Origin: Xanthobacteraceae bacterium 501b
GTDB taxonomy: Bacteria; Pseudomonadota; Alphaproteobacteria; Rhizobiales; Xanthobacteraceae
Reading direction: 5' to 3'
Length of the DNA: 64,000 bases
NCBI GenBank assembly: GCA_000378025.1
Contig: KB899087.1
Coordinates: 3,348,001-3,412,000, forward strand
Positions within the stretch are counted from its first letter, which is position 1, and each line of letters begins with the position of its first letter. Shown here in pieces: positions 1 through 64,000 of this stretch. The notes beneath the pieces were generated by a model. The model saw only the letters and a program-made list of their open reading frames with translations, ran no database searches and was not told the origin of the DNA. Position numbers and translations under genes: made by a program.

Positions 1-140
1 CCTTCGGCGAGCGGGCGGTGGACGTGTTCTACGTCACCGACCTCATGGGGGCGAAGATCATGGGCGCCGCCCGCCACTCCGCCATCCGCCGCGCTTTGCT
101 CCAGGTGCTCGACGCCGATGACGAGGCCAATGCGGCGTGA
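1..140 (+). CDS. glnD: Bifunctional uridylyltransferase/uridylyl-removing enzyme GlnD, C-terminal fragment
   Basis: Only the last 45 or so codons are in the window; the first complete codon starts at base 3 and the TGA is at 138-140. The readable residues include GERAVDVFYVTDLMGAKI, followed by a helix ending in DDEANAA. This is the usual end of the second ACT domain of GlnD, which adds UMP to or removes it from PII proteins in response to glutamine. The catalytic nucleotidyltransferase and HD domains lie outside the window. The identification rests on a short but characteristic motif. Confidence 0.85.
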   Translation, partial: FGERAVDVFYVTDLMGAKIMGAARHSAIRRALLQVLDADDEANAA

Positions 141-197
141 GGCGCTTGTAGACCGAGCTGCAGTCTAAAATCGTCCATTGGCTAATGGAGCCGACTC

Positions 198-791
198 GTG
201 CGTATCATCAACTGCCTTTCAGGAGTTTTGCTCATAGTTATGCTCGCCACTTTCTTGCTGATTTGGCCATCAATCCTGACAACTATTACACGCGAGGATT
301 TTATGTCGGACAGCAATGCAGCTTGGGTACAGGCAATAGCCGCAGCTATAACCATTATGGGGGCCACTGGCTATGCCGTTTTTGGAATGATAAAGGCGAG
401 CTTCGCGGACAACAGAGAAAGACATCTTACATTCAGAATTGCTTGTGACGTTTTTTCAGATAGCGCCAAATATCTTTACGACATACACGACTTAGGAAAC
501 CATAGGTCTGAGTCACTTAAGGCACCGTCATTGATATTTCAGGCCAATGCTGAAATACTTCAGCAGATGGCGTTTCGTCCATTACCTGATGGAGATCATG
601 CGAACCTCGTATTCGAGCTTCGCACATGTAGCTACCGAATGCTTTCCGGCATCATAGCTCTTCAAGCCCATCCGAGCAGCGCGCCACCCCTTGCCCAGAT
701 ATCAGACGCTCTGAAGGAGGCAAAAAAGCTCATAGCGGGCCCACTATTCATAAAGTCGGAGCAGCGCACTCCAAAGATCAAAATTGCTTGA
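198..791 (+). CDS. Hypothetical membrane protein (197 aa)
   Basis: Starts at GTG 198, with GGAG at 187-190 seven bases upstream. Two hydrophobic stretches are visible, at about residues 5-30 and 43-66, followed by a soluble tail of about 130 residues without a motif I recognise. GC content and codon use are clearly lower and more relaxed than in the flanking glnD and PBP genes, which suggests horizontal acquisition. The TGA stop ends at 791, the first base of the IS target duplication, so the insertion sequence landed exactly behind the gene and left it intact. No function can be assigned. Confidence 0.6.
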   Translation: MRIINCLSGVLLIVMLATFLLIWPSILTTITREDFMSDSNAAWVQAIAAAITIMGATGYAVFGMIKASFADNRERHLTFRIACDVFSDSAKYLYDIHDLGNHRSESLKAPSLIFQANAEILQQMAFRPLPDGDHANLVFELRTCSYRMLSGIIALQAHPSSAPPLAQISDALKEAKKLIAGPLFIKSEQRTPKIKIA

Positions 792-853
792 TTTGAACCG
801 CCCCTAGATTCCTGGACGCCTTCTTCCCTAAATTTTGAGGCAAGGAGGCCCCA

Positions 854-1129
854 ATGGGCAAGGCGAACTTCACCGAGGACTTCAAGCGCGACGCGGTCCT
901 TCAGATCACCGAGCGGGGCTATCCGGTTGCGGAGGTGGCGGCGCGACTGGGGATCAGCAAGTACTCGCTCTACGAGTGGAGGAAACGGTACGGCAAGCCT
1001 GCCGCCGTGGCCCGCGATGACGATCAGGCTGCGGAGGTCCGCCGGCTGAAGCGCGAGTTGCAACGCGTTACGGAGGAGCGCGACATCCTAAAAAAAGCAG
1101 CCGCGTACTTCGCCAAGGATGCAAAGTGA
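854..1129 (+). CDS. IS3-family transposase OrfA (91 aa)
   Basis: Small DNA-binding subunit of the transposase. Residues 1-50 form a helix-turn-helix of the transposase_8 type (AARLGISKYSLYEWRKRYG) and residues 60-85 form a short leucine-zipper-like helix. GGAGG at 845-849 precedes the ATG. Codons 79-81 read CTA AAA AAA followed by G, an A-rich heptamer at 1090-1096. A -1 slip there enters the orfB frame with no stop before the orfB body, so a fused OrfAB transposase of about 382 residues can be made, as is known for IS3 elements. Confidence 0.92.
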   Translation: MGKANFTEDFKRDAVLQITERGYPVAEVAARLGISKYSLYEWRKRYGKPAAVARDDDQAAEVRRLKRELQRVTEERDILKKAAAYFAKDAK

Positions 1130-2001
1130 AGTACGCGTTCATCGCTGAGCATCGCCTGCTGTTTTCGATCCGTGCCATGTGTCGGTGCCTGCGTGTCCAG
1201 CCCAGTGGCTTCTACGCCTGGCTGAAGGATCCGCTGAGCAAGCGCGCGCAGGAAGACCACCGACAGACCGAGCTGATCCGCGCGGCATGGAGCGAGAGCG
1301 GCAAGGTCTATGGCTACCGAAAGCTCCACGATGACTTGGCGGACATGGGCGAGAGCTGCTGTCCCAACCGAGTTGCGCGGCTGACGCGGCTTGCCGGCAT
1401 CCGAGCGCAGATCGGCTACAAGCGCCGCCCCGGCCACTATGGAGGCAAGCCATCCCTGGCGGTCGACAACACGCTCGATCGCCGGTTTGACGCGGAGGCG
1501 CCGGACAAGGCCTGGGTGACCGACATCACCTACATCCGCACCCACGAAGGCTTCGCCTATCTGGCGGTCGTGATCGACCTCTTCTCCCGCCGCGTCGTCG
1601 GCTGGTCCATGCAGGCCCGGCAGACGACCAACGTCGTGCTTCAGGCGCTGCTGGCCGCCGTCTGGCGACGCAAGCCGAAGGGCCGTGTGCTGGTGCATTC
1701 GGACCAGGGGAGCCAGTTCACCAGCATGGAATGGGCGTCGTTCCTGAAGCACCACGACCTGGAGCCATCCATGAGCCGGCGCGGCAACTGCCATGACAAC
1801 GCCGTGGCCGAGAGCTTCTTCAACCTGCTCAAGCGCGAGCGTATCCGCCGCAAGGTCTACCGCACGCGCGACGAGGCACGCGGGGACGTGTTCGATTACA
1901 TCGAGATGTTCTACAACCCCACCCGCAAGCACGCACGCAATGGGATGCTGTCCCCAATCGAGTTCGAACGGCAGCACAAAGCCAAAGCCGAGGGCGTCTA
2001 G
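1126..2001 (+). CDS. IS3-family transposase OrfB, DDE integrase core (291 aa)
   Basis: Catalytic half of the transposase. It has an N-terminal HTH_21-type segment (about residues 45-100) and an rve integrase core. The DDE residues are visible as D in WVTDITY, D in HSDQGSQ and E in NAVAESFF, 35 residues after the second Asp, as in the IS3 D,D(35)E pattern. The listed GTG start overlaps the orfA TGA, but the natural product is more likely the frameshifted OrfAB fusion described under orfA. Length and motifs are complete. Confidence 0.92.
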   Translation: MKYAFIAEHRLLFSIRAMCRCLRVQPSGFYAWLKDPLSKRAQEDHRQTELIRAAWSESGKVYGYRKLHDDLADMGESCCPNRVARLTRLAGIRAQIGYKRRPGHYGGKPSLAVDNTLDRRFDAEAPDKAWVTDITYIRTHEGFAYLAVVIDLFSRRVVGWSMQARQTTNVVLQALLAAVWRRKPKGRVLVHSDQGSQFTSMEWASFLKHHDLEPSMSRRGNCHDNAVAESFFNLLKRERIRRKVYRTRDEARGDVFDYIEMFYNPTRKHARNGMLSPIEFERQHKAKAEGV

Positions 2002-2050
2002 AAAACGCGGGGCGGTTCAATTGCCGCGATTTTGGACGGCGAACGCGCTT

Positions 2051-2731
2051 TTAGCTTGTCGCTTCAGGAGGCATGAGCCCCCCTGCCGTTTTGTATGCAT
2101 CGGTGAGCTGTCGTGCAAGAAGGGCTGAAAGAAGCGCCTCCATGGTCGTCAAATCTAGGCGGCCCTGCGCCCACGCTGCGTCGGCGTCGTCGAGAGCCCT
2201 AAAGTAAGGGCGCTTCTCGCCAACAATTTGGTCAGGAATCGTCGGCAGCCCCGGAAGAATATTACCTGTCTTTATACAAAGGATGACATAGGACACCATC
2301 CGTGATGTCCGCCCATTTCCATCGGAAAAAGGGTGTATCCAGTTCAATCGCCACATCAAATACGACGCGAGATGAATGGCGGTGGCTTCATCCCAATGAT
2401 CATTAACAAATTCACACATGTCCTCCACCAACGCACTCACCTCGTGGGCTGCTGGCGGGTTGTGTTGGCTATTACTGATGTCCACAGACCCCGGACGATA
2501 ATTACCCGCATATTCGCTGATGTCAGCGAGAGCCTCTCTCTGCAAGGCTTGGATCATCGACGGACGAAGCCGAAAGCTTTTGTCTGTTTCGAGCGCCTGC
2601 GCGATCAAACGAAGTGCGAAGTCGTATTGCTTTAGCCCGTTTCTGGCCTCAGCCTTAGCAATTTCAATTGGATCGCTGAGAATTCTGGCGCCAGCGGCGA
2701 TGCTATGCCGCTGGCCTGTTTCATCGCTCAC
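2051..2731 (-). CDS. Fic-domain protein, putative AMPylating toxin (226 aa)
   Basis: The canonical Fic motif HPFSDGNGRTSR sits at residues 133-144, with catalytic His133, metal-binding Asp137 and nucleotide-binding Asn139 and Arg141. Fic enzymes usually transfer AMP from ATP to a hydroxyl side chain of a target protein. I start the gene at GTG 2731, which overlaps the end of the small upstream gene (stop 2721-2723), rather than at the in-frame ATG further upstream inside that gene. The coupled small ORF suggests a class I Fic toxin-antitoxin arrangement. I see no inhibitory helix within the protein itself. It lies in the low-GC islet next to the insertion sequence. The target is unknown. Confidence 0.85.
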   Translation of the reverse strand: MSDETGQRHSIAAGARILSDPIEIAKAEARNGLKQYDFALRLIAQALETDKSFRLRPSMIQALQREALADISEYAGNYRPGSVDISNSQHNPPAAHEVSALVEDMCEFVNDHWDEATAIHLASYLMWRLNWIHPFSDGNGRTSRMVSYVILCIKTGNILPGLPTIPDQIVGEKRPYFRALDDADAAWAQGRLDLTTMEALLSALLARQLTDAYKTAGGLMPPEATS

Positions 2732-2906
2732 CAGATTGTTCTTTCGCGAGCTTGTCTGCCTGCTGGTTAACCATTTCACGAGTGATGTCAGCATTCTCAA
2801 ACGCGGTGTTCCCATACGCGAAGCTGCGGCGCTGCTCCTCGCGATGCTCCTCAGAAACATGCATCCGCTTGGCCGCTTCTAAAAGTTGGGTCAGTTCATG
2901 TGTCAT
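2721..2906 (-). CDS. Small protein upstream of and overlapping fic, putative Fic antitoxin (61 aa)
   Basis: A 61-residue, highly charged, helical protein whose 3' end overlaps the fic start by 11 bases, implying translational coupling. I choose ATG 2906 because AGGGA lies eight bases upstream; an in-frame ATG at 2924 is the alternative. Class I Fic antitoxins carry an inhibitory motif (S/T)xxxE(G/N). Here residues 28-33 read SFAYGN, which keeps the Ser and Asn but has Gly in place of Glu. The antitoxin role is therefore inferred mainly from gene order, size and charge. Confidence 0.6.
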   Translation of the reverse strand: MTHELTQLLEAAKRMHVSEEHREEQRRSFAYGNTAFENADITREMVNQQADKLAKEQSGER

Positions 2907-3348
2907 TCTAATTCCCTGCGTCATTTTCAGAATCTCAATTCGGACGGGCGAGATTCGCAAATGTCGAGTTGCATGATGCCACATATTGGCTTTCGAGAGT
3001 GTTGCGAAAATGGTCGGCGGGATCACAAATTGCGTTGCCGAAATTATATCCACGAAATAAATGTGAAATAAGGATTAATTTCGATTACCAATGGGCAGGC
3101 GCCGTCCGGGGGCGGGGGCGTCGCGAGGCCTGCGCTTGGTGACCCGTGCATCCGAGTTTCTGTTTTTTGGGCGTGGAGGTCGATGGGTGGCTCTTCAAAA
3201 AAACGGCCCAGCCACCTCGAAGGACCGAGTGTTGCCGCGGGATAAAGGACCATCCCCCGCCTCACTCTCTCCCCTTAACCCCCGCTTAAAAGCCCTGATT
3301 TAGAGTTCGTTTACCGGCTCAATCAGGTGCCCTCGGGGGCGGAGGTTC
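2907..3348. other. Gene-free stretch between the Fic pair and the PBP gene
   Basis: About 440 bases. The left part (to about 3090) is AT-rich and contains the likely promoter of the Fic pair. The right part (3090-3340) returns to GC-rich DNA that looks like the native upstream region of the PBP gene, with a GGAGG at 3341-3345. Short reading frames on both strands lack support. The composition break near 3090 marks the right edge of the accessory islet. Confidence 0.5.
3043..3071 (-). promoter_or_regulatory. Candidate promoter of the small-ORF/fic pair
   Basis: On the minus strand a perfect -10 hexamer TATAAT (3048-3043) stands 17 bases after TTATTT (3071-3066), a poor -35 match. It would give a leader of about 130 bases before the small gene. 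This is a sequence match only. Confidence 0.35.
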
Positions 3349-5652
3349 ATGTTCGGACGACGCGGCGACAGGGAGAGACGCGAGCCGGTGCTGGGCACGC
3401 CCGGCTTCGACGGCGACCTGCGCCTGAATGCCGACGACCGCCCGACCCTCCCGACCGCCCCGCTGGAGCGCGAGCGCGCCCCGCGCAAGGCCGTCCCCAA
3501 GCCGACCGCCAAGCCGCTCGCCAAGCCCCGTCCGCCGGCTCAGTCCAGCCGCCGCAGCCGGCACGACGACTGGTCCGACGCGGAAGAGGCCGATTACGAG
3601 GACGAGCCGCGCATGGCCCGCAACAGCCGCAGCCGCGACCGGGACCGCGATGACCGACGCAACCGCGACACCGGGCGTGGCGGCGGGCGCCGCCGCACGC
3701 AAAGGCGCGGCCTGTTCGGCCGGCTGGTCTATTGGGGCGTCGTGCTCGGCCTGTGGGGGGTGATCGGGCTCGCCGGGCTCATCTTCTACGAGGCGAGCCA
3801 GCTGCCGCCGATCCAGAATCTGGCCATTCCCGACCGCCCGCCCACCGTCATCATCCAGGGCGCGGACGGGCAGGCGATCGCCACGCGCGGCGAGATGGGC
3901 GGCACCAATGTGCCGCTGCGGGCGCTGCCGCCCTATCTGCCGCAGGCTTTTGTCGCCATCGAGGACCGGCGCTTCTACTCGCATTTCGGCCTCGATCCGC
4001 TGGGCCTCGCCCGTGCGGTGGTGGTCAATATCACCCAGGGCCGGGTGCGCGAGGGTGGCTCGACCCTGACCCAGCAGCTGGCCAAGAACCTGTTCCTCAA
4101 CCAGGAGCGCACCCTGTCGCGCAAAGTGCAGGAGCTGATCCTCTCGCTGTGGCTGGAGGCCAAATATTCCAAGAACGAGATCCTCGAACTCTATATGAAC
4201 CGCGTCTATTTCGGCGCTGGCGCCTATGGGGTGGAAGCCGCCGCGCAGCGCTATTTCGGCGTGTCGGCGCGCCAGGTCACGCTCTCGCAGGCCGCCATGC
4301 TCGCCGGGTTGGTCAAATCGCCCTCGGCGCTCGCCCCCACCCGCAATCTGGAGGGCGCGCAGGCCCGGGCGGAAGTGGTGCTGGGCGCGATGCAGGAGGC
4401 CGGCTTCATCACCCCGGAGATGCGCCAGACGGCGCTGGCCCGCCCCGCCACCGTCGCCAAGGCGCAGGGGCCGGATTCCTATGGCTATGTCGCCGACTGG
4501 GTGCTGGAGCAGGTGAAGACGCTGGTCGGCCCGGTGACGCAGGACCTGATCGTGCAGACCACGCTCGACCCCGCCCTGCAGAGCGCCGCCGACAAGGCGC
4601 TGAAGGACGCGCTGGCGAAGTCCGGCAAAAAGCTCGGCGTCGAGCAGGGCGCGCTTGTGGTGATGGACACCGGAGGCGGGGTGCGGGCGCTGGTCGGCGG
4701 CCGCTCCTATGAGGAGAGCCAGTACAACCGCGCCGTCACCGCGCGGCGGCAGCCCGGTTCCTCGTTCAAGCCCTTCGTCTATCTCACCGCCATGGAGCGC
4801 GGCCTGACGCCAGAGACCGTGCGCGCCGACGCGCCGATCCAGCTCAAGGGCTGGAAGCCGGAGAATTTCTCCAAGGAATATCGCGGCGCGGTGGACCTCA
4901 AGACCGCGCTGGCGCTCTCGCTCAACACCGTCTCGGTGCGGCTGGCGCTGGAAGTGGGGCCGGACGAGGTAGTGAAGACGGCCCATCGCCTCGGCATCAA
5001 CTCCAAACTGGAACCCAACGCCTCGATCGCGCTCGGCACCTCGGAAGTCTCGGTGCTGGAGATGGCGAGCGCCTATGCGCCCTTCGCCAATGGCGGCGTC
5101 GGCGTCACCCCGCACATCATCGAGCGGGTGCGCGACAAGAGCGGGACCCTGCTCTACGCCTATGCCGAAGCGGGGCGCGGAATGGTGATGGCGCCGCCGC
5201 ATGTGGCGATGATGAACCGCATGCTGCAGGACGTGCTCACCATCGGCACCGCCCGCCGCGCCGATTTGCCGGGCTGGCCGGCCGCCGGCAAGACCGGCAC
5301 CAGCCAGGATTACCGCGACGCCTGGTTCGTCGGCTATACCGGCCGCTTCGTCACCAGCGTCTGGCTGGGCAATGACGATTCCTCGCCGACGAAGAAAGCC
5401 GGTGGCTCCGGCCTGCCGGTGGATATCTGGAGCCAGGTGATGAAGGTGGCGCACAAGGACCAGCCAATCATCGCCCTGCCCGGCACAGAGATTGCCGCCC
5501 CCGTGGCCGGCGGCCAGCTGCCGCCCGGCCAGCTCCCGCCCGGCGACGTGCCGGAGGAGCCGGTGGTCACCGGCGGCCCGCAACGCGCCCCGGCCGCCCC
5601 GCGCCCGAGCCTCGACAATTGGCTGCTCGACAAACTGTTCGGCAGTGGCTGA
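3349..5652 (+). CDS. Class A penicillin-binding protein, PBP1A type (767 aa)
   Basis: Bifunctional peptidoglycan synthase. Residues 1-120 are a long cytoplasmic tail rich in Arg, Asp and Pro, followed by one membrane segment (about 122-146). The glycosyltransferase domain follows, with catalytic Glu205 in IEDRRFYSH and the GGSTLTQQLAKN motif. The transpeptidase domain has Ser471-x-x-Lys474, SLN at 524-526 and KTGT from 648. The C-terminus is Pro/Gly-rich. ATG 3349 is preceded by GGAGG at 3341-3345. The gene stands alone, with glnD upstream across the accessory islet. All catalytic motifs are present; which PBP1 paralogue it is cannot be told from one copy. Confidence 0.93.
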   Translation: MFGRRGDRERREPVLGTPGFDGDLRLNADDRPTLPTAPLERERAPRKAVPKPTAKPLAKPRPPAQSSRRSRHDDWSDAEEADYEDEPRMARNSRSRDRDRDDRRNRDTGRGGGRRRTQRRGLFGRLVYWGVVLGLWGVIGLAGLIFYEASQLPPIQNLAIPDRPPTVIIQGADGQAIATRGEMGGTNVPLRALPPYLPQAFVAIEDRRFYSHFGLDPLGLARAVVVNITQGRVREGGSTLTQQLAKNLFLNQERTLSRKVQELILSLWLEAKYSKNEILELYMNRVYFGAGAYGVEAAAQRYFGVSARQVTLSQAAMLAGLVKSPSALAPTRNLEGAQARAEVVLGAMQEAGFITPEMRQTALARPATVAKAQGPDSYGYVADWVLEQVKTLVGPVTQDLIVQTTLDPALQSAADKALKDALAKSGKKLGVEQGALVVMDTGGGVRALVGGRSYEESQYNRAVTARRQPGSSFKPFVYLTAMERGLTPETVRADAPIQLKGWKPENFSKEYRGAVDLKTALALSLNTVSVRLALEVGPDEVVKTAHRLGINSKLEPNASIALGTSEVSVLEMASAYAPFANGGVGVTPHIIERVRDKSGTLLYAYAEAGRGMVMAPPHVAMMNRMLQDVLTIGTARRADLPGWPAAGKTGTSQDYRDAWFVGYTGRFVTSVWLGNDDSSPTKKAGGSGLPVDIWSQVMKVAHKDQPIIALPGTEIAAPVAGGQLPPGQLPPGDVPEEPVVTGGPQRAPAAPRPSLDNWLLDKLFGSG

Positions 5653-5689
5653 GACGCGCCACAGGCCACGCCCCCTGCCGGATGATCGG

Positions 5690-6454
5690 TTACTCCACCC
5701 CGTAGCGGTGCAGGCCGGCGCCGTGCTTCTTGAGCCAGGCCTCGGCGGCGTGGCGTTCGGGAAACAGCGCGTCCACCGTCGCCCAGAAGCGCGGCCCGTG
5801 GTTCATCTCGCGGCGGTGCGCCACCTCATGGGCGGCGAGATAATCCAGCACCGAGGGCGGGGCGAGGATGAGCCGCCACGAGAAGGAAAGCGCACCGGCA
5901 CTGGAGCAGGAGCCCCAGCGGCTCGCCGTGTCGCGCAGGGTGACGCGGGCGAGGCTGACGCCCAGCGCGCGAGCATGGCGCTGGGCCGCCTCGACCAGGT
6001 CGCGCCGCGCCTCGCGCTTGAGGAAATCGCCCACCCGTCGCGCCACATGCGCGCCATCGCCGGCGACAAAGAGCACGGCCTCGCCGTTCTCGCTGCCGGT
6101 CCACACCGTGCCGCGCGCGGCGGGCCGATGAACGATGCGGTGCGGGGTGCCGCGCAGCGGCAGCACCGCGCCGGGGGCGAAGAGCACGGCCTGCGGCAGG
6201 CGGGCGAGGCGCACCTCCACCCAGCCGGCATGGCGGCGGGCAAAGTCCAGCGCCTCCGGCAGCGTGCCGCGGGCGGGAAGGGTCAGCATCACGTCGCGCG
6301 TCGCCGCCCGGACCCGCAGCGTGTAGCGCCGGGCGCGCGGGTTGCGGCGGAGCTGGACGACGACCTCCTCGGCCGTCAGCCGCAGCGTGAAATGGCCGGG
6401 CTCAGGCGCGGCAGGGGTCTTGCGTCGGGCGGAGGTGAGGGCGCGGAAGAGCAT
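5690..6454 (-). CDS. YgjP-type metal-dependent hydrolase (DUF45), 254 aa
   Basis: The zinc-protease signature HEVAH is at residues 209-213, within the family-typical block SRWGSCSSAGALSFSWRLIL followed by the HExxH helix and NHGPRFW, which supplies the third metal ligand. No signal peptide or membrane segment is visible, so the protein is probably cytoplasmic. The family is widespread and resembles SprT/WSS1-like metallopeptidases, but substrates are mostly unknown. It lies convergent to the PBP gene, with only 37 bases between the two stops. Confidence 0.85.
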   Translation of the reverse strand: MLFRALTSARRKTPAAPEPGHFTLRLTAEEVVVQLRRNPRARRYTLRVRAATRDVMLTLPARGTLPEALDFARRHAGWVEVRLARLPQAVLFAPGAVLPLRGTPHRIVHRPAARGTVWTGSENGEAVLFVAGDGAHVARRVGDFLKREARRDLVEAAQRHARALGVSLARVTLRDTASRWGSCSSAGALSFSWRLILAPPSVLDYLAAHEVAHRREMNHGPRFWATVDALFPERHAAEAWLKKHGAGLHRYGVE

Positions 6455-6555
6455 GAAACGACCGGGCCGGGAAAGTTGGTCCCAATTATGGCACCGGCTG
6501 GCACGCAGGCGCCAGCCTCCTCCTGCACCCGCCCGTCAGGCGATGCGGGCGCGCG

Positions 6556-7059
6556 TCAACGCGCGAGGCGGCGCCGGTTGCGGTCCTGCACCGGCTGGTA
6601 GGCGATGCGGGCGTGATAGGCGCAATAGGGCAGGCCGGTCTTGGAGCGGCTGCCGCAATAATGGAAGTCGCCCTTGCCGGGGTCGCCCACCGGCCAGCGG
6701 CAGGTGAATTCGGTCAGGTCGAGAATGGTGCATCCCCCGCCCATCGGGATCACCTTGGCGACCGGGTCGGCTGCGACCTCGGGCTCGGGCTGAGCCACCG
6801 TCTCGACAACAGGCGCCAGCGCCGTGTTGCCCTGCACCATCGGCCGCATGACCTGGGTGGTGGCAGTGGGACGCGGCTTGCGCGGGCGGGGCGCCGGCGA
6901 GGCGGCAGCCTTGGCGCGGCCGGAAAGGCCAAGCCGATGCACCTTGCCGATGACCGCGTTACGGGTCACGCCGCCGAGTTCCGCCGCGATCTGGCTCGCC
7001 GAGAGTCCTTCCGACCAGAGTTTCTTGAGCAGCTCGACGCGCTCGTCCGTCCAGTTCAT
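6556..7059 (-). CDS. gcrA: Cell cycle regulator GcrA (167 aa)
   Basis: The start MNWTDERVELLKKLWSEGLS and the following VTRNAVIGKVHRLGLSGR form the DNA-binding domain of GcrA (residues 1-47). A Pro/Ala-rich linker follows, then a C-terminal domain with CRWPVGDPG and YCAYHARIAY that contacts sigma70 in Caulobacter. GcrA is an alphaproteobacterial transcription factor that activates promoters bearing GANTC sites methylated by CcrM. The upstream region has four GANTC sites and a perfect palindrome, described separately. Length and both domains are complete. Confidence 0.95.
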   Translation of the reverse strand: MNWTDERVELLKKLWSEGLSASQIAAELGGVTRNAVIGKVHRLGLSGRAKAAASPAPRPRKPRPTATTQVMRPMVQGNTALAPVVETVAQPEPEVAADPVAKVIPMGGGCTILDLTEFTCRWPVGDPGKGDFHYCGSRSKTGLPYCAYHARIAYQPVQDRNRRRLAR

Positions 7060-7482
7060 TGCATGGCCTCCTTCGTGCCGACCGGGAGGCGGAATCCCTC
7101 ACCCCTTCGGCAAGTCAACTTGCCGAAGCCAACGCCCGCAAACGCCACCAGGGAATTGCCGCCGCACGAGATGTCGTATCTCACTGGGGGGAGGCTACAA
7201 TATGCGCGGACTCGGGGCGAGTAGGTTCAGGACCGAAACGATCGTTTTCCCCAGCTAGAGTCCGCGCTGCAACACTCACAAGCGAAGCGGAGTCGCATCA
7301 AGCACTTGGCAGCGCCCTGGTCGCGGGCGCCGGGGCAACGTCTATCATTCCAGCGCGCACCAGCCATGCGTGAGCCTGGGAACTCAACGGGTTTCCCACC
7401 GGTTTGGACGATAGGCGCGACCGTCCCCTTTTGCGTTGGCGAGGGGGGCGGGGGGCGTGTCCCGCTCTCAGTGGAGATGTCG
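7060..7482. promoter_or_regulatory. Divergent intergenic region of gcrA with four GANTC sites and a perfect palindrome
   Basis: This 420-base gap carries the promoters of gcrA (minus) and the secreted-protein gene (plus). Four GANTC sites lie at 7092-7096, 7209-7213, 7258-7262 and 7290-7294, several times more than expected by chance in DNA of this composition. At 7105-7128, 46-69 bases upstream of the gcrA start, are 11-bp arms CTTCGGCAAGT and ACTTGCCGAAG separated by CA. A smaller hairpin, GAGAT-GTCGT-ATCTC, follows at about 7170-7185. No gene is apparent here. Confidence 0.6.
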
Positions 7483-7901
7483 ATGAAACCGCGTGCCGAG
7501 AAACCGCGTGCCCAAAGGCCGCGTGCCCAAAGGCCGCTTGCCCAGAGGCCGCTTGCCGGCGCCCTTTCCTGCCTCACCCTTGTTGGCGCCCTGTCGCTGC
7601 CCGCCGCGGCCGGGCCCGCCTCGCCCTATGCCACGCCCCGCGCGTGGCGGAGGCTGCTGCCGGCACGCGCGCCATTCCCGTCGCCCAAGGCTGCGGCCCT
7701 GGTGCCTGGCGCGGGCCGTGGGGCGGCTGCCGCGATACGCCCTATACCGGCCCGCTGCCTGGCGGGGGCTATGCCGGCCCGCCCGGCGCGCCGGTCTATT
7801 ACGGCAATGGCTGCCCGCCCGGCTTCTGGCGCGGGCCCTGGGGCCATTGCCGCGACACGCCCTATCACGGGCCGCTGCCCGGTGGCGGCTGGAAGCCCTG
7901 A
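7483..7901 (+). pseudogene. Secreted GCG_CRPN-type cysteine-rich protein, interrupted by a frameshift
   Basis: The first part reads MKPRAEKPRAQR then a hydrophobic segment (LAGALSCLTLVGALSLPAAAG) that looks like a signal peptide, with GGAG six bases before ATG 7483. The characteristic mature part lies in another frame: QGCGPGAWRGPWGGCR and NGCPPGFWRGPWGHCR, two copies of a roughly 35-residue unit each followed by DTPY-GPLPGGG, ending at TGA 7899-7901. A single missing base near 7625-7645 would join the two frames. The long positively charged n-region is created by a 15-bp tandem repeat. This is either a real broken gene or a sequencing error in GC-rich DNA. The family has no known function. 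Confidence 0.7.
7491..7558 (+). repeat. 15-bp tandem repeat, about 4.5 copies
   Basis: Units begin GCGTGCC or GCTTGCC and repeat with exact 15-base period at 7491, 7506, 7521 and 7536; the second and third are identical. Inside the signal-peptide region they encode repeated PRAQR. A similar 15-bp array lies at 25947-26006. Confidence 0.9.
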
Positions 7902-7926
7902 TCGCACGCGCTGACGGAGATTGACC

Positions 7927-8442
7927 ATGGCCCACCCCTTCTCTCTGGCGACGCTCGCCGCCGGGCTCGCCCTCGCCACCGCCGCGCAGGCGCAGAGCCC
8001 CGCCCCCGAGCCCCCGCCGCTCTCGACCGAAGCCGCCCAGCCGCTGGTCGACCTCTACACGGAGGAAGACGCGCAGGCGGCGCTCGACGCCCGGCTGATC
8101 GCCCTCAAGACCGTTCTGCGCCTCACCCCGGAACAGGAGAAGCTCTGGCCGCCGGTGGAAGCGGCACTCCGGCAGGCGGCGAAGAACGCGGCCGGCCGCG
8201 CGGCGGACCGCGCCGAGGCGGAACCGGCGCAGGACTTCCTCGACGTGCTGGAGCGCCTCGCCGGAGCGGAAGCCGCCCGTGCCGCCGACCTCAAATCGAT
8301 CGTCACCGCCGCGCGGCCGCTGGTCGCCGCGCTCAGCGTCGGGCAGAAGCGCCGGACCCCCGCCTTTCTCGGCATGACCGACCATGCGGGCCGCCCGCAG
8401 CCGACGCTGGAATTGTGGATCTTCGAGGCCGAGCAGGAATAG
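7927..8442 (+). CDS. Exported LTXXQ-motif (Spy/CpxP-like) protein (171 aa)
   Basis: The N-terminus [24 protein letters not shown] is a clear signal peptide with an AQA cleavage site. The motif [20 protein letters not shown] matches the LTXXQ signature of small periplasmic helical proteins related to Spy/CpxP, which bind unfolded proteins or sense envelope stress; the function of this Rhizobiales branch is not established. I start at ATG 7927, about eight bases after GGAG, rather than at the in-frame TTG 7921. It follows the frameshifted GCG_CRPN gene by 25 bases, so the two probably share a transcript. Confidence 0.82.
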
Positions 8443-8537
8443 CACCCGCCGCCCGCGAGGCCCGACGGCAATTCACGTCCGCCGGGCTGGCCCAATATTG
8501 ACCACACGCCCCCAATCGATAGAATTGCCGCCATCGG

Positions 8538-8571
8538 GTGCCGCCCCCGCAAGGGCGGCACGTTTCGTTTT
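8538..8571 (+). terminator. Hairpin with T-rich tail, probable rho-independent terminator
   Basis: Arms GTGCCGCCC (8538-8546) and GGGCGGCAC (8553-8561) pair perfectly around CCGCAA and are followed by GTTTCGTTTT. It sits between the LTXXQ gene and argD, so it should end the upstream transcript. Confidence 0.65.
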
Positions 8572-8626
8572 GGGGCAGGCGCACACCCTTCGGGGGCGCC
8601 GCAAGCTTGAGAGAGGGAGGGGCGCG

Positions 8627-9835
8627 GTGATCACCCCCATCCTGCCGACCTATAACCGTGTCGACCTCGTCTTCGAGCGGGGCGAAGGCGCCTGGCTGTT
8701 CACCAAGGACGGCGAGCGCTATCTCGACTTCACCGCCGGCATCGCGGTGAACGTGCTCGGCCATGCTCATCCCCATCTCGTGGCGGCGCTGACCGAGCAG
8801 GCCGGCAAGCTCTGGCACCTGTCCAATCTGTTCCGCATCGAAGGCGGCGAGCGCCTGGCCGCGCGCCTTGTCGCGGCGACCTTCGCCGACACGATGTTCT
8901 TCACCAATTCCGGGGCGGAGGCGCTGGAATGCGCCATCAAGATGGCGCGCAAGTACCACTCCGCAAACGGCCGGCCCGAGCGCGCCCGCATCATCACCTT
9001 CGAGGGTGCCTTCCACGGCCGCACGCTCGCCACCATCGCCGCCGGCGGCAACCCGAAATATCTGGAGGGCTTCGGCCCGGCCATGCCCGGCTTCGACCAG
9101 GTGCCGTTCGGCGATCTCGACGCGGTGAAGGCGGCCATCACCCCCGAGACCGGCGCCATCCTCATCGAGCCGGTGCAGGGCGAGGGCGGCGTGCGCGCCG
9201 TTTCCTGGAGCTTCCTGCGCGAATTGCGCGCGCTGTGCGACGAACACGGAATGCTGCTCCTCCTCGACGAGGTGCAGTGCGGCGTCGGGCGCACCGGCAA
9301 GTTCTTCGCCCATGAATGGGCCGGCATCACGCCCGATATCATGGCGGTGGCCAAGGGCATTGGCGGCGGCTTCCCGGTCGGCGCCTGCCTCGCCACGCAG
9401 GAGGCGGCCAAGGGCATGACGGCGGGCACGCATGGCTCGACCTATGGCGGCAACCCGCTGGCCATGAGCGTCGCCAATGCCGTGCTCGACGTGGTTCTGG
9501 AAGACGGCTTCTTCGAGCGCGTGCTCGCCACCTCCACAAGGCTGCGCCAGCGCCTGGCCGAGCTGAAGGACCGCCATCCCTTGGTGATCGCGGAAGTGCG
9601 CGGCGAGGGGCTGCTGCTCGGCCTGCGCACCGTGGTGCCGAACACCGACCTCATCGCCGCGATGCGCGCCGAGGGCATGCTCGCCCCCTCGGCAGCCGAC
9701 AATGTCGTGCGCCTGCTGCCGCCGCTGACCATCGGCGACGCCGAGATCGACGCCGCCTTCCAGAAGCTCGACGCCGCCTGCGCGCGGATCGAGCAGGGCC
9801 TGACGGCCGATACCGCAAAGGGAGCGGCCGCATGA
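8627..9835 (+). CDS. argD: Acetylornithine aminotransferase ArgD (402 aa)
   Basis: PLP-dependent class III aminotransferase that converts N-acetylglutamate semialdehyde to N2-acetylornithine in arginine synthesis. Typical blocks are [15 protein letters not shown] near the N-terminus, [32 protein letters not shown] and the PLP lysine Lys243 in [15 protein letters not shown] place the start at GTG 8627, six bases after GGGAGG; upstream in-frame sequence is noncoding and includes a terminator. The stop overlaps the argF start by ATGA, so the genes are translationally coupled. Confidence 0.95.
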
Positions 9836-10770
9836 ACGCGATGAACCCGGGCGCCGTGAAGCATTTCCTCGACCTCGACCAGTTGCCGGCCGGGGACCTG
9901 CGCGCGGTGATGGAACTGTCGAAGGATCTCAAGAGCCGCAAGCGCGAAGTGGCGCTGGAGAAGCCCTTCGCCGGCAAAGTTCTGGCGATGGTGTTCGACC
10001 AGCCCTCCACCCGCACCCGCATTTCCTTCGACCTCGCCATGCGCCAGCTCGGCGGCGAGACCCTCATGCTGACCGGCGCGGAAATGCAGCTCGGGCGCGG
10101 CGAGACCATCGCCGACACCGCCCGCGTGCTCTCGCGCTATGTCGACGCGATCATGATCCGCATTCTCGACCATGCCGCGCTGGCGGAACTCGCCGAGCAC
10201 GCCACCGTGCCCGTCATCAACGGGCTGACGCGCGACTCCCATCCCTGCCAGGTGATGGCTGACGTGCTGACCTTCGAGGAGCATCGCGGCCCGATCACGG
10301 GTCGCACCGTCGCCTGGACCGGCGACGCCAATAATGTGCTGGTGTCCTGGGTGCAGGCCGCGCAGCGCTTTGACTTCGCGCTGAACGTCGCCACCCCGCC
10401 GGAGCTTTCTCCGCGCCCAGCGCTGGTGAACTGGGTGCGCGAGACCGGCGCCAGGGTGAGCTTCGGCCACGCCGCCGAGGCGGCGGTGGAGGGCGCGGAT
10501 TGCGTCGTCACCGACACCTGGGTGTCGATGGGCGATGCCGAGGCCGAGCGCCGGCACAATCTGCTCAAGCCCTATCAGGTCAATGGCGCGCTGATGCGGC
10601 GTGCGGCGCCGGACGCGCTGTTCATGCACTGCCTGCCGGCCCATCGCGGCGAGGAAGTCACCGACGAGGTGATGGACGGCCCGCAATCGGTGGTGTTCGA
10701 CGAGGCGGAGAACCGGCTGCACGCGCAGAAGGGCATTCTCGCCTGGTGCCTGGAAGGCACCGCCGTCTGA
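9832..10770 (+). CDS. argF: Ornithine carbamoyltransferase ArgF (312 aa)
   Basis: Catalyses ornithine plus carbamoyl phosphate to citrulline. The carbamoyl-phosphate-binding motif STRT is at residues 59-62 and the ornithine-binding motif HCLP at 266-269; [10 protein letters not shown] is also present. Start ATG 9832 overlaps the argD stop. The pair argD-argF is a common Rhizobiales order, often followed by hslO as here. Length is normal for the family. Confidence 0.96.
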
Positions 10771-10879
10771 GCCGGCACACGGTGCCCGCCCCGCCCGCCG
10801 GCCGGCGCGGGGCGCGCCGCGCGTCCTGCGGCGCGGCCCCTCGCAGAGTTCCCCTCGCGCTCCTATATGGGCGGGCGAC

Positions 10880-11935
10880 ATGACAACACATTCCGCTTCC
10901 CCCTCCCCCGCCCCCCGTGGGCCCGATCCGCGCGCGGTCGATGACCGCGTCACCCCGTTCCACATCGACGGGCTCGATGTGCGCGGGCGCGTCGTGCGTC
11001 TGGGCAGCAGCCTCGACGCCGTGCTCGCCCATCATGACTATCCCGCCGCCGTCAAGCGCCTGCTCGGCGAGGCGGTGGCGCTTACCGTGCTGCTCGGCTC
11101 GACGCTGAAGATCCAGGGCCGCTTCATCCTGCAGACCCGCACCGACGGGCCGGTCGACCTGCTGGTGGTGGATTTCACCGCCCCGCAGGATGTGCGCGCC
11201 TATGCCCGCTTCGATCTGGAGCGGCTGCAGGCGATGCAGGCGGGCCTGCCCGCCGGCGCCGGCTTCGACAGCGGCGCGCTGCTCGGCCATGGCCATCTCG
11301 CCATGACCATCGACCAGGGGCTGAGCGTCAACCGCTACCAGGGTGTCGTCGCGCTGGAAGGCGGCGGGCTGGAAGCGGCCGCGCACCAGTATTTCACCCA
11401 GTCGGAGCAGATCCCCACCCGCGTGCGCCTCGCCGTGGCGGAGGAGATGCGCCCGGGCGGGGCGCCGTCCTCCTGGCGCGCCGGCGGGCTGATGGTGCAG
11501 TTCCTGCCCACCGAGGGTGGGCGGGTGCGCCCGGTCGACCTGCATCCCGGCGATGCCCCGGAAGGCACCGATCTTCCCGAGACGGAGGAGGACGATGCCT
11601 GGGTCGAGGCGCTGTCGCTGGTCGGCACGGTGGAGGATGTCGAGCTGGTCGATGCCGATCTTTCCAGCGAGCGGCTGCTGTTCCGGCTGTTTCACGAGCG
11701 CGGCGTGCGGGTGTTCGAGACCGAGAACGTGGTCGCCAAATGCTCCTGCTCGCGCGACCGGGTGATGAACGTGCTCGCCAGCTTCACGCCGGAAGAGCGC
11801 ACCAGCCTGGTCGAAAACGACAAGATCGCCGTCACCTGCGAGTTCTGCGGCCGCACCTACGACTTCAAGGCCGAGGAGATCGTCGACGTCGCTGACGATG
11901 CCTCCCCCGACAGCGACGCCGCCGCGCAGGGCTGA
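10880..11935 (+). CDS. hslO: Redox-regulated chaperone Hsp33 (351 aa)
   Basis: Cytosolic holdase that is activated when oxidants strip zinc from a C-terminal cysteine cluster. The cluster is visible as Cys288-Ser-Cys290 and Cys320-Glu-Phe-Cys323. The N-terminal domain carries RFILQTRTDGPVDLLVVDF. An N-terminal extension rich in Ser and Pro precedes the conserved core at DRVTPFHIDG. It follows argF by 109 bases in the same direction and may be cotranscribed. Confidence 0.95.
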   Translation: MTTHSASPSPAPRGPDPRAVDDRVTPFHIDGLDVRGRVVRLGSSLDAVLAHHDYPAAVKRLLGEAVALTVLLGSTLKIQGRFILQTRTDGPVDLLVVDFTAPQDVRAYARFDLERLQAMQAGLPAGAGFDSGALLGHGHLAMTIDQGLSVNRYQGVVALEGGGLEAAAHQYFTQSEQIPTRVRLAVAEEMRPGGAPSSWRAGGLMVQFLPTEGGRVRPVDLHPGDAPEGTDLPETEEDDAWVEALSLVGTVEDVELVDADLSSERLLFRLFHERGVRVFETENVVAKCSCSRDRVMNVLASFTPEERTSLVENDKIAVTCEFCGRTYDFKAEEIVDVADDASPDSDAAAQG

Positions 11936-11958
11936 AGCGCCCGGCCCCTCCCGCACAA

Positions 11959-11995
11959 CGTCATCCCCGGGCCCGGCCCGGGGATCCACGGCTTG
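11959..11995. repeat. Dispersed palindromic repeat, family A, single unit
   Basis: CCCCGGGCC-C-GGCCCGGGG (11965-11983) is framed by GTCAT and ATCCACGGCTTG. The same unit recurs near 18.0, 38.3, 52.6 and 61.8 kb, always between genes. It lies between the convergent hslO and argE stops and could act as a bidirectional terminator. Confidence 0.75.
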
Positions 11996-12035
11996 ACCGT
12001 CAGATGCGGCCCTGCGTGCCGGCGAGTGCCGTCCC

Positions 12036-13199
12036 CTACCCCACGCACTCCGCGATGAGCCCGGCGAGGAACCGCTCGCAGGCGCGCAGCTGGCTGACCT
12101 CGATATATTCGTCCGGCTTGTGCGCCTGGTCGATCGAGCCCGGCCCGCAGATGATGGTGGGGATGCCCTGCGCCTGGAAATGCCCGCCCTCGGTGCCATA
12201 GGCGACCGTATAGGTGCGGTTCTGGCCGGCGAGGCGCAGCGCCAGCAGCTCCGCCTCCGAGCCGGTCTGCGGCGCCAGCGGCGGCACCTTGTAGATGAAA
12301 TCGGTGGTGATCGCCGCGTCCGGCGCGGTCTCCAGCAGGCCGGGCAGAACCTTTTCGCGGCCGAAGCGCTCGAAGCGCTCCAGCAGCGCCTCCTCGTCGA
12401 AGCCCGGCAGGCCGCGCACATTCCAGCGGATGGCGCATTGGCGCGGCACGATGTTGCCGGCGGTGCCGCCATTCACCACTGTCACCTGCACGGTGGAGCT
12501 TGGCGGGTCGAAGCGGCCGGAGGGGTCGCCGGCCTCGATCAGCTCGGCGCGGATGCGGTCGAGTTCGCCGATCAGCGCGGCGGCGGCGAAGATGGCGTTG
12601 GCGCCCAGCTGCGGCATGGAGGAATGCGCCTCCCGGCCGGTCACGGTGGTGACATAGGCGAGGCCGGATTTGTGCGCGTCCACCACCCGCATCGAGGTCG
12701 GCTCGCCGACGATGCACGCGCGCGGAAGCGGCAGGTCGACCCCCAGCCGGCGCACCGCCGGCACCACGCCGGTGCAGCCGATCTCCTCGTCATAGGACAC
12801 CAGAAGATGGATCGGCGTCGCCAGCCGCGCCGCCACCATCTGCGGCACCATGGCGAGGCAGCAGGCCAGGAATCCCTTCATATCGCAGGCGCCACGCCCA
12901 TACACCCGGTCGCCGTCGGGCGTCAGGGTGAAGGGGTCGGTGCTCCAGGGCTGCCCGTCCACCGGCACCACGTCGGAATGGCCGGAAAGGCACACGCCGC
13001 CCATGCCGGCCGGGCCGATGGTGGCGAACAGGCTGGCCTTGTCGCCGGCCTCGCTCGGCACGATCACGCTCTCGACGCCAAAGGCGGCGAGGTAGTCGCG
13101 CACGAAGGCGATGAGGTCGAGATTGGAATTGCGGCTCGTCGTGTCGAAAGCGACCAGATAGGCCAGAAGTTCCTCGGTCGTCGTACGTACGGCCAGCAT
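12036..13199 (-). CDS. argE: Acetylornithine deacetylase ArgE (387 aa)
   Basis: M20-family zinc amidohydrolase releasing ornithine from N2-acetylornithine. Metal and catalytic residues are visible: His74 and Asp76 in LSGHSDVVPVDG, Asp106 in GRGACDMKGF, and the Glu pair in SYDEEIGCTG (about 138-139). The dimerisation domain follows. It is convergent with hslO and completes an arginine gene group with argD and argF, although the usual Rhizobiales route can also use argJ. The ArgE assignment over other M20 members rests on overall sequence type. Confidence 0.88.
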   Translation of the reverse strand: MLAVRTTTEELLAYLVAFDTTSRNSNLDLIAFVRDYLAAFGVESVIVPSEAGDKASLFATIGPAGMGGVCLSGHSDVVPVDGQPWSTDPFTLTPDGDRVYGRGACDMKGFLACCLAMVPQMVAARLATPIHLLVSYDEEIGCTGVVPAVRRLGVDLPLPRACIVGEPTSMRVVDAHKSGLAYVTTVTGREAHSSMPQLGANAIFAAAALIGELDRIRAELIEAGDPSGRFDPPSSTVQVTVVNGGTAGNIVPRQCAIRWNVRGLPGFDEEALLERFERFGREKVLPGLLETAPDAAITTDFIYKVPPLAPQTGSEAELLALRLAGQNRTYTVAYGTEGGHFQAQGIPTIICGPGSIDQAHKPDEYIEVSQLRACERFLAGLIAECVG

Positions 13200-13256
13200 G
13201 GAGAATCCCCGTCGCGATTAAGCGCTCATCATAAAGGGTTATGCTGCGCCGCCAAA

Positions 13257-14708
13257 CTAGCGCCGCCAGAAACTCGGCAGGAAGAGCACGAGAACGGTGA
13301 ACAGTTCCAGCCGCCCCACCAGCATGCCGAGCGACAGCAGCCAGATCACGCTGTCCGGCAGGCCGGCGAAGTTCTGCGCCGGGCCCACCACCGGGCCGAG
13401 GCCGGGGCCGACATTCGCCAGGGCGGTGATCGAGGCGGAGAACGAGGTGATGAGGTCGAAGCCCAGCACGTTGATGGCGATGCCGATCAGCAGGAAGGTG
13501 GCGAGATAGAGAAAGGCGAAGGACAGCACCGAGGCGACCACATCGTCACCGATCGGCTTGCCGCCATAGAGCACGGGAAACACCCCGTTGGGATAGATGA
13601 CGCGCCTGAGATGCTGCTTCAGCGCCGAGCCGAGAATGGCGATACGAAAGCTCTTCATGCCGCCGGCGGTGGAGCCGGTGCAGGCCCCCAGAAACAGCAC
13701 GACGAAATACAGCGCCTCGGTCGGCGGCCCCCAATTGGTGAAATCGTCCGCCACGAAGCCGGTGGTGGACATGATCGACACCACGTTGAACAGCGCGTTG
13801 CGCAGCGCCGTCTCGCCCTCGTTTATGCCTCCCCACACCTGCTGCACGGTGGAAATGATGGTGAACAGGGCCACCAGCGACAGGAACAGCCGCACCTCCG
13901 GATTGGCGAACAGCCGGCTGAAATCGCCGGCCAGCACGCGCACATACAGTACGAAGGGCAGCGAGCCCGACAGCATGAAGAAGATGGCGGCATATTCGAT
14001 CGCCGGGCTGTTGAAATAGCCGATCGAAGCGTCGTGGGTGGAAAAGCCGCCGGTGGAAATGGTCGCCATCGCATGGGCGACGGCGTCGAACACGCTCATG
14101 CCGCAAAAGGCATAGGTGAGCGCGCAGGCGAAGGTGAGGAAGAGATAGGAGGCGAGGATGCCCTTGGCCATCTGCGCCGCGCGCGGCAGCATCTTTTCCG
14201 ACTTGTCGGAGGATTCGGCGCGGAACAGCTGCATGCCGCCGATCTGCATCATCGGCAGCAGCGCGATCGCCATGACGATGATGCCGATGCCGCCATACCA
14301 GTGCAGGAAGGCGCGCCAGATCAGCAGGCCGGGCGGGCGCTTGTCGAGGCCGCCAATCACCGTCGCGCCGGTCGTGGTCAGCCCGCTCATCGCCTCGAAA
14401 TAGGCGTCGGCCAGCGACAGGTCGGTTTCCGCCCACATGAACGGGATCGCGGCGAAGGCGGAGAGCAGCACCCAGCTCAACGTGGTGAGCACAAAAGCCT
14501 GGCGCAGCGACAGCCGCTCCACCTCGCCCGAGCGGCCGGCCAGCCACAGCGACAGGCCGACGAACACGGTGATGACAGAGGAGGCGGTATAGGCAAGGAA
14601 ATCGCCGCGGCCGGCGACGAGGTCGACCAGCGCCGGAATCATCATCATCGTGCCGAGGATGGCGAGCAGGACGCCGAGAATTGCGGCGATCGGGCGAAAG
14701 TCGATCAC
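13257..14708 (-). CDS. trkH: TrkH-family potassium uptake protein (483 aa)
   Basis: Inner-membrane K+ channel-like transporter built of four M1-P-M2 repeats. The P-loop selectivity signatures are visible as TTTGATVIGG, ATISTGGFS, MSTTGFVADDF and ANVGPGLG, each with the expected glycine. Many hydrophobic segments run along the whole protein. The regulatory subunit TrkA is not in the window. The start is at ATG 14708; the next gene upstream is apaG, 109 bases away on the same strand. Confidence 0.93.
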   Translation of the reverse strand: MIDFRPIAAILGVLLAILGTMMMIPALVDLVAGRGDFLAYTASSVITVFVGLSLWLAGRSGEVERLSLRQAFVLTTLSWVLLSAFAAIPFMWAETDLSLADAYFEAMSGLTTTGATVIGGLDKRPPGLLIWRAFLHWYGGIGIIVMAIALLPMMQIGGMQLFRAESSDKSEKMLPRAAQMAKGILASYLFLTFACALTYAFCGMSVFDAVAHAMATISTGGFSTHDASIGYFNSPAIEYAAIFFMLSGSLPFVLYVRVLAGDFSRLFANPEVRLFLSLVALFTIISTVQQVWGGINEGETALRNALFNVVSIMSTTGFVADDFTNWGPPTEALYFVVLFLGACTGSTAGGMKSFRIAILGSALKQHLRRVIYPNGVFPVLYGGKPIGDDVVASVLSFAFLYLATFLLIGIAINVLGFDLITSFSASITALANVGPGLGPVVGPAQNFAGLPDSVIWLLSLGMLVGRLELFTVLVLFLPSFWRR

Positions 14709-14817
14709 GGGATCAGGAGACCGTTCGGCGCGGCGGGAAGCTCACGGCGTGGAAGCTGCCGCCACCATAGCTGCTTCGCCGCAGGGCCGGAAGCGCCATG
14801 CGTGCGCCGCCACCCGC

Positions 14818-15210
14818 TTAGTTGAGCGTGCGGGCCTCGCCCGGCACATCGAGCGAGAAGGCCGGCACCTCGGCCTCGAAGCTCTCGCCGGCCGTCGTCA
14901 CCAGGCTGTAGCTGCCTTCCATGATGCCGGTGGAGGTCGGCAGCGGCACGCCGCTGGTGTACTCGAAATGCCCGCCGGGCGGCAGCACCGGCTGTTCGCC
15001 CACCACCCCGGCCCCGCGCACTTCCTGCACCCGGCCGAGCGCATCGGTGATGATCCAGTGGCGGGATTTGAGCTGCACCGTATCGACGCCGAGATTGAGA
15101 ATCTCGACCGTGTAGGCCCAGAAATACTGGCCACGCTCGGGATCGGAGCGCTCGGGTGCGAAGCGCGGCGTCACCGTCACCTGCACGCCTTTCGTCGTCG
15201 CCCGATACAT
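14818..15210 (-). CDS. apaG: ApaG protein (130 aa)
   Basis: Small single-domain beta-sandwich protein (DUF525) historically linked to Co2+/Mg2+ efflux and Ap4A metabolism; its biochemical role is not settled. The start MYRATTKGVQVTVTP is the family N-terminus and GGGGAG precedes ATG 15210 by about eight bases, so the longer in-frame extension to 15279 is rejected. The blocks YFWAYTVEI, LKSRHWIITDALGRVQEV and GIMEGSY are all typical. Confidence 0.93.
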   Translation of the reverse strand: MYRATTKGVQVTVTPRFAPERSDPERGQYFWAYTVEILNLGVDTVQLKSRHWIITDALGRVQEVRGAGVVGEQPVLPPGGHFEYTSGVPLPTSTGIMEGSYSLVTTAGESFEAEVPAFSLDVPGEARTLN

Positions 15211-15330
15211 GCCCGCTCCCCTGCGCCTCCCGAATCGCTCAAGTCCCACTACTGAAAGGCTTTTGCCCGGAGAGGGCAAGGCGGCGGCGCTTCACGCCTG
15301 CGTTTGTGCACCGCCGCCCGATACCCCAGC

Positions 15331-16554
15331 TCACACCGCCTTCAGCGCGCGGGTGATGTCGTCGGTGAGGTCGTCGACATGCTCCAGCCCGACCGAGAGC
15401 CGCACCATGCCGTCGAAAATGCCCATCTCGGCCCGTGCCTCGGGGCTGAAGCGCTGGTGCGTCGTGGTGGCGGGGTGGGTGACAAGGCTCTTGGCATCGC
15501 CGAGATTGTTGGAGATCCGCGCCAGTTTCAGCCCGTTGAGGAAGCGGAAGGCGCCCGCCTTGCCGCCCTCGACCTCGAAGGTCACCAGCGTGCCGCCGCC
15601 CCGCATCTGGCGGATCGCCAGCTCATACTGCTTGTGGTCGGCGCGGTAGGGATAGATCACCCGCGTGATGCCGGGCAGCTCGGCCATCCGGTCCGCCAGC
15701 AGCGCCGCGCTGGCCTGCGAGCGCTCGACCCGCAGCGGCAGGGTTTCCAGCCCCTTCAGCATCACCCAGGCGTTGAACGGCGAGATCGACGGGCCGGTCT
15801 GGCGCAGGAAGGTCTGGAGATGGTCGTTGAGGAATTTTTCCGAGCACAGCACCACGCCGGCGAGGCACCGCCCCTGGCCGTCAATATGCTTGGTGGCGGA
15901 ATAGACCACCACATCGGCGCCCAGCGCCAGCGGGCTCTGCAGCATCGGCGTGGCGAACACATTGTCGACGATCAGGCAGGCGCCCGCCGCCTTGGAGATT
16001 TCCGCTACGGCGGCGATGTCGACCAGTTCCAGCGTCGGGTTGGTCGGGCTCTCCAGGAACAACACCCGGGTTTCCGGCCGCACCGCCGCCTTCCAGGCCG
16101 CAAGGTCAGTGCCGTCGACCAGCGTGGTGGCGATGCCGAAGCGCGGCAGCAATTCCTCGATCACATAGCGGCAGGAGCCGAACAGCGCCCGCGCCGCCAC
16201 CACATGGTCGCCGCTTCTCAGCTGGCACAGCAGCGAGGCGGTGACGGCCGCCATGCCCGACGCGGTGCCGCGCGCCACTTCCGCGCCTTCCAGCAGCGCG
16301 AGGCGGGTCTCGAACATCGCCGCCGTCGGGTTGGAATAGCGGGTGTAGATAAAGCCAGGGTCCTCGCCCTTGAAGCGGGCTTCGGCCTGCTCGGCGCTCT
16401 CATAGACATAGCCCTGGGTGAGGTAGAGCGCCTCCGCCGTCTCGCCGAAGGGCGAACGCAGGATGCCCCCCTGCACGAGGCGGGTCTCGGGCCGCAGCTG
16501 GGCGATGTCGGCGGGGGAAAGCTTGGCGGGCGGAAGATTGGGTGTCTCGGTCAT
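15331..16554 (-). CDS. metZ: O-succinylhomoserine sulfhydrylase MetZ (407 aa)
   Basis: PLP enzyme of the Cys/Met metabolism family that makes homocysteine from O-succinylhomoserine and sulfide. The Schiff-base lysine is Lys222 in YSATKHIDGQGR; TRYSNPT and FLESPTNPTLELVDI are conserved family blocks. The call as MetZ rather than cystathionine synthase is supported by the SAM-II riboswitch just upstream, a combination typical of Rhizobiales metZ. A dCTP deaminase gene diverges from it. Confidence 0.93.
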   Translation of the reverse strand: MTETPNLPPAKLSPADIAQLRPETRLVQGGILRSPFGETAEALYLTQGYVYESAEQAEARFKGEDPGFIYTRYSNPTAAMFETRLALLEGAEVARGTASGMAAVTASLLCQLRSGDHVVAARALFGSCRYVIEELLPRFGIATTLVDGTDLAAWKAAVRPETRVLFLESPTNPTLELVDIAAVAEISKAAGACLIVDNVFATPMLQSPLALGADVVVYSATKHIDGQGRCLAGVVLCSEKFLNDHLQTFLRQTGPSISPFNAWVMLKGLETLPLRVERSQASAALLADRMAELPGITRVIYPYRADHKQYELAIRQMRGGGTLVTFEVEGGKAGAFRFLNGLKLARISNNLGDAKSLVTHPATTTHQRFSPEARAEMGIFDGMVRLSVGLEHVDDLTDDITRALKAV

Positions 16555-16612
16555 CTGCGGCTCCGGTATCTCATATTAAACCGGGTCGCTCGCGCGTCGT
16601 GTCGCGCGGCCC

Positions 16613-16672
16613 CGGCCTGTTTAGCAACCTTGTTTAGCGTGGCGGCAAGCCGGCCGGCTCAAATGACCACGT
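16613..16672 (-). promoter_or_regulatory. SAM-II riboswitch upstream of metZ
   Basis: On the minus strand the leader reads GTGGTCATTTGAGCC, GGCCGGCTTG, CCGCCACGCTAAACAAG and then GCTAAACAGG, the conserved order of the SAM-II (metA-type) aptamer with its P1 and pseudoknot segments. It ends about 58 bases before the metZ ATG. SAM binding in this class represses expression of methionine genes, usually by hiding the ribosome site. Confidence 0.92.
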
Positions 16673-16803
16673 CGTGCTTTTCGCTTACTCCCAGGCCAGA
16701 GGTGCCGTCAAGCGGAGTTCACGACAGCAGGCTTGGCGCGAACGGGCCTGTCCGGTAAAGCCAACGGCACGAGTGAACAGCCATCATCAGCGGAGCGGCG
16801 CGC

Positions 16804-17952
16804 GTGGCCGAGAACGGCATGACAGTTTCGGGCACGGCGACATCCGGGCTGGCCGGCGCGGGCATCCTGCCCGGCCACGCCATCGAGGCGCTGGCCGCGC
16901 GCGGCGCCATCCGCACGTCCCGCCCCTTCGATGCCGACCAGGTGCAGCCCGCCAGCCTTGATCTGCGGCTCGGCCCGGTCGCCTGGCGCATCCGCGCCAG
17001 CTTCCTGCCCGGCCCGAACGAGACGGTGGCCGAGCGCCTCACCCGGCTCGGCCTGCACCAGCTCGACCTCACCGGCGGCGAGGTGCTGGAAACGGGCTGC
17101 GTCTATCTGGTCGAGCTGGAGGAGGCTCTGGCGCTGCCCGCCGACATCGCCGCTTCCGCCAACCCGAAAAGCTCCACCGGCCGGCTCGACGTGTTCACCC
17201 GCGTCATCGCCGATCGTTCGCGCGCCTTTGACATCGTGCCCGCCGGCTACGCCGGCAAGCTCTATCTGGAAATCAGCCCGCGGACCTTCCCGATCCTGGT
17301 GCGGCAGGGCTCGCGCCTGTCGCAGATCCGCTTCCGGCGCGGCGACGCGCGGCTCGACGAAGAGGGGATCGCCGCGCTCAACGCCGCCGAGCGGCTGGTC
17401 GACAGCCCGCTCGCCGATGTCGCCGGCGGCGGCATCGCGGTCAGTGTCGATCTCTCCGGCGAGGGCTTTGGCGGCCTGCTCGGCTTCCGCGCCAAGCGCC
17501 ATACCGGGGTGATCGACGTCGACCGCCGCGCCGCCTGCGAGGTCGAGGATTTCTGGGAGCCGCTGGTCACGCGCGGCCGGCGCGAACTGGTGCTGGACCC
17601 CGATGCCTTCTACATCCTCGCCTCCAAGGAAGCCGTGCATGTGCCCCCCAGCCATGCGGCGGAGATGGTGCCGTTCGACCCGCTGGTCGGCGAGTTCCGC
17701 GTGCATTATGCCGGCTTCTTCGACCCCGGCTTCGGCCATGACGCCGCCGGCGGGCGAGGCGCCCGCGCCGTGCTGGAAGTGCGCTCGCGCGAGGTTCCGT
17801 TCATTCTGGAAGACGGGCAGATCGTCGGCCGGCTGGTCTATGAGAACATGCTGGAGCGCCCGCGCACCCTCTATGGCGAGGGCCTCGGCTCGAATTACCA
17901 GGCGCAGGGGCTGAAGCTCTCCAAGCATTTCAAGGCCTGGACGCGGGACTGA
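16804..17952 (+). CDS. 2'-deoxycytidine 5'-triphosphate deaminase, two-domain form (382 aa)
   Basis: Converts dCTP to dUTP. Two tandem dCTP-deaminase folds are visible. The first carries QPASLDLRLG, ANPKSSTGRLDVFTRVI and PAGYAGKLYLEI; the second begins near FRAKRHTGVID and ends with VGRLVYENM. GTG 16804 has GGAG eight bases upstream; ATG 16819 is the alternative. About twice the length of the single-domain Dcd of E. coli (193 aa), but this fused form is known in Rhizobiales and often stands next to metZ, as here. Confidence 0.88.
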   Translation: MAENGMTVSGTATSGLAGAGILPGHAIEALAARGAIRTSRPFDADQVQPASLDLRLGPVAWRIRASFLPGPNETVAERLTRLGLHQLDLTGGEVLETGCVYLVELEEALALPADIAASANPKSSTGRLDVFTRVIADRSRAFDIVPAGYAGKLYLEISPRTFPILVRQGSRLSQIRFRRGDARLDEEGIAALNAAERLVDSPLADVAGGGIAVSVDLSGEGFGGLLGFRAKRHTGVIDVDRRAACEVEDFWEPLVTRGRRELVLDPDAFYILASKEAVHVPPSHAAEMVPFDPLVGEFRVHYAGFFDPGFGHDAAGGRGARAVLEVRSREVPFILEDGQIVGRLVYENMLERPRTLYGEGLGSNYQAQGLKLSKHFKAWTRD

Positions 17953-17988
17953 GGCGCCGGGCCTGTCACAACGGCACAGCAGTAGGAA

Positions 17989-18080
17989 CGTCATGGCCGG
18001 GCTTGGCCCGGCCATCCACGACTTGCCTCGTTCAACAAGCCGAAGTCATGGATCCCCGGGCCAAGCCCGGGGATGACGGT
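17989..18080. repeat. Dispersed palindromic repeat, family A, inverted pair
   Basis: Two units face each other: GTCATGGCCGGGCTTGGCCC (from 17990) and the reverse form ending CCCGGGGATGACG at about 18078. Together they fill the gap between the convergent dCTP deaminase and nudC genes. A pair of the same architecture occurs at 38245-38339. Confidence 0.8.
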
Positions 18081-18110
18081 GTGAGAGCGGCGGGACGCCT
18101 CCCCTCAACC

Positions 18111-19130
18111 TCACCCCGCCGGCGGGTCGCGCCCTTCCACGAAGGCCCGCAGCAGATGGTGCGCGATCGCCATGCGCGGCGGGGCCACCAGCCCGTCCGG
18201 GTGGGTGCGGGTGAGCAGCAGCCGCGCCTCGTCGCGCGAGAACCAGCGCGCGCCCTCCAGCTCGTTCGGGTCGATGACGATCTCGCGTGACGCCGCCACG
18301 GCATGGAAGCCGGTCATGACCGACATCGGGAACGGCCAGGGCTGCGAGCAGAGATAGCGCACCGCGCCGGTGGCGATGCCCGCCTCCTCCAGCGTTTCGC
18401 GCCGCACCGCGTCCTCGAAGGTCTCGCCCGGCTCGACGAAGCCGGCGAGGCAGGACCACATGCCGGGCGCGAAGCGGGCGGAGCGGCCGAGCAGGCAGTC
18501 GTCGCCATCCACCGTGAGCATGATGACGACCGGATCGGTGCGCGGAAAATGCTGCGCGCCACAGGCCGGGCAGTCGCGCCGCCAGCCGGCCTCCGCCATG
18601 CCGAGCCGCCCGCCGCAATTGGAGCAGAAGCTGCGGCGCGCGTGCCAGGCCAGCATCGCCTTGGCGGTGGCGAGCTGGCCGGTCTCCTCCACGCTGGCGA
18701 GTTCGCGCACGGCGATGGCGCGCAGATCGATCACCAGCAGGTCGGGCCGCGCCTCCGGCCGCTCGGTCAGCGCGCCGAGCGCGGCGGCGGGCAGCGGCAG
18801 CACGAGATGCGGCACGTCGCCATCCAGCCCCAGCAGGCACGCCTCGCCCAGCCGCCCGCCCAGCGCCACCGCCTCAGCGAGCGGAAACAGCGCGGTGCAG
18901 GAACCCGGCCCTTCCTCCATGCCGGCGATGAAACCCGGCAGGCGGCGCAGGACGACGCTCTCGCCGGAAATCAGGCAGGCGCGGGCGCGGGGGTCGGCGA
19001 GGAAGCTCTCCATCTCGCCGCGCCGCAGGCCGGCCCGGTCGAGCCGCGCGCCGGTATAGCCAAGATGCGGCCACAGGCCGAGCGAGGTGTCGTCGGTGGA
19101 GGCCAGGTCTGTCGTGACGATCTCGCTCAT
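18111..19130 (-). CDS. nudC: NAD(+)/NADH pyrophosphatase NudC (339 aa)
   Basis: Nudix hydrolase that cleaves NADH and can remove NAD caps from RNA. It has the NudC zinc ribbon (CSNCGG and CPACG) followed by the Nudix box GFVEPGETFEDAVRRETLEE, and then SQPWPFPMSVM, whose QPWPFP is the NADH-specific motif. ATG 19130 overlaps the stop of the HIT gene by ATGA; longer in-frame extensions are shadows of that gene. Confidence 0.94.
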   Translation of the reverse strand: MSEIVTTDLASTDDTSLGLWPHLGYTGARLDRAGLRRGEMESFLADPRARACLISGESVVLRRLPGFIAGMEEGPGSCTALFPLAEAVALGGRLGEACLLGLDGDVPHLVLPLPAAALGALTERPEARPDLLVIDLRAIAVRELASVEETGQLATAKAMLAWHARRSFCSNCGGRLGMAEAGWRRDCPACGAQHFPRTDPVVIMLTVDGDDCLLGRSARFAPGMWSCLAGFVEPGETFEDAVRRETLEEAGIATGAVRYLCSQPWPFPMSVMTGFHAVAASREIVIDPNELEGARWFSRDEARLLLTRTHPDGLVAPPRMAIAHHLLRAFVEGRDPPAG

Positions 19131-19549
19131 GCCGCCAGCGCCTCGCGCAGCTGGCCCACCAGCCGCATCGCCTGCGGCGCGGCATAGCTCTGGCGCTCGC
19201 CCCCCGCGCCCCACACCGCGCCGGGCCAGGCGGCATCCCGCTCGAAGCGGGCGATGACATGGATGTGCAGCTGGCGCACCATATTGCCGAGCGCGGCAAT
19301 GTTCAGCTTGTCGCATTCCGTCAAGGACTTGAGCGCCCGGCTCACCGCGTCGATCTCGCCCCAAAGCGTGGCGCGGGCGGCGTCGTCAAGGTCGATCAAC
19401 TCGGCCAGCCTGGGGCGACGCGGCACCAGGATCACCCAGGGAAAACGCGCATCGTCCATCAGCCGCACGGTGGCGAGGGTGAGGTCGAGCACCGGGAAGC
19501 TGTCGCCCGCAAGGCGCGGATCGAGGACGAAGGTCGAGGCATCGCTCAT
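19127..19549 (-). CDS. HIT-family nucleotide hydrolase (140 aa)
   Basis: Small histidine-triad protein. The triad region reads QLHIHVIAR: the catalytic central His is present, while the first His of the usual HxHxH pattern is Gln. The segment AAWPGAVWG follows, as in the Rhizobiales branch of the family. These proteins hydrolyse nucleotide phosphoramidates or dinucleotides. I choose ATG 19549 (MSDASTFVLDPRL); upstream residues look noncoding. The gene is coupled to nudC by a four-base overlap, suggesting a joint role in nucleotide turnover. Confidence 0.85.
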   Translation of the reverse strand: MSDASTFVLDPRLAGDSFPVLDLTLATVRLMDDARFPWVILVPRRPRLAELIDLDDAARATLWGEIDAVSRALKSLTECDKLNIAALGNMVRQLHIHVIARFERDAAWPGAVWGAGGERQSYAAPQAMRLVGQLREALAA

Positions 19550-19745
19550 GCTGGCGCACGCTCCCATGCCCGGCCGGACTGCGGGCGCGGGAAAGCTATA
19601 GCGCCGCACGGGACGCCTTTCCATCGCGGCCCGGCTGCAAACGGGGCAGATCGGCTTCCCGCAGCGGGCATTTGTCGGCCGCGACGCATTGTCCTAGAGA
19701 GAAGGCCGCGCCCCCGTAGAGCGCGCCCCGAAGAAGCAGCGTGCC

Positions 19746-20948
19746 ATGACCCTCTCCGTGCCGGTCGATTCCCTTCGCCGCACCGCCCTGCCGGTGCTGG
19801 TGGCGCTCAGCGCCGCGCATTTCCTCAACGACATGATCCAGTCGCTGATCCCGGCGATCTACCCGCTGATCAAGGACGCCTATGCGCTGGACTTCGCCCA
19901 GATCGGCGTCATCACCCTCACCTTCCAGATTTCCGCCTCGCTGCTGCAGCCGCTGATCGGCCTGTATACTGACCGCCACCCCATGCCCTATTCGACGATT
20001 GTGGGCATGGCGTTCACCCTTGTCGGCCTCATCGGCCTCGCCCATGCCGGCACCTACCCGCTATTGCTGGTCGCGGCGGCCTTTGTCGGCATCGGCTCGT
20101 CGATCTTCCACCCCGAGGCGACCCGCATGGCGCGCAAGGCGTCGGGCGGGCGGCACGGCTTCGCGCAGGGGCTGTTCCAGGTCGGCGGACAGACCGGCGG
20201 CGCTATCGGCCCGCTGCTCGCGGCCTTCATCATCGTGCCGAACGGCCAGTCCAGCCTCGCCTGGTTCTGCGCCGCCGCGCTCATCGCCATGCCGCTGCTG
20301 TTCTGGACCGCGCGCCACCGCGCGCTGGCCGTGCCGGTGCGTCCGGCCGGACACCGAGCCGAGCCGGAGGTGGCGCACAAGCCGTTCCGCGAGGTCGCCT
20401 TTCCGCTGGCGATCCTGATCGTGCTGCTGTGCTCGAAGACTGCCTATACCGCGAGCTTCACCTCCTTCTACACCTTCTATCTGATCGAGCGTTTCGGCGT
20501 GTCGGTGCAGGCCTCGCAGCTGATGCTGTTCCTGTTCCTCGTCTCCTCGGCGGCGGGGGTGCTGTTCGGCGGCATGCTGGGCGACCGTATCGGGCGCAAC
20601 AAGATCATCTGGTTCTCCATTCTCGGCGCCCTGCCCTTCACCCTGGCGCTGCCCTATGCCGGGCTCGCCGGCACGGCTGTCCTCACCGTCCTCATCAACC
20701 TCATCATGTCGAGCGCCTTCGCCGCCATACTGGTCTACGCCATCGACCTGATGCCGCACCGCATCGGCCTCGTCGGCGGCTTCTTCTACGGGCTGGTGTT
20801 CGGCCTTGGCGGGCTGGCGGCGGCGGCGCTGGGGATCTTCGCCGACCGCTACGGCATCGATGCGGTCTATCAGATCTGCGCCTTCCTGCCGGCCTTCGGC
20901 CTGCTCGCCTTCCTGCTGCCGAGCCTGCGCGGCGCGCGGGTCTCGTAA
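19746..20948 (+). CDS. MFS transporter of the fosmidomycin-resistance (Fsr) type (400 aa)
   Basis: Twelve-helix major facilitator. The N-terminal signature AAHFLNDMIQSLIPAIYPLI, the GLYTDRHP loop after helix 2 and IGSSIFHPEATRMAR are characteristic of the Fsr family, named for fosmidomycin export in E. coli. The natural substrate is unknown. It is divergent from the HIT gene, with about 200 bases between, and stands upstream of three hydrolase genes on the same strand. Confidence 0.87.
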   Translation: MTLSVPVDSLRRTALPVLVALSAAHFLNDMIQSLIPAIYPLIKDAYALDFAQIGVITLTFQISASLLQPLIGLYTDRHPMPYSTIVGMAFTLVGLIGLAHAGTYPLLLVAAAFVGIGSSIFHPEATRMARKASGGRHGFAQGLFQVGGQTGGAIGPLLAAFIIVPNGQSSLAWFCAAALIAMPLLFWTARHRALAVPVRPAGHRAEPEVAHKPFREVAFPLAILIVLLCSKTAYTASFTSFYTFYLIERFGVSVQASQLMLFLFLVSSAAGVLFGGMLGDRIGRNKIIWFSILGALPFTLALPYAGLAGTAVLTVLINLIMSSAFAAILVYAIDLMPHRIGLVGGFFYGLVFGLGGLAAAALGIFADRYGIDAVYQICAFLPAFGLLAFLLPSLRGARVS

Positions 20949-21041
20949 GGCACCCGGACCCCGCCTAAGGGATTTTCCGCTTGAACCGGCGGGCATGGCG
21001 CGGCCTGATGGCGGCATCGCCGTCCGTTCAGGAGCTGCGCA

Positions 21042-22094
21042 ATGCCCTCCCGCCTCGCCCGCCTGTTCTGCCTCTCCCTCGCCGGCCTTGTCGCCGCCGG
21101 ACCGGCGCTTGCCTGCACGCGGCTGGTCTATCTCGGGCCGGAGTCCAACATCGTCACCGCCCGCTCGATGGACTGGAAGACCGACATCCTCACCAATCTC
21201 TGGATCTTTCCGCGCGGCGCCACCCGCAACGGCGAGGCCGGGCCGAACTCGGTGTCCTGGACCTCGAAATATGGCAGCGTCATCGCCTCCGGCTTCGACA
21301 TCTCCACCGCCGACGGCGTGAACGAGGCCGGGCTGGCGGCCAATGTGCTGTGGCTCACCGAGGCGGCCTATCCCGCCTATGACGGCAAGGCCCCCGCCCT
21401 CTCCATCGCCCTGTGGGCGCAGTACATGCTCGACAATTTCGCCACCGTCGCCGAGGCGGTGGCGGCGCTGGAAAAGCAGCCCTTCGTGGTGCGCACCGCC
21501 AATCTGCCGGATGGCGAGACGCTGGCGACGCTGCATCTCTCGCTCTCCGATCCCACCGGCGACAGCGCCATCGTGGAGTATCTCGACGGGCGGCAGGTGA
21601 TCCATCACGGCCGGCAGTATCAGGTGATGACCAACTCGCCGAGTTTCGACCAGCAACTGGCGCTGGCAAGCTACTGGCAGGAGATTGGCGGCGCCATGCT
21701 GCCGGGCACCAACCGCGCCGCCGACCGCTTCGTGCGCGCCTCCTATTATGTCGGGGCGGTGGCGCAGCAGCCCGAGCCGGACAAGGCGGTGGCCGCCGCC
21801 ATCAGCATCATCCGCAACGTTTCCGTGCCCTATGGGCTGACCTCCGTGGATGCGCCCTATGTCTCCTCCACCCGCTGGCGCTCGGCGGTGGACCACAAGC
21901 GGCGCATTTACTTCTTCGAATCCGCGCTGACGCCCAACACCTTCTGGGTCGACCTGAAGCAGATCGACTTTTCCCCCGCGACCGGCAAGGTGAAGAAGCT
22001 GGAGCTCGGCCCCAGCCAGGACATCACCTATGACGGCGATGCCGCCAAGGACTTCAAGGAGGCAGCGCCGCTGCGCTTCATGGGGGTAGAGTAG
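21042..22094 (+). CDS. Exported linear amide C-N hydrolase, choloylglycine hydrolase family (350 aa)
   Basis: Ntn-hydrolase with an N-terminal signal peptide (residues 1-24, ending GPALA) and Cys25 as first mature residue, the nucleophile, in ACTRLVYLGP. MDWKTD and the later GVNEAGLAANVLWL block are typical of the penicillin V acylase/bile salt hydrolase family. Gram-negative periplasmic members often act on N-acyl homoserine lactones or other amides, so quorum-signal degradation is possible but not shown. Full length for the family. Confidence 0.85.
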   Translation: MPSRLARLFCLSLAGLVAAGPALACTRLVYLGPESNIVTARSMDWKTDILTNLWIFPRGATRNGEAGPNSVSWTSKYGSVIASGFDISTADGVNEAGLAANVLWLTEAAYPAYDGKAPALSIALWAQYMLDNFATVAEAVAALEKQPFVVRTANLPDGETLATLHLSLSDPTGDSAIVEYLDGRQVIHHGRQYQVMTNSPSFDQQLALASYWQEIGGAMLPGTNRAADRFVRASYYVGAVAQQPEPDKAVAAAISIIRNVSVPYGLTSVDAPYVSSTRWRSAVDHKRRIYFFESALTPNTFWVDLKQIDFSPATGKVKKLELGPSQDITYDGDAAKDFKEAAPLRFMGVE

Positions 22095-23172
<1,078 letters not shown>

Positions 23173-23198
23173 AGGCTATCCGCGCCAGAGAGGTTCCG

Positions 23199-24368
23199 AT
23201 GATCACATTGTCCCGCCGCGCTCTGCTCGCCTCCACCCTGCTGCCGCTCAGTGCCGCGCTGGCGCCGGCCCGCGCGCAAAGCGCGCCGGATTTCGGCAAG
23301 GTCGCGCCGCCCATCTTCAGCGCGCTGGCCAAGACGAACGACATTCCCGGCCTTGTCGTCGGCATCACCCGCAATGGCGTGCACGAAATCCTCGCCATCG
23401 GCCAGACCGCCCGCAAGGACGGGCAGCCGGTGGACGGCAGCACGCTGTTCGAGCTGGGATCGGTGAGCAAGACCTTCCTCGTGACGCTGGCCGCGCTGGC
23501 GGCGGAGCGCGGGCAGCTCGATCTCAACGCGCCGCTGGAAAAGGTGGCGCAGCGGCTCACCGGCACGGCCTTCGGCGCTCTCACACCGCTCGATCTCGCC
23601 ACCCATGCCACGGGTGGCATGCCGCTGCAGCTTCCCGACAGCATCCGCAACGAGAAGGAACTGGTCGAATGGCTCGCCGCCTGGAAGCCGGCCGCGCCGC
23701 CGGCGACGCGCCGGGCCTATTCCAATATCAGCATCGGCGTGCTCGGCCTCGTCACCGCCACCGCGCTCGGCACCAGCTTCACCCGCGCGGCGCAGCGTGA
23801 CCTGTTCCCCCTGCTCGGGCTGAACAGCACCTATATCGACGTGCCCGAGGACGCCATGGCGCGCTATGCCATGGGCACCACCAAGGACAACAAGCCCGCC
23901 CGCCTCACCCCGTCGCTGCTGGGCCCGGAAGCCTATGGCGTGAAATCCACCGCGCTCGACATGCTCACTTTCCTCGACGCCAATATGGCCGTCGGCACGG
24001 TGGCGCCTGATATGGCGCGGGCCCTGGCCCTCACCCATACCGGCTATTTCGAGACCAAGAGCTATGTGCAGGAAATGGTCTGGGAGCGTTATCCCTGGCC
24101 GGTCGGGCGCGAGCGCGTGCTCGCCGGCAATGCGCAGGACATGGCGATGAAGCCGCAACCCATCACCCGGCTCGACCCGCCCTCCCCGCCCGCGCCGGCG
24201 AGCTTCATCAACAAGACCGGCTCGACCAATGGCTTCGGCAGCTATGTGGTGATGCTGCCGGCGGAAAAGCTCGGAATCGTCGTGCTCGCCAACCGGAACT
24301 ATCCGAACGAGGACCGGGTGAAGGCGGTCTACGCGCTGGTGGAAGGGCTGCTCGGCGGGGCGGGCTGA
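23199..24368 (+). CDS. Class C beta-lactamase-type serine hydrolase (389 aa)
   Basis: Exported protein with a signal peptide ending in ARAQS. The class C active-site set is complete: Ser88-Val-Ser-Lys91, Tyr174-Ser-Asn176 and Lys339-Thr-Gly341. The size and the motif KTGSTNGFGSYV fit AmpC-type enzymes, which hydrolyse cephalosporins. No ampR regulator is adjacent, so inducible AmpC is not indicated. An esterase or DD-peptidase with the same fold is the alternative. Confidence 0.87.
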   Translation: MITLSRRALLASTLLPLSAALAPARAQSAPDFGKVAPPIFSALAKTNDIPGLVVGITRNGVHEILAIGQTARKDGQPVDGSTLFELGSVSKTFLVTLAALAAERGQLDLNAPLEKVAQRLTGTAFGALTPLDLATHATGGMPLQLPDSIRNEKELVEWLAAWKPAAPPATRRAYSNISIGVLGLVTATALGTSFTRAAQRDLFPLLGLNSTYIDVPEDAMARYAMGTTKDNKPARLTPSLLGPEAYGVKSTALDMLTFLDANMAVGTVAPDMARALALTHTGYFETKSYVQEMVWERYPWPVGRERVLAGNAQDMAMKPQPITRLDPPSPPAPASFINKTGSTNGFGSYVVMLPAEKLGIVVLANRNYPNEDRVKAVYALVEGLLGGAG

Positions 24369-24372
24369 CACC

Positions 24373-24490
24373 CTAGAGTGCGATCCGATCAGATTGAACC
24401 AATCTGATCGGTAAATCGCCCTCTAACTCTAAGATAGAGAACGCGTTATCCGATCAGCTTGCGATGCAAGCTGATCGGCGCGTGCTCTAG
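24373..24490. repeat. CTAGAG palindromic element, full 118-bp copy
   Basis: Starts CTAGAGTGCGATCC and ends GGCGCGTGCTCTAG, giving imperfect terminal inverted repeats of about 24 bases. Each end holds a palindrome (GATCAGATTG-AAC-CAATCTGATC and GATCAGCTTG-CGATG-CAAGCTGATC) and the middle is CTCTAACTCTAAGATAGAG. It fills the gap between the convergent beta-lactamase and APC permease genes. It has no coding capacity; architecture resembles a miniature inverted-repeat element. Confidence 0.88.
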
Positions 24491-24503
24491 CCCTGCACCT
24501 GGC

Positions 24504-25892
24504 TCAGGCCGCCTTCGGTGGAGCGCCGCTCAGCCTTATGAAGGGCACGCCCGCCAGCAGCACGCCGACGCCGACCAGCGCGCCATAGCCGGTATAGGCG
24601 ATGCTGGCATACAGCAGATAGGCGCAGGTGAGGCAGAATAGCGCCGGGGTCCACGGGTAGAGCGGCGCGCGGAAGCGCTCGGTCCGGCGGCTCTCGCGCT
24701 GGCGGAGAATGAAGAACGACACCCCGACCAGCAGCAGGAAGAACCAGAACACCGGCGCGGTATATTCCACCATGGCCTGGAAGCCGACGCGGGTGCTGGC
24801 GCCGAACACGACCAGCGCCAGCGCGATGGCGCTCTGGGCGATGATGGCGTTCACCGGCATGTTGCTGCGCTCTTCCCACAGGCCGATGCGACCCAGAAGC
24901 GGCAGTTCACGACCGAGCGAATAATAAAGCCGCGCGCCGGTGAAGATGGTGGCGTTCATCGTGCTCAGCGCCGCGAAGCACACCAGCAGCGCCACCGCCA
25001 GCGAGGCGCCGGGCCCGAAGAGCTGGTGCAGCGTGTCGGCCGCCACCACGTCGCTGGCGCGCAGGCCGTCAAGCCCCAGCACGTTCAGATAAGCCAGATT
25101 GATGAGTAAATACAACGCAGTAATGATCGCCACGCTCGTCACCAGCACGCGCGGCATGTTCCGGCGCACATTCTTCATCTCGCCCGAGAGATAGGCCACC
25201 TCGTTCCAGCCGCCATAGGTCAGCAGGATCAGCACCATCGCCAGCCCGAACGCGCCGCTGGCCGAGCCGGCCTCCGGCGGCGGGGCGAGTGTCGGGGCGC
25301 GGCCCAGTGCCAGGCCGAAGCCGGCGACAAGGACGATGGCGAGGATGATGAGGACGGTGAAGACGATCTGCAGCGTGCGGCTCTGCTTCGAGCCGGTCAG
25401 GTTGATGGCGGTGAAAACGACGATCGCCCCGGCGGCATAGAGCGCCGGCCCCCAGGGCCCGAGCGGCAGGATTCCCTGCGCGTAATCGCCGAACACGAAG
25501 GCCACCGCCGCGATGGCGCCGGTCTGGATCACGGTGAGCCGGGCCCAGGCGAACAGCAGCGCCACCGGCCGCCCGAGCGCCCGGCGCAGATAATGATACT
25601 CGCCCCCGGCATGGGGATAGGCCGAGCCGAGTTCGGCATAGACGAACGCGCCGATCAGCGTGACGGCGCCGCCGATCAGCCAGAAGGCGACAAAGGCCCA
25701 TTCGCTCGACACGTTGAGGGCGACGATCTGCGGGGTGCGGAAAATGCCGATGCCCACCACGATGCCGACCAGCATGGCGATGCCATCCAGCGCCGACAGG
25801 CTCGACTTCGGGGTGCCCTGCGGCCCGCCCTGCGCCGCCAAGGCGGGGTCGGCAGTCACGGCGGAATCGCGCGCAATCGCGAGGGGCTTCAC
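24504..25892 (-). CDS. APC-family amino acid permease (462 aa)
   Basis: Twelve-helix inner-membrane transporter. The first helix carries MLVGIVVGIGIFRTPQ, the substrate-binding GxGIF-type motif of the amino acid/polyamine superfamily; later come SAYPHAGGEYHYLRRALG and YGGWNEVAYLSGEM. Substrate specificity cannot be read from the sequence. I start at GTG 25892, eight bases after GGAG; GTG 25901 would leave only one base of spacing. The next gene upstream is the exported methyltransferase, 160 bases away. Confidence 0.87.
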   Translation of the reverse strand: MKPLAIARDSAVTADPALAAQGGPQGTPKSSLSALDGIAMLVGIVVGIGIFRTPQIVALNVSSEWAFVAFWLIGGAVTLIGAFVYAELGSAYPHAGGEYHYLRRALGRPVALLFAWARLTVIQTGAIAAVAFVFGDYAQGILPLGPWGPALYAAGAIVVFTAINLTGSKQSRTLQIVFTVLIILAIVLVAGFGLALGRAPTLAPPPEAGSASGAFGLAMVLILLTYGGWNEVAYLSGEMKNVRRNMPRVLVTSVAIITALYLLINLAYLNVLGLDGLRASDVVAADTLHQLFGPGASLAVALLVCFAALSTMNATIFTGARLYYSLGRELPLLGRIGLWEERSNMPVNAIIAQSAIALALVVFGASTRVGFQAMVEYTAPVFWFFLLLVGVSFFILRQRESRRTERFRAPLYPWTPALFCLTCAYLLYASIAYTGYGALVGVGVLLAGVPFIRLSGAPPKAA

Positions 25893-25946
25893 GGAGCACA
25901 CTCCAGTTTTTCAGGTGGGGATAGCGGCGCCGGGCCGTCGGAAGGC

Positions 25947-26006
25947 GCGCGCCAGGCCGAGGCACGCCGAAACGAGGCGCGCCGGGACAAGGCGCGCCAG
26001 AACAGC
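25947..26006. repeat. 15-bp tandem repeat, four copies
   Basis: Units start at 25947, 25962, 25977 and 25992, each beginning GCGCGCC or GCACGCC and spaced exactly 15 bases. The head and period match the array at 7491-7558. The array lies in the noncoding gap between the methyltransferase stop and the permease start, in the likely 5' leader of the permease. Confidence 0.85.
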
Positions 26007-26051
26007 CGGGCGGCGCGGGAGCCGCCGCCCGGGAGCGTTCGAGGGCCGGCC

Positions 26052-27044
26052 TTAGCCGCGGATGGCGGTCCAGTTGCGTACCGGGCCGTCCGAGGCGGTG
26101 CCCGAGAGGCTGTTGCCGACCACCGCGCCGACATAGTCGATGCCGCCGGCGGTGAAGCGCAGTTCCTTGCCGACGACGCGGCCATTCTCGATCGGCGTGC
26201 CGCCGAGGTCGCCATTGACCTTCTGATAGGTCTGGGTCAGCCGCAGGGGCTGCTCGCCGAGGCGCCAGTCGCCCGCCACCTTGGCCGGCACGATCCACAT
26301 CAGTGCCGTGCACCACTGGCTGCATTCGTCGCCGAGCCGGTCGATCCGGTCGGCCTCCCAGTCGCCCATGGCGAAACTGTTGGAGACCACGCGGGTGCCG
26401 GGCTCAAGTTCGAGAATCTGCGGGCGCAGCCGCTCGTTCAGTTCGGGCAGCAGGAACAGGGTGAGCACCTGCGCCTTGGAGAAGTCGGTCTCGAAGATGT
26501 CGGCCTGCTCGAAGGTCGCGCGGTCGGCGACGCCGGCCGCCTCGGCCCGGCGCTTGGCCAGCGTCACCATCTCGGGATTATATTCGATGCCATGGGCGCG
26601 CAGGCCGCGCTTCGCCGCCGCGATCACGGTGCGCCCGTCGCCGGAGCCGAGATCGATCAGGTAGTCCTGGGGGGTGACGGCCGCCATGTCGAGCATGCGC
26701 TCGACCAGGCTGTCGGGCGTCGGTACCCACACCACGTCCTTGCCGGGCTGGCCGGATTTGGGATCATAGCCCTCCGCCGCCGGGGCGATGATATCGGGCG
26801 GGGCTGCGGCCGGCGGCGGGGCGATGGCGGGGGGCGTCGGGCTGACCGAGGGTGCCGTCTGCGCCAGCGCGGGTGCGGCCAGCGCGAGGGCCCCGGCGGC
26901 GAACACCGTGGCAAAGCCGCCGGCCCGCACCGACGAACGCCGCGCCCGCCGTCGCACGCCCTGGGATGGAGCGTCTCTCTCGACAAGAGAGACCGGTTTT
27001 GAATGATAACAATCAGATGAATGCGCGTCGAATGCCCGTAGCAA
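26052..27044 (-). CDS. Exported class I SAM-dependent methyltransferase-like protein (330 aa)
   Basis: A Rossmann methyltransferase core is visible from about residue 110, with the SAM motif YLIDLGSGDGRTVIAAAKRG and motif II-like GIEYNPEMV. Ahead of it is an Arg-rich stretch and then a hydrophobic signal-like segment ending in APALAQ, followed by a Pro/Ala-rich linker. SAM is cytoplasmic, so an exported methyltransferase is odd. The TTG at 27044 has a good GGAGAGG upstream; the true start could be further in, at GTG 26957. The target molecule is unknown. Confidence 0.72.
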   Translation of the reverse strand: MLRAFDAHSSDCYHSKPVSLVERDAPSQGVRRRARRSSVRAGGFATVFAAGALALAAPALAQTAPSVSPTPPAIAPPPAAAPPDIIAPAAEGYDPKSGQPGKDVVWVPTPDSLVERMLDMAAVTPQDYLIDLGSGDGRTVIAAAKRGLRAHGIEYNPEMVTLAKRRAEAAGVADRATFEQADIFETDFSKAQVLTLFLLPELNERLRPQILELEPGTRVVSNSFAMGDWEADRIDRLGDECSQWCTALMWIVPAKVAGDWRLGEQPLRLTQTYQKVNGDLGGTPIENGRVVGKELRFTAGGIDYVGAVVGNSLSGTASDGPVRNWTAIRG

Positions 27045-27345
27045 CTTACCTCTCCTTCGGTTGATACTTGCTCGATCGACCTGTGTTATGACTTTCCTCT
27101 TGGTAACAGTCGCGCCTCATCCGGGCCACTCAATTAACGTTGACGCTTTTTAGCTCACAACGGTTTGAGCAAGGGGTTTCCGCAGCGCGGCGCCGCCCTA
27201 ACCGCGCTGCCAGGCGCGCCGGTCGAAACCGCGCCGCTGGACGCGCGGTCGGAAAGGCCGAATGCGACGACCAGCGCCCGGCCAGAGTGCGTGGAGGATT
27301 GCGACATTGACCGCCGGCATGCGCCTTAGCGCAAAGCGCGGGGGA
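27045..27345. other. Gene-free stretch at the left edge of the second accessory block
   Basis: About 300 bases. AT-richer near 27060-27180, then GC-rich toward the deacetylase gene. A 73-residue minus-strand frame (27198-27419) overlaps the end of that gene and is Arg/Pro-rich; I treat it as a shadow or a remnant. I see no RNA gene or clear terminator here. Confidence 0.4.
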
Positions 27346-28140
27346 TCAAAGGCAAGGGGCACCAGCCAGAGAACCCGCCTGGCGCGCCGCGCCGTCCGCC
27401 TCGGCCAGACGCTTCGCATAGGGCTGGCAGTTTGCGGCCGCCTCGCGGCGCAGGAGGGATGATCGCCCGTCCAGAAAGCGATCGATCAGGTCCAGCCGGT
27501 CTGGCACGAGTTCCGGCGTCCACCAGATGGGATGCGTCAGTAATTGCATCGCAGCCCTGGCGCGGAAAGCCTCTCTATCGAGCGGATGACCAAACCTGAA
27601 AGCTCCCTGGCTATCACTGCAATACGCAACATCTGAAAAGAACTTTGGCTGATACGTATGCTGACGACCCGCTAGACAATTCGACATCGCCAAAAGCGAA
27701 TTGGCCGGCCGATGAAAACTTATCGAGGTGACGGGCCGCGAGACGATGCTTTCAAGAATGACGCACTCCCAATGCGCGGCAGCCTGCAGAACATCGGCTC
27801 GATCTTCGTAACGGGCAGCATCGAAATGAAGCCCTATCTCGTGCCCGAGATCGCGGATCTTCTCCACTATTTCGAGATCTGAATGGGAACAAATATTGTA
27901 GAACTCCGTCCTCAAAAGAACGAAATAATGAGCTGATACCCCTTCCGCCTCGATGAGCGCTATGTCGAGAGCCTTGCTAAGTGAAAAATCAATATCGTGA
28001 CGAATGATGACATGAGTCTGAGTCGGATCAAATTCGCCATAACTAACTGCTCTATATCCGGCATTCAGGAATTCTTGAATCAGAAGCGAATAATCAGTCC
28101 ATGTGAAACCGCGTGGCAGAACGGAATTAGGACTGGCCAC
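27346..28140 (-). CDS. Polysaccharide deacetylase-like protein (264 aa)
   Basis: Metal-dependent deacetylase fold of the NodB type: IIRHDIDFS supplies the metal Asp, HEIGLHFDA the His pair, and SFHRPAN and THPIWWTPE follow in the expected order. GTG 28140 has GGAG six bases upstream and begins nine bases after the stop of the LpxD-like gene, so the two form an operon. GC content falls well below the surroundings in the 5' two thirds. The likely job is removal of acyl groups from a surface glycan. Confidence 0.75.
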   Translation of the reverse strand: MASPNSVLPRGFTWTDYSLLIQEFLNAGYRAVSYGEFDPTQTHVIIRHDIDFSLSKALDIALIEAEGVSAHYFVLLRTEFYNICSHSDLEIVEKIRDLGHEIGLHFDAARYEDRADVLQAAAHWECVILESIVSRPVTSISFHRPANSLLAMSNCLAGRQHTYQPKFFSDVAYCSDSQGAFRFGHPLDREAFRARAAMQLLTHPIWWTPELVPDRLDLIDRFLDGRSSLLRREAAANCQPYAKRLAEADGAARQAGSLAGAPCL

Positions 28141-28149
28141 TGAAGGCTC

Positions 28150-29061
28150 CTACAGTCTCTTGATGAGGCGGGCCGGCACTCCTGCGACAACGGTATTCGG
28201 CTCCACCGACTTTGTCACGGCCGCACCAAGACCGACGACCGCGCCCGCACCAATCTCAAGTTTCTGCAAGATCGCCGCATTGGGCGCGACCCACGCACGA
28301 TCTCCAATCGTTACGCTTCCGCTGATCTCGCTACAGGCGATGATCTGACAGTTTCGGCCAATGCGAACATTATGGGCGACATGGACCAGATTGTCGATCA
28401 TCGTGTAGTCGCCAATAGTCGTCGGCTCAATGGTTCCCGATGCAACAGCCGTGAAGTTTCCGATCTGGACAAAATCGCCGACAACGACGCCTCCGAGATG
28501 GGGCATCCTGAAAAGATTGCCATTCGTATCCGTCTCAACACCGAAACCGTCCTCACCGAGAACGGCATGAGAAAATATAACGCAATTTCTTCCTATTGTA
28601 ACGTTTCTCGAAAAGACAACATGCCGGTGAATGACACTACCGGGCCCAACAACGCAATCCGGCCCAATAATGCTATACTCACCTATCGTTGCGGTTTCAT
28701 CAATTCTAGCGGATGGATGTATGATCGACGTCGGATGAATACCCGAAAAAGAAGAGGCGACAAAAAATTCGGCCGCAACCTGCGCAAAGGCCAGCCGAGG
28801 ATTGTCTACCAGAATTAGCAAACCTTCCGAATCCGGCACCACCGAAGAGCCCGCCGGCGCGAGAAGCACGGAGCCGCGGGGAACGAGCCCACTGGCGGCC
28901 TCGCTCGGCGCTGTCTTTGTAAAAGCAATCCCGCCTTCAACCAGCGCATTTGACGTACAAACACGCCGTACCGAGAATTCTCCCGCCTCTCCAATCAGCG
29001 TAGCGCCAAATTTCCGCATACAAAATTCAGCGATTTTTTTCGACGACGCGACTTTTGTCAT
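28150..29061 (-). CDS. LpxD-like UDP-acylglucosamine N-acyltransferase paralogue (303 aa)
   Basis: The C-terminal 200 residues are left-handed beta-helix hexapeptide repeats (IHPSARIDETATIGEYSIIG onward), with the LpxD landmark HAVLGEDGFGVE and then HVAHNVRIG. The N-terminal domain resembles LpxD but is divergent. At about 303 residues it is shorter than the usual LpxD (about 340). Because the composition is atypical and there are no lpxA, fabZ or lpxB neighbours, I read it as an accessory acyltransferase for surface sugar modification rather than the housekeeping lipid A enzyme. Confidence 0.75.
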   Translation of the reverse strand: MTKVASSKKIAEFCMRKFGATLIGEAGEFSVRRVCTSNALVEGGIAFTKTAPSEAASGLVPRGSVLLAPAGSSVVPDSEGLLILVDNPRLAFAQVAAEFFVASSFSGIHPTSIIHPSARIDETATIGEYSIIGPDCVVGPGSVIHRHVVFSRNVTIGRNCVIFSHAVLGEDGFGVETDTNGNLFRMPHLGGVVVGDFVQIGNFTAVASGTIEPTTIGDYTMIDNLVHVAHNVRIGRNCQIIACSEISGSVTIGDRAWVAPNAAILQKLEIGAGAVVGLGAAVTKSVEPNTVVAGVPARLIKRL

Positions 29062-29272
29062 GTCCTGACCTCATCGGTTCTCCATCAGGCCCGCGTGCAT
29101 CGCAGCAAAAACTGATGAGTCATCACCAAACCTGGCGTCAAATCGCGCCTATACGCCACCTTCATACCATCGCCTTTGCGCGAGATAAACGATGCGGGCG
29201 GAGAGAACGGCTTCGCGCTCGCGCGCGTAATCATTGAGATCTGTGGTCCGCCCGCCCGCGCTGTCCCACCCC

Positions 29273-29301
29273 TTGCATCCCCCGCGCATCTGGACGATAT
29301 A
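29273..29301 (+). promoter_or_regulatory. Promoter of the SRP RNA gene
   Basis: TTGCAT (29273-29278), 17 bases, then GATATA (29296-29301); transcription would begin at about 29305-29308, exactly at the 5' end of the SRP RNA stem. Confidence 0.65.
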
Positions 29302-29304
29302 AGC

Positions 29305-29408
29305 GGCGGGAGGTTGGCGGTGGACGAGCCACTCGCCAACCGGGTCAGGTCCGGAAGGAAGCAGCCCCAACGAGCCCGGATCGGGTCTCTGTCCAGCCTC
29401 CCACCCTT
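29305..29408 (+). ncRNA. ffs: Small signal recognition particle RNA (4.5S type)
   Basis: The universally conserved domain IV loop GTCAGGTCCGGAAGGAAGCA is at 29344-29363. The 5' GGGAGGTTG (29308-29316) pairs with CAGCCTCCC (29394-29402) to close the long hairpin. The RNA binds Ffh and targets membrane proteins. In many Rhizobiales ffs sits directly before dnaX; here more than 2 kb of accessory and degenerate sequence separate them. Confidence 0.96.
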
Positions 29409-29410
29409 CT

Positions 29411-29422
29411 CCCCCCCCCCCC
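29411..29422 (+). repeat. Run of 12 cytosines
   Basis: A C12 homopolymer directly after the SRP RNA. It is noncoding, so phase variation of a protein is not implied, but the length is likely to be unstable and error-prone in sequencing. A second run, of seven C, lies near 29490. Confidence 0.9.
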
Positions 29423-29680
29423 CGGCGATTAGGTTCGCCGCATGCGGGCATATCGGGACTAGGAGACGCTCAGACCTTCCGGCTGCCCCCCCATTTTTCC
29501 GACTACCTAACCGTCTATGCCGAAACGCTCACATTTGAACGGGCGCGGTTTGCATGTATTGATATGATGACAGGAAATGAGGACGTGACACGGCCGAGGC
29601 GTCCAACGGAGTCACGCTGAAGAGACACAGTCCCGCCTTTCGCCGATGCCGATTTTGCAAGCCGACTTTCGGGGAAGTTG

Positions 29681-30391
29681 ATGATATCGGAAGATGATTT
29701 TGACATTGCCGGCGACACTGCGCCCGACCTAGCGTTTGTGCGCCTTGAAAGAAAATTCCGGACCGCTTACACGCAAAACATTAGCCAATCAGAAAGCAGC
29801 TCTTCGTACAACTTTTACACGCTTGAGTATATTAATCACACAATAGCCGCCGCGACAGCTCTTGAAATTGATTTGCTTAGATATTTTAGGATAGAAAATA
29901 TAAAAGAATCGGATATTTTCGACAACTATCGATCCATAAGGCAGATTGTCGATGAATTTTCTGTTCAGGTTCAAATAAAATACGCACGAGAAAAATCATA
30001 TAATAAGACCTTACTTAACGATAATGAAAAAACCAAATTAAGATCGTACGTTAATAAAATTAAAGAAATAATTGATAAATCAAATTTAATTAATTCAAAA
30101 AAAGAGAGACTTTTTAATAGAATAAATGAATTCCTTGACGAACTGGACAAAGACAGAACCTCGCTTCAGAGATTTACTGACATAGTACTCACGCTCTGCA
30201 CTACGGCAGCGGACGCGGCCGAAGAACTCGAACCTACATGGAAATGGGTTCGACTAGCAGGTGAAGTTCTAGGCGCTCGAAAGGAGAAAGAGACCGAAAA
30301 ATTGCCTCCTCCGCCAAAAAGAATCGAACCCCCGCGACCAAAGTCCTTGGAGCATAAAGACTCCGATGTAGACGATGAGATCCCATTCTAA
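29681..30391 (+). CDS. Orphan protein with proline-rich linker and SSB-like C-terminal tail (236 aa)
   Basis: Not recognised as a named family. ATG 29681 follows GGGGA; TTG 29678 is the alternative. Residues 1-195 are mainly helical and Lys/Asn/Glu-rich with AT-rich codons, very unlike the flanking genes, so it was probably acquired. After a hydrophobic helix (FTDIVLTLCTTAADAAEEL) comes a Pro-rich linker (KLPPPPKRIEPPRPK) and the final residues DSDVDDEIPF. The last six match the acidic tip of bacterial SSB (DDDIPF), which docks SSB-binding repair and replication proteins. SSB mimicry is inference. It lies between ffs and dnaX and ends in a terminator. Confidence 0.7.
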   Translation: MISEDDFDIAGDTAPDLAFVRLERKFRTAYTQNISQSESSSSYNFYTLEYINHTIAAATALEIDLLRYFRIENIKESDIFDNYRSIRQIVDEFSVQVQIKYAREKSYNKTLLNDNEKTKLRSYVNKIKEIIDKSNLINSKKERLFNRINEFLDELDKDRTSLQRFTDIVLTLCTTAADAAEELEPTWKWVRLAGEVLGARKEKETEKLPPPPKRIEPPRPKSLEHKDSDVDDEIPF

Positions 30392-30412
30392 CGCAAATGG
30401 GGGCTCTTTTTC
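30382..30412 (+). terminator. Rho-independent terminator overlapping the stop of the SSB-tail gene
   Basis: CCCATT (30382-30387) and AATGGG (30396-30401) form a six-pair stem followed by GGCTCTTTTT. The stem includes the last codons and the TAA stop of the gene, a compact arrangement common in acquired genes. Confidence 0.6.
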
Positions 30413-30447
30413 CGGCCAAGCCCTACTCGCCCCCGCACTGGGCGTGA

Positions 30448-31545
30448 TCGCTGGGCACGCCCTGGCGGATCGTCAGCCCGCAAGCCTTCGGCACCACCCA
30501 GCCCGGCACCTTCATCATCACCGGCTACAAGAGCGGCTATTTCTGGGGCGAGGGGCTGCGGCCCGATGGCACCGCCTTCACCTTGCTCGGCTCGAGCACG
30601 CCGGAAGGGCGGGTGCTGTTCAACACCCTCACCGATGGCGAACTCGGCAGCCTCTATGGCGGCATCGAGGGCGACGCATCGAGCGCGCAGATGCTGCTCG
30701 GCACCTATGATTCCTCCGCCGTGTTCACCGGCGATATCACCGTGACCTCGCTCGTGCGCCCCTATGCGCAGACCGTGGCGGCGACCGGCACCACCGCCGC
30801 GGTCGGTGCCGCCCGCACGCTCTACGCCGTCGCCGGCACCACGAACGGCCTGTTCGGGGCGATGGCGCCGGTCACGCTCACGCTCAACGAACTTGAGGGC
30901 CCGGCCCTGTCGGGCGCGATCAGCCAGACCCTGCCGGTGCTGGCCGGCGCCGCCACCGAGGCGACCGCGAACGTCCAGCGCATGCTGGGGCAGGTCGTGA
31001 CCGAGCGCCTCGACGCCCCCGACCGCTCGGACAGCAGCACCCGCGCCTGGGTGCGGCCGCTCGGCGGCGGCGGCCAGCAGGGCGCGATCGGCGGCGTGCC
31101 CGGTTACAGCTTCGGCGGCGGCGCCGCTTTCGGCGTCGACCGGAGCTTTGACGGGCAAGGCCGCGCCGGCGCGCTCTTCGCCTTCACCTCCACCAGCGTC
31201 ACCGCCGACACCGACGCCGCGCGGGCCAATCTCGCCTCCGGCTCGGCCAATCTGCGCTCCTACCTTCTCGGTGCCTATGGCAGCACTGCGCTGGCCGGCG
31301 GGCGCAACCTCGCGGTGGAGGGCCAGACCACTCGCAAGCTGTTCGTCTCCGGCGAGCTGGCGCTGCGCCACGCGCTGACCGAAATACCGGGCGCCGACCT
31401 CTCGCCCTGGCTGTTCACCGCCGGGGTGGGGCTCGTCGCTGCGGGTTCCGATACCCTCAGCTTCGATACCCCCTACGATGTTGAGGCGAGCCCGTCCGCC
31501 TATCTCAACCAGACCGGCTCGGTCGCGGTGACGTGGCGGCTGTAG
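30448..31545 (+). pseudogene. Autotransporter remnant: 3' passenger end and beta-domain, 5' part missing
   Basis: An open frame without a valid start runs from 30448 (a TGA precedes it) to TAG 31545. Early residues such as GYFWGEGLRPDGTAF and TPEGRVLFN look like a passenger tail. From about 31030 it resembles an autotransporter barrel (RAWVRPLGGGGQQ, VPGYSFGGGAAFGVDR, AGALFAFTSTSV). The barrel looks too short and ends in TWRL instead of the usual terminal aromatic, so an internal deletion is also likely. The 5' part may have been lost when the AT-rich gene upstream arrived. Codons are GC-rich and native in style. Confidence 0.7.
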
Positions 31546-31669
31546 CGCACCGGAAGCACGGGCGCACCGGATGGAGCGCCGCCGCGCCTTCCCTCCCGTC
31601 CCCGGAAATTTGCCCGTCCCGTCATTGCGCCGTTGTGCCCTGCCCCGCCGGCGATGCTATGAAGGGGCC

Positions 31670-33661
31670 ATGAGCGCCGACACCCCCGACATGTCCGACC
31701 CGACTGATATGGCCGATGACGGGCCGGGCTTCGACCTCGGCCCGGCGCCGAGCGTGCCGGCCGTGCCGCCCGCCGCGCCGGTGACGCCCTATCGCGTGCT
31801 CGCCCGCAAATACCGGCCGCAGACCTTCGCCGATCTGATCGGCCAGGAGGCGATGGTCCGCACGCTGAGCAACGCCTTCACCTCGGGGCGCATCGCGCAG
31901 GCCTATATCCTCACCGGGGTGCGCGGCGTCGGCAAGACCACCACCGCCCGCATCCTCGCCCGCGCGCTCAACTACGAGCCGGCCGACGGCCCCGTCGGCG
32001 GCGGGCAGCCGACGCTGGACATGCCGGTGCTCGGCCGCCACTGCCGCGACATCATCGAGAGCCGCCATGTCGACGTGCAGGAGATGGACGCCGCGTCCAA
32101 TACCGGCATCGGCGACATTCGCGAGATCATCGAGGCGGCGCGCTACAAGCCGGTACTGGCGCGCTACAAGGTCTTCATCATCGACGAAGTGCACATGCTC
32201 TCCACGGCGGCCTTCAACGGGCTGCTGAAGACGCTGGAAGAGCCGCCCGAGCATGTGAAGTTCATCTTCGCCACCACGGAAATCCGCAAGGTGCCGGTCA
32301 CGGTGCTCTCGCGCACCCAGCGCTTCGATCTGCGCCGGGTCGAGGCCGGCGTGCTGGCGCGCCACCTGCACGGCATCTGCACGGCGGAGGGCGTGAACAT
32401 CGACGCCGAGGCGCTGAGCCTCATCGCCCGCGCGGCGGAAGGCTCGGTGCGCGACGCGCTCTCGCTGCTCGACCAGGCGATCGCCCATTCCGGCGGCCAG
32501 GCAACGGGCGGCATGGTGCATGGCGAGCAGGTGCGGGCGCTGCTCGGCCTCGCCGATCGCGGCCGCGTCATCGACCTGTTCGAGGCGCTGATGAAGGGCG
32601 ACATCGCCCAGGCGCTGACCGAACTGCGCGAGCAATATGATTCCGGCGCCGACCCGGCGGTGGTGATCGCAGATCTCGCCGAATTCACCCATCTCGTCAC
32701 CCGGATGAAGATCCTGCCCGAGACCGGCGACGACGCCGCTCTGGTGGAAGCCGAGCGCACGCGCGGGCGGGATTTCGCCCGCGGCCTGTCGATGCGGGTG
32801 CTCGCGCGCGCCTGGCAGATGCTGACCAAGGGCCTCACCGAGGTGCAGCAGGCGGCCAAGCCGATGCAGGCGGCGGAAATGGTGCTGGTGCGCCTCGCCT
32901 ATGCCAGCGACCTGCCGACCCCGGACGAGGCGCTGCGCCGCCTGCGCGACGGCGCGCCCGAACCGGCCGCCCGGCCTTCCGGTGGTGGCGGCGGAATGGG
33001 CGGCGGTTCAGCAATGAGCTCTGGTGGCGGCTCGGCGATGGCGGCGACCGCCCCGCGCAGCTATGCCGCCCCTGTCTCTGCCCCGGTCTCCGCTCCCTCG
33101 GCCGCCCCCAGCGCGGCGAGCCATCTTTCGGTGGCCTCCCGCAGCGCCCCGCGCCCGGCCGCGCCGACGCCTTCCCCCGCGCCCGCCCCTGTCGCCAGCC
33201 TCGCCGTGGCGACCTTCGAGGATCTGGTCGCGCTCGCCGCCGCCCGGCGCGACCTCAAGCTCAAATTCGCGCTGGAAAACCATCTGCGCCTGGTCGACTT
33301 CGAGGATGGAAGGCTGGAAGTGGCGCTGGCCCCCGGCGGCTCGCCCAATCTGATCCAGGAACTGCAGTCGAAGATTTCCGAATGGACGGGAAAGCGCTGG
33401 CTGGTCGCCCTGTCGCGCGAGGAGGGCGAGCCCACTCTGGCCGAGAAGGCCGCCGCCCAGCGCCATGCGATGATGACCGGCGTGCGCGCCGACCCCTTGG
33501 TGGCGGCGGCGCTGGCCCGTTTTCCCGGCGCCTCGATCGTCGATGTGCGTTCGCTCGCAACCGAAGAGCCTGCCGGCGACTTCACCACCGATACCAACGA
33601 CGCCGATCTGATGGCCGCCCGCGATGACGGGCCGGGCGCGGACGACGAGATCGAGTTCTGA
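31670..33661 (+). CDS. dnaX: DNA polymerase III subunits gamma/tau DnaX (663 aa)
   Basis: Clamp-loader ATPase. Walker A GVRGVGKTTTAR, Walker B FIIDEVHMLS, sensor 1 FATTEIRKVPVTVLSRTQRF and GSVRDALSLLDQ are all present. The zinc-binding cysteines of most DnaX proteins are missing here (only GRHC remains), which is usual for Rhizobiales. A Gly/Ser/Ala/Pro-rich linker (about 420-500) precedes the tau-specific region. I start at ATG 31670, just after AAGGGG. The protein ends GADDEIEF, faintly like an SSB tail. It is followed after 14 bases by ybaB. Confidence 0.95.
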   Translation: MSADTPDMSDPTDMADDGPGFDLGPAPSVPAVPPAAPVTPYRVLARKYRPQTFADLIGQEAMVRTLSNAFTSGRIAQAYILTGVRGVGKTTTARILARALNYEPADGPVGGGQPTLDMPVLGRHCRDIIESRHVDVQEMDAASNTGIGDIREIIEAARYKPVLARYKVFIIDEVHMLSTAAFNGLLKTLEEPPEHVKFIFATTEIRKVPVTVLSRTQRFDLRRVEAGVLARHLHGICTAEGVNIDAEALSLIARAAEGSVRDALSLLDQAIAHSGGQATGGMVHGEQVRALLGLADRGRVIDLFEALMKGDIAQALTELREQYDSGADPAVVIADLAEFTHLVTRMKILPETGDDAALVEAERTRGRDFARGLSMRVLARAWQMLTKGLTEVQQAAKPMQAAEMVLVRLAYASDLPTPDEALRRLRDGAPEPAARPSGGGGGMGGGSAMSSGGGSAMAATAPRSYAAPVSAPVSAPSAAPSAASHLSVASRSAPRPAAPTPSPAPAPVASLAVATFEDLVALAAARRDLKLKFALENHLRLVDFEDGRLEVALAPGGSPNLIQELQSKISEWTGKRWLVALSREEGEPTLAEKAAAQRHAMMTGVRADPLVAAALARFPGASIVDVRSLATEEPAGDFTTDTNDADLMAARDDGPGADDEIEF

Positions 33662-33675
33662 CACAGGAGTCCCGG

Positions 33676-33996
33676 ATGAAAGACCTTCTCGGCATCATGT
33701 CCAAGGTGAAGGAGATGCAGTCCAAGATGGAGCAGCTCCAGGCGGAGCTGGAAGCCATCGAGGTCGAAGGCGCGGCCGGCGGCGGCATGGTCACGGTGCG
33801 CCTCTCCGCCAAGGGCGCGCTGAAGGCGATCCATGTCGACCCCAGCCTGCTCAACCCGGATGAGGCGGAAATCCTGGAAGACCTGATCGTCGCCGCCCAT
33901 GCCGATGCCCGCGCCAAGGGCGACCGCATCGTGCAGGAAAAGACCCAGGCGATCACCGCCGGCCTGCCGATCCCTCCCGGCATGAAGCTGTTCTGA
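33676..33996 (+). CDS. YbaB/EbfC nucleoid-associated protein (106 aa)
   Basis: Small dimeric DNA-binding protein; MKDLLGIMSKVKEMQSKMEQ is the coiled N-terminal helix and GGGMVTVRLSAKGALKAIHVD the conserved core. The order dnaX-ybaB is near universal and is usually followed by recR; here recR does not follow, and a repeat and a TetR gene come next. ACAGGAG precedes the ATG. Confidence 0.95.
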   Translation: MKDLLGIMSKVKEMQSKMEQLQAELEAIEVEGAAGGGMVTVRLSAKGALKAIHVDPSLLNPDEAEILEDLIVAAHADARAKGDRIVQEKTQAITAGLPIPPGMKLF

Positions 33997-34031
33997 GAGA
34001 CGGACGCCGGGCGCCGCGCGGCGTCCATGCG

Positions 34032-34126
34032 CGTCATCCCGGCCGAGCCAAGCGCGCGCCGGGATCGTCTCCCGCCTCACCGGCACGCGATCCCGGATCG
34101 GCCCTTTGGGCCGCCCGGGATGACGG
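34032..34126. repeat. Dispersed inverted repeat, family A2
   Basis: Starts GTCATCCCGGCCGAGCC and ends GGGCCGCCCGGGATGACG, so the outer 11 or so bases are an inverted repeat, with an inner pair CCGGGATCG / CGATCCCGG. The same layout is at 47911-48000. It lies between the convergent ybaB and tetR genes. Confidence 0.75.
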
Positions 34127-34141
34127 GGGGTGGCCCGCGCG

Positions 34142-34735
34142 CTACCTGTCCATCAGGCCTTCCACGACGCCCATCACCGCGGCCGCGATGGCGTCCACCT
34201 GCGCGGTCAGCGGGCCGCTGATCCGGCCATAGAGCGCGAACACGGCCGGCTGCACCACGCAGCCCAGCGCCATGGCGCTGGCCAGTGTGACGCGCTCGGG
34301 CGGCACGCCGGCGCCGCGCAGCATCTGCGCCACCGCCTCCACCACATTCGCCTCCGGCGCGTCCGGCACCCGGCCCAGATGCTCGTGCTGGTGGATGAGC
34401 AGATAGGCGAACAGCGCCGGCTCGGCATCGAACAGGCCGCAGGCCAGCCCCACCATCGCCCGCAGCTTTGCCGGCAGCTCCGGCTCGTCCGCGTCGATGG
34501 CGCAGATCTCGGCCGCCAACGCCCCGTAGCGGGTGAGGAACAGCTCGCGGGCCAGCTTCTCCTTCGAGGGGAAATGCCGGTACAGCGCCCCCTCGCTCAC
34601 CCCGACCCCCAGCGCGATATCGCGCACCGAGGTGCCGGCCACGCCCTTCTGCGCGAACAGCTCCAGCGCGACCGCCTCGATCCGCGCGCGGGTATCCGCG
34701 CCGTCGCGGCCGCGCCGTGCGGGCGCCGCGCTCAC
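34142..34735 (-). CDS. TetR/AcrR-family transcriptional regulator (197 aa)
   Basis: The N-terminal helix-turn-helix is typical: VRDIALGVGVSEGALYRHFPSKEKLARELF. The C-terminal ligand domain has no recognisable specificity. ATG 34735 overlaps the stop of the upstream fused acyltransferase gene by ATGA, so it is the last gene of that operon. A near-perfect inverted repeat, GTCAGTGA-GCGA-TCACTTAC, in front of the operon is a good candidate operator, which would make this an autoregulating repressor responding to fatty acid or lysophospholipid derivatives (inference). Confidence 0.88.
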   Translation of the reverse strand: MSAAPARRGRDGADTRARIEAVALELFAQKGVAGTSVRDIALGVGVSEGALYRHFPSKEKLARELFLTRYGALAAEICAIDADEPELPAKLRAMVGLACGLFDAEPALFAYLLIHQHEHLGRVPDAPEANVVEAVAQMLRGAGVPPERVTLASAMALGCVVQPAVFALYGRISGPLTAQVDAIAAAVMGVVEGLMDR

Positions 34736-37700
34736 GCACCCTCTCCCGGCCCGGCGCCGCGCGCGGCGAGCATTTCCAGCGCGATGGTGCGCGCCTTGGT
34801 GAAGTCCACCTTGCCGGAACCCAGCAGCGGCAGCGCGTCCATGCGCAGGATTTCGGCCGGGATCATCAGCTCGGTCACGCCGCGCTCGCGGCCATGCGCC
34901 TGCAACGCCGCGCGGGTGAGATCGGGCGCGGTGGTCATCAGGATGATGCGCTCGCCGCGCCGCGCATCCGGCACCGCCACCGCGACATGCTCGGCATCGG
35001 GGCGCAAGACGGCGACCATGGTGTCGATGGCGGCGAGCGAGATCATCTCGCCGGCGATCTTGGCGAAGCGCTTCACCCGGCCGCGAATGGCGACGAAGCC
35101 TTCGTCGTCAAAGGTGACGATGTCGCCGGTGTCGTACCAGCCCATCTCAGGCGGCTCGATCACGCCGGGCTTCTCGGCGCGGAGATAGCCGAGCATCACA
35201 TTCGGCCCGCGCACCTGCAGCCGTCCGCCTTCCTCGATGCCGGCCATGGTCTCCAGCCGGTGGTGGACGCCGGGCACCATCCGCCCCACCGTGCCGACGC
35301 GGTTGAACATCGGCGTGTTCACCGCCAGCACCGGCGCGCATTCGGTGACGCCGTAGCCCTCAAGGATGCGGTGGCCAAACTTCTCCATCCACACCCGCCG
35401 CGTTTCCGCCTTCACCGGCTCGGCCCCCGCCACCACGAAGCGCAGCGAGCGGAAATCATAGGGGTTGGCGGTGCGGGCATAGCCCATGAGGAAGGTGTCG
35501 GTACCGACAATGGCGGTGGCGTTGGTGGCGTAGACCAGTTCCGGGATGATCCGGTAGTGCAGCGGCGAGGGGTAGAGATAAGTCTTCAGCCCGGACACCA
35601 TCGGCAGCATCAGCCCGCCCGTCAGCCCGAAGGAATGGAAAACGGGGAGCACGTTGAACATGATGTCGGCGGGCGAGAAGTCGATCCGCGCCGCCACCTG
35701 CGCCACATTGGTGAGAATGTTGCGGTGGGAGAGCACGACGCCCTTCGGCGTACCCTCCGAGCCTGAGGTGAACAGCACGAAGGCCGGGTCGTCGGGATGG
35801 GCGGGCTTGGGCGCCGACAGCGGCAGCATCGCGCGGATCTTGTCCGGCGTGGTGACGGAAGCGCGGATATCCTCGCTCATCAGCACGCGCACATGCTTTT
35901 CCAGCTCCGCGACTTCCGCCTCCAGCCGCGCCTTCTCGATGAAGGCGCGCGAGGCGACCACCAGCTTCACCTCGGCCGCCTTGCAGGCGGTGACAAGGTT
36001 GGTGGCGCCGGCGGTGTAGTTCAGCATGACCGGCACGCGGCCATGCCGCGAGAGCCCCATCAGCACCACGGCGATGCCGGCGGCGTTGGGCAGCAGCACG
36101 CCGACCTTCTCGCTCGGGGCGGTTTCCTTCGCCAGCTTGTCGCCGAGGATCTTCGCCCCGAGAAGAAGCTTGCGATAGGACAGGATGGTGCCGAGCGGGT
36201 CTTCCAGCACGATGCGCTTCATGCCGAGCCGCACCGCCGCGTCCTCCACCGCCTGATAGACGGTGACATTGGTGTGGCTGGTCTCGAAGACGAGATCGCT
36301 CATCACGTCATACAGCGCCGCGCCCGCCGCGCGCCGGCGCCGGCGGCCGAACAGCTCCTTGTCGACCTTCAGCTTGCGCGGCGGCAGGATGGTGACGCGC
36401 ACCTTGGGAAAAAGGCGCTTGCGGGTCTGGTGGCCGTCGAGGCGGGAGAAATAGGTCTGCTCCAGCCCCTCGATCCGCACCGGCACCACGGGCGCGTCCG
36501 CCTTGTCGGCGATCAGCGCCGAGCCGTCATAGATCTTCATGATCGAGCCGGTAACGGTGATGCGCCCCTCGGGGAAGATCACCAATTGCTCGCCCTGCTG
36601 CACCTGGCGAATGAGGTCGCGGGTCGCCATCGGCTTGGTCGGGTCGAGCGGGAAGGCACGCACAAGGCTGAGGAACGGCTTCACCCACCAGGCTTCGGCG
36701 ATGGCGCGGTCGACGGCGAAGACCGGGTCATTGTCGAGCAGCGCCATGATCAGCGGCGCGTCGAGGAAGCTGACATGGTTGATGGCGATCACCGAGCCGG
36801 GGCCGGCGGCCTTCAGGTGCTCCGCCCCCGTCACCTCGACCCGGAACAGCACCCGGAACACCAGCTTGATCAGGTCGCGCAGCACCTGGCCCTGGAAGGC
36901 GCGGCCGGCGAGGATGGCGACGACAAGGCTCGCCACGCCGAGCAGGCCAAGCAGCGCCGGGGCACCGAAGCCGGCGAATTGCAGCCCGGCGACGATGACC
37001 GCGCCGGCGACCATGAAGGCGGCGTTGAGCACATTGTTGCCGGCGATCACCCGGGCGCGGCGGTCCTCGTCGGCGGCCGCCTGCACGAAGGCGAAGGTCG
37101 GCACCACGAAGGCGCCGCCGGCCGCCGCAAGGCCGATCAGGCCGATGGCGGCGTGCACGCCCGCGCCGGAGGTGAGGAACGCATACCAGCCGATCGGCTG
37201 CGCGGCGGGGGCGAGCGTGCCCATCATGAAGGCGAGATCGATGGCGAAGACGCCCATCAGCAGGCCGGCGGCCGGCACCAGCGCCAGCAGGATGCGGCCT
37301 TCCGACAGCTTGGCGGCGAGCGTCGAGCCGATGGCGACGCCGATGGTGAACAGCACGAGGAACAGCGTGACGACGCTTTCCAGCCCGCCAATGCTGTCCT
37401 TGACCAGCGTCGGCAGCAGCGAGAGCACCACGCCGCCGACCAGCCAGAACCAGGAGACGATCAGCGCCCCGCGCCAGATCGGCTTCTCGGCGCGGATGTC
37501 GGCCAGCAGCGTCATCGTGCTGCGCCAGATGTTGCGGTCGATCTTGAGGTCCGGCGCGCCCGGCAGCGTGTGCGGGATCGCCCGGGCGGAGAGCCAGGCA
37601 ATCACCGCCAGCACGAAGGTGAAGCCGGCCACCGCCCATTCCCCGGTATGGGTGAAGGCCAGCGCCCCGCCCACCGTGCCGCCGAGAATGGCGGCGAAGG

Positions 37701-38142
37701 TCGCCATCTCGATCAGCGCATTGCCGGACACCAGCTCATCCTTGGCGAGGTGATCGGGCAGGATGCCGTATTTCACCGGCCCGAACAGCGCGCTCAGCGT
37801 TCCCATGAAGAACAGGCCGACGAACAGCAGGGGAATGGACTGGATGACAAAGCCGGCGCTGGCGATGAGCACGATCCAGATCTCGGCGAATTTCACCCGC
37901 CGGGCGATCAGCGACTTGTCGTAGCGGTCGGCCAGCTGGCCGCCGAGGGAGGAGAACAGGAAGAAGGGCAGAATGAACACGCCGCCCGCCAGCGTCACCA
38001 GCGCGCCGCCATTCACATGGGCGATGCCGTAGAGAATCAGCAGCGCCATCGCGTTCTTCACGAAATTGTCGTTGAAGGCCGCGAAAAACTGGCACCAGAA
38101 CAGCGGCGCGAACCGCCGGGCCGTCATCAGCCGTGTGAACAT
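34732..38142 (-). CDS. Fused lysophospholipid transporter, acyltransferase and acyl-ACP synthetase (LplT-PlsC-AAS, 1136 aa)
   Basis: Three parts in one chain. Residues 1-410 are an MFS domain (FFAAFNDNFVKNAMALL is the LplT signature). Residues 430-620 are a PlsC-type acyltransferase with NHVSFLDAP (Hx4D) and FPEGRITVTGS. Residues 640-1136 are an AMP-binding enzyme with FTSGSEGTPKGVVLSH and GWYDTGDI. In E. coli LplT and Aas are separate proteins that import 2-acyl-lysophospholipids across the inner membrane and re-acylate them; the fused form is known in Proteobacteria. GAGGGA precedes ATG 38142. All active-site motifs are intact. Confidence 0.93.
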   Translation of the reverse strand: MFTRLMTARRFAPLFWCQFFAAFNDNFVKNAMALLILYGIAHVNGGALVTLAGGVFILPFFLFSSLGGQLADRYDKSLIARRVKFAEIWIVLIASAGFVIQSIPLLFVGLFFMGTLSALFGPVKYGILPDHLAKDELVSGNALIEMATFAAILGGTVGGALAFTHTGEWAVAGFTFVLAVIAWLSARAIPHTLPGAPDLKIDRNIWRSTMTLLADIRAEKPIWRGALIVSWFWLVGGVVLSLLPTLVKDSIGGLESVVTLFLVLFTIGVAIGSTLAAKLSEGRILLALVPAAGLLMGVFAIDLAFMMGTLAPAAQPIGWYAFLTSGAGVHAAIGLIGLAAAGGAFVVPTFAFVQAAADEDRRARVIAGNNVLNAAFMVAGAVIVAGLQFAGFGAPALLGLLGVASLVVAILAGRAFQGQVLRDLIKLVFRVLFRVEVTGAEHLKAAGPGSVIAINHVSFLDAPLIMALLDNDPVFAVDRAIAEAWWVKPFLSLVRAFPLDPTKPMATRDLIRQVQQGEQLVIFPEGRITVTGSIMKIYDGSALIADKADAPVVPVRIEGLEQTYFSRLDGHQTRKRLFPKVRVTILPPRKLKVDKELFGRRRRRAAGAALYDVMSDLVFETSHTNVTVYQAVEDAAVRLGMKRIVLEDPLGTILSYRKLLLGAKILGDKLAKETAPSEKVGVLLPNAAGIAVVLMGLSRHGRVPVMLNYTAGATNLVTACKAAEVKLVVASRAFIEKARLEAEVAELEKHVRVLMSEDIRASVTTPDKIRAMLPLSAPKPAHPDDPAFVLFTSGSEGTPKGVVLSHRNILTNVAQVAARIDFSPADIMFNVLPVFHSFGLTGGLMLPMVSGLKTYLYPSPLHYRIIPELVYATNATAIVGTDTFLMGYARTANPYDFRSLRFVVAGAEPVKAETRRVWMEKFGHRILEGYGVTECAPVLAVNTPMFNRVGTVGRMVPGVHHRLETMAGIEEGGRLQVRGPNVMLGYLRAEKPGVIEPPEMGWYDTGDIVTFDDEGFVAIRGRVKRFAKIAGEMISLAAIDTMVAVLRPDAEHVAVAVPDARRGERIILMTTAPDLTRAALQAHGRERGVTELMIPAEILRMDALPLLGSGKVDFTKARTIALEMLAARGAGPGEGA

Positions 38143-38162
38143 GCTCGATCCCTCACCGCATT

Positions 38163-38182
38163 GTCAGTGAGCGATCACTTAC
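38163..38182. promoter_or_regulatory. Likely TetR operator upstream of the LplT-PlsC-AAS gene
   Basis: GTCAGTGA-GCGA-TCACTTAC: eight-base arms with one mismatch, 21 bases before the ATG at 38142. On the minus strand a TTGACG lies upstream so the site could cover the -10 region. Such GTnAGTGA/TCACTnAC repeats are common TetR-type operators. Confidence 0.6.
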
Positions 38183-38244
38183 ATAAAGACGCGAAGGCGT
38201 CAACATGGCGCACAAGACCATCCTCCCCGTGGGCGTCCCCTGAG

Positions 38245-38339
38245 CGTCAGGACCGGGCTTGACCCGGCCATCCACGTCTTGTTCGGCGCGCGAGCGCGGA
38301 GGACATCATGGATCCCCGGGTCAAGCCCGGGGATGACGG
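38245..38339. repeat. Dispersed palindromic repeat, family A, inverted pair
   Basis: Same layout as at 17989-18080: one unit with ACCGGGCTTGACCCGGCCAT and an opposing unit GGATCCCCGGGTCAAGCCC ending GGGGATGACG. Here it lies in the promoter-side gap between the LplT-PlsC-AAS gene and the end of the MFS gene. Confidence 0.8.
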
Positions 38340-38349
38340 CGTGGGGCGG

Positions 38350-39501
38350 CTAAACCAGCACGCCCGCCAGCGCTGCGGCGAGCAGCAGCCCGTCATGCAC
38401 GCCAAGCTGCAGCCGGGACGGCGCACCGCTTGCGTGCAGCATCAGCGTGGTGGCGAGGCTCGCCAGCGCCCAGCCGGCGCCCACCGCGAGGAAGGCGAGG
38501 GAAATCGTCACCGCCTCGCTCGCCTGCGCCACCGTCAGCGCCGCCGCGATGCAGAGCGCGAGCGCCAGCAGCGCCAGCGGCGCCGCGCCGATCCACCGCG
38601 CCAGCGCCCCGCCCGCCAGCGCCGGCGCGTACATCGCCACCACATGCCAGGCGACGACGCCTGAGATCAGCGGCACCCCGACGCCGCAGCCGGCCAGCGA
38701 CAGCGGCGCGCCGGCCATGGCGGAGGTCATCGCCGCCCAGGCCAGCGCCCCGATCAGCGTCGGCAGCATGAGCGCCCGCCAGGCCAGCGGCGCGGAGCGC
38801 TCCTGCGGCTGCGCCCTCGCCTCGACGGTGAGATCGGCATGGGAAAAGCGCGCCTCCGGCAGGGAGACGGCAAAGCCCAGCGCGCCGAGCTGGGCCAGCG
38901 CGGCGAGGATCAGCGTGCCGGCGAAGGTGTAGGGTGTGAGCGCCGCCTCGGCCGCGCCGGCCAGCAGCGGCCCGGCAAAGCCCGCCAGCGCGCCGGCGCC
39001 AAGGAGCCGCGCCACCATGCCCGCCCGCAGGCCGGATGCCGCGCCGAACGCCGCCGCGTGGCGGTAGAACATGCCAAAACCCTGCGCCGCGCCCAGCCAG
39101 GCCGCACCCAGCACCAGCATCGGGAAGGCGCCGAGCCTCATCGCATAGGCCGCCACCAGCCCGCCGGCGATGCCAAGGCTGGCGCCGAGCGCGAAGGCGG
39201 CGCGCCGGCCGAACGTGTCGAGCAGGAAGCTGGCCGGCAGGCTCGCCAGCGCTGCGCCGAGCAGGAACGCGCCGAGCGGCAGCGCGCCGAGTTCCGGGCG
39301 CGGCGCCAGCATCGCCCCGGCGAGCGGCAACGCGCCCAGCGTCAGCGCCTGCGCCAGCACCACGAGGGCGAAGCCGCCGGCCAGTCGCCCGATGCCGAGC
39401 GAACGGCGCAGCGCGCGCGGCGCATCCTCCGGGCAGGCGCAGCCGAGCCGGCCGGCGCGGGCCGCTTCCGTCTCAGAATCGAAATAATCGCTGGCGCTCA
39501 T
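38350..39501 (-). CDS. MFS transporter at the end of the ccoGHIS operon (383 aa)
   Basis: Ala/Leu/Gly-rich membrane protein with about twelve hydrophobic segments; LLDTFGRRAAFALGASLG fits the loop 2-3 motif of major facilitators. The cytoplasmic N-terminus contains CACP. ATG 39501 overlaps the ccoS stop by ATGA, so it is transcribed and translated with the cbb3 assembly genes. In Rhodobacter an MFS protein, CcoA, imports copper for the cbb3 oxidase; that role is attractive here but unproven, and I do not see CcoA's Met/Cys-rich motifs clearly. Confidence 0.75.
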   Translation of the reverse strand: MSASDYFDSETEAARAGRLGCACPEDAPRALRRSLGIGRLAGGFALVVLAQALTLGALPLAGAMLAPRPELGALPLGAFLLGAALASLPASFLLDTFGRRAAFALGASLGIAGGLVAAYAMRLGAFPMLVLGAAWLGAAQGFGMFYRHAAAFGAASGLRAGMVARLLGAGALAGFAGPLLAGAAEAALTPYTFAGTLILAALAQLGALGFAVSLPEARFSHADLTVEARAQPQERSAPLAWRALMLPTLIGALAWAAMTSAMAGAPLSLAGCGVGVPLISGVVAWHVVAMYAPALAGGALARWIGAAPLALLALALCIAAALTVAQASEAVTISLAFLAVGAGWALASLATTLMLHASGAPSRLQLGVHDGLLLAAALAGVLV

Positions 39502-39686
39502 ACGGGGCGGTCCCGCTGGCCGGTGCCCCCGTCGGGCGGCGCGCGCAGATCGTCATCGGAGAGCACGCGCACCGCCGCCCCCTCAATGTCGTCATACTGG
39601 CCGGACCTGAGCGTCCACAGGAAGGCGACCAGCCCAAGCAGGCCAAGGCTCAGCGCCGCCGGCACCAGATAAAGAAGCACGCTCAT
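39498..39686 (-). CDS. ccoS: cbb3-type cytochrome oxidase assembly protein CcoS (62 aa)
   Basis: Small single-span membrane protein (MSVLLYLVPAALSLGLLGLV) followed by WTLRSGQYDDIEGAAVRVL, the CcoS/FixS signature. CcoS is needed for insertion of heme b and copper into CcoN. The start overlaps the ccoI stop and the stop overlaps the MFS start, both as ATGA. Confidence 0.93.
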   Translation of the reverse strand: MSVLLYLVPAALSLGLLGLVAFLWTLRSGQYDDIEGAAVRVLSDDDLRAPPDGGTGQRDRPV

Positions 39687-42013
39687 GCCGCCACCTCTTT
39701 CCCTTCCGGCGCGGCGCCCGTCGCCGCGCGCCCACCCTGCCGCGCCCGCAGGGCGTTGAGGGTGACGATGATGGAGGAACCGGACATGGCGAGCGCCGCC
39801 ACCAGCGGGGTGACATAGCCGGCGACCGCCAGCGGCACGGCGATGAGATTGTAGACCACGGCGATCATCAAATTCTGCCGCATCAGATGCCGCGCCCGCC
39901 GCGCCACTTTCAGCGCGATGGCGACGGGCGCCAGTTTCTCGCCGAGGAACACCGCGTCGGCCTGCGCCCGCGTCACATCTGCGGCGCTGATCGGCGAGAG
40001 CGAGACATGGGCGCTGGCGAGCGAGGGCGCGTCATTGATGCCGTCGCCCACCATCAGCACGCCGTGCCCCTTCCCGCCATGCCCCTTGGCATCGAGGCTC
40101 TCCAGCACCGCGATCTTGTCGCCCGGCCGCATCTGCGCCCACCACTCCTTGATGCCGAGCTGCGCCGCCACCGGCGCCACCGCCGCGCGACGATCGCCCG
40201 AGAGCAGCACGATGGTGAGGCCGGCGTCGCGCAGTTCGTCGATCACCGCGCGCGCATCGCTGCGCAGCGCCTGGCGGATCTCAAGGACGGCGCAGGCCTC
40301 GCCCAGCCGCACCGCGACCAGCGAGGCATCGGGCGCCGCATCGGCCCGCGCCGCCGCCAGCGCCTCGCAGCCGCAAAAGGCCGGGCTGCCGAGCCGCGCC
40401 GACACCCCGTCGATCTCGGCCTCGACGCCGGCGCCCGGCACTTCGCGCACCTCGGCAAGTGGCAAAGCGTCGGGATGAGCGGCGGCGATCGCCCGCGCCA
40501 GCGGATGCGTGCTCGCCAGAGCGAGCCGCGCCGCCACGGCGAGCAGCGGGGCCGGCACGTGAGAGCTGTCGGAAAGGCTGGGATCGGGAAGGGTGAGCGT
40601 GCCTGTTTTGTCGAAGGCGACGGTGTCGATCTCGGCCAGCCGCTCGAAGGTATCGCCGGAATTGATGAGAACGCCGGCCCGCATCAGCGTGCCGGCCGCC
40701 ACCACCTGCACCGCCGGCACGGCGAGCGCCAGCGCGCAGGGGCAGGTGATGATGAGCACCGCCACCGCGATCAGCACCGCCTGGTGCAGCGAGGCGCCGG
40801 CGATCAGCCAGCCGATCAGCGCCAGCAGCGCCGTGGTGTGCACCATCGGCGCGTAGAGCCGGGCGGCGCGGTCGGCGAGCCTGACATAGCGCCCCCGCGC
40901 GGTCGAAGCCTTGTCGAGCAGGCGCTCGATTTCGTCGAGAAACGTGTCCTCGCCCGCCGCAGTCGTGCGCAGCCGCAGCACGCCGTCATGAATGAGGCTG
41001 CCCGCATGCACCGTGCCGCCGACGCCCACTTGGCGCGGCAGCGTCTCGCCCGTCACCAGGCTCTCATCCACCGAGGCGGTGCCCGAGAGCACCATCCCGT
41101 CCACCGGCGCGCGCTCGCCCGCCCGCAGCATCACCTCGTCGCCCGGCTTCACCGCGGCGGCGGGCACGGTGACGAGCCTTCCATCCGCCTCGATGCGGTT
41201 GGCCGAGACCGCCTTCAGCGCGGCGAGATTGCCCGCCTCCGCCCGCGTGCGCCGGCGCATCGCGTGGTCGAGATAGCGGCCGGCGAGCAGGAAGAACAGC
41301 AGCATGACCGCCGAGTCGAAATAGGCGTGCTCGGCATGGTGCAGCGTCTCGTACACCGAGACACTGAGCGCCAGCAGCACGCCGAGCGTGATCGGCACGT
41401 CCATGTTGAGCGAGCGGGCCTTCAAGGCCCGCAGCGCGCTTTGGAAGAAGGGCTGGCCGGCATAGGCGGCGGCCGGCAGCGCGATCAGCGCCGAGAGCCA
41501 GTGGAAGAAGTCGCGCGTCTCCGGGGTGATGTCGGTGACATTGCCCGACCACACCGAGACCGAGAGCAGCATGATATTCATCGCCGCGAAGCCGGCGACG
41601 CCGAGGCAGCGCAGCAGATGGCGGGAGGTGGCGTTGTCGATCTCCTCCAGCCGGTCGGCCTCGAACGGCCAGGCGCGATAGCCCGCCTTCGCCAGCGCCT
41701 CCAGCACCCGCGCCGGGGCGGGTTCGGCCTTCGCCTCCCAGCCGATGGTGAGGCGGTGGGTGGTGTAGTTCAGCCGCGCCCGGGCGATGCCGGGCAGCGC
41801 CTCGCACCCGTCCTCGATCTCGTCGATGCAGGCGGCGCAGTCGATGCCCTCGACCGCGAACGCCATCTCCGCCTGCCCGGCCGGGTCGCGGCGCAGGAAC
41901 AGCGAAAAATCCTGGGCGGGCGCTTGCGCCTGAACGTCCTGAACCGGCGCGCCCGGCCATGACGCGCCGGGGAGCGCGATGATTTTGGGGGCCAGGGTCT
42001 CGCTCGCCATCAT
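39683..42013 (-). CDS. ccoI: Copper-exporting P1B-type ATPase CcoI/FixI (776 aa)
   Basis: Pumps Cu+ to the periplasmic side for CcoN maturation. One heavy-metal-associated domain carries Cys59-Ala-Ala-Cys62 in GIDCAACID. The membrane metal site CPC is at residues 424-426 in ITCPCALALAVP, followed by phosphorylation motif DKTGT, and MVGDGINDAPSLASA near the end. I start at ATG 42013 (the neighbouring ATG 42010 is possible); upstream residues belong to ccoH read in another frame. Confidence 0.95.
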   Translation of the reverse strand: MMASETLAPKIIALPGASWPGAPVQDVQAQAPAQDFSLFLRRDPAGQAEMAFAVEGIDCAACIDEIEDGCEALPGIARARLNYTTHRLTIGWEAKAEPAPARVLEALAKAGYRAWPFEADRLEEIDNATSRHLLRCLGVAGFAAMNIMLLSVSVWSGNVTDITPETRDFFHWLSALIALPAAAYAGQPFFQSALRALKARSLNMDVPITLGVLLALSVSVYETLHHAEHAYFDSAVMLLFFLLAGRYLDHAMRRRTRAEAGNLAALKAVSANRIEADGRLVTVPAAAVKPGDEVMLRAGERAPVDGMVLSGTASVDESLVTGETLPRQVGVGGTVHAGSLIHDGVLRLRTTAAGEDTFLDEIERLLDKASTARGRYVRLADRAARLYAPMVHTTALLALIGWLIAGASLHQAVLIAVAVLIITCPCALALAVPAVQVVAAGTLMRAGVLINSGDTFERLAEIDTVAFDKTGTLTLPDPSLSDSSHVPAPLLAVAARLALASTHPLARAIAAAHPDALPLAEVREVPGAGVEAEIDGVSARLGSPAFCGCEALAAARADAAPDASLVAVRLGEACAVLEIRQALRSDARAVIDELRDAGLTIVLLSGDRRAAVAPVAAQLGIKEWWAQMRPGDKIAVLESLDAKGHGGKGHGVLMVGDGINDAPSLASAHVSLSPISAADVTRAQADAVFLGEKLAPVAIALKVARRARHLMRQNLMIAVVYNLIAVPLAVAGYVTPLVAALAMSGSSIIVTLNALRARQGGRAATGAAPEGKEVAA

Positions 42014-42015
42014 CG

Positions 42016-42513
42016 CTACCGGATGATGACGCGGTTGGTGGAGCGGAACAGCCGCTCGCCGTCGCGGTTGAGTTCGATCACCAGCTCCCATTGCCCTGAG
42101 GCCACCGTGTCCGTGGCGCGCCACTGGCCCGCGCTCACGCGCACCGGGTCGAGCGGCACGTCGAGCCGGCGGTCGGTCGGGTGCTGCAGCGTCGCCACCA
42201 GGGCGACATCGGTCAGCGGGCGGCCTTCGGCATCGTGGGCGGCGACATCGAGCCGGCCGGGTTCGATATGGGCGTCGACCTGCCAGTGGCGGGCATCCTG
42301 CGCCGCCGCCGCCTCGCTCTCGGCACGGAAGGCGAGCCCGGCCTTGTAGGAGCTTTCCGTCTCCACCCCGCCAAAGCTCGTCACCGCCGCCCGCACCAGG
42401 AAGAAATTGGCGGTGAAGACGACGCCGAAGAAGCCGATGAAGCAGACAAGCACGGTGCGGCCGGTGATCGGCCTTCCCTTCCCCTCATCCGATGCGTTGC
42501 GGCGTGCGGCCAT
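42016..42513 (-). CDS. ccoH: cbb3 oxidase assembly protein CcoH/FixH (165 aa)
   Basis: Membrane-anchored protein with one N-terminal span (VLVCFIGFFGVVFTANFFLV) and a periplasmic FixH domain (SYKAGLAF ... WELVIEL). It stabilises late assembly intermediates of the oxidase. GGAGG stands six bases before ATG 42513, which I prefer to an in-frame TTG at 42537 overlapping ccoG. Confidence 0.92.
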   Translation of the reverse strand: MAARRNASDEGKGRPITGRTVLVCFIGFFGVVFTANFFLVRAAVTSFGGVETESSYKAGLAFRAESEAAAAQDARHWQVDAHIEPGRLDVAAHDAEGRPLTDVALVATLQHPTDRRLDVPLDPVRVSAGQWRATDTVASGQWELVIELNRDGERLFRSTNRVIIR

Positions 42514-42533
42514 GATCGTCCTCCGGTCGGGGC

Positions 42534-44003
42534 TCAAGGACCCTTGAAATGGTCGGGCGCGGTGGTGGTCTCGCCGCCGATCACATCGGTGACGGAGAAG
42601 GTGACGGGCAGCGAGGCGCTGGCCGGCAGCTTGGCTGACGTGGAAACCAGCGCCCGCAGCTCATAGGTCTGGTCCGGCCCGACCTCGACCACGGGATGGC
42701 CGTTCTCGGTTTCCGAGATGCCGCCGACGACCTCCAACTGCGCTTCCGGCACCCCGTCCACCGCGATGGCGAAACGGCGCGGCAGCGACTGCTTGTTGAC
42801 GATGCGCAGCGTGTAGGCATTGCGCAGCGATCCGTCCGAGAGGCGGACAAACAGCGGATTGCGGTCGTGGATGACCGAGACGCCCTCCGAGCCGCGCATC
42901 GCCAGCGTCGCCACCATGATGCCGCCGACGACGACGATCAGCCCGGCATAGAGCAGGGTGCGGGCGCGGAACACCTTCGCCACCGGCGCGAGCCCCTGCT
43001 GGCGGCGCTCGACATTCATCTCGGTGTCGTAGGCGATCAGCCCGGCCGGGCGGCCCACCTTGTTCATCACCGTGTCGCAGGCGTCGATGCACAGGCCGCA
43101 CTGGATGCAGGCGAGCTGGCTGCCGAGGCGGATGTCGACGCCCGTCGGGCAGGCGGCGACGCATTGCTTGCAGTCGATGCAGTCGCCCGAGGGCACGCCG
43201 GCCGCCCGCAGCGCCTCGCTCTTCTTGAACGAGCCGCGCGGCTCGCCGCGATCATAGCGATAGGTGACGTTGAAGGCGTATTCGTCGGTCAGCGCCGCCT
43301 GGATGCGCGGCCAGGGGCACATATAGGTGCACACCTGCTCGCGCATATGGCCGGCGAGCACATAGGTGGTGAAGGTGAGGATGGCGATCCAGAGATAGGC
43401 GACCAGCGGCGCCGTGCCGGTGAAAAGCTCCCAGACCAGCGTCGGCGCATCGGCGAAATAGAGCACCCAGGCGCCACCCGTCCACCACGCCACCATCAGC
43501 CACAGCGTGTGCTTGGCGGCGGCCTCGAAGACGCGCTGGGTGCGCGAGGCGGTCTTCAGCTTCTCGCGCCGCTCGCGCGGGTCGCCTTCCACCATGCGCT
43601 CGATCGCCTGGAACAGGTCGGTCCACACGGTCTGCGGGCAGAGATAGCCGCACCACAGCCGCCCGGCCACCGCGTTCATCAGGAACAGCACCAGCGCGGC
43701 GAGGATCAAGAGGCCGGTGACGTAGTAGATTTCCTGCGGCCAGATCTCGATGAAAAAGAAATAGAACCGCCCATTGGCAAGATCGACCAGCACCGCCTGC
43801 GAGGGGGCATTGGGCCCACGGTCCCAGCGCAGGAAGGGCAGCAGGTAGTAGATGCCCAGCGTGACGATGAGCAGCGCCCATTTGATGCGGCGGAAGGTGC
43901 CATGCACGGCGATGGGGTAGATCTTGCGACGGGCCTCGTAGAGCGGGGCGTCGTCGTCATATTCCGGCTCTTCCAGCCGTTCCACCTTGGTCGCCATGTT
44001 CAT
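42534..44003 (-). CDS. ccoG: Cytochrome c oxidase accessory protein CcoG/RdxA/FixG (489 aa)
   Basis: Polyferredoxin-like membrane protein. Several spans in the first half include RLWCGYLCPQTVWTD; two 4Fe-4S motifs follow, DCIDCKQCVAACPTGVDI and ACIQCGLCIDACDTVM. The C-terminal periplasmic domain is an IgD-like FixG_C fold. CcoG reduces Cu2+ for delivery to the oxidase. The start ATG 44003 has GGGGA five bases upstream. First gene of the ccoGHIS-MFS operon. Confidence 0.95.
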   Translation of the reverse strand: MNMATKVERLEEPEYDDDAPLYEARRKIYPIAVHGTFRRIKWALLIVTLGIYYLLPFLRWDRGPNAPSQAVLVDLANGRFYFFFIEIWPQEIYYVTGLLILAALVLFLMNAVAGRLWCGYLCPQTVWTDLFQAIERMVEGDPRERREKLKTASRTQRVFEAAAKHTLWLMVAWWTGGAWVLYFADAPTLVWELFTGTAPLVAYLWIAILTFTTYVLAGHMREQVCTYMCPWPRIQAALTDEYAFNVTYRYDRGEPRGSFKKSEALRAAGVPSGDCIDCKQCVAACPTGVDIRLGSQLACIQCGLCIDACDTVMNKVGRPAGLIAYDTEMNVERRQQGLAPVAKVFRARTLLYAGLIVVVGGIMVATLAMRGSEGVSVIHDRNPLFVRLSDGSLRNAYTLRIVNKQSLPRRFAIAVDGVPEAQLEVVGGISETENGHPVVEVGPDQTYELRALVSTSAKLPASASLPVTFSVTDVIGGETTTAPDHFKGP

Positions 44004-44107
44004 GTCGGTCCCCGAAACGTGCGCCTCGCACCTCTGGCGGTTCGCGCCTGTCATGGAGGCTTTCTAAACCCGGCGGCAGGAACCGTTGATCCGGGGCTTG
44101 CCGGGCG

Positions 44108-44151
44108 GAAAAATGCTTATGCGGCGGGACGTCGCTGAGACGCCCCGCCGC
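44108..44151 (-). terminator. Terminator after ccoNOQP
   Basis: On the minus strand GCGGCGGGGCGTC (44151-44139) pairs with GACGTCCCGCCGC (44133-44121) around TCAGC, with one mismatch, and is followed by ATAAGCATTTTT. It separates ccoP from the ccoG promoter region. Confidence 0.75.
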
Positions 44152-44178
44152 ATGGCCTCGCTCCGTCACGTGCAGGCG

Positions 44179-45060
44179 TTACTTCCCGCCCCCGAGCGCA
44201 TGCACATAGACGGTGAGGGCCTTGATGGTGGTCGGGTCGAGCCGGCCGCCCCAGGCGGGCATGATGCCGGCGCGGCCATTGGTGATCGAGGCGATCACGG
44301 CGTCGCGGCCCGAGCCGTAGAGCCAGATGCCGTCGGTGAGGTTCGGGGCGCCGAGTTCGATATTGCCCTTGCCGTCGGCCCCATGGCAGGCGGCGCAATT
44401 GGCCTCGAACACCTCTTTGCCCTTGGCGAGATCGGGCGTGACCCCGGCCGGCACCGGCAGATTGGAGAGCGAGCGCACATAATCGGCCGCCGCCACGATT
44501 TCCGGGCGCGGCAGCATGGCGTCGCGGCCGAAGGCGGGCATGTCGCCGACATGTGCGTCGGCATCGGTGGAGCGGATGCCGTGCAGCAGGGTCTGCTGGA
44601 TCTGCTCCAGCGAGCCGCCCCACATCCAGTCATCATCGTTCAGGTTGGGATAGCCGACCGAGCCGGCGGCCCCGGTGCCGTGGCACGGCGCGCAATTATC
44701 GCCGAAGGCCGCCCGGCCCTGGGCGCGGGCGAAGGACAGCAGTTCGGGGCTGGCCTCGATCTCGGCGAGCGAGGCATCCTGCAGCTTCTGCGCGAAGGCG
44801 CCACGCTGGGTGCGCAGATCGGCGAGCTGCACCTCGATGGCGTCGCGCGACTTCCAGCCGAGCACGCCGGAAGTGTAGCCGGAGACGAGCGGCCAGGCGG
44901 GATAGGCGATCCAGTAGACCACCGCCCAGACGATGCAGGCATAGAAGGTCCACAGCCACCAGCGCGGCAGCGGGTTATTCAGTTCGCGAATGCCGTCCCA
45001 CTCGTGGCCGGTCGTCGACACGCCGGTGACGGCGTCCACGTTCTTCTGATGCTCGGCCAT
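44179..45060 (-). CDS. ccoP: cbb3-type cytochrome c oxidase subunit III CcoP/FixP (293 aa)
   Basis: Diheme cytochrome c that receives electrons for the oxidase. One N-terminal membrane span (about 34-60) is followed by two cytochrome domains with CAPCH at residues 123-127 and CAACH at 222-226, and Met ligands in GDMPAFG and GIMPAWG. ATG 45060 has GAGGA upstream and lies two bases from the ccoQ stop; the TTG at 45066 is rejected. Confidence 0.96.
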   Translation of the reverse strand: MAEHQKNVDAVTGVSTTGHEWDGIRELNNPLPRWWLWTFYACIVWAVVYWIAYPAWPLVSGYTSGVLGWKSRDAIEVQLADLRTQRGAFAQKLQDASLAEIEASPELLSFARAQGRAAFGDNCAPCHGTGAAGSVGYPNLNDDDWMWGGSLEQIQQTLLHGIRSTDADAHVGDMPAFGRDAMLPRPEIVAAADYVRSLSNLPVPAGVTPDLAKGKEVFEANCAACHGADGKGNIELGAPNLTDGIWLYGSGRDAVIASITNGRAGIMPAWGGRLDPTTIKALTVYVHALGGGK

Positions 45061-45062
45061 GG

Positions 45063-45218
45063 TCAATCCTCGCGCAGCGGCATGCGGGCGGCCTCTTCAA
45101 ACTGCTTGCCGCGCCGGGGCGAAAGCGCATAGGCGAGCACGCAGAGGAAGATGCCGACGAAGTAGAGAAGCCCCCAGGTCTGGGCGAATTCGGCGAGGGC
45201 GCGATAGGTCTCGTTCAT
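45063..45218 (-). CDS. ccoQ: cbb3-type oxidase subunit IV CcoQ/FixQ (51 aa)
   Basis: A very small gene between ccoO and ccoP. It begins MNETYRALAEFAQTWGLLYF with one membrane span and ends MPLRED. The segment YALSPRRGKQFEEAARMPL is the typical CcoQ cytoplasmic tail. GGAGG lies upstream of ATG 45218. CcoQ stabilises the interaction of CcoP with the core. Confidence 0.93.
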   Translation of the reverse strand: MNETYRALAEFAQTWGLLYFVGIFLCVLAYALSPRRGKQFEEAARMPLRED

Positions 45219-45228
45219 CCCGGCCTCC

Positions 45229-45984
45229 TCAGCGGATGTTTGCCTTGTCGTCGTAAAGCTTGAAGTCGACCATGGTGCCGAGCGCCTGCAGATAGGCGAT
45301 CAGCGCATCCGCCTCGGAAACAACCTTGGGGTTGCCGTCGAAATCGCGCTGCTGGGCGCCGGGATAGCGCTCGGTCAGCCCGTCGCCATCGGCGTCGGGG
45401 GTGGCCTGCGTCTTCAGGTCGGCCAGCGCATCCGCGATCATCGCTTCCGAATAGGGCACGCCAAGCACGGCGTTGACCTTCATGTCGTCGGCGATCTCGT
45501 AGGTCTTGAGCGGGGTCTGCGCCAGGAAGGGGTAGCCGGGCATGATCGAGCCCGGCACCACCGAGCGCGGATCGGCGAGGTGCTGGCGCTGCCATTCGTC
45601 GGAATATTTGTTGCCGACGCGGGCGAGGTCCGGCCCGGTGCGCTTGGAGCCCCACTGGAACGGGCGGTCATACATGCTCTCGGCCGCCAGCGAGTAGTGG
45701 CCGTAGCGCTCCACCTCGTCGCGCAGCGGGCGGATCATCTGCGAGTGGCAGTTGTAGCAGCCCTCGCGGACATAGATGTTGCGGCCGGCCAGTTCCAGCG
45801 GCGACCAGGGTCGCACGCCGGAGACCTTCTCGATCGTGCTCTTGAGGTAGAACAGCGGCACGATCTCGACGAGGCCGCCAATGGCGACCACGAGCAGGAT
45901 GCCGATCATCAGCCAGATCGAGTTCCGTTCGAGGAAGGCGTGCTTGGCCCAGAGGGATTTTTTCGGAGCGGCGGCTTCAGCCAT
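45229..45984 (-). CDS. ccoO: cbb3-type oxidase subunit II CcoO/FixO (251 aa)
   Basis: Membrane-anchored monoheme cytochrome c. One N-terminal span (about 23-45) precedes the heme site Cys76-Tyr-Asn-Cys79-His80 in [26 protein letters not shown] provides the Met ligand. Length and motifs match FixO. It follows ccoN by 12 bases. Confidence 0.96.
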
Positions 45985-45996
45985 GATCTTGCGTCC

Positions 45997-47712
45997 TCAC
46001 TCAGCCGGCACGAGGGAAGGGTTGCGCGCGCCGGTGTCGGCCTCAGCCGTCTCCGGCTGCCGGATGGTCATGAAGATGTTGAACGCCATGATCAGCCCGC
46101 CGACGAGGAACAGCACGCCACCCAAAGCGCGGATGATGTAGAAGGGGTGCATCGCCTCGACGGTCTCGATGAAGGAGTATTCGAGGAAGCCGAGCGAGGT
46201 ATAGGCGCGCCACATCAGGCCCTGCAGGATGCCCGCCACCCACATCGCCGAGATGTAGAAGACGATACCGATGGTCGAGATCCAGAAGTGCCAGTTGACC
46301 AGGCGCAGCGAATACAGCTCCCGCTTCTGCCAGAGCCACGGCACGAGGCAGTAAATGGCGCCGAAGGAGATGTAGGCGACCCAGCCCAGCGCACCGGAAT
46401 GCACATGGCCGATGGTCCAGTCGGTGTAGTGGCTGAGCGAGTTGACCGACTTCACCGACATCAGCGGACCCTCGAAGGTCGACATGCCGTAGAAGGCGAC
46501 CGAGACCACCATCATCCGCAGCACCGGGTCGGTGCGCAGCTTGTCCCAGGCGCCCGAGAGCGTCATCAGGCCGTTGATCATGCCGCCCCAGGAGGGCATC
46601 CACAGGATGATCGAGAAGGTCATGCCCAGCGTCTGCGCCCAGTCCGGCAGCGCCGTGTAGTGCAGATGATGCGGGCCGGCCCAGATATAGATGAAGATCA
46701 GCGCCCAGAAGTGGATGATCGACAGCCGGTAAGAATAGACCGGCCGGTCGGCCCGCTTGGGGATGAAGTAGTACATGATGGCGAGGAAGCCGGCGGTGAG
46801 GAAGAAGCCGACCGCGTTGTGGCCATACCACCACTGCACCATGGCATCCTGCACGCCCGACCAGACGATGTAGGATTTGGGCGAGAACACCGAGACCGGG
46901 ATGCTGGCATTATTGCCGAGGTGCAGCATCGCGATGGTGACGATGAAGGCGAGGTAGAACCAGTTCGCCACATAGATGTGCGGCTCCTGCCGGCGCCAGA
47001 GCGTGGCGAGATAGACCAGCAGATACGTCACCCACACCACGGTCAGCCACAGGTCGGCGTACCATTCCGGCTCGGCATATTCCTTCGACTGGGTGATGCC
47101 CAGCAGATAGCCCGTGCCGGCGATGACGATGAAGAAATTATAGCCCAGCACCACGAACCACGGCGCGAGATAGCCGGCGAGGCGGGCGCGCGAGGTGCGC
47201 TGCACCACATAGAACGAGGTGCCGATCAGCACGTTGCCGCCAAAGGCGAAGATCACCGCCGAGGTGTGCAGCGGGCGCAGCCGGCCGAACGCCGTCCAGG
47301 GCAAATCGAGGTTCAGCCAGGGAAAGGCGAGCTGGAAGGCGATGATGACGCCAACCAGGAAGCCGGCAATGCCCCAGAACATCGCCGCGATCGTGGCGAA
47401 CTTCACCGGGCCGAAATTGTAGTTCGGCTTGCCGTCAATCTCCCGCGCCGGCAGCGCCGCCGGGCGGTCGACATAGCGGTTGAGGATGACGAACACCGCC
47501 GCCAGGCTGGCGAAGGCGGAGAGATAGGCGTGGAAGGCATAGGCGGCATCGTGCGTCTTCGCCGCCACGGTGATGCACGACAGCGACAGGACCGCGAAGA
47601 CGAAAGCGAGCCCGCCTTCGCCAAAGGTCATTTTCTTTCCGCTCTGGTCGACGCCGGGCTCGGTGGCACCCGAGCCGCGTCCCTCGCCAGCGGAGCTGTG
47701 TAGCTGCGTCAT
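45997..47712 (-). CDS. ccoN: cbb3-type oxidase catalytic subunit I CcoN/FixN (571 aa)
   Basis: Heme-copper oxidase subunit with at least twelve spans that reduces oxygen to water at high affinity. Histidine ligands are in [31 protein letters not shown] (CuB), and [24 protein letters not shown] precedes ATG 47712 by four bases, so longer extensions are rejected. A perfect FNR/FixK site lies 84-97 bases upstream, in line with microaerobic induction. Confidence 0.96.
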
Positions 47713-47795
47713 TCGACCCTCCACGTTCCGATCGGCCGATCTGGAACGACTCCATGATGTGGAGGGAGCTTTCGCGCCGCTGAGGGACGACAACC

Positions 47796-47809
47796 TTGAT
47801 CCACATCAA
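47796..47809. promoter_or_regulatory. Perfect FNR/FixK box (anaerobox) upstream of ccoN
   Basis: TTGAT-CCAC-ATCAA, an exact match to the FNR/FixK consensus TTGAT-N4-ATCAA. Its centre is about 90 bases before the ccoN ATG; a class II promoter centred at -41.5 would give a leader of about 49 bases. No regulator gene of this type is in the window. Confidence 0.9.
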
Positions 47810-47860
47810 GGCTAAGGGTCTTCACGGACGCGGGAGCGGCGGCGCAACGCCGCGCGCAGA

Positions 47861-47903
47861 GCCGCTCACCGACCGACCGCTCACCGGCCGGCCGCTCAAC
47901 CCC
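47861..47903. repeat. 15-bp tandem repeat, 2.7 copies
   Basis: Units begin GCCGCTCACC or ACCGCTCACC at 47861, 47876 and 47891. The period equals that of the arrays at 7491 and 25947, but the unit sequence differs. It sits upstream of the FNR box. Confidence 0.7.
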
Positions 47904-47910
47904 GCGCGGC

Positions 47911-48000
47911 CGTCATCCCGGCCGGAGCGAAGCGGAGAGCCGGGACCGCGCTCCATGCGGAAAACGGTCCCGGATCAGCCTGCGGCCGTCCGGGATGACC
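47911..48000. repeat. Dispersed inverted repeat, family A2
   Basis: Starts GTCATCCCGGCCGGAGCG and ends GCCGTCCGGGATGACC, with an inner pair CCGGGACCG / CGGTCCCGG; same layout as 34032-34126. Together with the FNR box and the minisatellite it fills the 390-base gap between ccoN and the next plus-strand gene; no gene is seen there. Confidence 0.75.
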
Positions 48001-48105
48001 ATCGGGGGATATCCCTCGCCGGACCTGCGCCCTTGCAGCCTTTCGGCGATGGCGTCTAAGACAAGGCACGCCGCCGGCGCGGCGCGCCAGAAGACAGGGC
48101 CATTC

Positions 48106-48420
48106 ATGATCCGCTTTTTCTTCCGCTTCGTCGGGCTGTGGGTTCTCGCCGGCGCCTTCGTCGCGCTGGTGCTGGACGGCGTGCGCTCCATCGCCTCGTC
48201 GGAAATCGTCACCACCCCGCTCGGCGTCACCTGGCTGGCGGTGAGCCCGGAGTCGCTGGCGCGCTTCCAGGCCTTCGTCGAGCGCAGCCTTTCCTTGACG
48301 GTGTGGGACTATCTCGTCGTGCCTGTCCTCGGCGCCCCGCTGTTCGCGGTGCTCGGCATCGCCGGCGCGCTGCTGCTGCTGATCGGGCGCCGGCCGGCCG
48401 TGGAAGGTCCGCGCGCCTGA
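48106..48420 (+). CDS. Small two-span membrane protein (104 aa)
   Basis: Two hydrophobic segments (residues 3-25 and 73-97) with a polar middle part (SPESLARFQAFVERSLSLTVWDY) probably in the periplasm. ATG 48106 follows AGGGC. I recognise the general look of a conserved Rhizobiales petM-like or DUF protein but no named family. It is divergent from ccoN and followed by msrA. Confidence 0.7.
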   Translation: MIRFFFRFVGLWVLAGAFVALVLDGVRSIASSEIVTTPLGVTWLAVSPESLARFQAFVERSLSLTVWDYLVVPVLGAPLFAVLGIAGALLLLIGRRPAVEGPRA

Positions 48421-48503
48421 TGCCGCGCGCGTGAAGCGGCGCGCCCTCGCGCAAGGGCACGCCACCCCCCATATTGGCGCCAGTCCATGAAGGGATTTGC
48501 CCC

Positions 48504-49157
48504 ATGTTCTTCTTCAAGAAGAGTGCCGACCTTCCCACCGCCGCGCAGGCGCTGCCCGGCCGCGCCCAGGAACTGCCCACTGCCGAAACCCATTTCGTCA
48601 ACGGCCACGCCCTCAAGGGCCCCTACCCGCAAGGCTTCGAGACCGCCATTTTCGGCCTTGGCTGCTTCTGGGGCGCCGAGCGCAAGTTCTGGCAGACCCC
48701 CGGCGTCTATGTGACCGCCGTCGGCTATATCAACGGCATCACCCCGAACCCGACCTATGAGGAAACCTGCACCGGGCTCACCGGCCATGCCGAGGCGGTG
48801 CTGGTGGTGTTTGACCCGGCGAAGATCAGCTATGCCCAGCTGCTCAAGCTGTTCTGGGAGATCCACGACCCGACCCAGGGCATGCGCCAGGGCAATGATG
48901 TCGGCACCACCTACCGCTCCGGCCTCTATGTCACCTCGGCCGAGCAGCGGGCGCAGGCGGAAGCCAGCCTCGCCGCCTATGATGTGGCGCTGCAGGCCAA
49001 GGGTTTCCCGGCGATCACCACCGAGATCGTCGACGCCCCGCATTTCTATTTCGCCGAGGAGTACCACCAGCAGTACCTCGCCAAGAACCCGAACGGGTAC
49101 TGCGCGCTCAGCGGCACCGGCGTCTCCTGCCCGATCGGCACCGGCGTCGCCGCTTGA
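48504..49157 (+). CDS. msrA: Peptide methionine sulfoxide reductase MsrA (217 aa)
   Basis: Reduces the S form of methionine sulfoxide. The catalytic motif [11 protein letters not shown] contains the nucleophilic Cys; the C-terminal [14 protein letters not shown] carries the resolving cysteines. The HTHF-like region is replaced by [12 protein letters not shown] and [14 protein letters not shown], as expected. AAGGGA precedes ATG 48504. Confidence 0.95.
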
Positions 49158-49308
49158 CCAAGACGGGTGCGGCGGGGCTTCCCGCCGCGCCCCCGCGTGT
49201 CGCGCAACGGGTGCCCTGTCTATTCTTGATCGCATCGCCCCGGCGTCTTCCCCCGCCCGGCACCTCCGCCGTAACGTTCGCGCCTCGCCTATTGAACGAG
49301 GAACGACC

Positions 49309-50034
49309 GTGACCTCATCTTCCCGCTCCCGCCTTTCCGCCCTGTTCGCCTTGCTGGTGCCGCTGACCGGCGGCGCCGCGCTGGCGCAGCAGCCGGCCCC
49401 GGACATGACGCCGAAGCTGCCTGCCGTGCTGCGCGATGCGCGCTATTGCGAGCTCGTGGCGGTGCACATCACCCGGGAAGGCCTCCTGGCCTCCGTGTTC
49501 AACACGCTCGGCTTCGACGACTGCCCGGCCGACAAATGGGACGCGCTCACGCGGCGCGAACTGCTCCGGCAGTTCGACACGCTCGCTGTCGTCATGAACG
49601 GCCCGCGCCATTTCATCATGGACGGCATCTCCGCCACCGGCGACACCAAGACCGGCGAGATCATCACGGTGGGCGGCATCGTCATGGCCAAGCGGGCCGA
49701 GGTGTCGCTCTCGCTGCACCAGGCGATGGGCCCGGCCTATACCGAGCAGACCATCGACCGCAACACCACCTATCGCTTCGACGCCGGCAAGCCGGTGTTC
49801 CAGCTCACCGCGCCTGACGGGGCGGTCTATGTCATGCAGTCCTACGCCCAGATCGTCGACCCGGCGATGAGCTATGCCGACCTCGCCGGCCTCGGCGCCA
49901 AGCTGAAGCCGCCCGCCGGCTGGAGCTACACCACGCGCACGCCGGACACGGACCTGCTGCTGGTCGCCAAGGGCACGGCCATCGTCATCCAGGACGAGCT
50001 GAAGAACACCTACCAGAAGGTGGTCGCGAACTGA
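49309..50034 (+). CDS. Exported protein of unknown function (241 aa)
   Basis: GTG 49309 follows GAGGA at seven bases and begins a signal peptide ([20 protein letters not shown], cleavage after ALA). The mature part has no membrane segment and includes [17 protein letters not shown] and [13 protein letters not shown] recognise no motif, although conserved secreted proteins of this kind are common in Rhizobiales. The predicted fold is mostly beta. Confidence 0.72.
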
Positions 50035-50178
50035 GGCCGCGCGCGGCGGGGCGACGCGCTGGCGCGTCCCGCACGTGACGCGCCCCGCCCCCGCGTCAAG
50101 CCCCCTTGCCGCCATCGCGGCGCCGTGGCACCCCTCTCGCAGCCGCGAGAGGCGGTGTCAGGCTGGGGTGACGGACGC

Positions 50179-50676
50179 ATGGAAAAAGTCATCGAACGCA
50201 TCATTCTGCTCAGCCGCTGGATCATGGCGCCGTTCTATCTCGGGCTGGTGATCGCGCTGGCGGTGCTGCTCTACAAATTCGGCGTCGAACTGTTCCATTT
50301 CGTCACCCATGCCACGCAGTTCGACGAGAGCGACACCATTTTGGGCATTCTGGCGCTGGTCGACCTCACCTTCACCGGCAGCCTGGTCATCATCGTCATC
50401 TTCTCCGGCTATGAGAATTTCGTCGCCAAGATCGACGGCTCCGGCCATGCCGCCTGGCCGGAATGGATGACCAAGGTCGACTTTGCCGGCCTCAAGCAGA
50501 AGCTGCTGGCCTCCATCGTCGCCATCTCCGCCATCGCGCTGCTGAAAGCCTTCATGAATCTCGACCGTGGCGTCGACGAGAAGCAGTTGATGTGGCTGGT
50601 CATCATCCATGTCGTGTTCGTGCTGTCAGGCGTGGTGCTGGCCTGGACCGACCGGCTGTCGGAAAAGGCGCACTGA
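50179..50676 (+). CDS. UPF0114 (YqhA-type) membrane protein (165 aa)
   Basis: MEKVIERIILLSRWIMAPFY is the family N-terminus, followed by four spans; FSGYENFVAKID and AWPEWMTKVDFAGLKQKLL are conserved in YqhA proteins. Function is unknown. Start at ATG 50179. Confidence 0.9.
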   Translation: MEKVIERIILLSRWIMAPFYLGLVIALAVLLYKFGVELFHFVTHATQFDESDTILGILALVDLTFTGSLVIIVIFSGYENFVAKIDGSGHAAWPEWMTKVDFAGLKQKLLASIVAISAIALLKAFMNLDRGVDEKQLMWLVIIHVVFVLSGVVLAWTDRLSEKAH

Positions 50677-50701
50677 CATTTTCCGCAATATTTTCGTTCA
50701 T

Positions 50702-50740
50702 TGACTTTAATGGACGTGGATTTTGTGTGATAAGTCGCCA
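50702..50740 (+). promoter_or_regulatory. Candidate promoter of cysG
   Basis: The gap before cysG is the only AT-rich stretch in the neighbourhood. TTGACT (50704-50709) is followed by a TGTGTGATAAG segment about 18-20 bases later. An imperfect inverted repeat, TTCATT-GACTTT-AATGGA, covers the -35 region and could be an operator. Evidence is sequence only. Confidence 0.4.
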
Positions 50741-50764
50741 GTGCTTTTTCGGACGACCGCCGCG

Positions 50765-52267
50765 ATGACCGATTCCGCCTCCCCCACTCCCGCCCCTGAG
50801 CGCCGCGCCCGCCCGGCGCCGGCGCGCATGGCGCCGCTCGCCCGTCTGCCGGTGTTCTTCGCGCTGGCCGGGCGCCGGGTGGTGCTGGCCGGCGGCTCGG
50901 AGGCGGCGGCGTGGAAGGCGGAACTGCTCTCCGCCGCCGGCGCGCGGGTGGAGGTGTTCGCCGTCGACCCCTGCGAGGACCTGCTGGCGCTGGCCGCCGC
51001 GCCGCCGGACGGCGCGCTCATTCTCATCGCCCGCGACTGGACCCCGGCCGACCTCGCCGGCGCCGCGCTCGCCATAGGCGCCATCGAGGAGGACGAGGAG
51101 TGCGCGCGCTTCGCGCAGGCCGCCCGTGCCGTCGGCGTGCCGGTCAATGTCGTGGACAAGCCGGCCTTCTGCGATTTCGCCTTCGGCGCCATCGTCAACC
51201 GCTCGCCGCTCGTGGTCGGCATCTCCACCGACGGCGCCGCCCCGGTGTTCGGCCAGGCGGTGCGGGCGAAGATCGAGGCGGTGATCCCGCAGGGCTTCAA
51301 GCGCTGGGCCGAGGCCGCGCGCAGCTGGCGCCCGGCGGTGTCCGCCCTCGCGCTTTCCTATCAGGGCCGCCGCAGCTTCTGGGAGCGCTTCACCCGCGCC
51401 GCGCTGGAGACGCCGGAGGACGAACCCTCCGAGGCGTTGCGCGAACAGTTTCTCGCCCGCGCCGAGATGGAGCGCACCGACACGCCGCGCGGCTCGGTCG
51501 CCCTGGTCGGCGCCGGCCCGGGCGACCCGGAACTGCTGACGCTGAAGGCGGTGCGCGTGCTGCAATCGGCCGATGTCGTGCTCTATGACGACCTCGTCGC
51601 CCCGGCGGTGCTGGATGTCGCCCGCCGCGAGGCGCGCAAGATGCTGGTCGGCAAGACCGGCTACAAGGCCTCCTGCAAGCAGGACGACATCAACGCGCTG
51701 ATGGTCTCGCTGGCCAGGCAGGGCAAACGCGTCGTGCGGCTGAAGGGCGGCGACCCCATGGTGTTCGGCCGCGCCGGCGAGGAAATCACCGCCGCGCGCA
51801 ATGCCGGCCTGCCGGTGGAAGTGGTGCCGGGCATCACGGCGGCGCAGGGGGCGGCGAGCCGGCTCACCACCTCGCTCACCCATCGCGACCATGCCCGCCG
51901 GCTGCAATTCGTCACCGCCCATGCGCGCGACGGCAAGTTGCCGCGCGATCTCGACTGGCAGGCGCTGGCCGACCCCGCCGCCACCACGGTGGTCTATATG
52001 CCCCAGCGCACCTGGGGCGAACTGGCGGCCAAGGCGATGGCGGCCGGGCTCGATCCGGCCACCCCGGCCATCGCCCTGTTCTCGGCCACGCGGCCGGAGG
52101 AGCGGCAGGTGCCGGCCACCGTCGCCACGCTGCAGGGCGCGCTGGAGCAGGCGGTGGCGGATGGCGCCAGCGGGCCCTGCCTCGTTCTGTTCGGCCACGC
52201 CATCGGCGAGGCGGCGGCGTTCGCGCGGCCGGAAGTGGCGGAGACGGCGCAGGCCGCGCGGGGATAA
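50765..52267 (+). CDS. cysG: Siroheme synthase CysG (500 aa)
   Basis: Makes siroheme for sulfite reductase. The N-terminal half (about 25-215) is the precorrin-2 dehydrogenase/ferrochelatase part, with RRVVLAGGSEAAAWKAELL and FCDFAFGAIVNRSPLVVGISTDG. The C-terminal half (about 237-480) is uroporphyrinogen-III methyltransferase: GAGPGDPELLTLKAVR, VVRLKGGDPMVFGRAGEE and VVPGITAAQGAAS. ATG 50765 is chosen; an in-frame TTG/ATG extension to 50723 is possible. The sulfite reduction genes do not follow, unlike in many relatives. Confidence 0.95.
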   Translation: MTDSASPTPAPERRARPAPARMAPLARLPVFFALAGRRVVLAGGSEAAAWKAELLSAAGARVEVFAVDPCEDLLALAAAPPDGALILIARDWTPADLAGAALAIGAIEEDEECARFAQAARAVGVPVNVVDKPAFCDFAFGAIVNRSPLVVGISTDGAAPVFGQAVRAKIEAVIPQGFKRWAEAARSWRPAVSALALSYQGRRSFWERFTRAALETPEDEPSEALREQFLARAEMERTDTPRGSVALVGAGPGDPELLTLKAVRVLQSADVVLYDDLVAPAVLDVARREARKMLVGKTGYKASCKQDDINALMVSLARQGKRVVRLKGGDPMVFGRAGEEITAARNAGLPVEVVPGITAAQGAASRLTTSLTHRDHARRLQFVTAHARDGKLPRDLDWQALADPAATTVVYMPQRTWGELAAKAMAAGLDPATPAIALFSATRPEERQVPATVATLQGALEQAVADGASGPCLVLFGHAIGEAAAFARPEVAETAQAARG

Positions 52268-52291
52268 CCCAAGAAGCGCACGACATCGGCC

Positions 52292-52412
52292 GCCTGCGTC
52301 CTTCGAGGCCCGGCTGCGCCCGGGCACCTCCGGATGACATGCCTTCCTCAAGGCCACGCATCGTCATGCTGAGGTGCGAGCGTCAGCGAGCCTCGAAGCA
52401 CGCAGGCCCGGC
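52292..52412. repeat. Dispersed repeat family B, facing pair
   Basis: Unit GCGTCCTTCGAGGCCCGG running to GCACCTCCGGATGAC, then a facing unit GTCATGCTGAGGTGCGAGC running to AGCCTCGAAGCACGC. The two are inverted relative to each other. A second pair of the same order follows at 52682-52812. Confidence 0.8.
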
Positions 52413-52433
52413 ACCCGGCAGGGCCGCCCCCGC

Positions 52434-52492
52434 GTCCCGGACAAGCCGCGCCCCGCGCGGCGCCGATCCGGGCCCCAGGAGAAACCCCGCGC
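52434..52492. repeat. Dispersed repeat family D
   Basis: GTCCCGGACAAGC then, about 25 bases later, GCGCCGATCCGGG and CCCAGGAGAA; CCCGGA and TCCGGG form the stem. A second copy is at 55047-55100. Confidence 0.7.
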
Positions 52493-52681
52493 AGCGCCTC
52501 GAATCCCTTAAAGAGTGCGGCAGAAGCGTTTCGCGCTGGGTCCCAGCGCGGCGCTTTGCCTTCAGCTCCGTGGGGCCGGGACACGGTGCAATCCGCTGGG
52601 GATGACGATCATTCAAATGCGCGCCGTCATTCCCGTGCCTGACCCGTGGATCCACATCTTGAGTGGGGAGCGGGCGAGTGG

Positions 52682-52812
52682 CCGCCTGCGTCCTTCGAGG
52701 CCCGGGCGGCGCCCGGGCACCTCAGGATGATGAATGCTGTGCTCTGCGAGAGCCGCCCCCCGTCATGCTGAGGTGCGAGCGCAAGCGAGCCTGGAAACAC
52801 GCAGGCCCGGCA
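52682..52812. repeat. Dispersed repeat family B, facing pair, second copy
   Basis: GCGTCCTTCGAGGCCCGGG to GCACCTCAGGATGA, then GTCATGCTGAGGTGCGAGC to AGCCTGGAAACACGC. Paired units as at 52292-52412, 390 bases away, ending just before the hisG stop. Confidence 0.8.
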
Positions 52813-52835
52813 CGCAGGCCCGCGCGGCGAAGACT

Positions 52836-53822
52836 TCAGCCGATCCGCGCTTCCAGCTTTTCGTAAAGCGGGTTCTCGGCGGCGAACACATAGTCGAGCG
52901 GGCCGACCGAGACCGTCGCGGCGCCCTGCTCGCGCAAAAACACCGCCAGCGGGTGCAGCGTGTCCGGCGGGCAGTGCAGCGTCACCATGCCGGAGGAGGT
53001 CGGCGCGCCGAAGGGCGCCACGGCGCGGAAGCGGCGCACCGCCTCCTGCACCACGCCGGCATCGCAGGCGGAAAAGCGGGTCTTCACCTCGCGCATGGTG
53101 GCGGCACGCTTGGCCGCCGTCACCCGGTCGAGCAGCGCCCGCGCCGCCGCCCGGGCGCCCGGGTTCCAGTCCGCGTGCAGCGAGGCGACCAGATTGGCCT
53201 CCGAGCGCAGCATCACCCCGTCATCGATCACCTTCAGCGCATTGGCCGCCAGCGTCGAGCCTGTGGTGGTGATGTCGACGATCAGCTCCGCCGTGCCCGC
53301 CGCCGGCGTGCCCTCGGTGGCCCCGAGGCTCTCGACGATGCGGTAATCGACAATGCCGTGCCGGGCGAAGAAGCCGCGCGTGAGGTTAAGATATTTCGTC
53401 GCCACCCGCACCCGCCGGCCGCGCGTGGCGTGAAAATGGGTCGCCACATCGTCGAGGTCGCGCATGGTGCGCACGTCGATCCAGGCCTGCGGCACCGCCA
53501 CCACCACATTGGCGTGGCCAAAGCCCAGCCCTTCCACCAGCAGCACCTTGGAATCGGCGTCCGGGATGCTCTCGCGCACCAGATCCTCGCCGGTGACGCC
53601 GAGATGCACGGCGCCGGCGGCGAGCTGGCTGGCGATCTCGGAGGCGGAGAGATAGGCGACCTCCACCCCCTCCACCCCGGTCAGCGTGCCGCGATAGTCG
53701 CGCGACCCGCGCGACTGGGTCAGCGACATGCCGGCGCGGGCGAAGAAGCCGGTGGCGTTTTCCTGCAGCCGGCCCTTGGAGGGCACGGCGATGATCAGCG
53801 GCGCACTCATCTTGGTGCTCAT
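52836..53822 (-). CDS. hisG: ATP phosphoribosyltransferase catalytic subunit HisG (328 aa)
   Basis: First enzyme of histidine synthesis. [16 protein letters not shown], the phosphate-binding [16 protein letters not shown] and SGMVTLHCP are visible. The last helps define the Rhizobiales form that lacks the histidine-sensing ACT domain of long HisG and depends on HisZ. ATG 53822 shares one base with the hisZ TGA (TGATG), so the subunits are coupled. Confidence 0.93.
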
Positions 53823-54937
53823 CAGCGGGCCTCCACGGCGTCGAGGCGGCCGAGCCAGACGGCGAAGCCGACGGCGGGGATGGGTTCCCCGGCACCGAGC
53901 CGGCCGAGCAGCCCGTCATAGCGCCCGCCGGCGACCAAGGGCGCTCCCGCCCCGTTCTCGTGCAGCTCGAACACCATGCCGGAGTAATAATCCAGCGGCC
54001 GGCCGAAGGCGGTGGCGAAGGAGAGCCGGCCCGGCTCGATGCCCTGCGCGGCGATGAAATGGGTGCGGGTCTCGAAGGCGTCGAGCGCGCGGGAAAGCTC
54101 CAGCCCCGCCTCCTCAGCCAGCGCCCGCAGGCGCGCCGCCGCCTGGTCGGGCGTGCCGGCAATGGCGAGATAGCGCTCGATCACCATGACCTTCTCGGGC
54201 GACAGCCCCTCGCCGTCGCCGGGCGCCGCCTGTTCGAGAAAGCGCTCGGCGATTTCCGACACGCTGCGCCCGCCCACAGTGGAGATGCCGGCGATGGAGA
54301 GCAGGTCCGTCACCAGCGCCCGCGCCGCGTCGGGGTCGGAGCCCGCCAGCGCCGAGAGCACGCCGGCATGGGCGGTGACGCCGCCGGCCTCCGGCCGCTG
54401 CTTGAGCAGCGCGAGATCGGCGCCGAGATCGCCGGAGCGGGCGAAATCCTTGATGAGGCGCCGCCGCCAGACGGGGGGCAGGTTCAGCGCGTCGAGCAAA
54501 GTGGCGAACAGGCCGGCATCGCCGAGCCTTATCGTCGGGTCGATCACCCCCCACAGCGCCGCCGTCTCCAGCCCCAGCGCCAGAAGGTCGGCATCGGCGG
54601 CTTCGCGGTCCTGCCGGCCGAAGGATTCGACGCCCGCCTGCAGCAGTTCGCCGCCCGGCACGTCGGAGCGGAACACCGGGCCGAGATAGGCGAAATCGCG
54701 CATCTGCGCGGCGCCATCGGCGATGTAATGGCGGCACACCGGCAGGGTGAGGTCCGGCCGCAGGCACAGCTCGCGCCCTTCCGGGTCCATGGTGATGAAC
54801 ATGGTGCGCCGCATTTCCTCGCCCGAGAGGTCGAGAAAGGCATCGGCGGGCTGGAGCACCGGCGGCTCGACGCGCGCGAAGCCGGCACGCGCATAAAGCG
54901 CGAGCAGTTCCTCGGCGTGGCTTTGGTCGGCGGGCAT
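53822..54937 (-). CDS. hisZ: ATP phosphoribosyltransferase regulatory subunit HisZ (371 aa)
   Basis: A class II tRNA-synthetase-like fold related to HisRS but not a synthetase: [26 protein letters not shown] and the C-terminal [12 protein letters not shown] are present, whereas the full HisRS signature and anticodon domain are absent. HisZ activates HisG and carries histidine feedback. ATG 54937 ([12 protein letters not shown]) is the family start. Gap to hisS is 231 bases and holds a repeat. Confidence 0.93.
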
Positions 54938-55046
54938 GAGGCGGGTCCGGTCTGCGGGAAACGGGGCGGCTAGAAGCTGCGCGCTTCTAGCAAAGCCCTG
55001 CGCCCCGGTCCATGCGCGGGGCGCGACATGGTTTCCGGGCGGGAGT

Positions 55047-55100
55047 GTCCCGGACCAGCGACACCGCAGGCGGAGCGCCGATCCGGGACCCAGGAGAAGA
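55047..55100. repeat. Dispersed repeat family D, second copy
   Basis: GTCCCGGACCAGC, then GCGCCGATCCGGGACCC and AGGAGAAGA; matches 52434-52492. It lies between hisS and hisZ and so probably within their transcript. Confidence 0.7.
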
Positions 55101-55168
55101 CCCGCCGCAGGCGGCCAAATGCCTTCGTATCGCGCACCGCCCGCCACCGGTTAGGGGGAAAGCCCCCC

Positions 55169-56809
55169 TCACCCCAGCGCGGCGCCGTGCGGGACGCCGT
55201 GATGGTCGAGCAGCTCGCGCACCTTTTCGACCAGCTCGCCCTCGGTGCAGGCGAACTGCGCCGGGCGGCTCTCGCGCCACTCGGCATTGTCGGTGATCGC
55301 GGCGGCGGCCTTGGCGCCCTCGATCAAATCCTTGATCTGCACCTGCCCGTTTGCCCGCTCATCCGAACCCTGAATGACCACGCAAGGGCTGTTGCGGCGG
55401 TCGGCATATTTGAACTGGTTGCCGAGATTCTTCGGGTTGCCGAGATACATCTCGGCGCGGATGCCGGCCTGCCGCAACGTGCCCACCAGCCCCATATAAT
55501 GCGCCGTCTGGTCGCGATCCATCACCACCACCACGACAGGGCCGAATTCCGGCGCGGCGTCGGTGTTGAGATAAGACAGCGCGGAAGCGAGCCGCGAGAC
55601 GCCGATGGAGAAACCCGTAGCCGGCACAGCTTCGCCCCGGAAGCGGCCGACCAGCCCATCATAGCGCCCGCCGCCGCCGACGGAGCCGAAGCGCACCGGG
55701 CGGCCCTTCTCGTCCTTCACCTCGAAAGTCAGCTCGGCCTCGAAGACCGGGCCGGTGTAATATTCGAGGCCACGGACGACGGAGGGGTCGATGCGGATGC
55801 GGTCAGTACGATAGCCTGCGAAGTAAGAAAGGTTTCCGATTTCTCGGAGTTCCTTGATCCCTTCCGCTGCCTTTGCATTTGAACCGAATGCGCGTTCGAG
55901 CATGTCGCACGTCTTGTAATTCACGTATGAGCCGGCCCAACCGGCACGTTCGTCATACAAGAACTGCCCACGCTCGTGCTCAGGCAACGTTGCCATCCAC
56001 TCGTCGAATTGCTCGCGCGTTAGATACTCGCTGTCGCGTCCAGTCATCTGCGGCGACGCATTAATGAATTTGAGCACCAAGTCGACTTCGGAGGAGGCAA
56101 GCCCCGCGCCCTTGGTGAAATCGCCGCTCTTGGCCTCGGGGTTCTCCCAGCGGCCGGCGCCGAGCAGGTCGCGGACGCCTGAGATGCCCACCTTGTCGAA
56201 CTTGTCGATGGCGCGCAGCACGGTGAGCCGCCGCCCAGCATTCTCATCCCCGCCAAGGCCGATCGCCTCCAGCACGCCGTCCAGCACCTTGCGGTTGTTC
56301 ACCTTGATGACGAACTGGCCGGCAAGGCCCAGCGCCTCCAGCGTGTCGGCCATCATCATGCAGATCTCGGCATCCGCCGCCACCGTCGGGGCGCCCACCG
56401 TGTCGGCGTCGAACTGCATGAACTGGCGGAAGCGGCCGGGGCCGGGCTTCTCATTGCGAAACACCCAGCCGGCGCGGTAGCTGCGGAAGGGTTTTGGCAG
56501 CTTGTCGAAATTCTCCGCCACATGGCGGGCGAGCGGGGCGGTGAGGTCGTAGCGCAGCGACAGCCACTGCTCGTCATCGTCCTGGAAGGAGAACACGCCC
56601 TCATTCGGCCGGTCCTGGTCGGGCAGGAATTTTCCCAGCGCGTCGGTGTATTCGATGAAGGGGGTTTCCAGCGCCTCGAAGCCGTAGAGCTCATAGACCT
56701 TGCGGATGGTCTCTAGCATCGCCCGCGTCGGTACGAGTTCGCCCGGCCCGCGATCGGCAAAGCCGCGCGGCATGCGGGCGCGAAGCTTGGTGGGTTTGTC
56801 CTTGGCCAT
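55169..56809 (-). CDS. hisS: Histidyl-tRNA synthetase (546 aa)
   Basis: Class II synthetase. Motif 2 region [27 protein letters not shown], the histidine loop [12 protein letters not shown] (about residue 343) and [13 protein letters not shown] are present, followed by the anticodon-binding domain. At 546 residues it is about 120 longer than E. coli HisRS; the extra part lies in the insertion domain between motif 2 and the histidine loop. Residues about 237-336 are encoded by DNA with distinctly lower GC and different codon choice, while both flanks are normal. The frame is intact. Confidence 0.94.
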
Positions 56810-56888
56810 GGGCGCCGTCCTTCTCGAAGTACGGCGCGGGTTTAGAGGATGGGGCGCGTGGCGGCAATGCCGGTGCGGGAGACGGGCC

Positions 56889-58004
56889 TCAGTCGAACAG
56901 CTCCGCCACCGCCTCCTCGGCGATCGCGAAGCCGGTGGAGGCGCCGGTGCCGCTGGTCACCACCACGAGGCGGATATGGTCGTGCGGCCGGTCGATGAAG
57001 GCGAGCCGGTCCGGCGCCGAGGCATAGGTGCCGATCCAGCGTTCAGTGACCGGCGGCCGGCGGCCGAACAAGGCGGCGTATTCGTCGAGGATCAGCTCGT
57101 CGACGAAATCGGGCGCGAACGGGTCCGGCGTCGCGCCATAATGGTGGCTGTCGCCCACCACAAGCGAGCCATCGGCTGACTGCACCACGATGAGGTGCAC
57201 GCCATGCGTGAGGTGCTCGGCCTGCTCGGCCTCCAGCACGCGCTTCAGCGCCTGCGCTTCGGGCAGTTCGGCATAGCCGAGATAGCGCCCCAGCGAGAGG
57301 TCGGTCATCACGGAGCCGGGCAGCATGCCCAGCGCCGGGTCGCTCACGCGCAGCATGTGCAGCTTGCAGCGGGTGACGCCATAGGCGGTGAAGCGGTCCT
57401 CGAACAGGGTGTGAAAATCGTCGCCCGGCGCCACCACGATCCGCGCGGCCGACACCGTGCCGGACGAGGTGACGACCCGGCCCGGCTCGACCGCTGTGAC
57501 CGCGCTCTCGCGGCGGAATTCCACGCCCTCGCTGGCCAGCCAGGCGGCAAGGCGAGGGATGGCGTCGCGCGATTCCACCCGCATGTCGTGCGGGCTCCAC
57601 AGCCCGCCGGAAAGCTCGCCCGTGAGCGCCGGCAGCCGCTCGCGCGTCGCCTCTGGCGTGAGCAGTTCGCAGCCCTCACCCATCTCAGTGGCGCGGAAGG
57701 CTTCCAGCACCGGCAGCGCCTCGGGGCGCCGCACCGCCACCAGCAGGCCGCGATGCACCACCTCGATGCCGGCCCGGGACGCTATTTCGGCCCAGATGTC
57801 GCGCGAGCGCATCGCCCGGCGCCAGCACTCGCCGCGCTGCTGGCCGGTGACGGTGACGAAGCCGAAATTGCGCACCGAAGCGCCATTGGCCTGCGCGTCG
57901 CGGTCGATGACGACCGTCTTCAGCCCGCGCCGCCGCGCCGCTATGGCGTGGCCGAGACCGACGACGCCCGCACCGACAATGGCGAGATCGAAACTGTCCG
58001 ACAT
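56889..58004 (-). CDS. FAD-dependent oxidoreductase, TIGR03364 type (371 aa)
   Basis: DAO-family flavoprotein. [17 protein letters not shown] is the FAD-binding GxGxx[12 protein letters not shown] and [16 protein letters not shown] are typical of the TIGR03364 group. The family is often found in phosphonate (2-aminoethylphosphonate) gene clusters; no such genes are nearby here, so the substrate is open. I start at ATG 58004 ([11 protein letters not shown]). Confidence 0.83.
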
Positions 58005-58117
58005 GAGAAAGGTCCGCGTGGAGGGGAGATCCGGGAAGCGGCCAAGCCTATAGCCGCTCTGGCCCGCCCGCGCCACGCGACCTTGTGCGCGCCCCCCGCC
58101 CCCGATGCCGCCCGATT

Positions 58118-60067
58118 TCAGTTCGCGGCGGCGGAATCGCGCAGCTTCAGGCCGAGTTCGGCGAGGTCGGCCCGCACCTTGCGGGCGACGCCGGCATCGG
58201 GAAAGAAGCGGCCTATCATGGTGTCCGGCTCGCTCGCCCAGCCCGGCGCGATCGCCACCAGCTTGGCGACATCGGCGCGCGCCTCGTCATCCTCGCCGGC
58301 GAGATGGCTGGCCAGCGCCCGCGCCAGCAGCCCCGGCGCGTAGCCCTCGCCCATCAGATGGTCCGCCGCCGCGGCCGCCGCCACCGCATCTCCGCGGAGA
58401 TAGGCGGCGATGACGCGGTGATAATCCACCCAGGGCGGCATGCCCGGCGCCGCATGGGCGGCCTGCGCCAGCATCGCCTCGCCGCGCGCGCGCTCGCCCA
58501 GCGCCACGAGCCGGCCGCCGAAATCCGCCAATATGTCGACATCATAGGGGTTCAGTTCCAGCGCGCTCGCGCCCGCCGCCAGAGTGGCCGCGCGCTCGCC
58601 CCGGAAGAAATGCACATCCATCAGCACCCGGCGGGCGAAGGCGCTGGTCGGGGCCAGCTCCACCGCCTGCTCCACCGCCGCCAGCGCGCGGTTGAGCGCC
58701 GGAGTCGCGGCGCGTGGCGGGACGCCGGCGCGGATCTCGTCGAGATGCAGTTCCGCCAGCAGCGCGTAGCCGAGCGCGAAGGTGCGGTCGGCCGCCACGG
58801 CCTTTTCCAGGCAGTCGCGCGCCGCCTCATGGTCGGCCGGCAGATAGGAGCGCCAGTAGGAATAGGCGATCAGCACGCAGCCATAGGGCCCCGCGACCGC
58901 CGGCCCGCCGGCAGCGGTGACGCGGGCCCGCGCCCGCGCCTGGATCACCCCATAGGGCTCGGCGATGGCCGCCATGATGTCGCGCACCAGGCCGATTTCC
59001 AGCGCCGTGGCGTCGCCGCCGCGCCTGAGGCTGTCGAACTCCCGCGACCAGACGATCGTGCCGTCGCACAGGTCGGAGAGGCGCAGCAGCACGGAGAGCG
59101 TGCCGTCATCGTGGTTTTCCACCAGCCCGCCCAACGCGAAGGCGGAACTGGGCGAAGCCTCCTCGCCGGAACAGCGCAGCGCCGGGCGCGCATCCGGGCT
59201 CGCCAGCACGTCGAGCAGGTCGAAGCGGGCCAGCGCGTCGCGCACCCGCACCTCGATCGCCTCGGCGGTGAAATCGCCGCTGCCCGCCGCGCTGGCGCGG
59301 GCCGCCGTGTCGCCGGGCGGCAGCGCCGGGCCGCCGGTGGATTCGAACTCGCGCACCTCGATCATCGGTATGCCGAGCCGGTTGGCACGCTCCAGCGGCT
59401 CCCATTGCGACCCCGCCAGCACGCCCCGCAGCCCCAGCGGGTCGAGGCTGCCGAGCGCGAGGCCGGAGGCGACCAGGACCATGGCAACCAGAAGCACGCC
59501 GAGCGCGAGGCCGACGCCGATGCGCCGGCGCGGCGCGGCGACCGGCAGCGGGGCGGCAACCGGCGCGGCGGGCCGCTCGGCCGGATTTCCGCTGGAAAGG
59601 CCGTCCTGCGAAAGGTCGACGCCCGCCAGATCGGCCAGCGCTTCCGCCGCCTCGTCGGCGGGCGCGGGCGCCAGCGCCCCCGCCATCGCCCCTGCCGCCG
59701 GCCGTGGCAGGAAATGCGGCACATAGCTGCCGCGCGGAATGGCGATTTCGAGATCGTCGCCGGCACCGGCGCCGGCGTAATAGCGCTCCAGCGCCCGGCG
59801 CAGCCGCGTGGCCTCCACCCGCACGATCGGGTCGGCCTGCGGATCGAAGGAGGGGTCGCGCCCCAGCGCCTCGACGGCGATGGTGTAGCCCTTGATCGCC
59901 TCGCGGCGCCCATCGAGCGTCGCCTCGACGACGAAGCGCAGAATATTGGCGAGCTGCGGCGAGGAGCGCAGCTCATCGGAGGCGAGCACATGCGCCAGCG
60001 CGCGCCGCACCGCATCGGGGGAGGCCGCGTCGGCTCCGGGCGTCTCGACTGTCGTGCTCTCGGGCAC
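58118..60067 (-). CDS. Membrane-spanning TPR protein with N-terminal regulator-like domain (649 aa)
   Basis: Residues 25-110 (LRFVVEATLDGRREAIKGYT and VRVEATRLRRALERYYAG) form a domain seen at the N-terminus of many Rhizobiales adenylate-cyclase-like and TPR proteins. One membrane span (about 183-206) follows, then a beta/alpha region and tetratricopeptide-like helices to the end (AAVEQAVELAPTSAFARRVL and later units). GTG 60067 is the start. Topology suggests signal transfer across the inner membrane, but function is unknown. Confidence 0.75.
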   Translation of the reverse strand: MPESTTVETPGADAASPDAVRRALAHVLASDELRSSPQLANILRFVVEATLDGRREAIKGYTIAVEALGRDPSFDPQADPIVRVEATRLRRALERYYAGAGAGDDLEIAIPRGSYVPHFLPRPAAGAMAGALAPAPADEAAEALADLAGVDLSQDGLSSGNPAERPAAPVAAPLPVAAPRRRIGVGLALGVLLVAMVLVASGLALGSLDPLGLRGVLAGSQWEPLERANRLGIPMIEVREFESTGGPALPPGDTAARASAAGSGDFTAEAIEVRVRDALARFDLLDVLASPDARPALRCSGEEASPSSAFALGGLVENHDDGTLSVLLRLSDLCDGTIVWSREFDSLRRGGDATALEIGLVRDIMAAIAEPYGVIQARARARVTAAGGPAVAGPYGCVLIAYSYWRSYLPADHEAARDCLEKAVAADRTFALGYALLAELHLDEIRAGVPPRAATPALNRALAAVEQAVELAPTSAFARRVLMDVHFFRGERAATLAAGASALELNPYDVDILADFGGRLVALGERARGEAMLAQAAHAAPGMPPWVDYHRVIAAYLRGDAVAAAAAADHLMGEGYAPGLLARALASHLAGEDDEARADVAKLVAIAPGWASEPDTMIGRFFPDAGVARKVRADLAELGLKLRDSAAAN

Positions 60068-60419
60068 CGCAACGTCCTATCCTGCGCCGTCCCGGGCTCC
60101 CCCGCCCCGGACCCGGCAGAAACGCCCTCTGTGGGAGGCGCGCCGCGCTCACACACACTGACGCAGCGTTCTCTATCTTAGAGTTAGAGGGCGATTTCCC
60201 GATCAGATCGGTTCAATCTGATCGGATCGCACTCCACCTCTGCCGTGCGTTGATGGCCGCGATGAGGCCATCGGGTCAAGCCGGCCAATGCGCTGGCGGC
60301 GCGGCAGAAAGGAAAGTGATCACATCATGATTATTTCTCGTGAGCGCATCCTGCTTACGTATTATACATGACTAAAAAAGCGCGGCTTGTCCCCTTCGCC
60401 GTATCAGCCGGAGTCATTC
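60068..60419. other. Gap between the TPR gene and the aminotransferase gene
   Basis: 350 bases without a gene: the divergent promoters, a CTAGAG element half copy (60166-60234) and an AT-rich stretch (60320-60380) with TATTATACAT that may be part of the aminotransferase promoter. No RNA gene seen. Confidence 0.5.
60166..60234. repeat. CTAGAG palindromic element, other half copy
   Basis: GTTCTCTATCTTAGAGTTAG, then GGGCGATTTCCC, GATCAGATCGG and CAATCTGATCGGATCGCACT. It matches the first half of the 24373-24490 copy in inverse orientation and lacks the second palindrome and the terminal CTAG. Confidence 0.85.
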
Positions 60420-61757
60420 ATGTCTGCTTACTCTTCCGCAGCCGCCAGCCCGAACGACCTTGAGGCGTTCTTCATGCCGTTCACGCCCAACCGGGCGTTC
60501 AAGGCGAAGCCGCGCCTGCTCTCGCGCTCCAAGGACATGCACTATTACACGCCGGAAGGGCGCGCGGTGCTCGATGCTACCGCCGGTCTGTGGTGCGCCA
60601 ATGCGGGCCATAACCGCGACCCGATCGTCGAGGCGATCCAGCACCAGGCGGCGGAAATGGATTTCGCCCCGCCGTTCCAGTATGGCCACCCCAAGGCCTT
60701 CGCCGTCGCCGCCCGCATCGCCGCGCTGGCGCCGGGCGACCTCGACCATGTGTTCCTGTGCAATTCCGGCTCCGAGGCCGGCGACAGCGCGCTGAAGATC
60801 GCGCTCGCCTACCACGCCACCACAGGCAATGCGACGCGCACCCGCCTCATCGGCCGCGAGCGCGGCTATCACGGCGTCGGCTTCGGCGGCATCTCGGTCG
60901 GCGGCATGTCGCCCAACCGCAAGATGTTCGGCTCGCTGCTGCCGGGTGTCGACCACCTGCCGCACACCTATAACCGCGAGAAGCAGGCCTTTTCCAAGGG
61001 CGAGCCGGAGTGGGGCGCCGAGCGCGCCGACGCGCTGGAGAACCTCGTCGCCCTGCACGACGCCTCCACCATCGCCGCCGTTATCGTCGAGCCGATGGCC
61101 GGCTCCACCGGCGCCATTCCCGCCCCGGTCGGCTATCTCAAGCGCCTGCGCGAGCTCTGCGACAAGTATGGCATCCTGCTGATCTTCGACGAGGTCATCA
61201 CCGGCTTCGGCCGCCTCGGCTATGCCTTCGCCGCCGAGCGCTACGGCGTGGTGCCCGACATGATCACCTTCGCCAAGGGCGTCACCTCGGGCGCGGTGCC
61301 GATGGGCGGCGTGCTGGTGCGCAAGCACATTTACGACGCCTTCGTGAAGAGCGACGCGCCCGTCATCGACCTGTTCCACGGCTACACCTATTCGGCGCAC
61401 CCGCTGGCCTGCGCCGCCTCGCTCGCCACGCTCGACCTCTACCGCGAGGAAGGACTGTTCGAGCGGGTGCGCCAGATCGAGCCGATGTGGGCCGATGCCT
61501 TCCACTCGCTGCGCTCCAAGCCCGGCGTGCTCGACATCCGCACCGTCGGCCTCGTCGGCGCGGTGGACTTCGAATCGCGCGCCGACGGCGTCGGCCGCCG
61601 CGCCTATGAAGGCATGGAGCGTCTGTTCCACGACGAGGGCATGATGGTGCGCACCGCCGGCGACACCTTCGCCGTCAGCCCGCCGCTGATCGTCAGCGAG
61701 AGCCAGATGGGCGAGATCGTCGAGAAGATCGGCCGCACGCTCGACGCGATCTTCTGA
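60420..61757 (+). CDS. Omega-amino acid--pyruvate aminotransferase (445 aa)
   Basis: PLP-dependent class III aminotransferase of the beta-alanine:pyruvate type. The N-terminal FFMPFTPNRAFKAKPRLLSR and LWCANAGHNRDPIVEAI are characteristic, as are YHGVGFGGISVGGM and the PLP lysine Lys286 in FAKGVTSGAVPMGG. It likely moves an amino group from beta-alanine or another omega-amine to pyruvate. GGAG stands eight bases before ATG 60420. Stands alone. Confidence 0.9.
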   Translation: MSAYSSAAASPNDLEAFFMPFTPNRAFKAKPRLLSRSKDMHYYTPEGRAVLDATAGLWCANAGHNRDPIVEAIQHQAAEMDFAPPFQYGHPKAFAVAARIAALAPGDLDHVFLCNSGSEAGDSALKIALAYHATTGNATRTRLIGRERGYHGVGFGGISVGGMSPNRKMFGSLLPGVDHLPHTYNREKQAFSKGEPEWGAERADALENLVALHDASTIAAVIVEPMAGSTGAIPAPVGYLKRLRELCDKYGILLIFDEVITGFGRLGYAFAAERYGVVPDMITFAKGVTSGAVPMGGVLVRKHIYDAFVKSDAPVIDLFHGYTYSAHPLACAASLATLDLYREEGLFERVRQIEPMWADAFHSLRSKPGVLDIRTVGLVGAVDFESRADGVGRRAYEGMERLFHDEGMMVRTAGDTFAVSPPLIVSESQMGEIVEKIGRTLDAIF

Positions 61758-61779
61758 GCGGGCCGGCCTTCCGCCTCCC

Positions 61780-61867
61780 TCATCCCCGGGCCTGTCCCGG
61801 GGATCCAGCGGCCCCGCCTTGCGCCGCTGAAAAGCCTGGGTGGCCGGGTCAAGCCCGGCCATGAGGG
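61780..61867. repeat. Dispersed palindromic repeat, family A, pair
   Basis: TCATCCCCGGGCCTGTCCC-GGGGATCCAG, then about 35 bases later GTGGCCGGGTCAAGCCCGGCCATGA. Two units in the gap before hrpB. Confidence 0.75.
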
Positions 61868-61939
61868 CACAGTGGGCAGCAGGCGTCTTTGGGGGGCGCC
61901 CGTTCCCGCGCACGGCAACAGGCTGTATAGCCCTGCGCC

Positions 61940-64000
61940 ATGCCTGCGCCCCTCTCGCCCCTCCCCATCGATGACGCCCTGCCGGAACTGACCGCCGCCC
62001 TGCGCGCGGGCCCGTCCGCCGTGCTCGTGGCGCCGCCCGGCGCGGGCAAGACCACGCGGGTGCCCCTCGCCTTGCTCGGCGAGCCCTGGGTGGACGGGCG
62101 CAAGATCCTCGTGCTGGAGCCGCGCCGCCTCGCCGCCCGCGCCGCCGCCACCCGCATGGCACAGACGCTGGGCGAGGAAGCCGGGCAAACGGTCGGCTAC
62201 CGCGCCCGCTTCGGCTCGAAAGTGGGGCGCACCACCCGCATCGAGGTCATCACCGAGGGCATCTTCACCCGCATGATGCTGGATGACCCGGAGCTTTCCG
62301 GCGTCGCCGCCGTGCTGTTCGACGAGTTTCACGAGCGCAGCCTCGACGCCGATCTCGGCCTCGCCCTCGCGCTCGACGCGCAGGGCGCGCTGCGCGAGGA
62401 TTTGCGGATCCTCGTCATGTCGGCGACGCTGGACGGCGCCCGCGTCGCCCGCCTGCTGGACGGCGCGCCTGTGGTGGAAAGCCTCGGCCGCGCCTTCCCG
62501 GTGGAGACACGCTATGCCGGCCGGGTGCCGGGCGCGCCGGTCGAGCGGCAGATGGCGGAGCTCATCACCCGCGCGCTGCGCGAGGAGACCGGCTCGCTGC
62601 TCGCCTTCCTGCCCGGCGCGTCTGAGATCCGCCGCACCGAGCGGTTTTTGCGCGAGGCGATCCGGGACCCCGCCATCGACATCGCCCCGCTCTATGGCGC
62701 GCTGCCCCCCGCCGAGCAGGACCGCGCCATCGCCCCGGCGCCTCCCGGCCGGCGCAAAGTGGTGCTCGCCACTTCCATCGCGGAGACCAGCCTGACCATC
62801 GAGGGCGTGCGCGTCGTCATCGACAGCGGCCTCGCCCGGGTGCCGCGCTTCGAGCCCGGCGTCGGCCTCACCCGGCTGGAGACGGTGCGCGTGTCACGCG
62901 CCGCCGCCGACCAGCGGCGCGGCCGCGCCGGGCGCACCGAGCCGGGCGTGTGCCTGCGCCTGTGGCATGAGCCGGAGACGGCGAGCCTGCCGGCCTTCGC
63001 GACGCCGGAAATCCTCGCCGCCGATCTCTCCCGCCTCGTGCTCGACCTCGCGGTCTGGGGCGCGCGCGATCCCGCGACCCTCGCTTTTCTCGATCCACCC
63101 CCCGCCCCGGCGGTGACGGAGGCACGGGCGCTGCTCGGCGCGCTCGGCGCCTTCGCTACGGACGGGCAGGTGAGCCCGCTCGGCCGCGCCATGGCCCGGC
63201 TGCCGCTGGAGCCGCGCCTTGCCCGCATGGTGATCGAGGGCGCACGGCGCGGCGCCGGCGAAGAGGCCGCGCGCATCGCCGCCCTGGTCTCCGAGCGCGG
63301 GCTCGGCGGCGACGCGCCCGACCTCGCCCACCGGCTGATGGACTTTTCCCGGGATCGCTCCCGCCGCAGCGAGGAAGCCCGGCGGCTGGTCGAACGCTGG
63401 GCCGGCGAGGCGGAACGGCAGGTTTCGGGCACCCGGGCGAGCGGCGATACGCCCTCCCCCGCTGTGCTGCTGGCGCTGGCCTTCCCCGACCGGGTGGCGC
63501 GCGGGCGCGGCGACGGCCGCCGCTTCGTGCTGGCGAATGGGCGCGGCGCGGCGCTGGACCCCGCCTCCTCGCTCGCCCGCGCCCGCTTTCTCGCTATCGC
63601 CGAACTCACCGGCACGGCGGACGAAGCCCGCATCCTGCTCGCCACTGAGCTCACCGAAGCCGAGATCGAGGCGGAGTTCGGTGACGCCATCACCGAGGGC
63701 GTGGAAACCGCCTTCGATGCCGCCGCGGGCGCCTTGCGCGCCCGCCATGTGCGCCGGCTCGGCGCGCTTGTTCTGGCCGAGCGCACCGCCGCGCTGAAGC
63801 CGGGGGACGCCACCGCCCGGGCGCTAGCCCGCGCCGCCGCCGCGCGCGGGCTGGAGCGGCTCAACTGGTCCGAGGCGCAGCGGCAATGGCTTGATCGCGC
63901 CCGCTTCCTCCACGCCAGCGCGCCGGATCTCTGGCCGGACCTCGCCTGGCCGGCCCTTGCCGGAACGGCCGAGGACTGGCTGGCGCCTGTCCTGGGCGAC
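61940..64000 (+). CDS. hrpB: ATP-dependent RNA helicase HrpB, 3' end outside window
   Basis: DEAH-family helicase. Walker A APPGAGKTTRVPLALL (about residues 32-47), VLEPRRLAARAAA, the Walker B variant DEFHERSLDADLGLAL, SATLDG, and the C-terminal motif SIAETSLTIEGV are in order, then QRRGRAGRTEPG. 687 codons are present without a stop; HrpB is usually about 820 residues, so some 130 are missing. HrpB's RNA target in bacteria is not well known. Confidence 0.94.
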   Translation, partial: MPAPLSPLPIDDALPELTAALRAGPSAVLVAPPGAGKTTRVPLALLGEPWVDGRKILVLEPRRLAARAAATRMAQTLGEEAGQTVGYRARFGSKVGRTTRIEVITEGIFTRMMLDDPELSGVAAVLFDEFHERSLDADLGLALALDAQGALREDLRILVMSATLDGARVARLLDGAPVVESLGRAFPVETRYAGRVPGAPVERQMAELITRALREETGSLLAFLPGASEIRRTERFLREAIRDPAIDIAPLYGALPPAEQDRAIAPAPPGRRKVVLATSIAETSLTIEGVRVVIDSGLARVPRFEPGVGLTRLETVRVSRAAADQRRGRAGRTEPGVCLRLWHEPETASLPAFATPEILAADLSRLVLDLAVWGARDPATLAFLDPPPAPAVTEARALLGALGAFATDGQVSPLGRAMARLPLEPRLARMVIEGARRGAGEEAARIAALVSERGLGGDAPDLAHRLMDFSRDRSRRSEEARRLVERWAGEAERQVSGTRASGDTPSPAVLLALAFPDRVARGRGDGRRFVLANGRGAALDPASSLARARFLAIAELTGTADEARILLATELTEAEIEAEFGDAITEGVETAFDAAAGALRARHVRRLGALVLAERTAALKPGDATARALARAAAARGLERLNWSEAQRQWLDRARFLHASAPDLWPDLAWPALAGTAEDWLAPVLGD

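Follow-up and report, generated by a model that had tools for sequence, protein, structure and literature searches.

In E. coli the C-terminal tail of SSB contacts about 20 proteins of DNA metabolism, and the docking mode seen with RecG, which is common to the partners, places the terminal Phe of the tail in a hydrophobic pocket and its carboxyl group on a basic lip, while a basic ridge receives the Asp residues (PMC10164576, in the portion of the article available). According to the same portion, loss of the Phe or a change of the Pro weakens or abolishes binding of the tip (PMC10164576). SSB tips are known, and so are defence systems reacting to the SSB of phages, the latter from the accessible parts of two reports (PMC10732053, PMC13381803). 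A search of the open-licence literature found no paper on a family of SSB-tail mimics, and the papers in it that contain DDDIPF concern, in the text available from them, SSB, SSB partners or DinG (e.g. PMC11981726). What is apparently new is a conserved family of stand-alone proteins in which the tip occurs apart from SSB.

The locus described here lies in a 64-kb stretch of DNA that was analysed as a whole and is referred to below as the window. It holds a gene, here called the SSB-tip gene, whose product is identical in its last six residues to the SSB of the same host, which ends in GGGDLDDEIPF.

The SSB-tip gene and its insertion

The original prediction of an AT-rich gene with a terminal DVDDEIPF was borne out. 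The open reading frame has a GC content of 39.7%, against 68.0% in the window, and this drops to 31% in its interior (29800–30200); among 633 stretches as long as the gene (step 100, across the 64 kb), none had a GC content this low. The C-terminus of the 236-aa protein reads ...SLEHKDSDVDDEIPF, with DVDDEIPF as the final eight residues. A helical body followed by a proline-rich linker had also been proposed, and this architecture is supported by an AlphaFold2 model (m775f4517ac47, from alignment A6 of 11 sequences), which is predicted to be helical with a mean pLDDT of 73.6 and a pTM of 0.52 (Table 1). Residues 213–231 have pLDDT values below 50; this low confidence in the tail fits a flexible tail, and the linker is probably disordered.

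Table 1 Features of the SSB-tip locus, numbered from the first position of the window
Feature	Position	Strand	Remarks
ffs (bacterial small SRP RNA)	29308–29405	+	Rfam RF00169, 60.3 bits, E 5.6e-12; left flank of insertion
Acquired segment, about 1.03 kb (1,026 bp)	29407–30432		blastn against G009 and G002
SSB-tip protein gene	29681–30391	+	236 aa; ATG at 29681, with TTG at 29678 as possible alternative start
Helical body (predicted)	29723–30289	+	Residues about 15–203; AlphaFold2 model
Helices of the body (predicted)			Residues 15–35, 40–60, 76–104, 114–133, 138–155, 162–176 and 180–203; AlphaFold2
Proline/lysine/glutamate-rich linker	30293–30370	+	Residues 205–230; alignment A5 and low pLDDT
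SSB-type tip DDEIPF and stop	30371–30391	+	One of two such C-termini in the genome; kept in the main clade
Autotransporter remnant, 5'-truncated	30433–31545	+	87.5% identity to G009 over 30433–31280
dnaX (clamp-loader tau/gamma)	31571–33661	+	ORF; Pfam gamma/tau domains; C-terminus GADDEIEF

The surroundings of the gene were compared by blastn with two genomes of the same genus, G002 and G009, both of which possess ffs and dnaX and lack the SSB-tip gene. Homology to the window ends at 29406 (G009) or 29408 (G002) and restarts at 30433 (G009) or 31579 (G002), and the ffs-side and dnaX-side homologies are separated by 51 bp in G002. The acquired segment, in which the SSB-tip gene is the only gene recognised, replaces 734 bp of G009 that belong to the 5' portion of an autotransporter frame. 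That frame, 820 codons from stop to stop, opens upstream of ffs in G009 and runs towards dnaX, and its beta-domain is complete (full Pfam Autotransporter match, E 2.7e-42); the remnant in the window gives a partial match to the same family (profile positions 1–85 of 255, E 1e-8).

The gene had been described as sitting beside dnaX, which proved to be a loose description: ffs precedes it, and the autotransporter remnant separates it from dnaX. None of 30 neighbours of family genes, from the 17 loci scanned, is dnaX, and the closeness to dnaX looks incidental. As a separate observation, DnaX has an acidic tail of its own, DD[D/E][I/L/F][E/D]F, in 16 of 16 same-genus genomes read (the window's own included) and in none of nine others; this tail of the genus is near the SSB tip in sequence, yet distinct from it. 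A lower-GC stretch also lies 5' of ffs, with two genes within 27346–29061, one for a hexapeptide-repeat transferase (28150–29061) and one without a Pfam match (27346–28140). This stretch mostly aligns to G002, while 27201–29268 is unmatched in G009.

Conservation and specificity of the tip

Searched at the codon level, the 5.1-Mb genome has DD[D/E]IPF followed by a stop in two places only, ssb and the SSB-tip gene, and a control pattern had no match. The tip of the 236-aa protein is not a chance occurrence, because these two are the only such C-termini in the genome and because the tip is found again in 25 of the family's 39 loci; the SSB-like tail that had been claimed for this acquired protein is thereby confirmed.

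Conservation of the last residues among homologues, which had been asked for at the outset, was seen over divergent bodies (median pairwise identity 24%). P and F are invariant in all 24 tabulated tips, with D at −6 in 22 and at −5 in 21, I or V at −3 in 23, and D (13), E (10) or K (1) at −4, although these 24 were chosen for ending in the tip. Alignment A5, in which two of the 25 rows are without a tip, is a fairer measure: here P235 stands at 96%, a figure that includes one P (in L047) from unrelated sequence, and F236 at 92%, and both rank in the top six of the 229 columns by conservation (median 36%). The criteria for a ligand of the SSB-Ct type that are given in the available portion of PMC10164576, namely a terminal Phe, a penultimate Pro and acidic residues, are preserved in the tip-bearing members.

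The specificity of this C-terminus was assessed in 61 genomes of the order, in which the tip-stop pattern had 58 matches in 52 genomes and the control none. Of these matches, 53 were SSBs (50 by profile, one contig-edge fragment by eye, and the SSBs of G000 and G153), two belonged to the SSB-tip family and three to other frames; 54 of the 58 were read, the other four being accounted for by G000 and G153, each with its SSB and its family gene. The three other frames are L144 (82 codons), L162 (up to 197 aa) and L148 (276 aa). L162:56-649 (in G150) and L144:1501-1749 (in G120) both end in LDDEIPF and have no Pfam or PADLOC match, and a tblastn search of plasmids with L162 gave no match.

The third frame, L148:691-1521 (in G127), encodes a 276-aa TIR protein of the CAP12/Pycsar type that ends in FDDEIPF, the TIR domain being matched by Pfam (E 2.3e-27) and by a PADLOC TIR effector model (E 2e-44). 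Two plasmid relatives of this protein were read, of which one ends in NDVPF and the other in SFL, unlike the tip.

Distribution and decay of the family

The protein had been taken for an orphan, and a first scan of contigs indeed found no relatives; whole-genome searches, however, did, and 39 distinct family loci were counted. Genomes with a family match, the window's own included, numbered 5 of 200 among relatives, 11 of 397 in the order, 12 of 385 in the class and 6 of 398 in the phylum, counts that include two false matches, a LonB-like protease (G785/L033) and a trigger factor (G1013/L040). With a closer alignment, ten named loci were found, including ones in Methylopila, Mesorhizobium, Dongia, Bradyrhizobium and Acidisphaera, and plasmid-borne copies were found in Methylosinus, Methylobacterium, Methylorubrum and Ensifer. 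Confirmed members are all alphaproteobacterial as far as the data tell; the window's genome and Methylopila turkensis belong to the same order. Five genomes from the order of G621 held no new locus, and with three queries no family match was found in phage genomes or in viral contigs.

The family gene has a lower GC content than its locus in 23 of the 24 loci in which genes were called, the two being equal in L056. Patchy presence, foreign GC content and carriage on plasmids together mark it as an accessory gene. A comparison of 26 loci for common insertion ends (400 bp of upstream and 200 bp of downstream flank; blastn-short, E <= 0.01) found no similarity.

The 39 loci fall into 25 that end in the SSB tip, five that are broken or have lost the tip, and nine divergent relatives without IPF. 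The 25 consist of the 24 tabulated frames, one of which (L026) has a break upstream, in the body, and L036, which is 96% identical to L009. Among the broken copies, L005 is decayed with its tail still readable, L010 and L047 are shifted in the tail, L014 stops in the linker and L019 stops just before IPF, such that in four copies the tip is lost and the body mostly intact. Damage to the tail or linker in four of five broken copies could indicate that carrying the tip has a cost for the host, although the copies are few and some come from draft or metagenome assemblies.

The divergent relatives (L002, L004, L016, L017, L020, L028, L029, L031 and L032, the last apparently broken in the body too) have the body, or its C-terminal half, in common with the family, and the body can therefore persist without the tip. 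Homologues that share the body and lack the IPF tip, which the original prediction held would refute it, do exist, as these nine relatives and the four tip-loss copies, and this goes against the prediction in part; the tip is kept in 25 of the 39 loci. One tip-less branch (L002:1198-1878, L004 and L016) sits between pdhB and the gene for pyruvate dehydrogenase E2 in three genomes, the window's own genome being one of them.

Agreement with the host SSB

At residue −4, the family protein and the SSB have the same choice of D or E in 19 of 22 hosts (11 E/E and 8 D/D). The mismatches are L046 and L051, in which the family has D and the host E, and the copy in G840, which has K. Residue −3 agrees in 18 and the last six residues as a whole in 14 of the 22. 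This set leaves out G214, G266 and the host of L047, which were read but whose family copies lack the tip, and also the hosts of plasmid copies. For hosts with several SSBs the majority state was taken (as in G209, with E, E and D); the host of L051 was read for two of its three SSBs, and the copy in G084 is a decayed one. For the 21 D/E pairs, p in Fisher's test was 2.2e-4 with relatedness ignored. A tree-aware test on the family tree (20 rows) was not significant, with a median p of 0.25; it had four supported independent pairs, which went in the same direction 3.2 times on average and never in the opposite one. Given this median p, host matching at residue −4 is suggestive only.

Searches for a known family or fold

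The window's protein had no match to PF00436, the OB fold of SSB, at E values up to 10, and this family was absent among the best 25 of the 41 Pfam families listed for 25 family members. The NCBIfam SSB model was matched by one of the 25, at E 0.06 only. The single PF00436 protein of the window's genome is encoded elsewhere.

Other searches with the window's protein gave weak matches only in Pfam (best E 0.05) and PHROGs (best E 0.0097), and the sole match in PADLOC was to Cas4b (E 0.0078, 14.4 bits, residues 93–142). When the 25 members were used, the best Pfam match was to HBM (E 2.5e-4, in two of the 25) and the best NCBIfam match had an E value of 0.0022. A sequence search of the PDB reached E 0.032 at best, Foldseek found nothing at E <= 0.001 in the PDB or among viral structures, and the best VIA-align score (Z 10.5 over 95 residues) is in the range noted for generic helical bundles. 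Among the matches listed, none of the identities offered by Pfam, NCBIfam, PADLOC, PHROG or the PDB fits the protein, all matches being weak.

Proposed function and gene neighbourhoods

On balance, we consider it probable that the SSB-tip protein mimics the SSB tail and binds host partners at their SSB-Ct pockets, as a competitor or a recruiter, with conflicts against phages or mobile DNA as the probable setting. In this view the gene is an accessory one, gained by horizontal transfer, for a protein with a helical body in two parts, a flexible linker rich in proline, and a free C-terminal tip that corresponds to the SSB tip; this tip would enter the pocket where SSB-interacting proteins (RecO, PriA, RecG, DnaG and chi/HolC) bind SSB. 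RecQ and others also bind SSB by that pocket. Its occupation would either withhold the partners from SSB-coated ssDNA or bring the body to the partners, and such a protein would most likely have its part in conflicts that involve phages or incoming mobile DNA. Docking of the tip into these pockets is likely, because the tip-bearing members keep the features read in the RecG-type docking mode. Mobility and decay, carriage on plasmids, some of the neighbours and the example of the TIR protein suggest a role in conflict.

The 30 neighbours from 17 loci were compared with Pfam. Two matched no family; the others were mostly ordinary genes, comprising gyrA, an arginyl-tRNA-protein transferase, DapB, IlvD, SelB, transporters and AMP-binding enzymes; further matches were to SRAP, UvrD, HhH-GPD, a resolvase, a caspase-type peptidase and a PIN domain. 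Defence-type or nuclease genes adjoin the family gene in three contexts, two of them recognised with PADLOC, which was run on ten chosen proteins. On a Methylobacterium plasmid, the next gene downstream encodes a type IIG restriction enzyme (PADLOC) and is accompanied by one for a PLD protein, and the annotated neighbours on two further, related plasmids match (type IIG enzyme, PLD protein). In G840, an RT-Toprim gene of retron type lies downstream (PADLOC), and in G1114 a PIN-domain gene follows after 13 bp. At several loci, for example L044, L045, L048, L051 and L055, the family gene is within a longer stretch in which few genes could be called with confidence, and larger islands may be present there. 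At L060:7974-10875, the family gene is located 427 bp upstream of an RT-Toprim gene (retron I-C type); the first 100 bases of the gap have a GC content of 22%, and an Rfam search of the gap found nothing above threshold.

These three contexts bear on a rival reading, according to which the protein is a recruiter and not a competitor. The tip would then tether the body, or an effector bound to the body, to SSB-partner complexes at forks or on phage ssDNA, and the protein would be part of, or accessory to, the neighbouring defence enzymes. The type IIG and PLD genes of the plasmids, the RT-Toprim gene in G840 and the PIN-domain gene in G1114 point this way, as does the presence of the same tip on an unrelated TIR-domain protein. 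Against this, the scanned neighbours are mostly ordinary, and scans with Pfam, PADLOC, PHROGs and NCBIfam found no recognised binding or catalytic domain in the body; we regard a recruiter as possible, if somewhat doubtful. The predominance of ordinary chromosomal genes among the scanned neighbours, a few of them repair-related (SRAP, UvrD, HhH-GPD), would also be consistent with a host helper of repair or recombination that joins repair complexes via its SSB tip and has no part in defence, but the family gene is rare and patchy, foreign in composition, carried on plasmids and frequently decayed, and we think this explanation unlikely. Very improbable is a purpose of the acidic IPF tail other than the partners of SSB, such as binding to its own body or a stability signal, with the likeness to SSB being convergent: the C-termini of several tip-less relatives are acidic strings of another kind (NESED, ESDESDSD, NEDDQ), and to judge from these sequences an acidic tail may be an older feature than the tip, but P-F stands at the carboxyl end of 24 of 24 tabulated tips, the tips agree with the host SSB, and this C-terminus is near-exclusive to SSB.

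For docking of an SSB-tail mimic into the pockets of host partners, the consequences would be several. Natural proteins of this kind, tagged like SSB but lacking SSB itself, would serve directly as probes or inhibitors of the SSB hub and would help to identify the host proteins over which the conflict is fought; they would also connect SSB biology with conflict among mobile genes and their hosts. More tentatively, mimicry of the SSB tail could be a general device for targeting or jamming among bacterial conflict genes; unrelated mobile proteins, such as the helical family and the TIR-domain protein, would then have taken on the SSB tip of the host to gain entry to the SSB interaction hub, with a tip that is tuned to the host SSB.

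Comparison with known systems

The SSB-tip protein resembles the C-terminus of SSB in having a flexible linker, an acidic stretch and I/V-P-F at a free C-terminus. It differs from SSB in that no OB fold was found in it and in that its linker is proline-rich, not glycine-rich; moreover, ssb is a universal gene, whereas the SSB-tip gene is a patchy accessory one. AbpAB, Hna, Hachiman, Nhi and Retron-Eco8 make SSB, or ssDNA bound by SSB, part of their anti-phage action, but in the accessible parts of the two reports they respond to phage-encoded SSB, and no SSB tip is described in them there (PMC13381803, PMC10732053). The TIR protein L148 has the DDEIPF C-terminus in common with the SSB-tip family, to which it is unrelated and from which it differs in having a TIR domain. 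Some proteins borrow the docking motif of the sliding clamp or of another hub. Like them, members of the SSB-tip family would gain access to a replication hub by means of a short motif; unlike them, they would use SSB's own motif on SSB's own partners.
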